Positions 1 through 64,000 of a stretch of DNA of 64,000 nt are shown one piece after another (position 1 is the stretch's first letter; every line of letters begins with the position of its first letter). The stretch comes from an uncultured Bacteroidota bacterium. Its GTDB lineage: Bacteria > Bacteroidota > Bacteroidia > UKL13-3. The stretch covers positions 62,001-126,000 of the forward strand of contig CAINMV010000014.1 in the NCBI GenBank assembly GCA_903850915.1, given 5' to 3'. The notes beneath the pieces were generated by a model. The model ran no database searches. It was not told the DNA's origin and saw only the letters and a program-made list of their open reading frames with translations. The position numbers were made by a program, and so were the translations under genes.

Positions 1-3000
1 CGTCACCAAACTCCCAGAAATAGCTCTTATATCCTGAACGCAATGGGTGGAAATAAGCATAATCTAATCCGATATTGTAATTGCTTGAGAACATAGGGTC
101 CGGACTTTCAACATAAACAACGATAGAATCTTTTGCACTGAGTATGGTGCAACCGTCATTGAGTGTTAAAACATAACAGGTTGTTATATTTGGGGTAACG
201 GTAAGTTGCTTGGATGTTCCAATGATAGCCGCAATGCCAGATTCACGCCATTGATAGGTATAGTTTTTTAATCTTCCTCCTATAGGAGTAACATCTAAAA
301 CCACAGGGATGCCATTACAAACCAGTGTTACTGGCGATTTAGAAAGGCTCATCGAAAGCTTGCTTCGCATCGGTATTTTAAAACGAACGGAGTCGTTTAG
401 TGTTGTGCAACTATCCTTGAGCCGGATAATGAAGTTATGATTAGGATTGATGGTAGTAGTAAAGGTATTACTCAAGCCGGCTTGCAACACGGTGTTTGTA
501 TTTCCATCAATAAAGGTGTATGTGTAGGTTAAATCACCTCCATACCCTGTTGCAGTGATGGTGGTTTGTGCCCCAATACAAACTGTATCGGGGCTGCTCT
601 TCCAAGTAACGGAAAGAGGAGCACGCACAGTAACGGTTATTGATGCCGTATCGTTTTTAGGCGTACAACTATCGGTAACGAAAACCTTATAAATGGTGGT
701 TGTTAAAGGTGAAACGCTAATGCTGTTGCTTTTTGAATATGCGATAATGTTACTTCCAAGAAGCCATCCAAAAGTAAAGTTGCCATTACCACCAAAGCCG
801 CTTGCGGTAAGTGTAACGCTATTGCCTTTGCAAATTGTAGCTGCCGATGTGGCGGTTATAGAAAGAGGTTGAAGTACATTTACAGTAACAAAATCACTAT
901 CGATCACAGAAGTACAGCTGTCGGTTAAGATTACGGTGTATGTTTGTGTGACAAGCGGTGTAACCGAAATCAACGGCGATGAAGATTGTTTTAATGTCAC
1001 TCCTCCTGAACGCCACTCGTAAGCGTATTTTGAGTTTAACCCTCCTGTTGATGAAGCGCTTAATGAGGTGCTTGCACCATAGCATAAAGTGGTGGCGCCA
1101 AGTCCGGTTACATTTAATGGCGCTCTAATATTTAAAGTTACAATGTTGCTAGCTATACTATTAGAGCATTTGTTAGATGAATTCATGCGGTATCTCCATC
1201 CATTTTGAGCAAATGTGACTATAGGTAAATTTAAAATAGTATCTGTGGCTCCACTGATATTAAGCCATCCATTAACGCCGTCATTATATTGCCATTGGTA
1301 AAATGTTCCTGAAATAGAAGGAGCTAGGGCTTTGAAAGACGCCGGTGCGCCATCGCAAACCGTTATACTTTGTGGCTGTTGTGTGTAAAAAACAACGGTG
1401 TCAACTAGAACTGTTAAGGTGTCGGTGTACTGAAAATTTTGGCAACTATTATAAAAATAAGCACGAATTTTAAGGCTATTCAATGTTGTGTTTGCAACAA
1501 ATGAAAATACAGAATCGATGGCGGTTGGAATATTAACAAATGTTTTTCCTGAATCTGCACTAACCTGCCATTGCTGAAAGATAGGAGCTGCACCACTGGC
1601 CTTTGATTTTAATGAAACTAAAGTGCCACTACAAACAGGGGTAAAGGTGGGCTGCAAAGTAATTGTTGGTGGCGCCATGGCACTGGTTGGTGTGAATGTA
1701 ACACCATAGGCACGTTCGCCATAAGCTGCATTGTATTTTCCGCGAATGCTAAACCAATATGCCACATTATTTGTAAGGTTTCTAACGGTATAAAAGGTGT
1801 CGATTGTGGTACCTACGGACTTCATACTTCCATTGATTAATTGCATCACATCGTAGCCAGTTACTGAGGCGATTTTTTTCCATTTTAATGTTACCTGTTT
1901 ATCGCATATCACCCCTTTAATGGTGTCAATTACGGGTAATATCGAGAAGTTAGAATCACTTATATCTGTATAAGCGCCTGCAGTAATTCGGATTCGTGCT
2001 AAACTAGTGGCGGTGTTGGGCGCGCCCCAACTATAGTTTTTTAGTGAGGTAGCGATGCCACTCACCATGGTCGACCATGTGGCGCCATTATTTAAAGTAT
2101 ATTCAATATTGCAAGTGCTACTCACACCATTAGCATCCCATTTTATAACATAAGTTTTTGAAGGTGTTAGGAGTTCGCCGCCATTTGGAAATACCACGGT
2201 AATGGCTTTGGCAACACGTTCGTAGGTATATGCATAAACCTGAGGTCCGAAAGGAATACTACGGCCTTTTACATAAATTTTATAGTAACCTTGTATTGGG
2301 GCGTCAATGGTAACTTGTTCGATATTGTTTACGGAGTCAATTCCTCTAATGGCCAAACTCGCTCTATTCATTGTATCTAATACCCAAGGGCGTATAGTAT
2401 CATTAATTGGTGTGATAACGTATAAATCAAGGTCGTTAACCAAGGCTTTGCTTGCCATTATTGCAGCTTCTTTGTCGCTCCAAGCGAGCATAACTTTTAA
2501 CTGATTTGTTCCAAGACTTACAAAAATGCTATCCATTTTAAAGTTGCCATTGGATACACTATCCACCACATAGCGATTTTGCTCAATGGCTTTTACTGCA
2601 GTTAATCCGTTGATACGTCCGAAACCTGATTTAAAATCAGGACCGACATTGAGTATGTCATCGGCAGTATTGGCAAAGATGGCGCGCATCAGCGAGGCGT
2701 GAGGGTTCATTCCTGCATTTAGTTGACGATATCGTTGTACCAATTGCGCCATAGTACCACTGGCACCAGGGCATGCCATGGAGGTGCCATTCCAACCACC
2801 AGCGTATAAATTTAGGTTTTGAGTAGAATAGACGTTAACTCCTACGGCACAAACTTCTGGCTTTAACCTTCCGTCGCGAACCGGGCCCCAGCTGCTGAAA
2901 CCGCTCATTGCATCCTGATCGGTTAGTGCACCAACAGTAATTTCATTTTTTGCAGCTTGAAATCCGCTGAAAACAGTGCGATATCCACCCAAACCACATA

Positions 3001-4090
3001 CAGATTGGGAATTGCCTGCGGCGAATACATGTATCAATTGGGGATAGTTGCGCACCAAGATGTCGAGTTCATGGCTAACATCATCGTATCTACCTCGGGT
3101 AGCGCAGGAGTCATCGGAATCACCATATCCGTAACTATTTTGTGTGATCATTATATTCTGAAAACGTACACCACTATCCATTTGTGCTGTAATGTCACCA
3201 TTAAAATTCCATGAAAATACCTTTGCATTAGGGGCCATACCCATAGCATATGGGTTAATTACACCTGCTCCTGCCATCGTGCCGGCAACGTGAGTAGCAT
3301 GTTGTCCATTTAAATTGTTGGTGAATGGATCAAATCTAGTAACACGCGGTGAATCAATATCTACATGGGCTCCTACACCAGCACCATCCCATTCACCAAT
3401 TACAACGCTATCGCCTTGCAGATTTCGGCCAAAGCCACTTCCAATAACGGTGCTCCTATGGTTGGTTTTACCAGGCAAATTGTCAATTACAGGCTGCGTT
3501 GGTGCCAGATCAATAATTTTTATGCCGCCAAAGCGGGATAAAAGTGAAACCTGATTTAATGGTAAAGTAATAGAAGCTCTGTGAAAAAGTTCATTGGCGG
3601 TGTTTACTATTCCAAGTTTATTGAATGAAGGAAGCAGGTCTGAAATTCTTATGTCATTATAAACATAAATATAAAGAGAAATAGGGATTGAAGAGGTGCT
3701 AATGTTACCTTGATATTGATTGATAAATCGATCTGAAAATTTAGCATTTTCAAAATCAAGTGAGCTCAAAATCCCACTCTCATTTAGAATATAGTTATGG
3801 GCCAGTTCTGTATTAGGGAAAGAAACCAAGTAGATATTATTAGGAATATATTCTAAAAATCGTAGCCCCTTTTCCTTAGCCAATTCAAACGACAACTCAT
3901 TCGGTATCGAAGCGAATTTAAAATAGGCGTATGCCCTCCCTTCAAATTCGTGGCGCTGAAAAAGTTGGTTTAAGGTTTCACCCGTGACTTTATTTTGAAC
4001 GAAATTGCGACGAGTATAAACGTCATATTGAGCTTGACTTTGCGATAAAAATCCCAAAAATATCAGAATAAGAAGTAGTGGGTGTTTCAT
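1..4090 (-). CDS. Secreted S8 (subtilisin-like) serine protease with C-terminal Ig/SprB/PKD-like repeats; C-terminus truncated by window edge
   Basis: Not in the ORF track because it runs off the edge. Reverse-strand reading gives signal peptide MKHPLLLILIFLGFLSQSQAQ and the catalytic motifs VVIGEWDGAGVGAH (Asp), NGQHATHVAGTMAG (His) and NGTSMACPGASGTMAQ (Ser). These are followed by tandem repeats of the type '...DSCTxxxDSxxVxVxxPLSxTxxSxxTxCxGxxxTxTAxGxGG' and a PKD-like 'YFWEFGD' at the edge. Confidence 0.88.
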   Translation of the reverse strand, partial: MKHPLLLILIFLGFLSQSQAQYDVYTRRNFVQNKVTGETLNQLFQRHEFEGRAYAYFKFASIPNELSFELAKEKGLRFLEYIPNNIYLVSFPNTELAHNYILNESGILSSLDFENAKFSDRFINQYQGNISTSSIPISLYIYVYNDIRISDLLPSFNKLGIVNTANELFHRASITLPLNQVSLLSRFGGIKIIDLAPTQPVIDNLPGKTNHRSTVIGSGFGRNLQGDSVVIGEWDGAGVGAHVDIDSPRVTRFDPFTNNLNGQHATHVAGTMAGAGVINPYAMGMAPNAKVFSWNFNGDITAQMDSGVRFQNIMITQNSYGYGDSDDSCATRGRYDDVSHELDILVRNYPQLIHVFAAGNSQSVCGLGGYRTVFSGFQAAKNEITVGALTDQDAMSGFSSWGPVRDGRLKPEVCAVGVNVYSTQNLNLYAGGWNGTSMACPGASGTMAQLVQRYRQLNAGMNPHASLMRAIFANTADDILNVGPDFKSGFGRINGLTAVKAIEQNRYVVDSVSNGNFKMDSIFVSLGTNQLKVMLAWSDKEAAIMASKALVNDLDLYVITPINDTIRPWVLDTMNRASLAIRGIDSVNNIEQVTIDAPIQGYYKIYVKGRSIPFGPQVYAYTYERVAKAITVVFPNGGELLTPSKTYVIKWDANGVSSTCNIEYTLNNGATWSTMVSGIATSLKNYSWGAPNTATSLARIRITAGAYTDISDSNFSILPVIDTIKGVICDKQVTLKWKKIASVTGYDVMQLINGSMKSVGTTIDTFYTVRNLTNNVAYWFSIRGKYNAAYGERAYGVTFTPTSAMAPPTITLQPTFTPVCSGTLVSLKSKASGAAPIFQQWQVSADSGKTFVNIPTAIDSVFSFVANTTLNSLKIRAYFYNSCQNFQYTDTLTVLVDTVVFYTQQPQSITVCDGAPASFKALAPSISGTFYQWQYNDGVNGWLNISGATDTILNLPIVTFAQNGWRYRMNSSNKCSNSIASNIVTLNIRAPLNVTGLGATTLCYGASTSLSASSTGGLNSKYAYEWRSGGVTLKQSSSPLISVTPLVTQTYTVILTDSCTSVIDSDFVTVNVLQPLSITATSAATICKGNSVTLTASGFGGNGNFTFGWLLGSNIIAYSKSNSISVSPLTTTIYKVFVTDSCTPKNDTASITVTVRAPLSVTWKSSPDTVCIGAQTTITATGYGGDLTYTYTFIDGNTNTVLQAGLSNTFTTTINPNHNFIIRLKDSCTTLNDSVRFKIPMRSKLSMSLSKSPVTLVCNGIPVVLDVTPIGGRLKNYTYQWRESGIAAIIGTSKQLTVTPNITTCYVLTLNDGCTILSAKDSIVVYVESPDPMFSSNYNIGLDYAYFHPLRSGYKSYFWEFGD

Positions 4091-4188
4091 AAATTTCAAA
4101 CCTACAAAAAAAAAGGACAATTTTAGCATTCGTGTTAAATTAATTGGCACCGGCACTTTGCCAAACCGACACTTTTGCTTAAATAATG

Positions 4189-4800
4189 TTATTCATTGAT
4201 TAAAGATCGCCATAAATACATAGACGCAAAGGTTCTATAGGGTTGCCATTGTTTTGATATTTCTGTCATTTCTGCTTTCAATTGCTTGCCCGAACTTTCC
4301 AGTTTATAATGCTTTCTAATAGCGTTTTGAATACCGAGGTCAGCAACAGGGAAAATATCTTCACGAACAAGGCTAAAAATCAAAATCATTTCTGCCGTCC
4401 AGCTACCAACGCCTTTAATCTGAGTCAGGTAATGGATAAGTTCGGCATCGCTCATCTTGTTTAATATTTTATAATCCAATGAATTGTCAAGACTAAATAG
4501 AGCAATATTTTTTAGATATCCCGCTTTTTGATAGCTTAATCCAGCACCGCGAAAAGCTTCAACATCAATTTGTAATACCATTTCCGTTTTTGGGTATCGT
4601 TCTGGAAATAGATTGAGTGTTCTTTCCCAAATTGTTCCAGCCGCCTTCACCGAAAGTTGCTGGCCAGCTATTGCTCTCAACAAATTCAAATAAAGATCGG
4701 TGTTGGGTTTGGGTGGATGAAGTGCAACCTGATTCATAATTTTTTTTAAAATTCCATCTTTTGAAAGATGTTCTTTGATATTTTGTGCAATCATGAGCAA
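4189..4800 (-). CDS. DNA-3-methyladenine glycosylase II family (HhH-GPD)
   Basis: LLRAIAGQQLSVKAAGTIWERT...LTQIKGVGSWTAEMILIFSLVREDIFPVADLGIQNAI: HhH-GPD motif with catalytic Asp. Confidence 0.88.
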   Translation of the reverse strand: MLMIAQNIKEHLSKDGILKKIMNQVALHPPKPNTDLYLNLLRAIAGQQLSVKAAGTIWERTLNLFPERYPKTEMVLQIDVEAFRGAGLSYQKAGYLKNIALFSLDNSLDYKILNKMSDAELIHYLTQIKGVGSWTAEMILIFSLVREDIFPVADLGIQNAIRKHYKLESSGKQLKAEMTEISKQWQPYRTFASMYLWRSLINE

Positions 4801-4971
4801 TTAATATTCGATGAATTTGAAAAGCAGGTGGTTTCGAAAATACAAAGAAAGGGTGTTTTGTATCATCAAAAGGCATGCCTCAATGGAGTTTAAATATATA
4901 AATTGTCAATTTCTCTGCATTCCCTCAATATTTTTACCTTTGCGGCAAGTATAGATCATTCTTTTCCCCTA

Positions 4972-5700
4972 ATGAAATCATTCGAAACCCTATCCATTGT
5001 TATTCCGGCCTATAATGAAGGACGAACAATTCACCTTATTCTCGATAAGGTAAAACAAGTTCAATTGCTAAATGGAATTAAAAAAGAAGTTATAATAGTT
5101 AACGATTGCAGCAAAGACAACACCGTTGATGCTGTAAATCGATACATGCAATCTAACCCCGAACTCAACATACAATTTTATAGCCACGAAGTGAATCAAG
5201 GGAAAGGGGCTGCCTTGCATACTGGAATTCAGAAAGCAAAGGGGGAATATATTATTATACAAGATGCCGATTTGGAATATGACCCGGAGGAGTTTAATAT
5301 ATTGTTAAAGCCGATTCTTGATGGGTTTGCTGACGTTGTTTTCGGTACCAGATTTTTGGGTGGTAATGCACATCGTATTTTGTTCTTCTGGCATACCATC
5401 GGGAATAAATTTTTGACATTTCTAAGTAATATGTTCACCAACCTGAATTTATCAGATATGGAGACGTGCTATAAGCTCTTCGATGCTAAAATCTTGAAAA
5501 GTTTATCACTGCAAGAAAAGCGGTTCGGCTTCGAACCCGAAGTCACAGCAAAGGTATCTAGAGTAAAGGATGTTCGTATTTACGAAGTTGGTATTTCATA
5601 CTATGGTAGAACCTATGAAGAGGGAAAGAAAATTGGAGCACGTGATGGATTTAGGGCCATCTATTGTATTTTAAAGTACGGGCTATTAAGCAGAAATTAA
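4972..5700 (+). CDS. Family 2 glycosyltransferase (dolichyl/polyprenyl-phosphate mannosyltransferase-like)
   Basis: [14 protein letters not shown]...[11 protein letters not shown]...[11 protein letters not shown]...[11 protein letters not shown]. Start placed at ATG 4972 rather than 4903 because a TACCTTTG -7-like box lies at 4935-4942. Confidence 0.88.
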
Positions 5701-5713
5701 CTTAATCTTCTTC

Positions 5714-7132
5714 ATGAAAATTGAGAAAATACGAATATCTCCTGATCATAAATTAGCCGCCTTTTTTTTGTTTTTTTATGCTGTGATAATGGTACTTGCG
5801 GCCTTTTTGTCAGAAGGCACCTATGGTGGTGGTGATAGTTGGCTACATTATCAAATGGCTCGTTTTGCACCCAAACATCCATATCTTTTTCTTGATCAAT
5901 GGGGGAAGCCGCTTTATACCACTATCGCTTGCTTACCTTCTCAGTTTGGGTTTATGGGTATTAAGCTTTTCAACATTTCTTGTGCGCTATTAACGGCCTA
6001 TCTAGCCTATCGTATGGCCAAACATCAATTCGAAAAATTCACTTGGCTTGCTGTCGTCTTCGTTTTGAGTGTGCCAATCTATTTTGTTACAACATTTAGC
6101 GGACTTACAGAGAGTGTTTTTGCCTTGTGTATTATGTCGGCTGTATACCTTTTTCATATTTATCGTCTTAGTTGGGCATTTGTTGTCATTTCCTTCCTTC
6201 CCTTTATTCGTAGTGAAGGCTTCTTGTTTTTGCCTTTGTTTGCATTGCTAGGAGTTTATTATCGTCGCTGGCTCGCACTGCCTTTTTTAGTTACTGGATT
6301 TGTAGTTTTTACCATTTTAGGTTTCATCTTTAAAGGAACTTGGAACTGGGTTTTTGGTACTAATGTATATTTAACTAAGCCCACCAATTATGGAAGCGGA
6401 CCATGGTATCATTTTTTTGAAACCCATTATGCCACTTTTGGTTGGGCCTATTCAGTGTTTTTGATTATTGCAATTATGGCTTTTCTATTTAGGTTCAAAA
6501 AAGACTTTCGCAATCGAGAACTACATATTCAATTTGTGCTTTTGTTTGGTGGACTGGTTCTATATTTTGCTGCTCACAGTTATTTTTGGTACAAGGGTAT
6601 ATTTGGATCTGCTGGACTCGAACGGGTAATGGCAGGAGTAGGTCCTTGTATTGGCTATACTGCGTTCTGTGGATTTCAATTTTTAATAAAATCTAACTTC
6701 GGAAGATTTCGGGCGGCTTTAAACATCATGCTTGTTTTAGGTGTAATTTGGGCTTTTATTATGCCTCGTTATGTTTACTCTTTTCCATTTGAGTTAACCA
6801 AGTTTCAGAAAATGGAGAAGGAAGCGGTTGAATATCTAAAGGCAAACAATCTTGATATGTATCCTATCTATTATCAGGATCCTTTTTTCCCAGTTCAATT
6901 AAAAGCAGATCCATTTGACGACGTAAAATCCCTAAATCTATATCAACACAGTAATAAGGCATTCAAGCCAAATGCAATCGTACTATGGGACTCTCATCTT
7001 TGCCCTCGCGAGAGTTTACTTCCATTAAATGTGATGGAATCGAATAAGGTTCTGCTTTTAAAACGCTTCGCTGATCGAGACGAATATAATGCCAACGACA
7101 CGATGGAAATACGTATTTATCTTACACAATAG
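5714..7132 (+). CDS. Multi-pass membrane protein, GT-C-type glycosyltransferase-like
   Basis: Many hydrophobic segments; acidic loop motif GGGDSWLHYQMARFAPKHPYLFLDQWGKPLYT; lies between glycosyltransferase genes. Confidence 0.65.
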   Translation: MKIEKIRISPDHKLAAFFLFFYAVIMVLAAFLSEGTYGGGDSWLHYQMARFAPKHPYLFLDQWGKPLYTTIACLPSQFGFMGIKLFNISCALLTAYLAYRMAKHQFEKFTWLAVVFVLSVPIYFVTTFSGLTESVFALCIMSAVYLFHIYRLSWAFVVISFLPFIRSEGFLFLPLFALLGVYYRRWLALPFLVTGFVVFTILGFIFKGTWNWVFGTNVYLTKPTNYGSGPWYHFFETHYATFGWAYSVFLIIAIMAFLFRFKKDFRNRELHIQFVLLFGGLVLYFAAHSYFWYKGIFGSAGLERVMAGVGPCIGYTAFCGFQFLIKSNFGRFRAALNIMLVLGVIWAFIMPRYVYSFPFELTKFQKMEKEAVEYLKANNLDMYPIYYQDPFFPVQLKADPFDDVKSLNLYQHSNKAFKPNAIVLWDSHLCPRESLLPLNVMESNKVLLLKRFADRDEYNANDTMEIRIYLTQ

Positions 7133-8638
7133 ATGGCGATGCGCATTGTTAAAATTAATTTAAGCAAGTCGGAGTTTTGGATTGCATCCATACTTATGTT
7201 ATGGAATTTCTTTTCAAAGTTACCGTATATCACTACCAGGGACTTAAGTTGGGATGAGCCTTTCAGTGCATTCTATTCGCAGTTTTCAATTCCTCAAATT
7301 GTTACCGAGATGTTTAAGGGTAACAATCCGCCTTTTTATGAAATATTCTTGCATTTATATACAGCGTTATTCGGCTTAAGCGAAACGGCATTGCGAATGC
7401 CATCGTTGCTGTTTAGTTGTGCTACCGTGGGATTATTATTCTATACAGGGAGTAGAATAAAGGGGAAATGGGTGGGAATCTTTGTTTCTTTTCTTTTTAT
7501 ATACAATAACTTACAGTTTTTTTATTCTTTGGCCGCACGGATGTATGCATTGTTTAGTATGCTCGTAGCAGCATGCATTTATTTATCGGTGCTTTGCTAT
7601 CAACAGCCCGATAGAAGAAAAAACTTTTATGCGCTACTCATCGTTAATGTAGTTTTATGCTACACGCATTATTTTTCAGGTATTGTAATACTAGCGCAAG
7701 TTGTGGCGTGGCTATTTGCCTTTAAAAACAAAATTTTTTTCAAGTCCATATTCTTAGTTTTAGTTGCCAATATGCTACTTGTTCTTCCGTTGCTTTTTGT
7801 TTTTTATAACAGAGCGCAAAGCTATACCAGCACCTATAATTTTATACCTCCAACACCAGAAATTTGGAAAAATGTCATCATGAATTTGATTAATGGAATG
7901 GATGTATATGAACTGGGCTATTCCTTTCTTTCGTTAGGTTTCATTGTGTTTGTTTTGATGAGTGCATATCGTCGTAAGCTAGAATTCAAAAACATCTATT
8001 ATTATGTTTTGCTTTTTTTATTGTTTGCCATGCCGTTATCATTAACCTGGTATTTTGGAAATACATTTCCGCTTTTTATTGATCGCTATTATTTGTATGC
8101 TACGGTACCTATGTTTTTGTTTTTCGCTATGGCTGTTTCCACGTTTTTTCGGCCGGTTGGTGCGTTGTTGGTTCCGATTTTCTTTCTATACATTTTAAAT
8201 ACTTATCATAAGAGCTTCAATCGTTTAGATAATAATTACCTTTTACGGGAATGGCAAGGTGCTGCTCTATCGGCTAAGGAACAGCAACAAGCGCATGCCA
8301 ATTCAATAATATTATTAAGCCCACTTTGGGCCGACTTAGGGTTTAGTTATTATTATGATCGTATCTTGTTTTATTCCCCAGAAACATATAACATTGCGTT
8401 GGAGAGCCGAAAGGTATATCGGATTTGGAGTAGTGACAGTCTTATTAAAATATTAAAGCATCACGCGCCACTTCCTATCATTTATTATGCCGATGAAACA
8501 GCTGCAATTGATAGTACACACGATGGAAACTTTCGATTACTTCAGCGTGTAGGCTACGTCAAGGACGAAACATTGTTTTTTCCAGCCTGCACCAATGTTA
8601 TTTCTTTACATTATAAAGATACCTCTAGCGCAAAATAA
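7133..8638 (+). CDS. GT39/ArnT-like membrane glycosyltransferase
   Basis: TTRDLSWDEPFSAFYSQFSIPQIVTEMFKGNNPPFYEIFLHLYTALFGLSETALRMPSLLF matches the PMT/ArnT N-terminal acidic motif and arrangement; multi-pass. Confidence 0.75.
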   Translation: MAMRIVKINLSKSEFWIASILMLWNFFSKLPYITTRDLSWDEPFSAFYSQFSIPQIVTEMFKGNNPPFYEIFLHLYTALFGLSETALRMPSLLFSCATVGLLFYTGSRIKGKWVGIFVSFLFIYNNLQFFYSLAARMYALFSMLVAACIYLSVLCYQQPDRRKNFYALLIVNVVLCYTHYFSGIVILAQVVAWLFAFKNKIFFKSIFLVLVANMLLVLPLLFVFYNRAQSYTSTYNFIPPTPEIWKNVIMNLINGMDVYELGYSFLSLGFIVFVLMSAYRRKLEFKNIYYYVLLFLLFAMPLSLTWYFGNTFPLFIDRYYLYATVPMFLFFAMAVSTFFRPVGALLVPIFFLYILNTYHKSFNRLDNNYLLREWQGAALSAKEQQQAHANSIILLSPLWADLGFSYYYDRILFYSPETYNIALESRKVYRIWSSDSLIKILKHHAPLPIIYYADETAAIDSTHDGNFRLLQRVGYVKDETLFFPACTNVISLHYKDTSSAK

Positions 8639-9734
8639 TTTTGCGAAGTGATTCCCCCAAAAGAACAGAATCAAATTTTTCTTCTATCGTATGGCGAGCA
8701 CTCAAGGATTTTTGAATATAGGATTTTGTATTGTAGCAATCAACCAATGCGGATGCAAGGTGGTCGCTGTTTTTCTCAGGAGATAAATATCCGTTATCTA
8801 TGTTAACCACCTCAGGAATATCGCAGTGTGTAGTGGTGATAATGGGCAGTCCACTTGCCATAAGGTCCAGAAGCACAACGGGATATCCACCTTCACAGTC
8901 TCCATCGGCAGCCCAAACGCTCGGATGAATTCCCACATGGCAAAGGGCAGCCACCGTTTGAAGTTTTTCGGGCGAAAGAAATCCATAGTTGGTGATAAAA
9001 GGTTGCAATTTACTAGAGGTTATATAATCGTTAAGTTGATTTTCATAACGGATATATTCTATATAGTTCGAGTTCCTTCCTCCCACCCAATGAATATGGA
9101 TTGGGATTTTATATTTTTTTATTGCAGTATGTAATGCCTCCAAAGCATAGATAATTCCTTTTCGTTCTGCGGTGGCACAGGCAATTAAAACATGCAGTGT
9201 ATTCGCCTCTTGGCGAGGATAAAATGTAATATCCTCTATGTTTGTGCCTAGGAAGTTGATCTCCACTTTGTTTGCATCACAACCCATTTCCAATAATGTT
9301 TCTTTCATGTGCTTGCCTTCCACAATAAAGGTGTCGCAATCATCGAAGAGCTTTTTATATCTATTTTTCCATCGTTTATCAGCAGCAACCGTGCGTGTGA
9401 GGTCGTAGCCATAGAAACGCGTAATATGGCGTTGCTTCTTCAGTCGCAAATCATGATATCCTTGGATGCCATAATGGGAGAATAAAATTACGTCATCGTA
9501 ATCGGCTAAAATTTGTTGACGAAATAAATCAGGAAGTCCCATTTTATTCCGAAGACGGCTTTTTATACTAGCGCCAGAATTGGGATTGTAAAACGTAGTT
9601 GCAAGTTCCTCAAATCTCACATCTTTTTTATCGCAAAGCACGATTTGTTTTAGGTCACGAATATTTTCCACTTGTCCAAAAATCCATTTTTCTGTAAGTG
9701 GCAGCCAAGTGTGCGTGCTATGTGCAAGGATCAA
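8625..9734 (-). CDS. Family 4 / group 1 glycosyltransferase
   Basis: Rossmann GT-B features: VLIACATAERKGIIYALEAL..., GIHPSVWAADGDCEGGYPVVLLDLMASGLPIITTTHCDIPEVV. Confidence 0.8.
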   Translation of the reverse strand: MILAHSTHTWLPLTEKWIFGQVENIRDLKQIVLCDKKDVRFEELATTFYNPNSGASIKSRLRNKMGLPDLFRQQILADYDDVILFSHYGIQGYHDLRLKKQRHITRFYGYDLTRTVAADKRWKNRYKKLFDDCDTFIVEGKHMKETLLEMGCDANKVEINFLGTNIEDITFYPRQEANTLHVLIACATAERKGIIYALEALHTAIKKYKIPIHIHWVGGRNSNYIEYIRYENQLNDYITSSKLQPFITNYGFLSPEKLQTVAALCHVGIHPSVWAADGDCEGGYPVVLLDLMASGLPIITTTHCDIPEVVNIDNGYLSPEKNSDHLASALVDCYNTKSYIQKSLSARHTIEEKFDSVLLGESLRKIILR

Positions 9735-9846
9735 TATAAATGGTAATTTTAATACAATATGTTAAAGTCAAATACCAAAGTGTGAAGTTATTATGTGCAC
9801 TCAAATTTCCAATATTGTGGTAAATGTATGTTACGTATGCTTGGAA

Positions 9847-10665
9847 TTAATATTGCTCCTTTTCGTTTGGGAATTCATGGTTTTTCACATCTTCAATGTA
9901 GCGCCCAACTGCCCCTAAGATGTCTTCGTATAAATTGAGATAGCGTCGAATAAAGCGAGGACTAAAATCCTTACTTATGCCTAATAAATCATGTGTTACT
10001 AGCACCTGACCATCGACACCGCCACCAGCTCCAATCCCAATAATTGGTATTTTTATTTCTTGTGCCACTTGAGTGGCTAGTTTAGCTGGTATTTTTTCGA
10101 CCACGATGGCAAAACATCCTGCTTCTTGCAAAATATGGGCATCACGAATTAGCTTTTCAGCTTCTGCATCTTCTTTGGCGCGCACCTCAAAAGTGCCGAA
10201 TTTATATATAGATTGTGGTGTTAATCCGAGGTGTCCCATTACAGGAATACCAGCTGAAACAATACGTTTTATGGAATCCACTACTTCTTCGCCACCTTCT
10301 AATTTAATGGCATGAGCGCCTGATTCCTTCATAATTCTAATGGCGGACGACAAGGCTTCAAGGCTGTTGCCTTGATAAGAACCAAACGGCAAATCTACCA
10401 CTACCAAGGCTCTATAAATGGCGCGAATTACCGAGGATGCATGGTAAATCATTTGGTCGAGTGTAATGGGAAGTGTGGTCATGTGACCAGCCATTACATT
10501 ACTAGCGCTATCGCCAACAAGAAGCACGTCTACTTTAGCGGCATCAAGAATTTTGGCTGTGCTATAATCGTATGCCGTTAACATACTTATTTTTTCACCA
10601 CGTTCCTTCATTTCCTGAAGCACATGTGTGGTAATGCGTTTAATGTCTTTGTAGTGTACAGACAT
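9847..10665 (-). CDS. panB: 3-methyl-2-oxobutanoate hydroxymethyltransferase
   Basis: [51 protein letters not shown]...[22 protein letters not shown]: PanB signature. Confidence 0.97.
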
Positions 10666-10808
10666 AGTATATGTGATGATTTTATTTACAGATGATTTAA
10701 TTCTATAGTTAGAATTTCATTGGTAAAATTGAGCTTTTTATTTTAAACCGCCAACTCTTTGTACTATTTACTCAAATTTGCAATTTGATTCGATACCATT
10801 GCCGTATG

Positions 10809-12473
<1,665 letters not shown>

Positions 12474-12527
12474 CTATAGCGTGAAAATAGTTTTAGCGAC
12501 TCTGATGAACATTTTTTACATTTGTAC

Positions 12528-13616
12528 GTGAGTTTTATCATCCTTGAGCAGCAGCAAATTCCCTTTGCCGAAATACCGTTTATTTCAAACATAGCCGATT
12601 TTAATGACTACTCGCAATCGGTCCTTCATTTTTGCAAATGCTGGTTGCAAAAGCAGTCTAACTTTGAAATTACCACCTCTGGAAGTACAGGAACACCGCA
12701 GTCAATAGTGTGGTCGCGTGAACTTATGCTTTGGAGTATTAATAATACGGTACGTTACCTCAATCTAAAATCAGGCATGCATATTTTGCATTGTATTGAT
12801 GCAAATAAAGCAGGGGGTATGATGATGTTAGCAAGAGCCTTGTATCTTAAAATGAGCGTGGAGGTTGTTCATCCAGCATCAAACCCCTTTACTAGTGCAA
12901 CTTCAAACTACTACAACCTTGCCTCCATGGTGCCTTTGCAAGTGGCCCAATTGATAGCTGAAAGTAGGCTTGATGAACTCGATCGGATTGAAGTTTTACT
13001 TGTTGGAGGGGCATCATTAAGCAATTCGATGATAAACGCATTGCAGAATCGACCAACCCGAATTTATGCCACTTATGGAATGACTGAAACCGCCTCTCAT
13101 ATTGCTTTGCAGCTCATTAATGGAGTAGAAAAGAAGCCAATGTTTGCTTTGCTTCCTGACGTAAAAATAAGTATAGGTGAGAATCAATGTGCGGTAATAA
13201 CAACACCATTCCATAGGCAATTAAAAACCAACGATAGGCTTTTTTTAGGGGCAGACGGCCGTTTCCAAGTATTAGGACGCGCAGATAATACAATTAATAG
13301 TGGTGGTGTTAAAATTTCACTTGAGAAGGTGGAAATTGCTGTTGACATTGCTTTAACAGCCTTAAAGTTAAATTTTTTCAATTTTTGCGCATGGAAGCAA
13401 CCTGACGAAAAGCTCGGGGAAGCGTTGATTGTTATTTTTGAAACAGCAACCTTGGATACAGCAATAGAATTAACAATTTTTCAAGAGTTGTCGCACAATT
13501 TGCAGAAGTATGAATTACCAAAGCGGTTTTATTTTACATCCAAATTAGTATACACCACATCGGGTAAAATTGATCGCAATGGAACGGCACTCAGCGTTTT
13601 TAAGGGTAATAATTAG
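12528..13616 (+). CDS. menE: AMP-binding acyl-CoA ligase, O-succinylbenzoate-CoA ligase (MenE)-like
   Basis: EITTSGSTGTPQSIVWSRELM...RIYATYGMTETASHIALQLI...LGRADNTINSGGVKISLEKVE...LVYTTSGKIDRN. Track start is TTG 12522; GTG 12528 looks likelier because TAcaTTTG lies at 12517-12524. Confidence 0.75.
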   Translation: MSFIILEQQQIPFAEIPFISNIADFNDYSQSVLHFCKCWLQKQSNFEITTSGSTGTPQSIVWSRELMLWSINNTVRYLNLKSGMHILHCIDANKAGGMMMLARALYLKMSVEVVHPASNPFTSATSNYYNLASMVPLQVAQLIAESRLDELDRIEVLLVGGASLSNSMINALQNRPTRIYATYGMTETASHIALQLINGVEKKPMFALLPDVKISIGENQCAVITTPFHRQLKTNDRLFLGADGRFQVLGRADNTINSGGVKISLEKVEIAVDIALTALKLNFFNFCAWKQPDEKLGEALIVIFETATLDTAIELTIFQELSHNLQKYELPKRFYFTSKLVYTTSGKIDRNGTALSVFKGNN

Positions 13617-13623
13617 TATGTGT

Positions 13624-14925
13624 TTACTCAACTTTGATATTGTATTTTTCTGCATACTTTTTATTCAATTGCTTTTGAGAATTATCTAAGTTAATTTCTC
13701 GTCCTTGTATAAAAGCGTGTGTTAAAATATTTCCTTGCATATCGAGCGCGTCACCCTTTGAAATGAAAAGTGTGGCATCTTTTCCTACTTCTAAGGTGCC
13801 GGTGGTTTTGTCGATTCCTAAAATTTCAGCCGTATTTTTGGTGATACTTTCTAGTGCTTGTTCTTTGCTAATGCCATATCCGGCGGTAGTTCCAGCCATA
13901 AATGGGAGGTTCCGAATTTGCCACCCCCCATTGGTGCATAAACAGTATTTTATGTTCTCATGCTGCAATATGGCGGCTGTCTTATAGGGCATATCAATGG
14001 CTTCCTGATTTCGGGAAGGTAAGCGGTGTGTGTTATTTAGAATCACAGAAATGTTATTTTCTTTAATTAAATCCAAAGCCTGATAGGCATCAGCAGCACC
14101 CACTAAAACCAAATTGACTTTGTATTTTTTAAAGAAATTGATAGCATGTATTATACCTTTTACATAATCTACATGCACATAAATTGTTTTTGTTTTGCTA
14201 AAGAGGCCTTTCATACTTTCGAATTTAGCATTCACCGACGAATGACTACTTTCTTGGCAATAGGCATAGGCGTCTTGCATTAGCTTTTCGATAAGTGTAA
14301 ATTGCTTTTTTTCATTGTCATCATTTCTTTTTATTTCATCTTCATTGGTGCCACTTGGTGCAAACTCAGGATAGTTTAAATGTATGCCATCGTCCGTTTT
14401 ATAAGCAGCATCTTCCCAATTCCAAGCATCGAGTTGAACTATGCTACTGCTACCACTTACAATGCCTCCTTGGGGCGTACATTGTGAAAGTAATACGCCA
14501 TTAACTCTTATGGTAGGGGTAATTTTCGAATCGGTATTGTAGGCAATAAGGCTTCTTACATTTGGGTTGATATCACCAACCTCTGTATAGTCTAAGGTAG
14601 AACGCACCATTTCTATTTCATTTAATCCCAAATAATTATTTGGGGCTATAAATCCAGGATATACATGTTTTCCGGTGGCATCAATGATGGTGGCGTTGGC
14701 TATGGATTTGCTCTCTTTTCCAACATAGGTAATTTTGCCCGCTTCAAAAGTAATGGTGCCTTTTTCAATTACAAGGCCTGTGGCTGTATGTATAGTAGCG
14801 TTTTGTATTACAATAGCCGCCGACTGAGATTTAGCGGGTGTAGGGTTTTGAGCACCCAAAGCAAAGGTAGATATGATAATTGCGACAAGAAGTAGTATAC
14901 GCATGAATAATATTTTTGTTGGCAA
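13624..14925 (-). CDS. Secreted amidohydrolase-family protein, metal site apparently degenerate
   Basis: AIVIQNATIHTATGLVIEKGTITFEAGKITYVG...GKHVYPGFIAPNNYLGLNEIE...TGTLEVGKDATLFISKGDALDM; N-terminal signal peptide. Confidence 0.82.
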   Translation of the reverse strand: MPTKILFMRILLLVAIIISTFALGAQNPTPAKSQSAAIVIQNATIHTATGLVIEKGTITFEAGKITYVGKESKSIANATIIDATGKHVYPGFIAPNNYLGLNEIEMVRSTLDYTEVGDINPNVRSLIAYNTDSKITPTIRVNGVLLSQCTPQGGIVSGSSSIVQLDAWNWEDAAYKTDDGIHLNYPEFAPSGTNEDEIKRNDDNEKKQFTLIEKLMQDAYAYCQESSHSSVNAKFESMKGLFSKTKTIYVHVDYVKGIIHAINFFKKYKVNLVLVGAADAYQALDLIKENNISVILNNTHRLPSRNQEAIDMPYKTAAILQHENIKYCLCTNGGWQIRNLPFMAGTTAGYGISKEQALESITKNTAEILGIDKTTGTLEVGKDATLFISKGDALDMQGNILTHAFIQGREINLDNSQKQLNKKYAEKYNIKVE

Positions 14926-15081
14926 GATAAGAATTTTGGTGCTTTAAAATTCGAGTTATTGTGGCTGTTTTTATTTTCTATGTTATTTATGATTGATTCT
15001 TGTTAATTATAATATTTGCATGAAGATAAAAGTTCAATTTTCTAACATAAATAAATATCGAGAAAGGTGGTTTAATTCGAT

Positions 15082-16080
15082 TTAGTAAAATAGGGTGGTG
15101 CCGATATCTAAAATTTTAAGCTCCCCATTAATTTTCAGTTCTTCTTCATAGTTCTTTAGTAATCGGAACGGCTCACTTAAGGGTTCGTCGCTTAGGTCAA
15201 ATGTTCCGATATGCATCGGAATAAATACTTTGGCTCCGGTATCATTAAACGCCTTAACCGCCTCGGCCGGGTTTTTATGACTGGTGCTCATAAACCATTC
15301 TGGCTTGTAGGCACCACAACCTAAAATGCCAATATCGATAGTTCCAAAAAGAGAGCCCACTTCCTTGAAATGCGCGTCATAGCCGCTGTCGGCACCAAAA
15401 TAAATAGATTGGTTTTTGCCTTGAATAATAAAACTACCCCAAAGCATTTCATTCAAATCCCAAAGGAATCTTCGGCTCCAATGTTTGGCTGGTAAATATG
15501 CAATGTTCAACTTTCGGAAACTATATTGTTGGTACCACCCCGCCTCTTCAATTACATTTTGAATCTTCCATTGTCGTAGTAAATTTCCAATTTGCAAGCC
15601 CGTTAAAATTAAGGCTGTTGGATTCGTTGCACAAAGTAATTTCATGCTTTTTTCATCAGCGTGGTCTCTGTGGTTGTGTGAGAGCAGTATAACATCAACA
15701 TCTTTTATTTCTGATGGATGGCATGGCATGGCGGTTTTTCGCTTTAGTCCGCTAATGCCCCAAAAGATGGGGTCGATGACAATCCGAATGCCATCAATAT
15801 GCAACAGAAACGAGGCATGACCTAGCCAAACCACGCCGTCGCTTTTGTTCTGTAAGAAGTGTGAGTTGAAATTTACGGTGTGGCAAAATTGCTCTACTTT
15901 CTTTTCTAGCCTATGTGGCTTCTTGCCCAATTGCCATTGCAACACCTCTTTCAAGCCTCGTTCCGACTTCTCATTTAAGTTGCAATATAAGCCTCGCTCA
16001 TCTAAGGGGTTTTGTAGCCAATTATCCTTTATTATAGGTAGTTTGGGATTGGTTGTCACAAACTTTTTTTTCGCACACAT
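15082..16080 (-). CDS. MBL-fold metallo-hydrolase (UlaG / NAPE-PLD-like)
   Basis: VVWLGHASFLLHIDGIRIVIDPIFWG...VILLSHNHRDHADEKSM (HxHxDH)...IYFGADSGYDAHF...PMHIGTFDLSDEPLSEPF. Confidence 0.9.
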   Translation of the reverse strand: MCAKKKFVTTNPKLPIIKDNWLQNPLDERGLYCNLNEKSERGLKEVLQWQLGKKPHRLEKKVEQFCHTVNFNSHFLQNKSDGVVWLGHASFLLHIDGIRIVIDPIFWGISGLKRKTAMPCHPSEIKDVDVILLSHNHRDHADEKSMKLLCATNPTALILTGLQIGNLLRQWKIQNVIEEAGWYQQYSFRKLNIAYLPAKHWSRRFLWDLNEMLWGSFIIQGKNQSIYFGADSGYDAHFKEVGSLFGTIDIGILGCGAYKPEWFMSTSHKNPAEAVKAFNDTGAKVFIPMHIGTFDLSDEPLSEPFRLLKNYEEELKINGELKILDIGTTLFY

Positions 16081-16243
16081 GGTATTTTGATGTTGTTTAG
16101 TTAAAATGATTTATTAGGTTTGCCTGCAAATGTATAGAAAGTTCAATTTGAGGTGCTTTTATAAAATTAATCGTTATCGAATTTGAATATTAAAATAGTA
16201 AATTGCACTAAAAATAAAAAGTATAGAAAAGCCAATAAATACA

Positions 16244-16876
16244 ATGCATAAACCAATTAGAAACGCACTCGAGAGCATATTTGCAGGGGAACGTCAACTT
16301 AACGTGAGAGCCGAGGTGATGATAGTTTTTTCATCCGAAGATAAATTCATGGATAAGTTAAAACGTATTGATGCTATAGTCGAGATTCATAAAATAAAAT
16401 CAATAAGTGAAATACTGGTGGATTTGCTTATCATAGATGCTATCGCAAGGAGCACCGATCGCGAAGCATTTTTTGATAGTGAAGAGTGGCTCGTTATTGA
16501 AGAAGGAACGCTAGATAGAGGTAGTGAATTGTTAAATATGTTTTTGTTTTTACAGGAATGTAAGGATGATGATATAACCGCCAATCTTGCTACGTTTTTA
16601 GATGATTTCTTGTTGGTTCATGAAGATGAATTTCAAGATGAACATCGAATTTATGAAGATATTATTAAACATCAAGATGCTATTGATACTGACGAAGAGG
16701 CAATTTTAAATATATCTAAGGAGCTTTCTAACGATTCTGATATGAAAGAATTATTTTTGCCTTTGATGCTTTATTTTTATGGTTTGGAGCATAAAACAAA
16801 AATAGACTTAAGTACATTTACGCATTATCAACTTGCCGCTTATGCGGCGTTAAACGGATTTACAACAATAAATTAA
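16244..16876 (+). CDS. Hypothetical protein (acidic, 210 aa)
   Basis: Intact ORF in an otherwise empty interval between neighbours; no family recognised. Confidence 0.65.
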   Translation: MHKPIRNALESIFAGERQLNVRAEVMIVFSSEDKFMDKLKRIDAIVEIHKIKSISEILVDLLIIDAIARSTDREAFFDSEEWLVIEEGTLDRGSELLNMFLFLQECKDDDITANLATFLDDFLLVHEDEFQDEHRIYEDIIKHQDAIDTDEEAILNISKELSNDSDMKELFLPLMLYFYGLEHKTKIDLSTFTHYQLAAYAALNGFTTIN

Positions 16877-16910
16877 ATTACCACCTAGTCGTATTATAAA
16901 AGAAAACATA

Positions 16911-17468
16911 ATGGAAGTACAAAATATATCACCTGTTCCTTCAGCAATGCGATGGGGAGCTATCCTCGGACTCGTTGGTGTTGCAACGTCAACATTGAAT
17001 TTTGCGATGGGAGGTTTTGCACCTGAAAATCAGGACTCAGGCATTACCAAAATTATACAGTTTGCAATGTATGCCATCATTATTTTAGTTTTAGTTGTTG
17101 CTACGCAACAGCATCGCGATCGTGAACTTGGAGGTTTTATGTCATATGGCAGAGGGCTCGGTCTTGGTGCATTAATTGGTCTTTTCTACGGTTTAATAGC
17201 ATCGTTAACTACCTTTGTTATTTTGCAGTATTTAATGCCAATTGACTATGCAGATAAAATGATGGAAGTGGCGCAGCAAAAAATGATGGAAGGCAATCCG
17301 AATATGACGGAAGAGCAAGCAGAGATGGGCCTTAGCATGGCACGAAAATTCATGACTCCTTCTTGGATGTCTATTTTCGTTTTGCTTGGTAGCGTTTTTA
17401 TGTGTTTCTTTTTCTCACTTATCGTTTCTGCTTTCGTTAAGAAAAGCAACCCAGACGAATTAAATTAA
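16911..17468 (+). CDS. DUF4199-like membrane protein
   Basis: Multi-TM; MRWGAILGLVGVATSTLNFAMGG...GGFMSYGRGLGLGALIGLFYGLIASLTTFVILQYLMP; characteristic C-terminal TM; Bacteroidetes family. Confidence 0.75.
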   Translation: MEVQNISPVPSAMRWGAILGLVGVATSTLNFAMGGFAPENQDSGITKIIQFAMYAIIILVLVVATQQHRDRELGGFMSYGRGLGLGALIGLFYGLIASLTTFVILQYLMPIDYADKMMEVAQQKMMEGNPNMTEEQAEMGLSMARKFMTPSWMSIFVLLGSVFMCFFFSLIVSAFVKKSNPDELN

Positions 17469-17474
17469 ATCATC

Positions 17475-18431
17475 TTGAATATTTCAGTTGTAATACCGCT
17501 GCTTAATGAAAGCGAATCGTTGCCAGAATTGCACGATTGGATAAAGCGCGTGTGTAATCAGCATGCGTTGAGTTATGAGATTATTTTTATCGATGACGGT
17601 AGTAATGATGGCAGCTGGGAAACAATCACAACCTTGAAGGCTTCCGATGCAAATGTGAAGGGCATTAAGTTTAGAAGAAACTACGGAAAATCGGCAGCTC
17701 TGAATGTGGGTTTTGCAGCAGCCTCTGGCGATGTGGTAATTACCATGGATGCAGATTTGCAAGATAGTCCTGATGAAATTCTGGGTCTGTACAAGAAAAT
17801 TACAGAAGAGAAATTCGATTTGGTGAGTGGATGGAAAAAGAAACGCTACGACAATGCATTAACAAAAAATATCCCTTCTAAATTATTCAACTTTGCTACG
17901 CAATCTATGAGTGGCATTAAGTTGCACGATTTTAATTGTGGCTTAAAAGCTTATCGTAGTGATGTTGTAAAAAACATTGAGGTTTATGGCGAGATGCACC
18001 GCTATATTCCGGTAATTGCCAAATGGGCAGGATTCAGAAAAATTGGAGAACAGGTGGTGGAACACCGTGCCCGCAAATACGGTACTACTAAGTTTGGTTT
18101 AGAGCGTTTTGTAAATGGATTTCTTGATTTACTCACGATCTTTTTCATGGGTAAATTTGGGAAGCGCCCAATGCATTTTTTTGGCGTAATGGGTACTTTG
18201 TCTTTTTTAATCGGATTTGTTGCTACTGTATTCCTAATCTGGGAGAAGGTATTTAATTATACAGCTCATTCTCGTAATCTCGTCGAAAAACCTTCGTTTT
18301 ATATTGCTCTTACCTTGCTAGTAATTGGTGTTATACTTTTTATTGCAGGGTTCTTGGGCGAGCTTATCTCTCGTAATGGAGGAGAACGAAATGCCTATAA
18401 TATTTCACAACGTTTGGGGCTCGATGCTTAG
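17475..18431 (+). CDS. Family 2 glycosyltransferase with C-terminal TM helices (GtrB/ArnC/DPM-like)
   Basis: ISVVIPLLNESESLPELHDWI...IDDGSNDGSWE...FRRNYGKSAALNVGF...MDADLQDSPDEI, then two TM helices and ELISRNGGERNAYNI. TTG start. Confidence 0.88.
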   Translation: MNISVVIPLLNESESLPELHDWIKRVCNQHALSYEIIFIDDGSNDGSWETITTLKASDANVKGIKFRRNYGKSAALNVGFAAASGDVVITMDADLQDSPDEILGLYKKITEEKFDLVSGWKKKRYDNALTKNIPSKLFNFATQSMSGIKLHDFNCGLKAYRSDVVKNIEVYGEMHRYIPVIAKWAGFRKIGEQVVEHRARKYGTTKFGLERFVNGFLDLLTIFFMGKFGKRPMHFFGVMGTLSFLIGFVATVFLIWEKVFNYTAHSRNLVEKPSFYIALTLLVIGVILFIAGFLGELISRNGGERNAYNISQRLGLDA

Positions 18432-18438
18432 TCTTGGC

Positions 18439-19007
18439 TTAAACCGCAAATCCATCTATTTCTTGAACTTCTCCGGCTGCTAAATCGCCCAGATAAATTT
18501 TTCCTATGCGCACTCGAAAAAGGCGTAGCGTAGGAAACCCAACAGCGGCAGTCATCTTACGCACTTGCCGTACTTTCCCTTCTGTAAGCGTCACCGAAAT
18601 CCAACATGTTGGACCATGACGGTCATCGCGCAAGCGCTTGGTGCGTGGAGGAAATTCAGGTGCTTGGCTAAGCTTAATTACGTTGCATGGCAGTGTTTGG
18701 TATTTGGTTCCTCTAACACCAATTTCTACTCCTTGCTGCAGCGCATTAATGGCTTCTTCGGTGATGTCTCCGTCAACCTGAGCGTAGTATTCCTTTTCAA
18801 TAGTTTTGCTTCTAATACGCTCACTCATCATGCCATCGGTGGTAAGTAATAAAAGGCCTCACTATCTTCATCGAGGCGACCGATGGCCATCGTAAATTCA
18901 GGGAAATTATACAGTTCTCCAAGTAGTTTTTTCTTTTTTAAAACACAAACAAATTGACTTAAATATCCATAAGGCTTATGTATAATAAAGTGTCGGTGGC
19001 TAGGCAT
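18439..19007 (-). pseudogene. rluE: RluE-like rRNA pseudouridine synthase, frameshifted
   Basis: Track ORF 18439..18831 is only the C-terminal part. Upstream, same strand, MPSHRHFIIHKPYGYLSQFVCVLKKKKLLGELYNFPEFTMAIGRLDEDSE (19007 to about 18859) carries the catalytic GRLD and is one base out of frame. Adding one C on the + strand at 18857-18858 (G on the coding strand) restores GRLDEDSEGLLLLTTDGMMSERIRSKTIEKEY. Confidence 0.85.
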
Positions 19008-19190
19008 GAATTAAGGGATGGGTGCTCCGGGATTTTGGTTGTAAAAATACACAAATGGAAGTCTGCGAAGTGTTTTTTTCGAAAATAGTATTCTGCAAAA
19101 CGAGCATTTTGTTGGATAAAAGACGTGAAGCTAGTCCACTATTTATTACTATTATTGCAAGAATAAAATAGGCTATAACTTTTAATATAA

Positions 19191-20705
19191 ATGCAGTTCG
19201 CTTTCCTTTTTTTGTCTATAGTTTTAATCGTCGTTAGTTTCCGAAGTTTTTTAAAGCAGCGGCCGTCATCAATTATATTTTTGCTCTTGGGAGGCTTGTG
19301 TATGCGCATTTCATTAGCGTTATTCGATACTTTGCTTAATAGCTGGGACGAATGTTTTCATGGAGTGGTGGCTAAAAATTTTACGAAACATTGGCTTACT
19401 CCTACCCTGTACGATAGTCCATTAATTAGCATGGGTAATGGGTGGGTAGAAGGGAATATTTGGCTACATAAACAGCCTTTGTTTTTATGGCAAATGGCGT
19501 TAAGTATTAAAATGCTCGGCACTTCCGTATTTGCAGCCCGGCTGCCAAGTGTGCTTATGTCTACAATACAGATTTATTTTATTTATTCGATTGGGGTGCA
19601 AGTGATGAATAAAAAGGTGGGATATTATGCAGCATTGATTTATGCTATAGCCTATTATCCACTGGCACTAGTAAGCGGAGCTGCGTGTAACGATCATAAT
19701 GATGTTGCTTTTGTTTTTTATGTATGTGCTTCATGCTGGGCCTGGTTTAATTATTCGAAAGCGAAGGAATGGAAATGGGTGTTCGCGATAGGGGTATTTG
19801 CTGGTATGGCTGTGTTGGTGAAATGGTTAGCTGGGATTCTTGTTTTTGGAGGCTGGGGAATGGCAATTCTTACGGATAAAGAAATTCGAGTTAACATAAA
19901 AAACTACGTGCAAATTGGGGTTGCATTTTTATGCTGCCTTACTGTTTTTTTGCCATGGCAGTTCTATATTTTTCAAGTATTTCCTCAGGCTGCACAACAA
20001 GAATTCGCATTGATTTCTCAACACTTTAACATGGTGGTAGAACTGCACGATGGGCCTTGGTATTACTATCTTAAAACCATGAAAGATATTTATCCTTTTG
20101 GATTACATCTCGGGCCAATACTGGTTCTTGTAAGTTTAATGTTTCTTCTAAAAGCCTTGAGCAATAGGGCATACAGCGCATTCATTCTTAGCAGTATTGT
20201 TTTTGTGTATGTTTTTTTTTCTGTTGCAGCAACTAAAATGGCATCGTTCGTCTTTATTGTTTCGCCATTTATTTTTATTGCTATCGGTAGTGTAATGCAT
20301 TGGCTGTTTGAACGTTCTAAAAGTGTCAGATATTCGCAGTTCAAATATGTGGTTTTGGTTTTTGCCATGGTCGGGTTCTTTAATATTCCTCAACATTATA
20401 AAGATCACTATGGCAATGGGAAGAAGCAGGTTTTTGCCGAATACAAAAAAAAGCTCGACGGGTTAAATTCGAGGTTCAAAGAACAGGATGTTGTTCTGTT
20501 TAATGTCAGCTATTTGGATGCAACACAATTGATGTTTTTTACGGATATGAAAGTGTATACGATAATACCGAAACCAGAGCAACTCGACAAGATCTACTCT
20601 TTGCAAAAAACGCCAGTAATAATAAATGCTGGAAATTTACCTGATTATATTTTAAACGATACCCGTATTGTTGTCTTAAACGATTTTCGATTTCCATCGC
20701 TTTAA
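19191..20705 (+). CDS. GT39/ArnT-like membrane glycosyltransferase
   Basis: LLNSWDECFHGVVAKNFTKHWLTPTLYDSPL...EGNIWLHKQPLFLWQMALSIKMLGTSVFAARLPSVL: ArnT/PMT-type motif; multi-pass. Confidence 0.82.
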   Translation: MQFAFLFLSIVLIVVSFRSFLKQRPSSIIFLLLGGLCMRISLALFDTLLNSWDECFHGVVAKNFTKHWLTPTLYDSPLISMGNGWVEGNIWLHKQPLFLWQMALSIKMLGTSVFAARLPSVLMSTIQIYFIYSIGVQVMNKKVGYYAALIYAIAYYPLALVSGAACNDHNDVAFVFYVCASCWAWFNYSKAKEWKWVFAIGVFAGMAVLVKWLAGILVFGGWGMAILTDKEIRVNIKNYVQIGVAFLCCLTVFLPWQFYIFQVFPQAAQQEFALISQHFNMVVELHDGPWYYYLKTMKDIYPFGLHLGPILVLVSLMFLLKALSNRAYSAFILSSIVFVYVFFSVAATKMASFVFIVSPFIFIAIGSVMHWLFERSKSVRYSQFKYVVLVFAMVGFFNIPQHYKDHYGNGKKQVFAEYKKKLDGLNSRFKEQDVVLFNVSYLDATQLMFFTDMKVYTIIPKPEQLDKIYSLQKTPVIINAGNLPDYILNDTRIVVLNDFRFPSL

Positions 20706-20728
20706 ATAAAATATACAATAAAAATACA

Positions 20729-23719
20729 CTACAATAATCGATCAGGTATTTTATCCCGATCGGCCATTGGCAAATGTTTGAGATACTCTACTTCAATGCT
20801 CAGAAAATCATATTCTTCAACTACCTTCCCGCGTATTTCATAGCAGCCTGAGCCCGTAAATGGATATTTTTTTACGCTGGGTGGAAAATGAACGGTGTCA
20901 ATCCAATCCCCGTCGATGTCGATGAAGGTGCCGAAATACATGTTTTCTCCTTTTGATGTTCGTGTTCTTTTGTAATTGACGAGATATCCAACAATAGCCG
21001 TTTTTTTGTTGATGCCGCGTTTTAAATCGTGTGCTTTTAAATTTACGGGTGGCGGGTCGCGAAGCAGATTAAAGGGGGAGCTTAGCGAAAATCCAAACAG
21101 CGCGATCTCATCAAAAGCTTCGTCGATGGGCGACTCTATGAGTTCGGGTAACTTCCACTGTTTAATCTCGGCCTCAAACAATGCGGCTCCTCGTGGTACG
21201 GCTTTCGCCGGATGTAACATCGTATGTATTTCCCACAACAATGCTTTCTTCTTTTTTCCGGTAAAGGTGAAAGCTCCAGCACGAATAAGCAATCGCAATT
21301 GCTCTATCGAAAGGGGTACGCGTTTTATAAAATCGGCGATGTCTCTAAAGGCTCCATGTCGAAGTCGTTCTGCAAGAATAAGTTCAATACTATGCAATTC
21401 TAATTCAGCAATCATATGCAATCCGAGGTATATCGATTTCCCTTGTATAGTCGATAAAATACCGCTGTTGTTGATGCAGGGGCGTTCAATACGAGCGCCA
21501 TTCATACGGGCTTCATGTATGTATAATTCTTTCCTATAAAAGCCACCGCCATTATTTAATGTGGCTACAATATATTCGAGAGGGTAATAGGCTTTTAGAA
21601 ATAAAGCTTGATAGCTTTCTACGGCATAGCTTGCAGAGTGGCCTTTGGAAAAGGCGAAATTTGCAAAGCTTTCAATCTGATGCCAGATGTCGATGATACG
21701 TTTTTCATCGTACCCTTTTGCGCGACAGTTGGTGAAAAATTTTTCTTCTACTTTCGAAAATTCATTACGTTGCCTAAACTTCCACGACATCCCTCTTCGA
21801 AGTACATCAGCTTCCGCCAATGTAAGTCCGGCGAAGAGATGTGCGATTTTTATAACGTCTTCTTGATATACCATAACCCCATAAGTCTCTTCTAAAATAT
21901 GGTAGAGTTCGGGAAGGGCCTCTTGTGCCTTTTTGCGAAGCGTTACATCGCGATAGCGTAAAATGTATTCGCGCATCATGCCGCTTTTAGCTACCCCTGG
22001 GCGTATGATGGAGCTCGCAGCAACCACGCGCAGGTAGTCTTCAGCACGTAATTTAGTAAGTAACATACGCATTGCCGGCGACTCTACATAAAAACAACCA
22101 ATTGTTTTCCCAACGCGTAATAAGGATTTCACGTTTTCATCTTCTTTAAATTGAGCTACATTATGAACATCCAAGGTCACCCCATGATTCTCTTTTACAA
22201 GCGTTACCGTGTCTTTAATTTTCCCTAGGCCCCGTTGGCTCAAGATGTCGAATTTATAAAGCCCGATATCTTCGGCTTCTAGCATGCTAAATTGTGTGGT
22301 TGGAAACCCTTTCGGCATCATGCTTGTGGCCGAATAATAATGAATGGGCTCTTCGGCGATGATAATACCGCTCGAGTGTATGCTTAGGTGACTGGGAAAT
22401 CCTTTGATACGTTCGCTATAACGTAACACCAGTTTTCCAAGCATGTCAATGTCGGGGTATCTATCGTGGTATTGCAAACGTTCGATTTCGGAAGGTGGCA
22501 ACCCAAAAACTTTACCTAACTCACGTATTACAGCATCATGCTGAAATGTATTGTAAGCACCAAGAAGGGCGGTACGTTTACGCCCAAACCGTTCAAATAT
22601 ATATCGTGTTATATCGTCGCGATCGGTCCACGAAAAATCCATATCAAAATCAGGAGCATTGCTGCGGTGCAGATTAATAAATCGTTCGAAATACAAATCG
22701 AGGTCAATCGGATCTACATCGGTAATGCGTAGGAGGTAGGCCACGATGCTGTTGGCTCCGCTACCGCGTCCAACGTAATAATAATCGTGGTGCTGCGCAT
22801 ATTTAATAATATCCCAGTTGATGAGGAAGTATGACGAAAAGTTGAGTTGGGTAATAATGTCGAGCTCTTTTTCAATACGCATCATCACCTCTTGCGATGG
22901 ATTTTTATACCGATACGGTATCCCAGCCATTGTTTCTCTGCGGAGCAGCGCGATATCGTCGGCCATCGATTCGGTATAGTGTTTTAAGTTTTTGTTTGCG
23001 AGCTTGCCATAGATGAAGTTAATAGTACAGTTCGCTAGTAATTGTTGCGTATTCAACACGATTTGTGGGTATTGCGAGAACGCATTATGTAGCGTGTATT
23101 TGGGTAGCATTATTTCGTCGCCCTGTGCTTGTTGCCCTTGGGGTAGTTTGCTCAGCAAGGTGTTCGTGTCGATGGCGCGCAAAAGCCGGTGGGCGTTAAA
23201 TTGCAGTGCGCCTGCGAATGAGGCTGTTTGCAACACCACCATTTTATGGATGTATTTTTTTGCTTTTGAGAAAGGAAGCTGTTGCAATTCTTTGGCTGCT
23301 ATTCCAATAAATTCGTGCTCATGTAGTTTCCATCCTTTGTAGGCGCGCAGTGGGTAAACAATATAGGCATTGTTAAAGTCGGGCGCTATGGCATCAAAAT
23401 CTTTCGAGTGATGGAGGTGCTCCGACAAGTGGTCGTTTAGTTCTTTAAAGCCCTCGTTGTTACGTGCAATACCAACATAAAGCTGTTCGGCTTGGTTGCG
23501 AAAGTCGATGCCTACAATTGGCTTAATGCCATAGTTGTTGGCGGTTCGTACTGCATCGAGCACTGCGGAGGTATTGTTGATGTCGGATAGTACGAATTCG
23601 GTATAGCCCAATGTTCGCACATTATTTACTAGCTCATCGATGGCAAAAGTTCCGTAGCAGAAGCTATAATAAGTATGGCAATTAAGAAGCATTGTTTTTT
23701 GTGGTTGGCTATTCACCAA
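20729..23719 (-). CDS. DNA polymerase III alpha subunit, second-copy / error-prone DnaE2-like (about 990 aa)
   Basis: PHP domain CHTYYSFCYGTFAIDELV...LSDINNTSAVLDAV...GIKPIVGIDF; catalytic YYVGRGSGANSIVAYLLRITDVDPIDLDLYFERFINLHRSNAPDFDMDFSWTDRDDI; YQEDVIKIAHLFAGLTLAEADVLRRGM; C-terminal OB-like region. Neighbours dinB. ATG 23692 is an alternative start. Confidence 0.9.
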   Translation of the reverse strand: MVNSQPQKTMLLNCHTYYSFCYGTFAIDELVNNVRTLGYTEFVLSDINNTSAVLDAVRTANNYGIKPIVGIDFRNQAEQLYVGIARNNEGFKELNDHLSEHLHHSKDFDAIAPDFNNAYIVYPLRAYKGWKLHEHEFIGIAAKELQQLPFSKAKKYIHKMVVLQTASFAGALQFNAHRLLRAIDTNTLLSKLPQGQQAQGDEIMLPKYTLHNAFSQYPQIVLNTQQLLANCTINFIYGKLANKNLKHYTESMADDIALLRRETMAGIPYRYKNPSQEVMMRIEKELDIITQLNFSSYFLINWDIIKYAQHHDYYYVGRGSGANSIVAYLLRITDVDPIDLDLYFERFINLHRSNAPDFDMDFSWTDRDDITRYIFERFGRKRTALLGAYNTFQHDAVIRELGKVFGLPPSEIERLQYHDRYPDIDMLGKLVLRYSERIKGFPSHLSIHSSGIIIAEEPIHYYSATSMMPKGFPTTQFSMLEAEDIGLYKFDILSQRGLGKIKDTVTLVKENHGVTLDVHNVAQFKEDENVKSLLRVGKTIGCFYVESPAMRMLLTKLRAEDYLRVVAASSIIRPGVAKSGMMREYILRYRDVTLRKKAQEALPELYHILEETYGVMVYQEDVIKIAHLFAGLTLAEADVLRRGMSWKFRQRNEFSKVEEKFFTNCRAKGYDEKRIIDIWHQIESFANFAFSKGHSASYAVESYQALFLKAYYPLEYIVATLNNGGGFYRKELYIHEARMNGARIERPCINNSGILSTIQGKSIYLGLHMIAELELHSIELILAERLRHGAFRDIADFIKRVPLSIEQLRLLIRAGAFTFTGKKKKALLWEIHTMLHPAKAVPRGAALFEAEIKQWKLPELIESPIDEAFDEIALFGFSLSSPFNLLRDPPPVNLKAHDLKRGINKKTAIVGYLVNYKRTRTSKGENMYFGTFIDIDGDWIDTVHFPPSVKKYPFTGSGCYEIRGKVVEEYDFLSIEVEYLKHLPMADRDKIPDRLL

Positions 23720-23904
23720 TAGTTGCTTTTGGTGTATTGTTTTTTTTGCTGCTTCAAATTTCGTTGGTGAGTAGTTTTGGTTATCAACAATAGTGTTGCG
23801 ATGGTAAAATACCCGCTAAAAAATTGTGGCAAAATTTTTAAGCAATAAAAAAACTGGCCTAATATTGCCTTGCAACGATGTGGCTTCAGGGTATTTCTAA
23901 GGGG

Positions 23905-25074
23905 TTATTTTTTTGTGTTCTTGGGGTCGTTTAAGTCCATGCCCGCAGCTCTATTCACCGCATCTTTACCATAACGGTTGCGCAGTTTATCCATCGCCTG
24001 ATATAGCTGTATCTGTTCGGCCGTATCTTCAAACATATTAAACTGATGGCCTCCCTGAATAAGATGACTGAATTTTATTCCAATGAGTCGAATGAGCATT
24101 CGCTTTTGAAAAAGCTTATCAAACAACCCCGATACTCTATCAATAAGAACATGGTCGAGCGATGTATATGGAATACGGGCTTGCATGGTATAGGTGTTAA
24201 AATCGGAATACCGAATTTTTATCGTCACACATGCCGTTAGCTTTTCTTCACTACGCAGCTGAAACGCGAGTTTCTCCGTCATGCCAATGAGGATGCCTTT
24301 TAGCGCTTTCACATCAATGGTGTCTTTGTCGAAGGTACGCTCGGTGGAAATAGATTTACGCTCGGAATACGGAATCACCGGTGTGTTGTCGATGCCATTG
24401 GCTTTCTTCCAAATGAGAGCGCCATTGTCGCCAAGTACCTGCTGCATCAGCGCTAAGGGCATCTCTTGCAAGGTATGAATCCACTGTATGCCCATGTCAC
24501 GCAATAGCTGAAATGTTTTGTCGCCCACCATTGGAATTTTACGGATGGAAAGCGGGGCTAAAAACGATTTCTCGGTTCCAAAAGGAATCTCTTTCTGTCC
24601 GTTGGGCTTGGCTTCACCTGTTCCCACCTTCGATACGGTTTTGTTCGTCGACATCGCAAATGAAATAGGCAGGTTTGTTTCTTTCATTATTTTCTGACGT
24701 AATTCCGTCGCCATTTTATAGCAACCAAAATAACGATCCATGCCGGTGAGGTCGATGTAAAACTCATCAATCGATGTTTTTTCGTAAAGCGGTACATCGC
24801 CACTAATAATTTCGGTAACAATATTGGAGTAGTTGCTGTATTGCTCATGATCGCCTCGCACGAGGATAGCTTCGGGACAAAGTTGTTTTGCCTGTTTCAT
24901 CGGCATGGCCGAATGCACGCCGAAGGCTCGCGCCTCGTAGCTGCACGAAGCTACTACGCCTCTATCACTGGTGCCTCCCACCAACACTGGCTTGCCAATA
25001 AGCTTGGGATTGTTAAGGCGCTCTACAGAAACAAAAAAGGAGTCTAGGTCGATATGTACAATATTGCGGTCCAT
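23905..25074 (-). CDS. dinB: Y-family DNA polymerase (DinB / Pol IV)
   Basis: IVHIDLDSFFVSVERLNNPKLIGKPVLVGG...VVASCSYEARAFGVHSAMPMKQA...KTSIDEFYIDLTG...STNKTVSKVGTGEAKPNG; QFNMFED near the C-terminus resembles a beta-clamp-binding motif. Confidence 0.95.
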   Translation of the reverse strand: MDRNIVHIDLDSFFVSVERLNNPKLIGKPVLVGGTSDRGVVASCSYEARAFGVHSAMPMKQAKQLCPEAILVRGDHEQYSNYSNIVTEIISGDVPLYEKTSIDEFYIDLTGMDRYFGCYKMATELRQKIMKETNLPISFAMSTNKTVSKVGTGEAKPNGQKEIPFGTEKSFLAPLSIRKIPMVGDKTFQLLRDMGIQWIHTLQEMPLALMQQVLGDNGALIWKKANGIDNTPVIPYSERKSISTERTFDKDTIDVKALKGILIGMTEKLAFQLRSEEKLTACVTIKIRYSDFNTYTMQARIPYTSLDHVLIDRVSGLFDKLFQKRMLIRLIGIKFSHLIQGGHQFNMFEDTAEQIQLYQAMDKLRNRYGKDAVNRAAGMDLNDPKNTKK

Positions 25075-25174
25075 GGTGTAATGCGTAGCCCTTTGTTTTA
25101 GTGCATGTTGAAGGACAAGAAAGTGCGCGCGCTGCCATCAAAATTACTACTGAAAAGGATAGCTTAAAAAGGTG

Positions 25175-25205
25175 TTGCAAATTACCAAATATTTTAGTAT
25201 GTTTG
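25175..25205 (+). promoter_or_regulatory. Putative Bacteroidetes-type promoter of the S24 regulator (TTG - 20 nt - TAtgTTTG)
   Basis: TTG at 25175-25177, TATGTTTG at 25198-25205, ATG at 25222. Confidence 0.6.
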
Positions 25206-25224
25206 TGCTAAATATTTTAGTATG
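25185..25224 (+). promoter_or_regulatory. Tandem operator-like repeats upstream of the S24 regulator
   Basis: Exact 15-bp direct repeat AAATATTTTAGTATG at 25187-25201 and 25210-25224. Each copy contains an inverted repeat: CCAAA-TAT-TTTAG (25185-25197) and CTAAA-TAT-TTTAG (25208-25220), 23 bp apart. Confidence 0.7.
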
Positions 25225-25980
25225 AGTAAGATTTCTAAAAACCTCAGGCATCTGCGCCAACTTAGAAAGTGGTCGCAGGAACAAATGGCAACGAAGCTAG
25301 GCATCAGTCGTGCACGTATTGGCTCGTACGAAGAAGAGCGTTGTGATCCACCGATCGATGTGTTGGTGAAGCTTTCCAATCTATTTCATATTGCGGTGGA
25401 TGCGTTGGTGAAAGCCGACCTCACAAAATTCAATGGCGAATCTTTTATTAAGGTCGGAGAGAATAGAATCTTGTTTCCTATTATGATTGATAAGGAAAAT
25501 AACGACGTGGTGGAAGTTGTTACGGTGCGTGCTTCTGCGGGTTACCTTACGGGTTATGCCGATCCGGATTTTATAGAAAAGTTGCCAGTGATGAATCTAC
25601 CGTTTAAGGTAGTGGGGAAACACCGCGCTTTTATTATCAAAGGTGATTCTATGCCTCCTTTGGCCGATGGATGTTATGTTATTGGTAAATATGTGGAGTC
25701 GTTAAAAAACATCCGAAATGGGCGTACGTATATTTTAGTGACAAAAAGTGATGGTGTAGTTTACAAACGCATTTATATGAATGGCTTTGAGCTAGAGATG
25801 CATTCCGACAACAAAAACTACCCTCCGTTTACTGTTGATGCTGCCGATGTGTTAGAGATTTGGGAGTTTGTTTGCAATTTGAATATTTCGGATAAGAAAG
25901 AAGAGGAGCTAAACCTGGAAAGTATTATGACGATGCTTCGCAGCATGCGGGTAGAGATGGAGGGGATAACAAAAAAGTAG
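25222..25980 (+). CDS. XRE-family HTH regulator with S24 (LexA/CI-like) peptidase domain
   Basis: HTH: LRHLRQLRKWSQEQMATKLGISRARIGSYEEERCDPPIDVLVKLSNLF; S24: possible Ala-Gly cleavage site in VTVRASAGYLTGY, Ser in IIKGDSMPPLADGCYVIG, Lys in VTKSDGVVYKRIY. Confidence 0.92.
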   Translation: MSKISKNLRHLRQLRKWSQEQMATKLGISRARIGSYEEERCDPPIDVLVKLSNLFHIAVDALVKADLTKFNGESFIKVGENRILFPIMIDKENNDVVEVVTVRASAGYLTGYADPDFIEKLPVMNLPFKVVGKHRAFIIKGDSMPPLADGCYVIGKYVESLKNIRNGRTYILVTKSDGVVYKRIYMNGFELEMHSDNKNYPPFTVDAADVLEIWEFVCNLNISDKKEEELNLESIMTMLRSMRVEMEGITKK

Positions 25981-26031
25981 GGTTACCAACACTCTATTTT
26001 ATACCTAAGGGTGATTTGCAGCCAAGTGGGC

Positions 26032-26066
26032 AAAAAAAATCCCCCTTCCGATAGGAAGAGGGATTT
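26032..26066 (-). terminator. Rho-independent terminator of the cold-shock gene
   Basis: AAATCCCCCTTCC-GATA-GGAAGAGGGATTT stem followed on the minus strand by a T-run. Confidence 0.8.
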
Positions 26067-26089
26067 ATACGATTTATGTTTGAAACGTG

Positions 26090-26284
26090 TTAAGCTATTT
26101 TTACATTTACCGCGTTAGGGCCTTTTTTGCCTTGTTCTACATCGAAGCTAACAGTATCGTTTTCACGAATCTTGTCGATTAAGCCTGAAGTATGAACGAA
26201 GATTTCGCTTCCACCTTGTGTCGGTGTGATGAATCCGAAGCCTTTTTCATCATTAAAAAATTTTACTGTACCTTGTTGTGACAT
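26090..26284 (-). CDS. Cold shock protein (CspA family)
   Basis: MSQQGTVKFFNDEKGFGFITPTQGGSEIFVHTSGL: RNP1/RNP2 motifs. Confidence 0.96.
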   Translation of the reverse strand: MSQQGTVKFFNDEKGFGFITPTQGGSEIFVHTSGLIDKIRENDTVSFDVEQGKKGPNAVNVKIA

Positions 26285-26309
26285 TTAATTGTGTATTAGT
26301 TATAAAGTA

Positions 26310-26317
26310 CAAAGGTA
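26310..26317 (-). promoter_or_regulatory. -7 box (TACCTTTG) of the cold-shock gene
   Basis: CAAAGGTA on + = TACCTTTG on -, 26 nt upstream of the start codon. Confidence 0.5.
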
Positions 26318-26413
26318 CGCATAAATACTGGGTATTCTTGCTTTTATTATGCAATATCCAAATTGTACGCTAAAATCAACTCATTTCGTCGCCTTGTAAT
26401 ATTATATGGTACC

Positions 26414-26442
26414 AAAAAAGCCACTCCTTTTTGAGGAATGGC
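26414..26442 (-). terminator. Terminator downstream of the YceI gene
   Basis: GCCACTCC-TTTTTGA-GGAATGGC stem with A-run on + (T-run on -). Confidence 0.65.
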
Positions 26443-26517
26443 TCTTCACTACCAAGAATTAGTATCTATATTCTCGAAACGGAAATAAGTCTATTTCTTT
26501 TTTTATTGTCTTTGTAA

Positions 26518-27066
26518 TTAAATGGCAGCTGGTACTTGTTTTACCATTTGAATTTCAGCAAGAACGCGCACGTCTTCGCTTAACAAAAGGCCTCCACTTT
26601 CGAGTGTAGCGTTCCAGCTTAAATCCCAGTCTTTGCGGTTTATTTTTCCGCTTACTGTAAATCCAGCTTTTTGATTTCCCCAAGGATCTTTTTCGGTTCC
26701 TGCAAACTCTACGTCCATTGTGGCTGGCTTAGTAATGCCTTTGATGGTAAGATCACCATGCATTTTGTAATGACCAGCTTCGTTTCCATGCTCAATTTTT
26801 GATGAGTTGAAAGATATCGATGGATGTTGTTCAACGTCAAAGAAATCGCCTCCTTTGATGTGTCCATCTCTTTGTTCGTTGTTTGTATCTATCGAGGCGG
26901 TGTTTGCTTCAAAAGAAACTTTGGCGGTAGAGAAATCTTCGCCCTCGGTGGTTGCTGAAGCCGTAAACGATTTAAAGCTTCCAGTTACCGTAGTAATCAT
27001 CAAGTGTTTTATCTTGAATTGGATTTCGCTGTGTGTTGGGTCTAAAGCCCATGTTGTAGTTGACAT
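26518..27066 (-). CDS. YceI family protein
   Basis: TTWALDPTHSEIQFKIKHLMITTVTGSFKSF...DFFDVEQHPSISFNSSKIE...LTIKGITKPATMDVEF...GKINRKDWDLSWN. Confidence 0.96.
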   Translation of the reverse strand: MSTTTWALDPTHSEIQFKIKHLMITTVTGSFKSFTASATTEGEDFSTAKVSFEANTASIDTNNEQRDGHIKGGDFFDVEQHPSISFNSSKIEHGNEAGHYKMHGDLTIKGITKPATMDVEFAGTEKDPWGNQKAGFTVSGKINRKDWDLSWNATLESGGLLLSEDVRVLAEIQMVKQVPAAI

Positions 27067-27108
27067 AATTTTGATGTAATAATGGTTATTGAAAAATAGG
27101 TTTAATTT

Positions 27109-27825
27109 TTATAGTGTCATTGGAACTTCCATAAGTAGAAATTCGGCTTGTGAATTTGCAGTAATCGTTACACTGCTTATGTCCCATATCCCATAGCCAT
27201 CTCGGGAAGATAAGCGTTGCTCATTCACCATCATATCGCCATGTAAATTAAATACATAAAGTCCATTGTCCTTGCTTTTGAAATGGTATTCTGTAGATAC
27301 ATCTGCATCAAAATTACCAAGATGAAACCAGGCATTTTGATAAATCCAAACCCCTTCGTCGTTCGGATATGGCGAAAGTACCTGGCAAAGTTTATTGTGT
27401 CGGTCTTCGGTTTTTAGGGTAATCTGATCGTATCGTGGCATTACATTTTTTTTGTTTGGGAATACCCAAATCTGTAAAAAACGTACCTCATCTTCCTTGT
27501 TTTTATTATATTCGCTATGGTAAATTCCTGTTCCTGCACTCATTACCTGGATATCGCCATTGCGGATTACAGTGATGTTATTCATACTGTCTTTGTGTTC
27601 CAAATCCCCTTGTAACGGGATGGAAATAATCTCCATATTATCGTGAGGATGCAAACCAAACCCTTGACCTCCAGCTACAATATCATCATTTAATACGCGC
27701 AGCACGCCAAAGTGCATTCGCTCAGGGTTATAGTAGTTGGCAAAGCTAAACGAATGTTTACTGTGAAGCCATCCGTGGTTGGCGTCGCCACGGGTATTAG
27801 CTTTATGTAAAATTGAGTTTGCCAT
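27109..27825 (-). CDS. Pirin family protein
   Basis: ANHGWLHSKHSFSFANYYNPERMHFGVLRVLNDDIVAGGQGFGLHPHDNMEIISIPLQGDLEHKDSMNN...MSAGTGIYHSEYN. Confidence 0.96.
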   Translation of the reverse strand: MANSILHKANTRGDANHGWLHSKHSFSFANYYNPERMHFGVLRVLNDDIVAGGQGFGLHPHDNMEIISIPLQGDLEHKDSMNNITVIRNGDIQVMSAGTGIYHSEYNKNKEDEVRFLQIWVFPNKKNVMPRYDQITLKTEDRHNKLCQVLSPYPNDEGVWIYQNAWFHLGNFDADVSTEYHFKSKDNGLYVFNLHGDMMVNEQRLSSRDGYGIWDISSVTITANSQAEFLLMEVPMTL

Positions 27826-27960
27826 TATAATTACTACGTTTTTATCGTTTTATTTATATTGCAAAATTACAACCAATTATATTGGTATGTTAATAATCTA
27901 GATTAAGAAATTAATCGGCTATTCCGAAAGTGTTGGTTTCTTGTACGGAGGTGCTAAAAT

Positions 27961-27995
27961 AAAAAAACCCTTCCAGTTAGGGAAGGGTCTCTTTT
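27961..27995 (-). terminator. Terminator downstream of the DUF2795 gene (possibly bidirectional)
   Basis: ACCCTTCC-AGTTAG-GGAAGGGT flanked by A7 and T6. Confidence 0.75.
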
Positions 27996-28217
27996 TTAAA
28001 GTTCGTCGGCATTGAAGAAATAATCGTCGGGCGTTGGATAATCTGGCCAAACCTCTTCAATAGTTTCAAAAGGTTCACCATCATCTTCCAATTCCTGCAA
28101 GTTTTCAATTACTTCCAAAGGCGCTCCGCTTCTAATGGCGAAATCTATTAATTCGTCTTTCGTTGCAGGCCATGGTGCATCATCCAAATAGGAGGCAAGT
28201 TCAAGTGTCCAATACAT
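27996..28217 (-). CDS. DUF2795-like small acidic protein
   Basis: MYWTLELASYLDDAPWPATKDELIDFAIRSGAPLEVIENLQELEDDGEPFETIEEVWPDYP resembles the DUF2795 pattern seen in Bacteroidetes; promoter- and terminator-flanked. Confidence 0.7.
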   Translation of the reverse strand: MYWTLELASYLDDAPWPATKDELIDFAIRSGAPLEVIENLQELEDDGEPFETIEEVWPDYPTPDDYFFNADEL

Positions 28218-28385
28218 AGTATATAATTTAGTTTATTACTTTTAATTTTAAGGGCGCAAATAAATAAAAAAATACGGATAAAAAACAAAATCTTTTTTCA
28301 GAAAAAATCCACTTTATAAAACCCAAGCCCACAGTATCTCTTGGGCGTCGTATAGTTGGGCTTTTTTCCAGCAAAGTGGCTTTGT

Positions 28386-29543
28386 CTATTCTATCCAGCT
28401 TTTATAATATCCGGGGTCTTCACATTGCATCGCTTCATCTGTAATCATCAATGGGTAAAAAGGGTCAATCATAACAGCAAGTTCTTGCGTTGCAGTTTTG
28501 CCGATGCTCTTTTCTGCCATACCCGGATGAGGTCCATGTGGGATTCCTTTAGGATGTAGGGAGATCATACCACGCTCAACATGTTTACGGCTCATAAAGT
28601 CTCCATCTACATAATATAAAACTTCATCGCTATCCACATTACTGTGGTTATAGGGTGCTGGTATACTTAGTGGATGATAATCGTACATGCGCGGCACAAA
28701 GGAGCAAATTACAAAATTATGACCTTCAAAGGTTTGATGTATTGGTGGTGGCATATGCACGCGACCTGTAATTGGCTCATAGTTGTGTATGCTAAAACCA
28801 TACGGATATTGAAATCCATCCCAACCGATAGCTCCAAATGGATGAGCTCCTAGGGTATAAGGGTAAATATGATCTTGCTTTTTTATTAGCACCTTAAAAT
28901 CACCAAGTTCGTCGTAAGTGACTAAGTCGCGAGGTAGTTTTATGTCGCGTTCACAATAAGGCGAATGCTCAAGCAGTTGGCCGAATTCGTTTGTGTATCG
29001 TTTAGGAGGACGAATTGGTGAGAAGCTTTCTATGATCATCAGTCGGTTCTTCTCATCGTTGAATTCCAACTGATAGATAACTCCTCTTGGTACCACAAGA
29101 TAATCACCATATTCAAAAGCAATTTCACCATATAGTGTCTTCAATCTGCCACTTCCTTCGTGCACAAAAATCACTTCATCGGCATCCGCATTTTTATAGA
29201 AGTATTCGGTCATGCTTTTGCGAGGAGCTGCCGAACTCATATACAAATCGTTATTAAATAATAGCACTTTTCTAGACTTTAGATAATCGTCTTCTGGTTG
29301 TGTTTTAAAGGTGAGAAAAGATCGATTTTGGAGATTTGTTTTTAGGCGTGCTTCTGGCTTTACGCTGTAGGCTTCTTCGATGTTTTTTACTAACGTAGGT
29401 GGATGACAATGATAAACTAGGCTATAGAGGCTGCTAAATCCTTCGGTACTAACTAATTCTTCCGAATATAGCGTGCCATCTGCTTTTCGAAATTGCGTAT
29501 GTCGTTTTGGTGGTATTGCACCTAGGGTATAATAAAAAGGCAT
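28386..29543 (-). CDS. hmgA: Homogentisate 1,2-dioxygenase
   Basis: MPFYYTLGAIPPKRHTQFRKADGTLYSEELVSTEGFSSLYSLVYHCHPPT...NFVICSFVPRMYDYHPLSIPAPYNHSNVDSDEVLYYVDGDFMSRK...HPKGIPHGPHPGMAEKSIG. Confidence 0.92.
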   Translation of the reverse strand: MPFYYTLGAIPPKRHTQFRKADGTLYSEELVSTEGFSSLYSLVYHCHPPTLVKNIEEAYSVKPEARLKTNLQNRSFLTFKTQPEDDYLKSRKVLLFNNDLYMSSAAPRKSMTEYFYKNADADEVIFVHEGSGRLKTLYGEIAFEYGDYLVVPRGVIYQLEFNDEKNRLMIIESFSPIRPPKRYTNEFGQLLEHSPYCERDIKLPRDLVTYDELGDFKVLIKKQDHIYPYTLGAHPFGAIGWDGFQYPYGFSIHNYEPITGRVHMPPPIHQTFEGHNFVICSFVPRMYDYHPLSIPAPYNHSNVDSDEVLYYVDGDFMSRKHVERGMISLHPKGIPHGPHPGMAEKSIGKTATQELAVMIDPFYPLMITDEAMQCEDPGYYKSWIE

Positions 29544-29643
29544 AACAAGTCGTTTGTTTTTTTAGGTATCATGCAAAAATAGAAGAAATTGTGATACATC
29601 GTGCAGATTGCTTTGCCGAAGCCAATGTTGCTATAGCAGTTAT

Positions 29644-29928
29644 TTAACGAATTAAATCGTTGATATTGGTCGCATGGCGATTGATAATAGCTTCGGAGCG
29701 AAATACTGCACCATCTATATCATAGCCTGGGCCTCCTGGATTGGCAAGGTTGGCATATTTAGGGTGCAAATGATCGTTGGTTCGGCTAACTTTCAAATCA
29801 TACATGGACATGCGTTGCGATGTGGCGCGGGTGGAATCGGTATTTAATTGCGCAGATGCAGCAAGGCCGAGTAAACAGAAAAGAAGCGTTGAATAAACTA
29901 TTTTCATGGCAGTGTAAACAATAATCAA
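29644..29928 (-). CDS. Small secreted hypothetical protein
   Basis: Signal peptide MKIVYSTLLFCLLGLAASAQ (internal Met, about 29907); 70-90 aa. Confidence 0.5.
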   Translation of the reverse strand: MIIVYTAMKIVYSTLLFCLLGLAASAQLNTDSTRATSQRMSMYDLKVSRTNDHLHPKYANLANPGGPGYDIDGAVFRSEAIINRHATNINDLIR

Positions 29929-30008
29929 AGGTAGTGAAAATATAACAACAAAAACTAATCTAGATTCGATTTTTTATATTCGAATGGAAGCTATTTATAC
30001 GAGTAAAT

Positions 30009-31961
30009 TTAAATTTTAATTACCTTAATTCGAATATTACGGTCATCTTTCTTAAGTTCTAGAATATACACTCCAGAGGAAAGAAGGCAAGCGTTAATGC
30101 TATTTAAACCTAAATCAAGATTTGAATATAACATACACTTTCCCTCCATTGAGTACAAAGTCAATTGTTCAAATATTCCATCATTTAAAAAGAGTATTTT
30201 TTCATTAAAAGGGTTGTTTATGTATGGGAAGTCTTTTATAGTTTTGTTATGGATTCCAATTGTGCCAGGAATTGTAAGTGTAATATTGTCTTCTGTAACA
30301 TCGCAAGGAGCAAAAAGTCCTTTGTTAATAATAGTATATGTGGTGGTTACCGAGGGGTAAACTTTTATAGTAGCGTTGGTGTCTAATAATATGCCGTTGC
30401 CCCACCATTGGTATTCATTGTTCTTTTTACCGCAGCTAGTAGTAGCAAAAAGTATTACGGTGTCTTTTGCATTTATTGTTGAATCAGAATTGATAATTTT
30501 CACAAACCCGAAAGTATCAATGTTCAGGGTGTCAAAATAAACATTAATAACACCATCTGCAGCAAAAGAATACTTTAGTAAATGCCGCCCGCCAGTTTTG
30601 AAATCATATCGAATACTATCCTGTGTCCCAATCAAAGTATTGGCTATTCCTGTGCCAATTAATTTTGGTTCAAACCACTTTGTTTCATAAGGCAAATTTG
30701 CTAAACATCCACTTCTATTAACTGGGGTATTTTTAAATTGATAGGTGTGGCAATTAATTTTAGTGATTTTGTTTTCTGATATAATTGTGGGGATAACCAT
30801 AATACTATATTCTTTTGATGTTTGCTCTTGACGCCAACAGTTATCGTCTATGGCGGTTACACTAAAATAGTATGGCAGACAGCTGGCATCGTTATCGCTC
30901 GGGGTCCAGCAAATATTTGCCGAAGCATGTTTGGCCTGACCATTATTATTCGTGAATGAGGCATTAAATAATCTGCGATCCCAATGCACGCGAACGGTAT
31001 CATCCACATCTATATCAGAGGTATTTATATTAATGCATATTTGCTGTCCAGGTTGACATTTATAGCTATACGGGCCAGTCAAAGTAGGCGCGTTGGTAAT
31101 TGGCTTGTCAGCAACCAAGAACATCATTTCACGGTTAGAAATTCCGACTAATGTGTATGCATTGTTTAACTTCTTCCATTGCTTTGCTTCCATCCTAAAA
31201 ATGAAGTATCCGTTTTCTATTGGGCGGCAACTTATATTTCCAGTTATACTATCAAGCCCAAATCCATAAAAAGGCATTTTAAAACTTGGTTTTACGTTAC
31301 CGCCATAGCAGGCGAAAGGGTAGGTTTCGGAGTATGGTTTAATGAAGTTGGAATTAATTGGTGTTTGCATAGCGTAGGATATTGAGTCACCACTAAGCAG
31401 CACCACACCGTGGTTTAACATAACATCATCACCTTTATATTTAATTAAGACGCCTCTGTTTTTAAATTCAACACTTGCAAGATTATTGCTATCACATTTA
31501 TTAAGTGTTGCTGAAGTTTCGAAGGCGACACCGGCATTTCCATTTGCAATTTGATTATCGCGTGTTAGCCCTTTCAGGACTAATTTGTACCAGCAGCAAT
31601 TTGAATTGGCGCCTAGGTAAATTTTGTAAATAAAAGTGTTAAGGACAATTCCATAGGGTAAATTGGCACTTACATCACATTTATTTCGGTCTTTTGAACA
31701 CCATCGTGATACATCGAATGTAGTATGTGAAATACATTTCTCGAATTTTATTGGAAACGTAGGAGTACATTGCAATGGAATTATTTCAGGATTGATGCTA
31801 TCCAAAGGCTTGGCACAGTCATTGTAAACCTCAATTTTAATCTCAAAACTATCGATTGTAAGTCTTTTCCAAGATATGTCGCTTCCATAAATATTGCCTG
31901 AGAAAGCTTTGATATATACTAAAAAAAGGAATATAAGTAAAAACGGTTTACTGATTGACAT
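30009..31961 (-). CDS. Secreted protein with T9SS type A C-terminal sorting domain
   Basis: N-terminal signal peptide; C-terminus LTLYSMEGKCMLYSNLDLGLNSINACLLSSGVYILELKKDDRNIRIKVIKI matches the por-sorting pattern; Cys-rich repeats between. Confidence 0.8.
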   Translation of the reverse strand: MSISKPFLLIFLFLVYIKAFSGNIYGSDISWKRLTIDSFEIKIEVYNDCAKPLDSINPEIIPLQCTPTFPIKFEKCISHTTFDVSRWCSKDRNKCDVSANLPYGIVLNTFIYKIYLGANSNCCWYKLVLKGLTRDNQIANGNAGVAFETSATLNKCDSNNLASVEFKNRGVLIKYKGDDVMLNHGVVLLSGDSISYAMQTPINSNFIKPYSETYPFACYGGNVKPSFKMPFYGFGLDSITGNISCRPIENGYFIFRMEAKQWKKLNNAYTLVGISNREMMFLVADKPITNAPTLTGPYSYKCQPGQQICININTSDIDVDDTVRVHWDRRLFNASFTNNNGQAKHASANICWTPSDNDASCLPYYFSVTAIDDNCWRQEQTSKEYSIMVIPTIISENKITKINCHTYQFKNTPVNRSGCLANLPYETKWFEPKLIGTGIANTLIGTQDSIRYDFKTGGRHLLKYSFAADGVINVYFDTLNIDTFGFVKIINSDSTINAKDTVILFATTSCGKKNNEYQWWGNGILLDTNATIKVYPSVTTTYTIINKGLFAPCDVTEDNITLTIPGTIGIHNKTIKDFPYINNPFNEKILFLNDGIFEQLTLYSMEGKCMLYSNLDLGLNSINACLLSSGVYILELKKDDRNIRIKVIKI

Positions 31962-32014
31962 TTTTGCGGTGAGTTACTTTTATAGTAAACCCCAAAACCC
32001 CAAAAGGTTGCAAA

Positions 32015-33217
32015 CTAAAAGTCCTCAATTTTTATTTCCACTCGCATATTCGCTTGTTGTTCGTCTTGCGTTCGAGGAAAGGCATAGATCATGCGGGTAC
32101 TTCCATAGCCCTTGATGGTGACACGGGTTTCATCAATACCATTATCCGCTAAATATTTCTTTACCGCAGCGGCTCTATCTTCAGAGAGGCGGATGTCGCG
32201 TTCTTTAGTGGTGTTGGGGTCAAAATTGGTATGACCTTCTATTAAAATCTTTAATGTGCCATTGTCCTGCATTACTTTAAGCAAGTTTTGCAATGCCGGA
32301 ATTGATGTTGGTTTAAAAATATCTTTATTAGGGAAGAAGTTGATGTCTTTTAAGGCAAAGCTTTTGTTTTTTATAATTTTACGAAGCTTAAATACCCGCG
32401 GCCGCGATAAAAAACCAGTAATGTTATTTTGAGTCAATACCATACTTTCGCTAAAATATCCTTTCGAGCCTATCGATAATACCCATTTTAAAGTATCAGA
32501 TATGTTAATGGGGAATTCAAAGGTGCCACCGTAGGCAGAATCACTGCTGGTTTCTTGAAGTTTAATGTTGGTTTTCAAGTCGCTTAATGCTATTACTGCT
32601 GTCAGCGGTTTATTGCTTGTCGAGTCAAGCACGATGCCTTTAAATTTAAAGTCGAAATTAAATTTTAAGGTATGCCCATTCCCTTTTTCATAAACATTAT
32701 CCAACACAAGCAAATAGCGTTCACCAGACTTTACGGCTAAGGGCTTACTGTAGTTTTCGTGCATTCCTGGTTTGTTAAAATCAGAGTGCCCAGCAGCAGA
32801 GAGGCCTGTCATTCCTTTCGTCTTAGGTGCGTTATGAGATATATTGGCACGCAAAGGAATAAGTGTTTTGCCTAAGATACTATCACAAGTGCCTCGTCCT
32901 CCTTGTTTGTATAAAATGAAGTCATAGTCATCTTTTATCGTATCCGCAATAATATCAAATTGAAGTGTACCGTCGCTAGGAATGGTAAATGAATACCAAA
33001 TGGTGTTATGCTCCTTGTCGAAGTATTTCTCATTTTGCATGCCATTGTGTTCAAATTCATAAACAGTACCATGCCCAGAAGGTGCAATATGATGGTGTTT
33101 TTTATAAATCGGGATGCTTAAGGCTTTCCCGCAATCGCAATGCAACGAGTCTGATTGTTGCTGGGCATAGCCGGCAAAACTGAAAAGACTGAATAGCAGA
33201 AGCAGCGAATTTCGCAT
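32015..33217 (-). CDS. OmpA family outer-membrane protein
   Basis: C-terminal LKILIEGHTNFDPNTTKERDIRLSEDRAAAVKKYLADNGIDETRVTIKGYGSTRMI; signal peptide MRNSLLLLFSLFSFAGYAQQ. Confidence 0.92.
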   Translation of the reverse strand: MRNSLLLLFSLFSFAGYAQQQSDSLHCDCGKALSIPIYKKHHHIAPSGHGTVYEFEHNGMQNEKYFDKEHNTIWYSFTIPSDGTLQFDIIADTIKDDYDFILYKQGGRGTCDSILGKTLIPLRANISHNAPKTKGMTGLSAAGHSDFNKPGMHENYSKPLAVKSGERYLLVLDNVYEKGNGHTLKFNFDFKFKGIVLDSTSNKPLTAVIALSDLKTNIKLQETSSDSAYGGTFEFPINISDTLKWVLSIGSKGYFSESMVLTQNNITGFLSRPRVFKLRKIIKNKSFALKDINFFPNKDIFKPTSIPALQNLLKVMQDNGTLKILIEGHTNFDPNTTKERDIRLSEDRAAAVKKYLADNGIDETRVTIKGYGSTRMIYAFPRTQDEQQANMRVEIKIEDF

Positions 33218-33378
33218 GAAAAGTTATGTTTTTGCTAATAACGGCATTTTTAAGCCGTTTATTGTTACTTTCAGATACAAAAGAACGAAAAAAACACGCA
33301 TTTCGAAATAATTAATAATGTTGATTAATTCTCTGTCTTTTAAAAACGTGAATGTCTTATTTTTGCAATTAATTATCA

Positions 33379-34497
33379 ATGGAGCTGAACACAATAGTAT
33401 TTTTCATTCTTTATTTCTTGTTTGCGTTGGTGGGTGTGCAATTGCTCTACTACCTCTTCTTATTTATTCGACTCGCTCTATATAAAAGCCCGACTAAAAT
33501 TATTAAAAAGGATGAACCTGTTTCGATTATTATCTGTGCTCGAAATGAAATCGAAAACCTAAGAAAACATCTACCTTCGATTTTAAAACAGGATTATGCC
33601 GTTTTTGAAGTTATTGTTGCCAATGATAATAGTTGGGATGAGACGTCAGATTATTTGGCGGAGTTGGCTTTAGAATTCCCAAACCTTCGTGAGATAAAAT
33701 ATGTGGAGAATGAGCGTTATCCTAAAGGTAAAAAATTTGTGCTTACTTTGGCTATCAAGGCTTCGAAGTATGAATTGCTTTTGCTTACCGATGCCGATTG
33801 TGATCCGGTTGGCAATCAATGGTTGCGGCTAATGCAACGTCAATATACGCCAGATACGCATATTGTATTGGGCTTTGCGCCATACAAAAGAACCAAAGGC
33901 TTGTTAAATCGTTTTGTGCGTTTTGAAACGTTTTATACTGCCCTTCAATATCTCAGCTTTGCAATAGCGAAAGCACCGTATATGGGTGTTGGTCGTAATT
34001 TAAGTTATCGTAAAAGTTTATTTTTCGCCTATAAAGGATTCGCAAGTCACAATCATATTCTTAGTGGCGATGATGATCTTTTTGTAAATGAGACAGCCAC
34101 AGCGACAAATACTTCGATTGAGATTGAACCTGGTGCTTTTACCTTTAGCGACGGCAAGAAAACCTGGAGTGATTTTTGGCAGCAAAAGAGTCGGCATCTT
34201 AGTACCGGCAAGGAATATAAGGGTAAATTTAGGTTTTGGTTGGGTCTTTTTAGTGTGACCCACATTTTGACCTATGCACTTACCATTGGATTGTTGTTTT
34301 TTGAGCCTGTGCGATGGTTTGCATTGACGGCTTTTGGTGCTCGTACACTAATTCAATATGCCATTTTAGCCCCAATAATGAAGAAACTAAAATGCTTTAG
34401 TTTGTGGTGGGGTTTGCTGTTTTTCGATATCATTTATGTTTTCTATTACCTTATTCTAGGAGTGAAAACATTGTTCACCAAAAATAAAAGGTGGTAA
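33379..34497 (+). CDS. Membrane-associated family 2 glycosyltransferase
   Basis: PVSIIICARNEIENLRKHLPSIL...EVIVANDNSWDETSDYL...LLLTDADCDPVGNQWL; N- and C-terminal TM segments. Confidence 0.88.
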   Translation: MELNTIVFFILYFLFALVGVQLLYYLFLFIRLALYKSPTKIIKKDEPVSIIICARNEIENLRKHLPSILKQDYAVFEVIVANDNSWDETSDYLAELALEFPNLREIKYVENERYPKGKKFVLTLAIKASKYELLLLTDADCDPVGNQWLRLMQRQYTPDTHIVLGFAPYKRTKGLLNRFVRFETFYTALQYLSFAIAKAPYMGVGRNLSYRKSLFFAYKGFASHNHILSGDDDLFVNETATATNTSIEIEPGAFTFSDGKKTWSDFWQQKSRHLSTGKEYKGKFRFWLGLFSVTHILTYALTIGLLFFEPVRWFALTAFGARTLIQYAILAPIMKKLKCFSLWWGLLFFDIIYVFYYLILGVKTLFTKNKRW

Positions 34498-34540
34498 TTT
34501 GTAATTAATTGGAATTCGTTCTTTATTATTAATTTGCCAT

Positions 34541-36457
34541 ATGAATTACCCTCATCAGATTAGCACGCTTGAGCAATATGATATTGCCTACAAAACAAGT
34601 ATCGAAAGCCCAGAAGCCTTCTGGGATTCCATTGCAAGAAACTTTAGTTGGAGAAAAAAATGGGAGAAGGTGCTGGATTGGAATTTCATAGAGCCCAAAA
34701 TTGAGTGGTTTAGAGGAGGGAAATTAAATATCACAGAAAACTGTTTGGATCGGCATCTTTTAAGTAATGCCAATACTCCGGCATTGCTATGGGAGAGTAA
34801 TGATCCTGAGGAACACCATCGTGTGCTTACGTATAAAGAGTTGCACTTTAAGGTGAGTCAGTTTGCGAATGTGCTTATCAATAATGGCGTTCTTAAAGGC
34901 GACCGTGTTTGTATTTATATGGGCATGGTTCCAGAGCTTGCAATAGCCGTGCTTGCTTGTGCAAGAATTGGGGCTGTTCATTCGGTAATTTTCGGGGGTT
35001 TTAGCGCACAAAGTATTGCAGACCGTTTAATCGATGCACATGCAACATTCGTTATTACGTGTGATGGCGCATTTCGTGGCAATAAAGCAATTGCTTTAAA
35101 GGAAGTTATTGATGATGCATTGGTGGCTTGTCCATTTGTTAAACGTACAATTGTACTTACGCGTACCCGTCAACCAGTTAGTATGATTAAAGGTAGAGAT
35201 GTATGGTGGGAAGATGAAATTAGAAAGGTGGAAACACATGGAAATCCTGAATGTAAGGCGGTGGAAATGGATGCCGAAGACCCTCTATTTATTTTATATA
35301 CAAGTGGCTCAACCGGAAAGCCTAAGGGGGTCGTCCATTCCTGCGCCGGGTACATGGTTTGGGCGAATTACACCTTCATTAATGTGTTTAATTATCATCC
35401 GGGTGAAGTGCATTTTTGTACTGCCGATATAGGCTGGATTACGGGCCATAGTTATATTGTTTATGGTCCATTAAGCGCCGGAGGTACATCGCTTATGTTT
35501 GAAGGTGTTCCTACCTTCCCCGATGCAGGCAGATTTTGGGATATCGTAGATAAATTTAAAGTCAATATTCTGTATACTGCACCAACAGCCATTCGATCAT
35601 TAATGAGTTTCGGATTGAAGCCTTTAGAAGGGAAGGATTTAAGTAGCTTAAGGGTATTAGGAACCGTTGGTGAACCCATTAATGAGGAGGCTTGGCATTG
35701 GTATAGCGATAACATTGGAAAGGGCAATTGTCCAATTGTAGATACATGGTGGCAAACAGAAACTGGTGGTGTTATGATTAGTAATATGGCTGGAGTTACT
35801 CCAGGCATACCGTCGCTAGCAACATTGCCTTTGCCCGGAATATTACCAGTGCTTTTAGATGAGAATGGTGTTGAAATAACCACACAAGAAGCATCAGGTA
35901 ATTTATGCATTAAAAAGCCTTGGCCTGGTATGTTGCGAACTACCTATGGCGACCATGAAAGGTGCAGAACCAATTACTTTGTTATGTATCCAAACTTCTA
36001 TTTTACAGGTGATGGTGCTACTCGCGATATGAATGGAAATTACCGAATTACCGGCCGGGTGGATGATGTGCTTAATGTAAGTGGCCATCGCATTGGTACC
36101 GCAGAAGTAGAAAATGCAATTAATATGCACGTTGGTGTCATTGAAAGTGCTGTGGTAGGTTTCCCGCACGATATTAAAGGTCAAGGTATTTACGCGTATG
36201 TTATTTATTCCGAAGGCACACACGAATTAAGTTTGGTTCGTCAAGATGTATTGAAAACAGTAACGCGTTTAATTGGGGCAATAGCAAAACCTGATGTAAT
36301 TCAGTTTGTAACTGGATTGCCTAAAACGAGAAGCGGTAAAATAATGCGCCGTATCTTGCGTAAAATAGCAGAAGGTGAAACGCAAAATTTAGGAGATACA
36401 TCTACATTACTCGACCCAACAGTGGTGGATGAAATTTTAAAGGGAAAAGAAGTGTAA
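34541..36457 (+). CDS. acs: Acetate-CoA ligase
   Basis: LFILYTSGSTGKPKGVVHSCAGYMVW...ADIGWITGHSYIVYGPL...DTWWQTETGG...GRVDDVLNVSGHRIGTAEVE...LPKTRSGKIMRRILRKIA. Confidence 0.96.
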   Translation: MNYPHQISTLEQYDIAYKTSIESPEAFWDSIARNFSWRKKWEKVLDWNFIEPKIEWFRGGKLNITENCLDRHLLSNANTPALLWESNDPEEHHRVLTYKELHFKVSQFANVLINNGVLKGDRVCIYMGMVPELAIAVLACARIGAVHSVIFGGFSAQSIADRLIDAHATFVITCDGAFRGNKAIALKEVIDDALVACPFVKRTIVLTRTRQPVSMIKGRDVWWEDEIRKVETHGNPECKAVEMDAEDPLFILYTSGSTGKPKGVVHSCAGYMVWANYTFINVFNYHPGEVHFCTADIGWITGHSYIVYGPLSAGGTSLMFEGVPTFPDAGRFWDIVDKFKVNILYTAPTAIRSLMSFGLKPLEGKDLSSLRVLGTVGEPINEEAWHWYSDNIGKGNCPIVDTWWQTETGGVMISNMAGVTPGIPSLATLPLPGILPVLLDENGVEITTQEASGNLCIKKPWPGMLRTTYGDHERCRTNYFVMYPNFYFTGDGATRDMNGNYRITGRVDDVLNVSGHRIGTAEVENAINMHVGVIESAVVGFPHDIKGQGIYAYVIYSEGTHELSLVRQDVLKTVTRLIGAIAKPDVIQFVTGLPKTRSGKIMRRILRKIAEGETQNLGDTSTLLDPTVVDEILKGKEV

Positions 36458-36507
36458 TTTTTTTTTCGTAAAGTGTAAAACGCGTTACATTAAAAATGGA
36501 ATCACAT

Positions 36508-36538
36508 AAAAAAACCTAAGGCACGACTTAGGTTTTTT
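36508..36538. terminator. Bidirectional terminator between convergent acs and nfu
   Basis: AAAAAAACCTAAG-GCACGA-CTTAGGTTTTTT. Confidence 0.8.
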
Positions 36539-36567
36539 ATTTTAAATGCATGCTGATCCGTAGTTGC

Positions 36568-37146
36568 TTAATCAGCATCAGCGATTACTTCACTTACTTC
36601 TGGTATCATACGTTTAAGTAAACCTTCAATACCAGCTTTTAAGGTTATCGTTGATGAAGGGCATCCACTGCACGAACCTTTTAAGCTTAAGGTAACAACG
36701 CCATGATCAAATGCCTTGAAGCTTATCGCTCCTCCATCCATCTCAACAGCAGGTTTTACGTGGGTTTCTAACAAATCTTTTATTTTTTTAATAATCTCAG
36801 TGTCTTCTTCATCGCCCATACCTTCCACACGTGGATTGATAATGACTTTTTCGTCTTCAACATATTTTTTAATAAACTCTTTGAACTTTGGAATGACATC
36901 AAACCAGTCAGACGTCTCTGTCTTAGTGATGGTGACAAAATTATTCATGATAAATACGCCGCGAACTTCAGTAAAGGTGTTGAATAATTCAGCGGCTAGG
37001 GGCGAATCGGAGGCTGCTGTAACATCAGGAAAGTCAGCAGTATCATTGGGTAAAAGCAAGCGATTAAGCACAAACTTCATCGTTTCCGGATTCGGTGTGG
37101 CTTCGCTATAAATGGTTATCATGTTTTTTAAATCGGTGGTTTCCAT
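36568..37146 (-). CDS. NifU-like iron-sulfur scaffold protein (NfuA-type)
   Basis: N-terminal Nfu_N region; C-terminal VKPAVEMDGGAISFKAFDHGVVTLSLKGSCSGCPSSTITLKAGIEGLL (CxxC). Confidence 0.93.
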   Translation of the reverse strand: METTDLKNMITIYSEATPNPETMKFVLNRLLLPNDTADFPDVTAASDSPLAAELFNTFTEVRGVFIMNNFVTITKTETSDWFDVIPKFKEFIKKYVEDEKVIINPRVEGMGDEEDTEIIKKIKDLLETHVKPAVEMDGGAISFKAFDHGVVTLSLKGSCSGCPSSTITLKAGIEGLLKRMIPEVSEVIADAD

Positions 37147-37322
37147 GGATGTAAAGTTGAGGATGCAAAGTTAATTAAAATTATTCTAAATAAGCAACAG
37201 TGCTGGTTTTTGCCCTTTATACCGGAATTCTAAAACTTTATGGTGTGAAATGTTATATTAATTCACTTTTTTATTTAGGAATACATTGCTACTTTTAAAA
37301 CCAAGATTTTGAATTAATTATA

Positions 37323-39578
37323 ATGTCGCAAACTACATTAACAGAGGCCGCAGAGAAGGAAAAACAAGAGCTAATTAAGCGTTACCGAGTTCTTTTGCGA
37401 ACTGCCAATAAAAACAACCTGAGTAAGTCGGATCGGGATAAGATTTCAAAAGCATTTAATATCGCCGTTAATGCCCACAAGGATGTGCGACGCAAAAGTG
37501 GTGAGCCTTATATTTTTCATCCCTTGGCAGTTGCACAAATTGTGGCTGAAGATATTGGATTGGGTGCCACAAGTATTGCTTGTGCTTTAATGCACGATGT
37601 AGTGGAAGACACGGATGTTTCTCTGGATTATATTCAGCAAAATTTTGATGAGCAAACAGCGAAGATTATTGATGGATTAACAAAAATATCAAGTTTAGTG
37701 GATCAGCACGGCAGCATTCAGGCCGAGAATTTTAAGAAGATGCTACTAACGCTGAATGACGATATTAGGGTTATCTTAATTAAGTTGGCGGATAGATTGC
37801 ATAACATGCGTACACTCGAGAGCATGAGCTCGAATACGCAGCTTAAAATTTCAGCGGAGACGCAATATATTTTTGCTCCATTAGCGCATCGTTTGGGCTT
37901 ATACAATATTAAAACGGAGCTGGAAGATTTGGCATTACGCTATTTGCATCCTCTTGAATATCGAAATATTGCAGATAAATTACAAGCTACGAAAGCACAG
38001 CGTAGTCGTTACATCAATCAGTTTATAGCTCCACTCGAAAAGAAATTGGAAAGCGCGGGTATAAAATTTGAAATAAAGGGTAGAGCCAAATCCATCTCTT
38101 CTATCTATACGAAAATGGAGCAGAATGCAATGGCTTTCGAAGACTTGTACGATATTTTTGCTATTCGTATAATTTTAGACTCTCCAGCTGAAACAGAAAA
38201 AAATGACTGCTGGGCTGTTTATGGTGCCATTACAGAAATTTACACCCCAGTTCCCAATCGATTTAAAGATTGGATTTCAAATCCGAAAGAGAATGGCTAT
38301 GAGTCTATACATAACACGTTTGTAGGCCCTAATGGCCGTTATGTAGAGGTGCAAATTAGAAGCACTCGAATGGATGAAATTGCTGAAAAAGGATATGCAG
38401 CGCATTGGAAATACAAAGAAGGAAAGGAACTACCGGCTGAAAAGCAAAAGCAAGATATTAAGGATTCTTCTATTGATGAGTGGTTGAAAAAAGTTCGAGA
38501 TGGCCTCGAAGGTTCTAAGGGTACAGCATTAGAATTTCTGGAGGACTTTAGGCTAAATTTATATACAGAGGAAATTTTTGTTTTTACGCCTAAAGGCGAT
38601 TTGAAAAAGTTGCCCTTGGGTGCAACAGCGCTCGATTACGCCTTCGAAATTCATACGGATGTTGGTAGTAAATGCATAGGTGCAAAAATTAATGGCAAGA
38701 TGTTGCCTTTAAGTCATAAACTTAGAAGTGGTGATCGTGTTGAAATTATCACTTCGCAAACCCAAAGGCCGAACGAAGATTGGTTGCGTTTTGTAGTAAC
38801 AAGTAAAGCCCGACAGCGCGTTCGAGAGGCACTCAAGGAAGAGAAAAAAGTGGTGGCAGATATTGGCAAGGAGCTGCTTCAAAAAAAGTTTATATCGGCT
38901 GAAATCCCTTTCAATGCTAAGAAGTTAGATGAATTGGTGCTGTATTTCAAACTGCATAGTCCACTCGATTTATATTATGATATCGCCACTGGAAAAATTG
39001 CGAAAGAAAAAATCGATCTTAAAAAAATACAAGAAGATATTTTTAAACGCAAGGTAGAAAGTAAAAATTATGATGAGTCGAAACTTAAAATTCATCAAGA
39101 TTATAAACGAACTAAGGTTAACAATAAGGATACTATTATTTTAGGTGAAGATTTGGAACTGGATTACACATTTGCAAAATGTTGCACTCCAATTCCAGGC
39201 GATAATGTTTTTGGGTTTGTAACTATTGGTGAAGGAATTAAAATCCATCGTACCGATTGCCCAAACGCAACATCATTGTTTAGTCAGTATGGCTATCGTG
39301 TAATGAAGGCTCGTTGGGCATCAGAAGAGATAAAGATAGATTTTCTAGCAAGTATCTCAGTTTCAGGTATTGATAGTGTAGGCCTCGTTAGTAGTATCAC
39401 GCATGTAATTAGTAAAGAGCTGAAGGTGAATATGCAGTCGATTTCTTTTGAAAGTAAGGAGGGCGTTTTTGAAGGTAAAATAAACGTGTACATCACCGAC
39501 GTGAAACATCTTGAGGACCTAATGGCGAAGCTTAAGAGTGTCACAGGCCTGGATAACGTGAGGCGGATTAATGTATAA
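37323..39578 (+). CDS. Bifunctional (p)ppGpp synthetase/hydrolase, RelA/SpoT family
   Basis: HD: ALMHDVVEDTDV; synthetase: DLYDIFAIRIIL...RFKDWISNPKENGYESIHNTFV; TGS: VFTPKGDLKKLPLGATALDYAFEIHTDVG; ACT-like C-terminus. Confidence 0.96.
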   Translation: MSQTTLTEAAEKEKQELIKRYRVLLRTANKNNLSKSDRDKISKAFNIAVNAHKDVRRKSGEPYIFHPLAVAQIVAEDIGLGATSIACALMHDVVEDTDVSLDYIQQNFDEQTAKIIDGLTKISSLVDQHGSIQAENFKKMLLTLNDDIRVILIKLADRLHNMRTLESMSSNTQLKISAETQYIFAPLAHRLGLYNIKTELEDLALRYLHPLEYRNIADKLQATKAQRSRYINQFIAPLEKKLESAGIKFEIKGRAKSISSIYTKMEQNAMAFEDLYDIFAIRIILDSPAETEKNDCWAVYGAITEIYTPVPNRFKDWISNPKENGYESIHNTFVGPNGRYVEVQIRSTRMDEIAEKGYAAHWKYKEGKELPAEKQKQDIKDSSIDEWLKKVRDGLEGSKGTALEFLEDFRLNLYTEEIFVFTPKGDLKKLPLGATALDYAFEIHTDVGSKCIGAKINGKMLPLSHKLRSGDRVEIITSQTQRPNEDWLRFVVTSKARQRVREALKEEKKVVADIGKELLQKKFISAEIPFNAKKLDELVLYFKLHSPLDLYYDIATGKIAKEKIDLKKIQEDIFKRKVESKNYDESKLKIHQDYKRTKVNNKDTIILGEDLELDYTFAKCCTPIPGDNVFGFVTIGEGIKIHRTDCPNATSLFSQYGYRVMKARWASEEIKIDFLASISVSGIDSVGLVSSITHVISKELKVNMQSISFESKEGVFEGKINVYITDVKHLEDLMAKLKSVTGLDNVRRINV

Positions 39579-39683
39579 GCAATCTAAATACAGTTCAGTT
39601 TTTTACAGTCCCGAGTTAGTGATTTATTTTAATCACGGATTATTTTTTGCCTATGTGCTTTTTTTGGTTTCATTTGCATTACA

Positions 39684-42566
39684 ATGATAAAATTTTTACA
39701 TTCCATTTTATTTATTGCAGTGGTTTTTGCTTCGATGGGGCAGCCATTCGCTACACCCTCTGCCGAACGACTCAAAGAGGTAAAGCAACGAGAAGTTCTC
39801 GAAAAGCAATCTCTTATTAATGCCATTCAGTTTAAAAACATTGGACCACGTATTATGAGCGGACGTGTTGTCGATATAGCAGTAAATCCAAATAACACTA
39901 TTGAATTTTATGTTGCCTTTGCCAGTGGTGGATTATGGTACACCACCAATAATGGGCAATCGTTTGCTCCTCGGTTTGATGATCAACCTGTGATGACCAT
40001 TGGTGCTATCGCAGTGCGCTGGAGTAAGGATGGTAAACACGAAGTCTGGGTAGGAACAGGCGAGGTAAATTCTTCGCGTTCATCATACAGTGGCGTGGGT
40101 GTATTTAAAAGTGATGACGGTGGCAAGAAATGGACGCATCTTGGATTGGCAGAGAGTCATCATATTGGCAAAGTTATTTTACATCCTACGGATAAGAATA
40201 TTGCATATATCGCCGTATTGGGTCATCTCTATTCTGCCAATGCAGAACGTGGGGTGTATAAAACCACTGATGCTGGTAAATCTTGGAAGAAAGTTTTATT
40301 TATTGATGAAAATACGGGTTGTGTAAATCTTTCAATCGATCCAACAAACACCCAAATAGTGTATGCTAATATGTGGTATAGAACCCGCAGAGCCTGGAAT
40401 TTTGAAGAATGCGGAAGAACAAGTGGTATCTATAAAACAGTTGACGGTGGTGATACGTGGAGTAAAATTTCAAAAGTCGAGAATGGATTGCCCGATGGTG
40501 AAGGCTTTGGCAGGAGTGGAATAGCTGTCTTCCCTCAAAATTCAAATGTGTTGTATTGCGTTATCGACAATCAAAATCATCGCCCGAGTGATGAGTCTAA
40601 AAACTCGAGTGCCAGTGAAATTACTTCTGCAAAGATTTCAGGTGCATCAAGGGAAGAATTTTTGCAATTTGAAGATAAAGAAATCAATGCATATCTGCAA
40701 TCTAAAGAATTCCCAAAGCGTTATACAGCCTCGGTTATTAAAGATATGGTTCGTAAAAATAAAATAACGCCCCTCGATATTGTTACCTATACGGATGATG
40801 CCAATTCGTTGCTTTTTAATACTCCTATTATTGGTGCCGAAATTTATAAAAGTAATGATGGAGGGGCACATTGGACAAAACAAAACATGCGCTACCTGGA
40901 TTATGTTTTCAATACTTACGGCTATTATTTCGGGCAGGTCGTGGTATCGCCATCAAACGAAAATCAGCTTTTTACTTTTGGTGTTCCGTTGCTAAAAAGT
41001 ATTGATGCGGGTGCTTCATGGAAGAGTATTGATGGTGAGAATGTGCATGGCGATTATCATGTCTTATGGGTTGATGTTTTAAATCCATCGCATTTGATTT
41101 GTGGAAATGATGGCGGTGTAAATATTAGCTATGATGAAGGTGCACATTGGATAAAATGCAATAGCATTCCTGTTGCTCAATGCTATAGCGTTAATACTGA
41201 CAATGCGGAAAACTATAATGTTTATGCCGGTTTGCAGGATAATAATGTTTGGACTGGCCCTCACCAAGGCGATGAAGGTGTTGCATGGCATCAAGAAGGA
41301 GATTATAGCTTTAAACCTTTGATTGGTGGTGATGGTATGCAAGTGCAGGTTGATACGCGCGATAACAACACCATTTACACCGGATACCAATTTGGAAATT
41401 ATTTTAGAATTGACAAAAATAGTGGAGAAGCAAAAACACTTACAATTGAAGAAAATATTGGCGATGAAAAATTGCGGTGGAATTGGAATACACCAATTAT
41501 TATTTCTAAAAGTAGTCAGGATGTGCTGTATTGGGGAAGTAACAAATTGCATCGAAGTTTAAACAAAGGTGAAACATGGAAAACAATTAGCGGGGATCTT
41601 ACTTTTGGAAAGAAGGAAGGTGATATTGCTTATGGAACACTTACAAGCATTGATGAATCATTGCTTCAATTCGGTTTGTTGTATACTGGCAGCGACGATG
41701 GCAAAATAGCGGTTACAAAAAATGGTGGTTCTAGCTGGCAAGAAATTGGTGCTAATTTATGTCGTCAATTAAAGGTGCCTGAAAATCTTTGGGTTAGTCG
41801 TGTTATATCCTCTTCGTTTCACCTTGGTCGTGTTTACGTAACTCTTAATGGTTATCGTAACGACGACTTTAATGCGTATGTGTTTGAAAGTGACGACTTT
41901 GGCACAACCTGGAAATCGATTAGTGCAAATTTACCCAATGAGCCGGTGAATGTGTTGCGTGAGGATAATACCAACGAGAATGTTTTATATTTAGGCACAG
42001 ACTATGGAGTTTACGTATCATTAAATGCAGGTGCCTCTTGGATGCGATGGAATAAGGGTATGCCGAATGTTGCTGTATATGATTTGGTAATTCAGGAGCG
42101 CGAAAGGCAATTGGTGGTTGGCACTCATGGCCGAAGTATTTATATCGGTGACGTATCTTTAATACAACTTTTGGATGAAAGCACGCTCGCTTCCTCTTTG
42201 CAGCTTTTCACAGAAAAGAAATATAAATTACCTCGCGGTTTGGGTAAGAAGAATAATTCGTTTTTCGAGAAAACAGCGCCACAATTGGAAATTAATTATT
42301 ATTCAAAACAGAATGCACCCATTCAATTGAAAATTACAGATTCTAATGGTAATGTTTTATTCGAGAAGTTAGATACCGCAATCGCTGGCCTCAATGTTTT
42401 GGAGTATAATTACACGATAAGAAATCTGATACTTAATAAGAAAAATACAACGAAACTCGAAATGGCAGAGGATGGTAACTTTTACATCCAAAAAGGAGCG
42501 TATAAATTTTCAATTTTAAGCCAAGGTGTTAAAGTGGAAAAGGAAATAGAACTGACAGATAAGTAA
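39684..42566 (+). CDS. Secreted VPS10/sortilin-like BNR beta-propeller protein
   Basis: Repeated Asp-box motifs: [59 protein letters not shown]; signal peptide. Confidence 0.88.
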
Positions 42567-42613
42567 AACCTCTTATCTCTTTATTAAGATTAGCATAGTA
42601 GTACTTTATCTCT

Positions 42614-42621
42614 TATTTTTG
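42614..42621 (+). promoter_or_regulatory. -7 box (TATTTTTG) of glyA
   Basis: TATTTTTG 16 nt upstream of ATG 42637; it overlaps the TTG start used in the track. Confidence 0.5.
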
Positions 42622-42636
42622 CGCAAAGGAATAATC

Positions 42637-43914
42637 ATGCAAAGAGATACTACAATTTTTAATTTAATCGATCAAGAACTGAATCGCCAGCAGGAAGGGA
42701 TTGAGTTAATTGCTTCCGAGAATTTTGTTTCTAAGCAAGTGATGGAGGCTGTTGGGAGCAGTTTAACCAATAAATATGCGGAGGGTCTTCCCGGCAAGCG
42801 TTATTATGGTGGTTGCGAAGTGGTGGATCAAATTGAGCAACTTGCTATTGATAGGTTAAAACAATTGTTTGGTGCAGAATGGGCCAACGTGCAGCCACAC
42901 AGTGGCTCTCAGGCCAATGCCGCTGTAATGTTGGCATGCTTAAAGCCTGGCGATAAAATACTTGGATTCGATTTAAGTCATGGAGGCCATCTTACGCATG
43001 GCTCTGCCGTTAATTTCAGCGGACAGCTTTATGTGCCAAGCTTTTATGGTGTTGATGAAGAAACAGGAAGAATTGATTTTAATGCCATCGAAACGATTGC
43101 ATTACGTGAAAACCCCAAATTAATTATTTGTGGGGCTAGCAGTTATAGTCGTGATTGGGATTATAAAAAGCTTCGCGAAATCGCCGATAGCGTAGGAGCT
43201 TTGCTGCTTGCCGATATATCGCATCCGGCGGGTTTAATTGCTGCCGGATTGCTAAACAATCCACTCCCACATTGTCATTTTGTAACAAGTACTACGCATA
43301 AAACATTACGTGGACCAAGAGGTGGCGTGATAATGATGGGACAAGATTTTAAAAACCCGTGGGGCATAAAAACACCTAAAGGTGAAATAAAAATGATGAG
43401 TGCTGTTCTTGATGGCGCCGTCTTTCCGGGTACCCAAGGTGGTCCATTAGAACACGTTATCGCAGGTAAGGCTATTGCCTTTGGTGAAGCGTTATCGCCA
43501 GAATTTAAATCCTATATTTTGCAGGTTCGCGCTAATGCGCAAGCTTTGGCTCAAGCCATGGCGGCACGCGGTTATAAAGTAATTAGCGGGGGCACCGAAA
43601 ATCATCTAATGCTTATTGACCTTCGTACGAAGTTCCCTAATCTTCATGGAAAAGCAGCAGAGAATGCTTTAGTTAAGGCGCATATCACCATCAACAAAAA
43701 TATGGTTCCTTTTGATAGTCGCACTCCCTTTACCACTAGTGGAATTCGACTTGGCACGCCAGCCATAACTACTCGTGGAATGAAAGAGATAGATATGGAA
43801 GCCATAGCGGATCTTATCGATAGGGTATTGGCGCATGTGGATGACCAAACGGAATTGACAAATGTTAAAAATGATGTGCATACGCTAATGCAAAAATTTC
43901 CTCTCTACGCTTAG
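42637..43914 (+). CDS. glyA: Serine hydroxymethyltransferase
   Basis: [49 protein letters not shown]...[18 protein letters not shown]. Start moved from TTG 42619 to ATG 42637. Confidence 0.97.
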
Positions 43915-43984
43915 CAATTAAAACAAGGGCGAAGATTTAGGAGGGGAATTTATAAGTCACGTTGCTTCAATATACCAAATCAAA

Positions 43985-44806
43985 ATGCTCGAAATAACAA
44001 CCATCATTCTTCTGTTTCTATCTGGATGCCTAGGTGGTTTCTTCGCTGGCTTATTGGGTATTGGTGGTGGCTTAATATTTATTCCGATGCTTACGTATTA
44101 CTGCCACGCCATTGGAGTTTCGGATGCGGATATCACAAAAACATTTTTAGCGAATTCTTTTTTTGCTATTGTATTTTCCGGTATTACAAGTAGCGTGAAA
44201 CAGTATTCAATGGGCCAGTTCTTTCCTAAGCAAGTGCTCATTACTTCGGCCTCAGCTATTGCTTTTTCACTATTCGTTTCTTGGCTTATTGGCATCGGCG
44301 ATTGGTATAATAAGGAACGGTTTACAGTGCTCTTTATACTAGTTTTAATAATGCTAAATATACGATTGTTTATCCATCGTAAGCAAGATACATCAACATC
44401 TATTCTCACCTTCTCTAACGATAAGTTTATTATAACCGGGCTCATTGCAGGTGTTTTTGCAGCCCTTTCAGGTTTGGGAGGAGGCTTTATCATGGTGATG
44501 CTTTTTGTACAATGGCTTAAAATTGATATTAAACAAGCCTCCGCTGTATCCACAGGAACCATTCCATTTATAGCAACCCCGCTCGTAATTTATTATATGA
44601 TTCATCAGCCAACTAATTTCCCAGAGGGTGTTTTTCATGTGGGTTATATCTTGGTGTATGCTATGTTGCCAGTTATAGCTGGTGTTATAGCATGCTCATC
44701 ACTCGGCGTGTATGTTGCGTCAAAGATGAGCCAGGTTAAAATAAAGTTAATTTTTATATTTTTTAGTATTCTGATTATTGCTAAAATGGTATTTGAAATA
44801 ATATAA
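43985..44806 (+). CDS. TauE/SafE family sulfite exporter-like permease
   Basis: GCLGGFFAGLLGIGGGLIFIPML...GLIAGVFAALSGLGGGFIMVMLF: duplicated GxxxGxxGIGGG motif. Confidence 0.92.
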   Translation: MLEITTIILLFLSGCLGGFFAGLLGIGGGLIFIPMLTYYCHAIGVSDADITKTFLANSFFAIVFSGITSSVKQYSMGQFFPKQVLITSASAIAFSLFVSWLIGIGDWYNKERFTVLFILVLIMLNIRLFIHRKQDTSTSILTFSNDKFIITGLIAGVFAALSGLGGGFIMVMLFVQWLKIDIKQASAVSTGTIPFIATPLVIYYMIHQPTNFPEGVFHVGYILVYAMLPVIAGVIACSSLGVYVASKMSQVKIKLIFIFFSILIIAKMVFEII

Positions 44807-44808
44807 TC

Positions 44809-45492
44809 ATGATTTTAAGTATTGAAACATCGACCTCGAATTGTTCGGTTGCCTTGCATAGTGCGGATGGAGTTTTATTCCAGCTCAAGGAGCTTAATGC
44901 CCAGAATATACATGCCTCGCAGCTCTTTGTTTTTATCGAACAGATAATGAAGGATAATTGCTTATCGTATGCTCAGCTTAGCGCTATTGCCGTTGGAAAA
45001 GGTCCTGGCTCGTATACCGGTTTAAGAATAGGGGTGAGTGCAGCAAAAGGGCTGTGTTATAGCCTCGATATCCCTTTGATAAGTATTAATACTTTACTTT
45101 CTATGGCGTATTCGGCTAAGCAATTAATATCCGATCCCGATGCCTTTATAATCCCGATGCTTGATGCAAGGCGAATGGAGGTATACAACGCCATTTATGA
45201 TATGCTCTTGAGTGAGATAAATGCAACTACCGCCACCATCGTTGATTCGTTAAGTTATGCTGCTTGGAATAGCCGCCCTTGTTACTTCTTGGGTGATGGC
45301 ATGCCCAAGTGCAAGGAGATATTAGCTGCGCAATCTAATGCTTATTTTATCGACAATATTATGCCATCTGCCTCTGCAATCGGTGCTTTAGCATCTCGAA
45401 AATTTCTTGCAAAGGAATTTGAAAATACAGCATATTTTGAGCCGTATTATCTTAAAGAATTTGTGAGTCAGAGTGCCTTTCATAAGAAGTAA
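44809..45492 (+). CDS. tsaB: tRNA threonylcarbamoyladenosine biosynthesis protein TsaB
   Basis: MILSIETSTSNCSVALHS...LSAIAVGKGPGSYTGLRIGVSAAKGLCYSLDIPLISINTL. Confidence 0.95.
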   Translation: MILSIETSTSNCSVALHSADGVLFQLKELNAQNIHASQLFVFIEQIMKDNCLSYAQLSAIAVGKGPGSYTGLRIGVSAAKGLCYSLDIPLISINTLLSMAYSAKQLISDPDAFIIPMLDARRMEVYNAIYDMLLSEINATTATIVDSLSYAAWNSRPCYFLGDGMPKCKEILAAQSNAYFIDNIMPSASAIGALASRKFLAKEFENTAYFEPYYLKEFVSQSAFHKK

Positions 45493-45522
45493 CAAAAAAC
45501 AGATACTTTCGTAACATTTCGC

Positions 45523-46218
45523 ATGAGGAAATTTATTCTCTTTTTTATTTTGTCCGTTTCTGCTCAGATTATATTAGCACAGGGTATGATTCAAATAAAA
45601 GGTATTGTATATGATGCCGATAGTAATCAGATTTTAGATAGCGTAACAGTCATCGTAAAGCATACTTCTCGAATTTCACAAAACAAAATAGATGGGAGTT
45701 TTAGTGTTTTTGTTAACCCTTCCGACACCTTGATTTTCGGACTTTATGGCTATCGTGTAAAATACCTCTGCTTTAAAGACTCGAGCGCCAACAAAGATTA
45801 TAATAACATCCACGTAGGAATGGTTCATCTAAAAGAGGATGTAAGGGAGGTTGTTGTTACTCAGATTAGAAATCAAAAGGACGTGCGAAGAGATATGCAG
45901 AGCCTTGCCTACGAATATGCCTATGCCCAGCAACGTACGAACGCGGTGCAAAGTCCACTAACGGCAGCCTACAATGCCTATAGTCATAAGTCGCAAACGA
46001 AGCAGCTGTTGCAAGATTATGAGTTTCAGCTCGCCAAAAATAAACTTATCAAACAGTTGTTAGATATTTATAATAAACAAGGTATCATCGATTTGCCTAC
46101 CGATCAATACAAATTATTTATAGAAAATATCGATTTAGATTGGAGTTTTTTGATAGCAACCTCGGATTACGATTTAGCAGTTTTTGTTAAACAGAGGGCA
46201 CTTCTATGGAACAATTAA
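45523..46218 (+). CDS. Secreted protein with carboxypeptidase-regulatory-like (beta-sandwich) domain
   Basis: Signal peptide; IQIKGIVYDADSNQILDSVTVIVKHTSRISQNKIDGSFSVFVNPSDTLIFGLYGY. Confidence 0.7.
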   Translation: MRKFILFFILSVSAQIILAQGMIQIKGIVYDADSNQILDSVTVIVKHTSRISQNKIDGSFSVFVNPSDTLIFGLYGYRVKYLCFKDSSANKDYNNIHVGMVHLKEDVREVVVTQIRNQKDVRRDMQSLAYEYAYAQQRTNAVQSPLTAAYNAYSHKSQTKQLLQDYEFQLAKNKLIKQLLDIYNKQGIIDLPTDQYKLFIENIDLDWSFLIATSDYDLAVFVKQRALLWNN

Positions 46219-47326
46219 TAATAGCCTTCCATACACAGTCCGCTGTTTTTTCCCAACTGAATTTTTTCGATTGATCAACACATTTTTGTAACAGTTGCTC
46301 TCGCAGTGCCGCATCAAAATACATGGAGGTAAAGGCTTGTTTTATTTCATTTACGTCGAACGGGTTAATCAGTAGTCCAGCATCGCCGGCAACTTCAGGC
46401 ATGGCGCTAATGTTGGAGGTTATTACCGGTGTTCCACATTGCATAGACTCTAAAATTGGGATTCCAAAACCTTCTAAATAAGGGATATATACAAGGGCTA
46501 TCGCAGAAGCCAGAACTTTCGTCAAATCTTCATCCGAAATCCTCCCCGTAAACAATACGTCGTCTTTAAATTTCATGGCTGCAAATGCCTCTTCAATGGA
46601 TTCTGTTTTCCAAGCCATTCTCCCTACGATAACAAGTTTACAGGAGTTAGGGTTTCCTTCTTTGAAGGCATCGAAGGCAAGAAGTAATCTTGCAATATTT
46701 TTGCGTGGTTGCAAGGCACCCACGTATACAAAGTAATCGTGACTCTCGCTAAATTTCATTCTCACAGCTGTTTTAAATTCCTCTCCGATAGGAGTAAAGT
46801 TACTCGATGCACCGTTATATACCACAGTAATTTTATCTGGTTGAATTTCATAACGTTCAACAATGTCTTTTTTTGAGAATTCAGACACGGTTAAAATATG
46901 TTTCGCTTTTCGGGCAAAGCGTGGGAAGAAAAATTTATAATATTGACGTGAAAAGAAATGCAAATCCTCTGGATTGTGTTCAAAGGATAGGTCGTGTATC
47001 ACTGCTATCTGTGGCACCTTACTGCGTAAACTCAGAAATCCGTCACAGCTAATGTAAAGGTCAGCTTTGTGTTTAATTAATGCACGATAAATGCTCCATT
47101 CAAAAAACCAAACAAACAAAAAAGCATGTCGGGCAGGAGGAAATAGTTTTACACCTTTTATATTAGAAGCAAAAAGGAATTCCGTATCGAAATCTCGGTC
47201 GAAAAAAAAGATAAACTCGTGTTCTGGATGTTTCTTTACAAGCACCATCAAAGTCTCTAAAGTGAAACGCCCTATGCCTTCAATTTTATTTTTAATTAGG
47301 AATCTTGTATTTACTGCAATCTTCAT
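46187..47326 (-). CDS. Family 4 glycosyltransferase
   Basis: VNTRFLIKNKIEGIGRFTLETL...FVYVGALQPRKNIARLLLAFDAF...YIPYLEGFGIPILESMQCGTPVITSNISAMPEVAGDAGLLINP. Confidence 0.92.
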   Translation of the reverse strand: MKIAVNTRFLIKNKIEGIGRFTLETLMVLVKKHPEHEFIFFFDRDFDTEFLFASNIKGVKLFPPARHAFLFVWFFEWSIYRALIKHKADLYISCDGFLSLRSKVPQIAVIHDLSFEHNPEDLHFFSRQYYKFFFPRFARKAKHILTVSEFSKKDIVERYEIQPDKITVVYNGASSNFTPIGEEFKTAVRMKFSESHDYFVYVGALQPRKNIARLLLAFDAFKEGNPNSCKLVIVGRMAWKTESIEEAFAAMKFKDDVLFTGRISDEDLTKVLASAIALVYIPYLEGFGIPILESMQCGTPVITSNISAMPEVAGDAGLLINPFDVNEIKQAFTSMYFDAALREQLLQKCVDQSKKFSWEKTADCVWKAIINCSIEVPSV

Positions 47327-47338
47327 GCGGGTAAAGAA

Positions 47339-47346
47339 TATATTTG
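47339..47346 (+). promoter_or_regulatory. -7 box (TATATTTG) of the flippase gene
   Basis: TATATTTG 36 nt upstream of ATG 47382. Confidence 0.5.
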
Positions 47347-47381
47347 CAAAGTTACACGATTATCCAGTTATCGAAGTATCC

Positions 47382-48818
47382 ATGAATCGCAAATTCGTTA
47401 TCAATTTAATTTTTGCCATTGGCATTAATTTGCTCATCAAGCCATTTTGGGTGTTGGGGGTAGAACGCGGTGTGCAAAATGCACTAGGTGCGGAGGCCTA
47501 TGGCTTTTATTTTTCGCTAGCTAGTTTTTCCTTTATTTTTAATGTGATATTGGATTTCGGGATTAACAACTACAACAACACCTTCATTGCAAAGTACCCG
47601 CATTTGCTTCAAAAGAAGTTTCCTCAACTCGTCATGTTGAAACTATTATTGGTGCTGGTTTACGTTGTTATAACTTTTTCGGTAGCCTTTTTTATTGGTT
47701 ACGATACCTTACAGGTGCAGCTTCTTCTGATATTGTGCTTAAATCAAATTCTTTCCTTTGTTATCACATTTTTGCGATCAAATATTTCAGGACTTCAGTT
47801 TTTCTTTACAGATAGTATACTCTCGGTGGTGGATCGATTATTGATGATTGTGTTTTGTGCATTGATGCTTTGGGGTAGAGTTTTTGGCCCATTTAAATTG
47901 GAATGGTTTGTATATGCACAGACGCTTTCATATTGCATTACCGCTTTAATCGCATATCTTGTTTTGCGTCCGCATCTTCATCAATTGCATTGGAAATGGA
48001 GTTCACCTTTTATGTTGCATTTGTTGCGAAAAAGTTATCCGTATGCTTTATTGGGGATTCTTATGGGATGCTACTCAAAAATCGATGGCGTTCTTCTCGA
48101 GCGTTTGCTGCCATTAGGTAAAACACAAGCTGGCCATTATGCTTCGGCATATCGACTATTGGATGCGGCCAATATGATAGCGGTGCTTTTTGCCGCTTTG
48201 TTACTTCCTTTCTTCGCTCGATTATTGCGTGCCAAAGAATCTCCAAATTCGCTACTCGAATTAAGTTTCACCTTAATTATTATTCCCGCTATTGTTGCTG
48301 CTTCTCTTTGCTTTTTTTATTCTGATTCGATAATTTTACTATTGAATAAAGTCCATAACACAGAAACAGAAAAAACGTTGACACTACTTATGTTGTCCTT
48401 TGTTTTTACGTGTGTTGTTTATGTTTATGGAACCTTTCTTACGGCAGCTAACGAATTGCGCCTGCTTAATAAAATTGCTCTTCTTGGGGTGCTTATCAAT
48501 TTAACGCTAAATCTGTTATTTATTAAAAGCTATGGTATTGTTGGTGCAGCATGGTCAGCATTAATAACCCAGTCATTTGTGGCTTTATTACATTATTATT
48601 TTACGCATCAAAAGTATCGCATTCCCTTCAATACGAAACTTATGATTAAAGTTCTATTGTTTTGCATTTTGCAGTTCGCTATCCCTAGCTTACTTGCAAA
48701 TTTTGAACTAAATTTATTTATTAAAATTGGAATTCAGATTTTGCTTGTAATACTTTTTCTAATGTATTTTAATATATTCCAAATTGCCCAACTAAAAAGA
48801 CTGGTGCTAAAATCTTGA
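47382..48818 (+). CDS. Oligosaccharide flippase (Wzx/MATE-like)
   Basis: MNRKFVINLIFAIGINLLIKPFWVLGVERGVQNALGAEAYGFYFSLASFSFIFNVILDFGI; multi-pass. Track start 47091 lies inside the divergent GT4 gene. Confidence 0.87.
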   Translation: MNRKFVINLIFAIGINLLIKPFWVLGVERGVQNALGAEAYGFYFSLASFSFIFNVILDFGINNYNNTFIAKYPHLLQKKFPQLVMLKLLLVLVYVVITFSVAFFIGYDTLQVQLLLILCLNQILSFVITFLRSNISGLQFFFTDSILSVVDRLLMIVFCALMLWGRVFGPFKLEWFVYAQTLSYCITALIAYLVLRPHLHQLHWKWSSPFMLHLLRKSYPYALLGILMGCYSKIDGVLLERLLPLGKTQAGHYASAYRLLDAANMIAVLFAALLLPFFARLLRAKESPNSLLELSFTLIIIPAIVAASLCFFYSDSIILLLNKVHNTETEKTLTLLMLSFVFTCVVYVYGTFLTAANELRLLNKIALLGVLINLTLNLLFIKSYGIVGAAWSALITQSFVALLHYYFTHQKYRIPFNTKLMIKVLLFCILQFAIPSLLANFELNLFIKIGIQILLVILFLMYFNIFQIAQLKRLVLKS

Positions 48819-48904
48819 ATTTTATCAATTGCAGCTTCAAAGAAACAACTGATCTCACTAATCTAAAGAAAACGACGTCTAGATTGAAAAAACGTAGTTG
48901 ATTT

Positions 48905-50962
48905 TTATCTAAAAACTTGGAATATAACCAAGCTTACTAAATAGGCTAGTCCGGAGGTATATAAAAACTGTAATGAAGCCCATTTCCAAGTTTTTGTCTC
49001 TTTATATACAGTAGCAATGGTGCTCATGCACTGCAATGCAAAGGCATAAAATAGCATTAAGGAAAATGCCACAGCCATGGTATATTTGGGCTTGTTTGTG
49101 ATTGGATCGCGTTCCTCCATCATCCGATCTCGAATACTTAGGCTATTGCTCTCATCACCTAAATTATAAATAGTAGCCATGGTGCCAACAAAAACTTCAC
49201 GTGCAGCCAATGAGCTAAATAAAGCAATGCCTATCTTCCAATCGAAACCTAGAGGCTGAATAGCAGGTTCAATAAAACGACCGAAATGACCGGCATATGA
49301 GGCAAATAACTTTTCGCTTTTTATTTTATTTGAAATTTCTTTTGCATTTAATTCATTGGAAAGGTTTTTATTAGCATATTTAGCGTCAATTTCCGCAAAT
49401 GAATTCCCAGGGCCGAAGCTTGCTGCCATCCATAATATTACAGAAACAGCGACAATCACTTTCCCGGCCTCCCATACAAATGTTCTCGATTTTTCGATGA
49501 GGGTAAGTAATATATTTTTTAGCCGAGGGGCTTTATATGTTGGCAATTCTAAGATAAAATAGTTGCGCTCTTTTGCTTTTATGAGAAATTTCATAACCCA
49601 TGCAGCTGCAATTGCTGAGAAGAATCCGATGAGATACATTCCCATTAAAATTAGCCCTTGAACATTAAACACTCCCCAGAGCATTTTATCTGGCGTAATC
49701 ATCGAAATTAGCAGCGTATATACCGGAAGTCGTGCGCTACAGCTCATTAATGGAATTACCATGATGGTGATAATTCGTTCCTTCCAATTTTCAATATTAC
49801 GGGTAGCCATAATACTTGGAACAGCACAGGCAACACCGCTAATTAATGGAACCACACTCTTCCCGTTCATGCCTACGCGCCGCATCAGCTTATCCATCAT
49901 AAAGCTTACTCTTGCCATATAGCCACTATCTTCTAATACTGCGATGAAGGCAAACAATAATATTATTTGAGGTAGAAAAACAATTACACCACTTAATCCT
50001 GCAATCACGCCATTTACAATCAAATCATTCAATGGGCCTTCCGGAAAATGAGATGTGAAGAAATCGCCAAACCAACTAAAGCTGTTTTGAATCCATAGCA
50101 TCGGGAATTTGCTTATCGAAAAGATACTTTCAAAAATAATAAAGAGGATAAATAGAAAAATCACATAACCCCAAATTCGATGCGTTAAAATTTTATCGAG
50201 ACGGTTACTAAATTGTTCTTTTTCTGCTGTTTTCTGTGTGACGCTGTCTAATAAAATATTATTAATAGCGGAGTATCGTTGAATTGTTTCTTCTGAAAGG
50301 AGGTCGTCTAGCTTTTCCCGTTGGTTTTTGTAAATAGCTAGAAAGCACTGAAAATCGTTAAATTCAGGATGACGTATTCTTTCTTCGGTAATTAAATCTG
50401 GTGCTAAATTATAAATATCAATTAGGTGGTTCTGTGTGGCCAGCAACGTGTTGAAAATGGTGTCTTTAAGCTTGTCTATGCCCTTTCCATTGCGTGGGTT
50501 TACGGGTACAACTCGAATACCTAAATTTAACGACAAAAGCACAAGATTGATGTCCAAGCCTTTCTTCTCGGCAATATCCATCATCGTTAGAACCAAAATT
50601 ACGGGTTTTCCCAAATCGGCCACTTGTGAAAAATACAATAGGTTCCTTTTAAGATTGGATGCATCACAGACAACCAATATTACATCAGGTGATTCTTTAC
50701 TTGATGGATTTATTAAGGCGTCGATGGCAATCTCTTCGTCTTTGCTTTTTGGATAAATGCTATAGGTGCCGGGAAGGTCTATTATTCTAGCTTTCTGTTT
50801 TTGGTTGTAGGTCAATACACCTGACTTTATCTCTACCGTGGTGCCTGCATAATTTCCAACTTGCTGATTTAAGCCCGTTAATGAATTAAAAACAGAAGTC
50901 TTACCACAATTGGGATTTCCAGTGATGGCAATTCGCAATTGTTTATCTGTCAGTTGATTCAA
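48905..50962 (-). CDS. feoB: Ferrous iron transport protein B
   Basis: RIAITGNPNCGKTSVFNSLTGLNQQVGNYAGTTVEIKSG...IDLPGTYSIYPKSKDE...LPVYTLLI...SSLAAREVFVGTMATIYNL. Confidence 0.96.
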   Translation of the reverse strand: MNQLTDKQLRIAITGNPNCGKTSVFNSLTGLNQQVGNYAGTTVEIKSGVLTYNQKQKARIIDLPGTYSIYPKSKDEEIAIDALINPSSKESPDVILVVCDASNLKRNLLYFSQVADLGKPVILVLTMMDIAEKKGLDINLVLLSLNLGIRVVPVNPRNGKGIDKLKDTIFNTLLATQNHLIDIYNLAPDLITEERIRHPEFNDFQCFLAIYKNQREKLDDLLSEETIQRYSAINNILLDSVTQKTAEKEQFSNRLDKILTHRIWGYVIFLFILFIIFESIFSISKFPMLWIQNSFSWFGDFFTSHFPEGPLNDLIVNGVIAGLSGVIVFLPQIILLFAFIAVLEDSGYMARVSFMMDKLMRRVGMNGKSVVPLISGVACAVPSIMATRNIENWKERIITIMVIPLMSCSARLPVYTLLISMITPDKMLWGVFNVQGLILMGMYLIGFFSAIAAAWVMKFLIKAKERNYFILELPTYKAPRLKNILLTLIEKSRTFVWEAGKVIVAVSVILWMAASFGPGNSFAEIDAKYANKNLSNELNAKEISNKIKSEKLFASYAGHFGRFIEPAIQPLGFDWKIGIALFSSLAAREVFVGTMATIYNLGDESNSLSIRDRMMEERDPITNKPKYTMAVAFSLMLFYAFALQCMSTIATVYKETKTWKWASLQFLYTSGLAYLVSLVIFQVFR

Positions 50963-51219
50963 GCGGAAAAGGATTTGTTTTTTATTGTTTTTGGAATAAT
51001 GTTATTTATTTTAATCGAAGCTGCTTCGCTTAGACGCAAACTTAAGGTGTACCCCTGAACTTCAATGGCAATAGGATCACCTAATGGTGCAATTTGACTT
51101 AGTCGAATGGTTTCACCAGGAATGCAACCCATCTCCATCAATTTCAGCTTAAGCTGATTGTCACTGATGGCAGTAATGGTGGCGTACTCTCCTTTTTTTA
51201 AATCAACTAGTGTTTGCAC
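50959..51219 (-). CDS. feoA: Ferrous iron transport protein A
   Basis: LKKGEYATITAISDNQLKLKLMEMGCIPGETIRLSQIAPLGDPIAIEVQGYTLSLRLSEAASI; GTG start, overlaps feoB by 4 nt. Confidence 0.93.
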   Translation of the reverse strand: MQTLVDLKKGEYATITAISDNQLKLKLMEMGCIPGETIRLSQIAPLGDPIAIEVQGYTLSLRLSEAASIKINNIIPKTIKNKSFSA

Positions 51220-51224
51220 TATTA

Positions 51225-51241
51225 TTTAGATTAATTCTAAA
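51225..51241. promoter_or_regulatory. Palindrome upstream of feoAB (candidate metalloregulator site)
   Basis: TTTAGA-TTAAT-TCTAAA, perfect 6-bp arms, 6 nt upstream of the feoA start. Confidence 0.5.
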
Positions 51242-51436
51242 CGCAAATAAAGCAAATTATCACCGAGTAAAAAAGTCAAAGAAAATGATTTATATCATAA
51301 AAAGTGATTTTCAACAAAATTGGCACAGGCGCGGTACTCCAGCCAAAAAAGTAAAAGAATCAAAAATTTAATAATAAATTCAGTTTTTGCATTCCTATTT
51401 ATATATTTTCGAGCAGAATAATGAATCTATTGTCGC

Positions 51437-52384
51437 ATGAATTTTATTTTACCTTTTCGAGTTCCGCCGGCAAAAAATGCGATAGGATATCAGCATAATT
51501 TACTTTGTATAGGTAGCTGTTTTGCCTCCGAAATAGGCGAGTTAATAAAAGAACATCAATTTAATGTAGCATTAAATCCACATGGGATTCTTTTTCATTC
51601 ACAGAGCATTGCCATTGCCTTAAACGATTATATAACCAACAGGAGTTACACTAACAAGGATCTTGTAATGGATCAAAATAGGTGGCACTCACTTCACCAT
51701 CATGGTAGTTTTTCTCATGCTAATAAGGAAGTTTGCCTGGATCAAATTAATACAAACATAAATAAAGCTCATCTTTCAACGAAAAATGCAGATTGGCTTT
51801 GCATTACTTTGGGTAGCAGTTGGGTTTACGAGTTTATTCCAACAGGTGAAATAGTTGCCAACTGCCATAAAATCCCTTCTGCAAACTTTAAAAAGAAACT
51901 ACTTGAGGCCTCCGATCAAGTGAAATTGCTTCAAGCGCAAATCGATTTACTAAGGGTATTTAATCCCAAAATAAATATTATATTAACGGTGAGTCCAGTG
52001 AAATATATTCGAGATGGTATTATTGAGAATAACATTAGTAAATCACACTTGCTTATTGCAGCCAATGAGATAAGTCAAAACAATAAAAACTGCCATTATT
52101 TTCCAGCATTCGAACTGGTGAATGATGTTCTTCGGGACTATCGCTTCTACAAAGAGGATTTGGTGCATCCAAACTATCAAGCGATGAAGTTCGTTTGGGA
52201 GCAATTCATCAAAACTTATTTGGAGCCTCAACAAAGTTCTCTTTTTGAGGAGGTTTCGGCATGGGTTAAGTTTAATGAGCATACCCCCAAAGAGGCTCAT
52301 GCCCTGGAATTACACCTGGAAATCGCAATGTCAAGGTACAATTCGGTAGTTCAAAAAATAAACTCACTGCAACCCAAGTATTAG
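51437..52384 (+). CDS. GSCFA domain protein
   Basis: NLLCIGSCFASEIGELIKEHQFNVALNPHGILFHSQSIAIAL (G-S-C-F-A). Confidence 0.92.
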   Translation: MNFILPFRVPPAKNAIGYQHNLLCIGSCFASEIGELIKEHQFNVALNPHGILFHSQSIAIALNDYITNRSYTNKDLVMDQNRWHSLHHHGSFSHANKEVCLDQINTNINKAHLSTKNADWLCITLGSSWVYEFIPTGEIVANCHKIPSANFKKKLLEASDQVKLLQAQIDLLRVFNPKINIILTVSPVKYIRDGIIENNISKSHLLIAANEISQNNKNCHYFPAFELVNDVLRDYRFYKEDLVHPNYQAMKFVWEQFIKTYLEPQQSSLFEEVSAWVKFNEHTPKEAHALELHLEIAMSRYNSVVQKINSLQPKY

Positions 52385-52480
52385 AAAGGATAAACATGAA
52401 TGATATGGGTTTGGCAGCGCTTTATTCCTGAATTCGCAATTTCTTTGGAAGGTTTTCTTTCGGGTCATTGTTTAATTTAT

Positions 52481-52488
52481 TACCTTTG
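52481..52488 (+). promoter_or_regulatory. -7 box (TACCTTTG) of prfA
   Basis: TACCTTTG about 136 nt upstream of the prfA ATG. Confidence 0.5.
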
Positions 52489-52505
52489 CATTATGATTCG
52501 TTTTT

Positions 52506-52558
52506 CTTAGCTACATTGTATTACGCTTGCTTTCGGCCTGAAAGATAAGCACGCTAAG
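52506..52558 (+). other. Structured leader of prfA (nested stem-loop)
   Basis: Outer stem CTTAGC (52506-52511) / GCTAAG (52553-52558); inner stem GCTT-g-CTTTC (52525-52534) / GAAAG-at-AAGC (52540-52550), loop GGCCT. Confidence 0.45.
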
Positions 52559-52623
52559 TTATTCCCCATTTTTTATTAAAAATTATAGGTTTACAAAAAA
52601 GTAAATCAAAATATCAAACCATT

Positions 52624-53697
52624 ATGTTAGACAAATTAGAGGCGATTAGAGAACGTCGTGAAGAGGTAGAGAACTTAATTTCACTTCCAGACGCGATGAG
52701 CGATATGAAACGTTTTGCCCAGCTAAACAAAGAATATAAAGATCTTGCTCCCATTATCGATGCCTATCAAGTTTACAAAACTTTAATGGGTAACATCTCA
52801 AATTGCAAAGAGATATTAGCATCTGAGAAGGACTCTGAATTGCGTGAGATGGCAAAACTTGAATTGGATGAATTGCTAATTCAGCAAGTTCCTATGGAAG
52901 AGGAGATTCGCAACCTGCTTATTCCTGCCGATCCTCAAGATGCTAAGAATGCGGTATTGGAAATTCGCAGTGGTACAGGAGGCGACGAAGCTAGTATTTT
53001 TGCTGGCGATTTATTCCGCATGTACACGCGTTACGCACAAGGTAAAGGTTGGAAACTGGAAATCATCGAGGAAAATCCAGGTACCGTTGGCGGATATAAT
53101 AAAATTGTGTTAAATGTTATGGGCGAAGATGTATATGGGCAAATGAAATATGAAAGTGGTGTGCATCGCGTGCAACGTGTGCCTGATACGGAAACTATGG
53201 GTAGAGTTCACACCTCTGCAGCTACAGTGGTGGTGCTGCCTGAAGCAGATGAATTTGATGTGGAATTGAAAACTGAGGATATTCGACTTGACTTATTTTG
53301 TGCCTCTGGCCCTGGCGGACAATCGGTGAATACCACCTATTCTGCTGTTCGCTTATTGCATATTCCAACAGGGATTATTGTTCAATGCCAAGATCAAAAA
53401 TCGCAACAGAAGAACAAAGATGCCGCTATGAAGGTGCTACGCACCCGACTGTATGAGTTTGAATATAATAAGTATATGGAGGAAATGAGTAAAACACGCA
53501 AGACTATGGTCTCTACTGGCGATAGAAGTGCCAAGGTTCGAACCTATAACTTCCCTCAAAGTAGAATGACAGAGCATCGTATTGGCTTTACAACACACAA
53601 CCTTGATTCGATTATGAATGGCGATATTCAGAATATTATTGATCAATTGCAATTGGCCGAGAATGCTGAAAAATTAAAAGCAGGTTCTTCTGAATAA
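52624..53697 (+). CDS. prfA: Peptide chain release factor 1
   Basis: EIRSGTGGDEASIFAGDLFRMYTRYA...VHRVQRVPDTETMGRVHTSAATVVVLPEA...FCASGPGGQSVNTTYSAVRLLHIPTG (GGQ). Confidence 0.97.
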   Translation: MLDKLEAIRERREEVENLISLPDAMSDMKRFAQLNKEYKDLAPIIDAYQVYKTLMGNISNCKEILASEKDSELREMAKLELDELLIQQVPMEEEIRNLLIPADPQDAKNAVLEIRSGTGGDEASIFAGDLFRMYTRYAQGKGWKLEIIEENPGTVGGYNKIVLNVMGEDVYGQMKYESGVHRVQRVPDTETMGRVHTSAATVVVLPEADEFDVELKTEDIRLDLFCASGPGGQSVNTTYSAVRLLHIPTGIIVQCQDQKSQQKNKDAAMKVLRTRLYEFEYNKYMEEMSKTRKTMVSTGDRSAKVRTYNFPQSRMTEHRIGFTTHNLDSIMNGDIQNIIDQLQLAENAEKLKAGSSE

Positions 53698-53746
53698 ATT
53701 TGTTTTTATTGGTGTTTTTTTATTTAATTGAATTTTGAAAACTAGG

Positions 53747-53754
53747 TAGCTTTG
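53747..53754 (+). promoter_or_regulatory. -7 box (TAGCTTTG) of rodA
   Basis: TAGCTTTG about 54 nt upstream of the TTG start. Confidence 0.4.
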
Positions 53755-53807
53755 CAATGTTGTTTTTAAATTAAGATAATCGCCTTTATACCATACCAAC
53801 ACTCCCC

Positions 53808-55079
53808 TTGAATACAAAATACACCAACGCTTACGGACGTAATATTGATTGGTTCACTATATTACTTTATGCGGTAATGGTGATTTTTGGTTGGATGGCC
53901 GTGTATTCTTCTATGTTTAATTTAACCGGCACAAATGTCGTCTTCGACCTCTCCAAAAATTATGGAAAGCAAATTATGTTTCTTGGTTTTGCTACTGTGA
54001 TTGCTCTGGTTATCATGACGATGGAATATCGTTTTTTCTTTGGTTTCTCTTATCTTATATACGGAGTAGTGATATCCTTGTTGGTGGGTGTTTTAATTCT
54101 TGGCGACCATACTAAAGGCGCGCAAGCGTGGTTTCGGTTGGGCGATTTTAAGGTCCAACCTAGTGAGTTTGCCAAGTTTGCAACTGCAATGGCGTTGGCT
54201 AAATTAATGAGTCCGTTTAACTTTAAACTTACCGATAGAAATAATTTAATGCGGGCTGTTGGAATTATTGCTTTGCCAGCAATACTAGTTCTAGTCCAAA
54301 ATGATACAGGTACTTTTCTGGTTTTTGTTTCTTTCTCTTTGGTTTTCTATCGTGAAGGGTTGAGTGGGGTTTTCTTAGCTATTGGAGCTATGGTAATGGT
54401 ACTTTGTATTGCAGCACTGCTGGTGAAAACCATGTTGCTTTATATAATTATTACATCGCTTACGTTGTTGGTTCTATTGTTGTTTCGTCGGTACAAAAAA
54501 CTACTCGGAATTGTAGTCCTCTGTTGGATGGCGGCCATGACTGTGGTAACTGGTACTAGTTATGCTGTCAAACATTTACAGCCACACCAGCAGAAACGAA
54601 TAATGAGTTTATTCGGATTAGAAGTTGACAAGAGTGGGGTGGATTACCAGAAAGACAACTCTATCATGACAATATCTTCTGGTGGTTTATATGGCAAGGG
54701 TTACCTTGAAGGATCGTTAACCAAGGGAAAGTATGTCCCTGAGCAAAGCACTGATTTTATCTTTTGCACCATCGCAGAGGAATTCGGATGGTTTGGTTCC
54801 GCATTTTTAATTTTACTCTTCATCGCCTTAATAATGCGGATTATTTATTTGTCGGAGCGACAGCGATCGAGGTATAATCGTGTCTATGGTTACTGTGTAG
54901 CATGTATTATTTTCTTTCACTTTTTAATTAATCTAGGAATGGCCATGGGTTTGCTACCCATAATTGGAATTCCTCTACCATTTATAAGCTATGGCGGTTC
55001 GTCAACAATTAGCTTCACAATACTACTCTTTGTTTTTATAAAAATCGATTCGCATCGGATGCAAGATTTAAGCCGTTAG
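53808..55079 (+). CDS. rodA: Rod shape-determining protein RodA (SEDS family)
   Basis: GAQAWFRLGDFKVQPSEFAKFATAMALAKL...QNDTGTFLVF...EQSTDFIFCTIAEEFGWFGS...GMAMGLLPIIGIPLPFISYGGSSTI. Confidence 0.95.
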   Translation: MNTKYTNAYGRNIDWFTILLYAVMVIFGWMAVYSSMFNLTGTNVVFDLSKNYGKQIMFLGFATVIALVIMTMEYRFFFGFSYLIYGVVISLLVGVLILGDHTKGAQAWFRLGDFKVQPSEFAKFATAMALAKLMSPFNFKLTDRNNLMRAVGIIALPAILVLVQNDTGTFLVFVSFSLVFYREGLSGVFLAIGAMVMVLCIAALLVKTMLLYIIITSLTLLVLLLFRRYKKLLGIVVLCWMAAMTVVTGTSYAVKHLQPHQQKRIMSLFGLEVDKSGVDYQKDNSIMTISSGGLYGKGYLEGSLTKGKYVPEQSTDFIFCTIAEEFGWFGSAFLILLFIALIMRIIYLSERQRSRYNRVYGYCVACIIFFHFLINLGMAMGLLPIIGIPLPFISYGGSSTISFTILLFVFIKIDSHRMQDLSR

Positions 55080-55135
55080 TTTTTCTTAATAATGCAACTC
55101 CAACTTCTCAAAATTAATTACGTATATTATAAGAA

Positions 55136-55768
55136 ATGTCACCCTTTTCAATTGAAAACATCGCATTCGAATGGTTAGGTTACGCTATGAGTTGGGTGGA
55201 GTTATGGGCTACTCTATTTAGTGTTTGCTGTGTTTGGCTCGCAATTAAAAGGGACATTTTAAATTGGCCTGTGGCTATTGTGGCAAATGTTTTAACATTC
55301 TTTTTGTTCTATCAAAACAGTCTATATGCCGATAGCATTTTACAAATATTTTTCTTTTGCACCAGCTGCTATGGATGGTGGTTTTGGAGCAAAAAAACAC
55401 CAATGGAAACACCTCCACCAATTACAAAAATGACAATAAACCAAAGAATAAAGTGGTCCATAGGTATTGTGCTATTTTCGTTAATTGCTTCTTATATTAT
55501 AATCCATCTTAATGGTTGGTGGCCCTTACTTTTTCCACAACCTGCGGCTTTTCCAGTCGCCGATTCATTTATTATGGTGGCAAGTGTCGCAGGGCAATTG
55601 CTATTGGCAAAAAAGAAATTAGAAAATTGGTATTGCTGGATAGGCGTAAATATCCTGGCCGTTATAGTTTATTTTATGAAAGACATCAAGCTTTTCTCCC
55701 TGCTATATTTACTTTTGCTAGCAATGGCCTTATCTGGCTTGCGTGCATGGAGAAAAAAGGATGCTTGA
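55136..55768 (+). CDS. pnuC: Nicotinamide riboside transporter PnuC
   Basis: WVELWATLFSVCCVWLAIKRDILNWPVAIVANVLTFFLFYQNSLYADSILQIFFFCTSCYGWWFW. Confidence 0.93.
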   Translation: MSPFSIENIAFEWLGYAMSWVELWATLFSVCCVWLAIKRDILNWPVAIVANVLTFFLFYQNSLYADSILQIFFFCTSCYGWWFWSKKTPMETPPPITKMTINQRIKWSIGIVLFSLIASYIIIHLNGWWPLLFPQPAAFPVADSFIMVASVAGQLLLAKKKLENWYCWIGVNILAVIVYFMKDIKLFSLLYLLLLAMALSGLRAWRKKDA

Positions 55769-55826
55769 TTTTAGAAGGTGAAAAGACTAACCATAATCCT
55801 ATGAAACATTTAATAACATATTGGAA

Positions 55827-56816
55827 TTAGTGTATCATCTCCCATAACTTGTCTTTTAGTTGCAATAGGCCTTTGCCTGTGGCACTTGAAATAAAGATAT
55901 GAGGTACCCCTTTCGGGATTTCTTTTGCAATCATCTTTTGAAGTTCGGCATCGATAATGTCACTTTTTGTAATCGCAAGTAAACGCTTCTTATCCATAAG
56001 CTCTCGATTATAAAGTTCTAGCTCGCGCAATAATATTTGATATTCTTCGCCAATATTTTTTGAGTCGCATGGAATCAAAAATAGGAGGGTAGCATTACGT
56101 TCAATGTGACGCAGAAAACGTGTTCCTAAGCCTTTCCCAGCATGCGCTCCTTCAATAATTCCAGGTATATCAGCCATGACAAAGGTTTTAAAATCACGAT
56201 ACTTCACAATACCAAGATTAGGCACTAAAGTGGTAAATGGATAGTCTGCAATTTCTGGTTTGGCCGCCGAAACCACGCTAAGCAAAGTTGATTTGCCAGC
56301 ATTGGGAAACCCTACCAATCCAACGTCAGCCAAAAGCTTAAGTTCGATTATGTTCCATTCTTCAACACCAGGCTCTCCTGGTTGCGCAAAACGTGGAGTT
56401 TGTTGTGTGGCTGATTTAAAATTGTTGTTTCCTAACCCCCCTCGTCCGCCTTTGGCTAAAATCTTTTCTTCTCCATCTTGAGTTATTTCAAAAAGTATTT
56501 CCCCTGTCTCAGGCACTTTTGCCACAGTACCTAAAGGCACTTCTAATATGTCATCTTTACCATCTGCGCCACTGCGATTGCCAGGCTGTCCATTGGCGCC
56601 ATCCTGCCCTAAAACATGCTTGCGATATTTTAAATGCAATAAAGTAGATAGTTGTGCATTGCCTTTTAAAATAATATGACCTCCGCGTCCTCCATCACCT
56701 CCATCAGGGCCGCCATAGGCGGTATGTTTGTCGCGATGAAAATGCATTGCCCCGGCTCCGCCTTTACCACTTCGGCAGCATATCTTTACGTAATCTACAA
56801 AATTTGAATCAGCCAC
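55827..56816 (-). CDS. obgE: GTPase ObgE/CgtA
   Basis: [47 protein letters not shown]...[40 protein letters not shown]. Confidence 0.97.
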
Positions 56817-56929
56817 GGTAATTTTTAGGGTTAAGAAATGCGTTTATTATAGGTCGGGGTCTCAAAAAAAATTTAGTTAAACCTATATCCGGAATTAGAA
56901 TCTATGTTCAAAGATAAACTATATCTGCT

Positions 56930-57637
56930 TTAAGCTAGATTATGATATACATGTTGCATATCATCGTCTGCTTCAATTTTTTCTACAAGTTCGAGCACTT
57001 CGTTGGCTTGCTCTTCGGTTAAATCAACTGTAGAGCTTGGGATGCGTTGTTTCTCGGCACTAACAATAGTGAAGTTTTTGTCTTCAATGAACTTCTGCAT
57101 AGTTCCATAATCGCTGAAGCTTGTATATAACAATATCTCTTCCCCATCTACCATAAGTTCTTCTAAACCAGCATCAATGCCTTCCAATTCAAGCTCGTCG
57201 GTATCAATTCCAGTGCCTTTAATGCGAAATACACCTTTGTGGTCAAACAAATAATCGTTGGCGCCCATTTTACTCAACTCACCTCCGCCACGATTAAAAA
57301 ACGTACGTAAATTACTAACCGTGCGTGTGGTGTTGTTTGTAGCACATTCTATTATCAATGAAATTCCATGAGGTGCCTTGCCATGATACGTTACTTCTTC
57401 TAAGTCTGATTCATCCTTGCTTGATGCTCTTTTTATAGCCGCCTCAACACGGTCTTTAGGCATGTTAATGGCCTTTGCGGCTTGCATTGCTATGCGTAAG
57501 CGTGGATTGTTTTCGGGTAAAGGGCCGTTTTGTTTTACAGCCATCGAAATCTCTTTACCGATGCGGGTAAAGCCTTTGCTCATTTTGTCGAAACGGGCAA
57601 ACATTACATGTTTACGTTTTTCAAATACGCGTCCCAT
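56930..57637 (-). CDS. yebC: YebC/PmpR family regulator
   Basis: MGRVFEKRKHVMFARFDKMSKGFTRIGKEISMAVKQNGPLPENNPRLRIAMQAAKAINMPKDRVEAAIKRA. Start shortened from 57667; CAAAAATA (-7 on minus) lies at 57665-57672. Confidence 0.94.
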   Translation of the reverse strand: MGRVFEKRKHVMFARFDKMSKGFTRIGKEISMAVKQNGPLPENNPRLRIAMQAAKAINMPKDRVEAAIKRASSKDESDLEEVTYHGKAPHGISLIIECATNNTTRTVSNLRTFFNRGGGELSKMGANDYLFDHKGVFRIKGTGIDTDELELEGIDAGLEELMVDGEEILLYTSFSDYGTMQKFIEDKNFTIVSAEKQRIPSSTVDLTEEQANEVLELVEKIEADDDMQHVYHNLA

Positions 57638-57782
57638 AAATAGTTTTGATATACAATTAAAGTGCAAAAATACAAATTAAGAATTTAGTGGGAAATGTTT
57701 ATACGCTTCTTCGCGGTTTCTAAATCATTTTACTAGGTTTACTAGTCCAAAAATAGTATGTGGCTGAATTGCGGCTTCCATT

Positions 57783-57790
57783 TATATTTG
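57783..57790 (+). promoter_or_regulatory. -7 box (TATATTTG) of rfbA
   Basis: TATATTTG 19 nt upstream of ATG 57809. Confidence 0.5.
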
Positions 57791-57808
57791 CATTTTAAAG
57801 TCTTTACC

Positions 57809-58669
57809 ATGAAAGGAATAATATTAGCTGGAGGAAGTGGCACCCGTTTGCATCCACTCACACTTGCCATGAGCAAGCAAATGATGCCTGTATACGATAA
57901 ACCCATGATTTATTATCCGCTATCAGTATTGATGATGGCAGGTATTAAAGAGGTGCTTATCATCTCCACACCACACGATCTTCCTCAATTTAAAAAGCTG
58001 TTGGGTGATGGCGCCTCTCTTGGTTGTAATTTTGAATATGCAGAACAACCTAACCCGAATGGGTTGGCACAAGCCTTTGTAATCGGGGAGTCTTTTATTG
58101 GTGACGACAAAGTATGTTTGATTCTTGGCGATAACATTTTCTTTGGTTCTAACCTTCAAGACCTTTTAGAGCAGAGTAGCAATCCTGATGGTGGAGTGGT
58201 TTTTGCCTATCACGTAAGCGATCCAGAACGTTATGGGGTTGTAGAGTTTGATGAAAATAATAAGGCCTTGAGCATTGAGGAAAAACCACAATTCCCTAAA
58301 AGTAATTATGCGGTGCCAGGTTTGTATTTTTATGATAATGAGGTGGTAGATATTGCCAAGAATTTGAAGCCAAGCCCTAGGGGTGAATTCGAAATCACAG
58401 ATGTAAACAAAAAATATCTTGAAATGGGCAAGTTAAAAGTGGGTATTCTCTCTCGTGGCACAGCATGGCTCGACACAGGCACTTTTGCTTCATTAATGCA
58501 GGCAGGACAATTTGTACAGGTAATCGAAGAACGTCAGGGGCTAAAAATTGGATGTATTGAAGAAATTGCTTTTCGTAAGGGGTTTATTTGTAAGGAACAG
58601 CTTATGGATATTGCTAAACCACTCACAAAAAGTGGATATGGAACATATCTTTTGAGTTTACTTAAGTAA
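57809..58669 (+). CDS. rfbA: Glucose-1-phosphate thymidylyltransferase
   Basis: [53 protein letters not shown]...[28 protein letters not shown]. Confidence 0.96.
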
Positions 58670-58716
58670 ATCAAAAACTTTTTTATTTGCTATAACAAAA
58701 ATCGTAATTCATAACA

Positions 58717-59262
58717 ATGGTTTCTAGCTTCACAATTCGATATGCAAAGCTTGCTGATGCAGAATCCGTTTTAGGCATTTATGCTCCATTTATAATTAAT
58801 ACATCTATTACCTTTGAATATACGGTTCCTACCTTGGAGGAATACAGGACTCGGATGCAGAAAATTATGGAGGTTTACCCTTTCTTAGTTGCGGAAAGAG
58901 GCGATGAAATTATTGGATTTGCCTATGCAACTAAATTTAGAGAAAGGGCGGCATATCAATGGGATATCGAAACTTCGGTTTATATTTCCGAAGGATTTCA
59001 ATCTCAAGGTGTTGCGAGGCAACTGTATAGTAAATTACTTCTCGATTGTGAATCTCAGGGTTTTTATAATGCCTATGCAGTCATTACGCTTCCGAATGAT
59101 AAAAGCATTGCATTTCATTTAAAAGCGGGATTTAGCAAGGTTGGCGTTTTCTCAAAATCGGGATATAAAAAAGAACAATGGCACGATGTGATGTTTTTAG
59201 AAAAGCAATTGATGGTTGCCAAAGGAATTCCTAATGCTGTAAAGGGCCCTTCAAAAGCCTAA
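58717..59262 (+). CDS. GNAT N-acetyltransferase, phosphinothricin acetyltransferase-like
   Basis: IRYAKLADAESVLGIYAPFIINTSITFEYTVPTLEEYRTRMQKI...YISEGFQSQGVARQLYSKLL...LPNDKSIAFHLKAGFSKVG. Confidence 0.92.
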   Translation: MVSSFTIRYAKLADAESVLGIYAPFIINTSITFEYTVPTLEEYRTRMQKIMEVYPFLVAERGDEIIGFAYATKFRERAAYQWDIETSVYISEGFQSQGVARQLYSKLLLDCESQGFYNAYAVITLPNDKSIAFHLKAGFSKVGVFSKSGYKKEQWHDVMFLEKQLMVAKGIPNAVKGPSKA

Positions 59263-59311
59263 TTTCAATTTTAGTAATTAACGATGGTGTTGTTAAAAAT
59301 TCGCGGATAAC

Positions 59312-59340
59312 AAAAAACCACGACGTTTCAGGTCGTGGTT
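59312..59340 (-). terminator. Terminator downstream of ftsZ
   Basis: AACCACGAC-GTTTCAG-GTCGTGGTT with A-run on + (T-run on -). Confidence 0.8.
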
Positions 59341-59361
59341 CTCAAGTTCACATTGAAAAAA

Positions 59362-60930
59362 TTAATCTACTTCAGGATTGAAGAAAGAATTATTCGTATT
59401 AAAAAGTGATCCATTATCACCTTTGTCGGTATTTAGAGCGGTATTCGAACTAATGCGTTCTGAGGAATGAATCTCGTCGTCCAACTGTAATTTCGAACGC
59501 ATATAGGCTGGTGTGTTAATTTGATCTTCGATATCTTCTACAGGCTTTGTTACATCGTAATTAAACCCCCTAAGTTTTGATGCACGTTCTTGCGCTCTTT
59601 TTTGAAGTTCAATTTCATCAAGAGAAGGCGTAACAATCAAATTTTCTGGTTGAGTGTTCGTGGCAACTTGAAATGTTTCTGCCACTTTAGCATTTGAATT
59701 TAAGTACGTAAGATTCTTATTTTCGTCAGCAATGACTGTTGGGGTAATTGGCTGCGGATTAAAATTGGCAAACGCAAAACTTTCTTTTTCTGGTAAAACA
59801 TCTGTTTTGTCTACCCTTGTCATTGTTACATCTCCATTATTTATAGTAACGTTCGATGGAGCTTCCACAATTGCTATTGGAGTTGAAACAGCAGCATCAA
59901 CATGCGCTGATGGGATTTCAGATACTATCTTTTTTTCATCACTTCCTTTGATGTTATAGTTCACCTCAAATCCTGTAACAATAAGAGTTACGCGTAATTC
60001 GTCTTCAAGTGTCTCATCATGGCAATCTCCAATTTTTATGTTTGCATCTAATCCTACAGCATCTTCGATATACGTCATAATTTGATCGAATTCATCCATC
60101 ATAAATTCTCTTCGGCCGTAGGTGATGTTGGCCAATACATGCTCAGCACCATTTACATTGGCATCGTTTAATAATGGCGATTCCAATGCCGCATTAATAG
60201 CCTCTATGGCTCTATTTTGTCCGTTTGCTTCTCCAATTCCCATCAGTGCAGATCCACTGTCTGTCATCGCGTTGCGTACATCAGCAAAATCTACATTCAT
60301 CCTACCCGTGATAGTAATTAATTCGGAAATTCCTTTTGCTGCAGTGCATAGCACATCATCCGCTTTAGCGAAGGCCGCATTCATAGAAAGGTTTCCGAAA
60401 AGCAAAGGTAATTTGTCGTTATTTACCATAATAACACTGTCAGTGTTTTTACGTAATTCGTTAATTCCTTCTTCTGCGAGATTTCTTTTTCTGCGACCTT
60501 CACGCATAAATGGTGTAGTGATAATTCCGATTGTTAGTATACCTAAATCTTTGGCTATACGTGCAATCACTGGCGCTGCTCCTGTTCCTGTTCCACCACC
60601 CATGCCGGCTGTAATAAAAACCATCTTGGTGTTTTTGGATAGAAGTTGCTCAATTTCCTCACGCGATTCCTCGGCTGCTAAATTTCCAATATCTGGATTC
60701 GATCCAGCTCCTAATCCTTCAGTTAATGTTTTACCTAAAAACACTTTGGTCGGTATCGGACTTGAGTTTAAGGCTTGAGCGTCGGTATTGCAAATAATGA
60801 AATCTACATCTTTTATGCCCATGCGATACATGTGGTTAATTGCATTACCACCACCACCTCCAACACCAATAACTTTTATTATGTTGTTGCGCTGTTCCTT
60901 TGGAATATCAAATTTTATTATGTCTGCCAT
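59362..60930 (-). CDS. ftsZ: Cell division protein FtsZ
   Basis: IKVIGVGGGGGNAINHMYRMGIKDVDFIICNTDAQAL...ITAGMGGGTGTGAAPVIARIAKDLGILTIGIITTPF. Confidence 0.98.
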   Translation of the reverse strand: MADIIKFDIPKEQRNNIIKVIGVGGGGGNAINHMYRMGIKDVDFIICNTDAQALNSSPIPTKVFLGKTLTEGLGAGSNPDIGNLAAEESREEIEQLLSKNTKMVFITAGMGGGTGTGAAPVIARIAKDLGILTIGIITTPFMREGRRKRNLAEEGINELRKNTDSVIMVNNDKLPLLFGNLSMNAAFAKADDVLCTAAKGISELITITGRMNVDFADVRNAMTDSGSALMGIGEANGQNRAIEAINAALESPLLNDANVNGAEHVLANITYGRREFMMDEFDQIMTYIEDAVGLDANIKIGDCHDETLEDELRVTLIVTGFEVNYNIKGSDEKKIVSEIPSAHVDAAVSTPIAIVEAPSNVTINNGDVTMTRVDKTDVLPEKESFAFANFNPQPITPTVIADENKNLTYLNSNAKVAETFQVATNTQPENLIVTPSLDEIELQKRAQERASKLRGFNYDVTKPVEDIEDQINTPAYMRSKLQLDDEIHSSERISSNTALNTDKGDNGSLFNTNNSFFNPEVD

Positions 60931-60961
60931 ATTATTTTAATTTTTAACTTTGTGTTGACTT

Positions 60962-62305
60962 TTATTTTTCGTAATCTTCAAATTCTCCATCTTTAAAGAA
61001 GCCTCTTAAAAACCCACTAATTCCAGTATATAATGGGCCTTTTTTTTCTTTTATAGGAATATCTTTCACCGATTTTCCGTCTGATTCAACTTCTTCAACT
61101 TTCGTGTTTCTGTTATACAAATCCTCTGATTCATAATCTGCAAAACCTTTAATTACCAATCCTATACCTGTTGAATAGGTTGGGTTAGCCACATCAACGA
61201 AACTCTTTGCAAGATGTTCATTAGGTAAGCCCACACGTGCTGGCATACCAGTATGGTATTCTACAAATTGAGCCAAATGTTTTATGTTGGCACCACCTCC
61301 TGTGAATACAATACCTCCAATTAATTTTTTTTCTAAACCTACCGATTTTATTTCATGATATACATGACCAATAATCTCTATCATGCGGGCTTCGATTATT
61401 TTTGCGAGGTTTTTAGTGGAGATTTCACGATTGCCCCGACCACGCATGCTTTCTATCACAATGTAGTCGTTATCTTTTTCCATACTTGGCAAGCAGCTTC
61501 CATACTGCGTTTTTAACATTTCCGCCTGACGCTCCAAAATCATGCACCCGCTTTTGATATCATTTGTAAGAACCTTACCTGCAATTGGAATTATAGCGGT
61601 ATGACGAATTACATGATCATGAAAGATGGCCACATCTGTGGTTCCACCACCAATATCAACTAAACAAACGCCACCATCAAGTTCGTCTTCACTTAAGCAT
61701 GCTGCTGCTGAAGCAATAGGCTCTAAAAATAAAACCTTGGTGGTTAAATTGGCTTTCGAAACACATCTGCGAATATTATTTGCTGCTGTAATTTGTCCGG
61801 TGATAATATGGAAGTTTCCTTCAAGACGCGTACCCGACATCCCTACAGGCGTTCCAATTGCAAGCTCATTATCTACATAATAACTCTGTGGAATGACATC
61901 AATAATCTCATGGCCTGGTTCGAGAGGCACACGTTTCATGTCCATTATTAGCGCTTTAATATCGCGACTGTCAATTTCGTCATCAGTATTGTTGCGCAAG
62001 CGAATACAGCGACTCTGCGAGCTTTTTATATGCTGTCCAGCAATACCAACAAATACTTCCGCAATTTTTATTTGAACTTCACTATTTAGATTTTTTCGAA
62101 TATCATCTTCCGCTTTCTTTACGGCCTCTACAATAGCTTCGGTGGTTTGAACAATATTGGTTACTACACCCCTTTGAACTCCATTACTCTCGGCTTTTCC
62201 CATGCCAAGAATTTCTACCTTTCCAGATTCGTTTTTTCGTGCTACTAGCACACATATTTTTGTTGTTCCGATATCTAATCCTACGACGATTCTTGATTGT
62301 TCCAT
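60962..62305 (-). CDS. ftsA: Cell division protein FtsA
   Basis: IVVGLDIGTTKICVLVARKNESGKVEILGMGKAESNGVQRGVVTNIVQT...GGVCLVDIGGGTTDVAIFHDHVIRHTAIIPIAGK. Confidence 0.97.
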   Translation of the reverse strand: MEQSRIVVGLDIGTTKICVLVARKNESGKVEILGMGKAESNGVQRGVVTNIVQTTEAIVEAVKKAEDDIRKNLNSEVQIKIAEVFVGIAGQHIKSSQSRCIRLRNNTDDEIDSRDIKALIMDMKRVPLEPGHEIIDVIPQSYYVDNELAIGTPVGMSGTRLEGNFHIITGQITAANNIRRCVSKANLTTKVLFLEPIASAAACLSEDELDGGVCLVDIGGGTTDVAIFHDHVIRHTAIIPIAGKVLTNDIKSGCMILERQAEMLKTQYGSCLPSMEKDNDYIVIESMRGRGNREISTKNLAKIIEARMIEIIGHVYHEIKSVGLEKKLIGGIVFTGGGANIKHLAQFVEYHTGMPARVGLPNEHLAKSFVDVANPTYSTGIGLVIKGFADYESEDLYNRNTKVEEVESDGKSVKDIPIKEKKGPLYTGISGFLRGFFKDGEFEDYEK

Positions 62306-62329
62306 TATTCGTTACTTATATTAAAATTA

Positions 62330-63088
62330 TTACTTCTTCTTAGCTACTATCTGGTTTTTAAAACTCAAGTTGATACTTGAATATTTATCCCAGCCTTTTT
62401 TTGATAACGCCTGTTTGTAAAAAGCAAACAAACGATCAAACTTATTCTCTACATCAGAAGCATCACCAAAAACAATTTTCGCATCACCCATTTTAGGGGT
62501 AAGTAAAATTTCATTTTCGGCTGATACAAAAATCTCTTCTATTGCACTTCCCCAGAAGCTACTATTATGCACAAATTGTGCAATACAGGAGCACGTTTTG
62601 AGGATATTTGAATTTATTGTGTCACATTTAGTACACTTCTCTTCTATGTTGCCGTGACAAACTAAAACACGGGGTGAGAAGTTGTCACTCAATGGAATTT
62701 TCATTTCTTGATCATCAATATAATAACCTTCTCCCGCTGAATTTATAACATGCATTACAGCATTACGTTGCCAAATTTTTATAAATAATGTGCCACTTAA
62801 ATCTTTATAAACTTCAGCATTCTTTATATGTGGATTGCCTTCAAGTAAGGCTTCTATTTTACTTGCATCAATGTTTTCAGCGGCATTTCCTAGCAAAGCG
62901 TTTCCTTCAATATAATCCATCACAAGTGATGAATCAATAAAATGATTTTCATTGCTGTTGTTTATCTCAATCGAAATTGATTGACACGTTTCATTTTTCT
63001 TATGAAGATTAATAGCATACAATAGCACTCCAACTCCAAAAATTAGAATGGTCCATACAAGGGATAATATTATTTTTTTATAACCCAT
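62330..63088 (-). CDS. ftsQ: FtsQ/DivIB-like cell division protein
   Basis: Single N-terminal TM, POTRA-like ENIDASKIEALLEGNPHIKNAEVYKDLSGTLFIKIWQRNAVMHVIN...GEGYYIDDQ; directly upstream of ftsA in transcript order. Confidence 0.88.
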   Translation of the reverse strand: MGYKKIILSLVWTILIFGVGVLLYAINLHKKNETCQSISIEINNSNENHFIDSSLVMDYIEGNALLGNAAENIDASKIEALLEGNPHIKNAEVYKDLSGTLFIKIWQRNAVMHVINSAGEGYYIDDQEMKIPLSDNFSPRVLVCHGNIEEKCTKCDTINSNILKTCSCIAQFVHNSSFWGSAIEEIFVSAENEILLTPKMGDAKIVFGDASDVENKFDRLFAFYKQALSKKGWDKYSSINLSFKNQIVAKKK

Positions 63089-64000
63089 TAGATGATATCG
63101 CTATTTTTAACTTGTCTTTCTCCAACGAAAAGCACCTCCGTGTGTAGTTTAATTTTAAATTTATCGTTTACTGATTTAATTATTAATTGAACTAACTCCA
63201 TAAACTCTTCTGCTGTTGCCCCGCCGTTATTAACAATGAAATTAGCATGTTTAGGGGATACTTGCACGTGTTTGTGCTCAAATCCTTTTAGACCAGCATC
63301 TTCTATAAGCTTACCAGCAAATGAAGGTAACGGATTCTTGAAAACACTGCCAGTATTCGGTTTATCCAACGGCTGTGATTCTTTTCTCTTTTCCAGCAGC
63401 CCTTTTCTTTTTAATGCCACGGCATCAATATCAGTTGCTTTTTTAAGTCGAAATGTCGTTTCTAAAATTACATCGTTTTCAAATTCAGTATGCCTATAGC
63501 TATAGTTTATTTCACTTTTGTTTTTAACTTGTACAATGCCATTGCGTATAAACTTCACACTATGTATATGCTCAAAAACTTCTGTTCCATAGGCTCCGGC
63601 ATTCATTCGTGTAGCACCACCTATGGTTGCTGGCACTCCCGCCGTTGACTCTAAACCTTCATAGCCGAGCTTTAAGGTTTCAAGTACAAACTTCGGCAGT
63701 GAATACGAGGCGCTTACTTTAAATAAGTCATCAACTTGATTGAAATAGGTTTCTGATTCGCTTACTGCAATTACAATTCCTCGAATACCAGCATCGCCAA
63801 CAAGCAAATTACTTCCATTGCCTAAAACGAAGTAAGGTAGCTGATGAAGTATTGCATATTGAACGGAAATTATAATATCGTTATTGTTTTTTGGTTTAAC
63901 ATATATATCCGCTGGGCCACCAATTTTCAACCAGGTATGTTTTTGCATTGGCTCATGCAATGCAATGTTGCCGTCAATTAACCTTGATAAGTCATCACCA
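63088..64000 (-). CDS. murB: UDP-N-acetylenolpyruvoylglucosamine reductase, 5' end beyond window
   Basis: KHTWLKIGGPADIYVKPKNNNDI...FVLGNGSNLLVGDAGIRGIVIAV...LESTAGVPATIGGATRMNAGAYGTEV. The frame stays open upstream of the track start (DDLSRLIDGNIALHEPMQKH). TAATG overlap with ftsQ. Confidence 0.95.
   Translation of the reverse strand, partial: GDDLSRLIDGNIALHEPMQKHTWLKIGGPADIYVKPKNNNDIIISVQYAILHQLPYFVLGNGSNLLVGDAGIRGIVIAVSESETYFNQVDDLFKVSASYSLPKFVLETLKLGYEGLESTAGVPATIGGATRMNAGAYGTEVFEHIHSVKFIRNGIVQVKNKSEINYSYRHTEFENDVILETTFRLKKATDIDAVALKRKGLLEKRKESQPLDKPNTGSVFKNPLPSFAGKLIEDAGLKGFEHKHVQVSPKHANFIVNNGGATAEEFMELVQLIIKSVNDKFKIKLHTEVLFVGERQVKNSDII

Follow-up and report, generated by a model that had tools for sequence, protein, structure and literature searches.

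The S24 repressor logic, with RecA-triggered cleavage of the repressor, is exemplified by Escherichia coli LexA. S24 proteins other than LexA have likewise taken over SOS-like control, such as HdiR of Streptococcaceae and UmuDAb of Acinetobacter, which differ from the system considered here in belonging to separate lineages and in having small regulons that comprise mainly error-prone polymerases. In Bacteroidetes, S24/CI-type repressors serve as LexA (Sanchez-Osuna et al., 2021; PMC8565304), and the published view holds that this non-canonical LexA family is of ancient phage origin. The CTAA-N5-TTAG operator of one group, represented by Pontibacter actiniarum (WP_025606010.1), was validated by EMSA with dyad mutants, induction by mitomycin C was shown, dinB, recA and parE were named as targets of the motif, and multiple boxes per promoter were reported (PMC8565304). 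A comparable arrangement is found in Elizabethkingia anophelis, where one region serves an S24 regulator and a divergent error-prone polymerase, both induced by mitomycin C, but where the operator differs (TTAC-AAATT-GTAA; PMC8565304).

The repressor gene analyzed here (25222-25980, + strand) lies in a 64-kb window, i.e., the whole stretch of DNA that was studied, and belongs to an uncultured lineage. Judging from sequence, we consider it very likely (probability of roughly 0.9) that it encodes a Bacteroidetes non-canonical LexA of the CTAA-N5-TTAG group and acts as a self-repressing master regulator of SOS, the two operators of which also control the divergent dinB(-dnaE), with recA and parE in the regulon. 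The locus is a genuine, well-conserved case of the known Bacteroidetes SOS system and extends this recently described system to an uncultured lineage. The original prediction of a damage-inducible switch had missed that the family was already known (PMC8565304) and that the regulon appears to reach recA and parE. Likened by features rather than by direct comparison with the sequences of the tested proteins, the repressor has in common with the P. actiniarum-type LexA the HTH_3 and S24 domains, the Ala-Gly bond, the Ser/Lys dyad and possibly the C-terminal helix, together with an identical operator and, apparently, autoregulation and the targets lexA, dinB, recA and parE (PMC8565304). It differs from that type in that the two operators are fixed 23 bp apart and are common to the divergent dinB, and in that the recA and parE sites are limited to some genera. 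The newer details are the fixed twin spacing, an operator variant of symmetric form (CTAY-N5-RTAG) that a sister clade carries, and eight genomes from which dinB has been lost but not the switch.

As originally described, an exact 15-bp direct repeat, AAATATTTTAGTATG, occupies 25187-25201 and 25210-25224, an offset of 23 bp, with its second copy running over the repressor ATG at 25222. The promoter elements also lie where they had been placed: the -7 box TATGTTTG (25198-25205, + strand) matches the TAnnTTTG consensus (PMC9723704), and the TTG (25175-25177) of a -33-like element, TTGCAA (25175-25180, + strand), stands 20 nt ahead of it. The dyads that had been noticed in the repeats are present, CCAAATATTTTAG at 25185-25197 and CTAAATATTTTAG at 25208-25220; the conserved unit, however, is CTAA-N5-TTAG (in extended form TRCTAA-N5-TTAGYA), whereas the final bases of the 15-mer (TATG) are not conserved among the aligned promoters and are shared by both copies only in that TTAG is followed by the -7 box in one and by the start codon in the other. 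The first dyad, predicted operator O1 (CCAA-ATATT-TTAG; extended dyad TACCAA..TTAGTA, 25183-25199), sits between the -33-like element and the -7 box, and the second, predicted operator O2 (CTAA-ATATT-TTAG; extended dyad TGCTAA..TTAGTA, 25206-25222), lies over the predicted transcription start and adjoins the ATG. O2 is an exact match to the operator published for a family of repressors inducible by DNA damage (PMC8565304), which supports the reading of the locus as a damage switch. Since the TAnnTTTG box covers positions -12 to -5 in F. psychrophilum (PMC9723704), transcription of the repressor gene would start near 25210 (+ strand), leaving a 12-nt leader, and O1 would span about -25 to -13 and O2 -2 to +11, so that both should overlap the polymerase.

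Of 65 genomes of the family, 52 hold a relative, the fetched relatives of the lineage all being MAGs. The phylogenetic footprinting of related intergenic regions suggested earlier bore the repeat out: the promoters of 25 close orthologues align gap-free, and every one of them keeps both operators at the invariant 23-bp spacing. Throughout these 25 promoters, the -7 box keeps its TA and TTG, O1 its first C and TTAG, and O2 its CTAA and TTAG; the second base of O1 is usually off consensus (18 of 25 O1 copies begin with CC), the spacers and flanks of the operators vary, and the -33-like TTGCAA is less conserved, being moved or altered in some genera. Four loci have their ATG shifted downstream by 10 bp, and the operators there are unmoved relative to the promoter. 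Across 81 loci, a spacing of 23 yields at least 11/12 dyad pairs in 36 loci, and every other spacing from 17 to 35 does so in at most 9; the twin-operator architecture extends to more distant relatives. A chance repeat in an AT-rich promoter, with dyads devoid of a regulatory role, might be suspected from the low-complexity A/T spacer and from a genome-wide CTAA-N5-TTAG count below that of the reversed-pattern control. Nevertheless, the 15-mer is the only one in the whole window with a second copy at most 60 bp away (mean of 0.01 in dinucleotide shuffles), and the twin dyad CYWA-N5-TTAG plus CTAA-N5-TTAG, searched for at any spacing of 14-40, occurs once in the window and in none of 100 shuffles. 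Together with dyads and spacing that are invariant over 25-81 loci and with operators kept at relocated dinB genes, this renders coincidence a negligible explanation. In two of the more distant orthologues (L031, L032), another dyad, AAGCAA-ATA-TTGCTT, adjoins the -7 box, a further change of motif.

The gene of DNA polymerase IV, dinB (23905-25074, - strand), is divergent from the repressor gene, and a dnaE-type gene for DNA polymerase III alpha (20729-23719) follows 185 bp downstream of it on the same strand; the two are likely co-transcribed. Within the shared divergent control region (25075-25221), O1 and O2 precede the dinB start by 111-146 bp. In most close loci dinB is likewise divergent to the repressor, and dinB-dnaE synteny spans many genera. 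Possibly, O1 and O2 serve only the autorepression of the S24 gene, dinB-dnaE being a mere neighbor with its own promoter. Consistent with this, the distance between the operators and the dinB start varies among genomes, at roughly 50-310 bp or more, comparison of the intergenic regions of relatives revealed no conserved dinB promoter, and in eight genomes the repressor and its operators persist with no dinB match at E <= 1e-80. However, dinB is a published target of the CTAA-N5-TTAG motif (PMC8565304), and two dinB genes that have moved, in different genera, each carry twin operators: in G021, dinB lies about 13 kb from the repressor with operators at -97/-74, and in G063 it lies about 100 kb away with O2 at -311 and a degenerate O1 23 bp on. 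Neither module retains the TTG of the repressor -7 box, and the fetched 4 kb around the relocated dinB contained no repressor gene. That operators have been preserved where the repressor promoter decayed is the strongest argument for their acting on dinB as well; it makes the neighbor-only explanation unlikely and strengthens the possible control of dinB raised in the original prediction. We also considered the TTGCAA by O1 as a reverse -7 box of dinB; judged by eye, it occurs in loci where dinB is absent as well, and hence it provides no evidence for a dinB promoter. Genomes of genus g8 that lack dinB have xseA (exonuclease VII large subunit) divergent to the repressor (L080, 3628-4758, - strand, the one case checked among the eight dinB-less genomes; also L079), and at another locus of this genus (L012, upstream of 1501) the dinB-repressor intergenic region contains a long inverted repeat, AGTGGAGATTG ... 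CAATCTCCACT.

Scanning the host genome for further sites, as had been proposed, gave a divided result: boxes were found at recA and parE, but there was no overall enrichment, with 22 RCTAA-N5-TTAGY sites, nearly all inside genes, against 36 for the reversed control. Counts of either form of the box fall below control, and we therefore discarded genome-wide counting as stand-alone evidence; the case for the regulon rests on position and conservation instead. The genes preceded by clear non-genic RCTAA-N5-TTAGY sites are recA, parE and the repressor gene itself. All five genomes of the genus have the recA box (at -89 in the window's own genome), as do 6/6 of genus g13, and most other genera of the family lack it; parE likewise has the box in all five (at -182 in the window's own genome), where its spacers differ, and hardly any genome outside the genus shares it. 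Our survey of SOS genes covered recA, parE and dinB, all of which carry the box. Two other CTAAAATATTTAG copies in the genome were set aside because they lie inside coding genes. A box about 50 bp upstream of an exonuclease gene (RNase_T + GIY-YIG), conserved in six g13 genomes (L165/L220-L225), was rejected as a target here, as it does not occur in the window's genome; at L097 an exonuclease gene of this type directly follows the repressor gene. In a genome without dinB, CTAA-N5-TTAG stands about 50 bp upstream of dprA (L188, 802-865; G059:C18).

The repressor (252 residues) comprises HTH_3 (PF01381, residues 8-60, E=1e-10) and Peptidase_S24 (residues 103-214, E=2.5e-10) domains and a predicted C-terminal helix (232-251). 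The Pfam scan returned only HTH_3/HTH_19/HTH_31 for the DNA-binding part and no winged-helix LexA domain (PF01726). The protein should resemble E. coli LexA in its S24 repressor logic but has a CI-type helical HTH and CTAA-N5-TTAG in place of the winged HTH and the CTGT-N8-ACAG box. The AlphaFold model is of moderate quality (pLDDT 64); it shows five N-terminal helices (block pLDDT about 72-90), in line with the penta-helical CI-type HTH of non-canonical LexA. The C-terminal helix, a trait of non-canonical LexA absent from LexA and CI, is modelled with low confidence (pLDDT around 45-50), and the sequence of these residues is strongly conserved. The predicted self-cleavage bond Ala106-Gly107 (codons at 25537-25542, + strand) and the predicted catalytic dyad Ser143/Lys182 are invariant in alignments of 16 and 39 sequences. 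By Foldseek, the C-terminal domain matches LexA and lambda CI, and the DNA-binding domain matches P22 C2.

The helical HTH, S24-type C-domain and paired operators over the promoter are also features of lambda CI and P22 C2, and one may ask whether the gene encodes a CI-type repressor of a prophage or mobile element, with operators of its own and unrelated to the host SOS response. The HTH is CI/P22 C2-like by both sequence and fold, and its best NCBIfam match is phage RstR, below the cut-off of that model. Unlike the phage repressors, though, the gene has chromosomal neighbors and adjoins dinB-dnaE, in synteny over many genera, boxes lie at recA and parE, and no phage-like ORFs were recognized by eye in the 18-33 kb part of the window; hence, a phage repressor is highly improbable here. 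Elsewhere (L161, 511-1494; G031:C68), GCTAATTATTTTAGC stands about 15 bp upstream of a phage-like gene with a GGPGSGRHP motif and no Pfam match, and a prophage at that locus may use the host box.

We propose that dimers of the non-canonical LexA would bind O1 and O2, which, 23 bp apart, should face nearly the same side of the helix, and would shut out the polymerase, such that the gene represses itself, as suggested by the positions of O1, flanked by the -33 and -7 elements, and of O2, over the predicted start. The same operators would also hold down the divergent dinB(-dnaE). Damage to DNA would lead, through RecA filaments, to cleavage of the Ala106-Gly107 bond, which would free lexA, dinB-dnaE, recA and parE, all of which have the same box. 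Operator binding, self-cleavage, damage induction and the location of the dinB promoter are our inferences for this organism. The protein could bind the same boxes yet act in part as an activator, or induction could require a partner protease, instead of simple LexA-type derepression, and the 2021 study, which lacked non-cleavable mutant data, left activation possible (PMC8565304). Yet both operators overlap the core promoter with its predicted start site, as is typical of repressor sites, and neither the cleavage bond nor the Ser/Lys dyad varies among the aligned sequences, which makes such an arrangement very unlikely.

In a sister clade (L099-L138; 55-60% identity), CTA-N7-TAG and the 23-bp spacing are kept, but the fourth dyad pair is mostly Y-R rather than A-T, giving CTAY-N5-RTAG. 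At residue 35 of the recognition helix, all 40 CTAA-group proteins have Ser and all 36 of the other group have Gly or Ala, a correlation confounded by descent, since the two groups are largely clades; a small mixed clade (L097, L098 vs L120, L123) is the exception to this grouping. We tentatively speculate, regarding it as a minority possibility, that the 23-bp module is invariant because two dimers must bind it cooperatively, lambda CI-like rather than LexA-like, and that the sister clade underwent a joint change of the protein and both operators (CTAA-N5-TTAG to CTAY-N5-RTAG), perhaps by way of residue 35 (Ser to Gly/Ala). If true, this would provide a traceable rewiring of an SOS switch. 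Our literature search retrieved no later paper on the twin-operator module. The relocated dinB genes with operators, the dinB-less genomes with the switch and the clade with a symmetric half-site change are natural experiments that together make the evolution of the SOS operator testable. Among the S24 regulators of the sister clade (e.g., L107, upstream of 5001), twin operators also sit in gene contexts without dinB.
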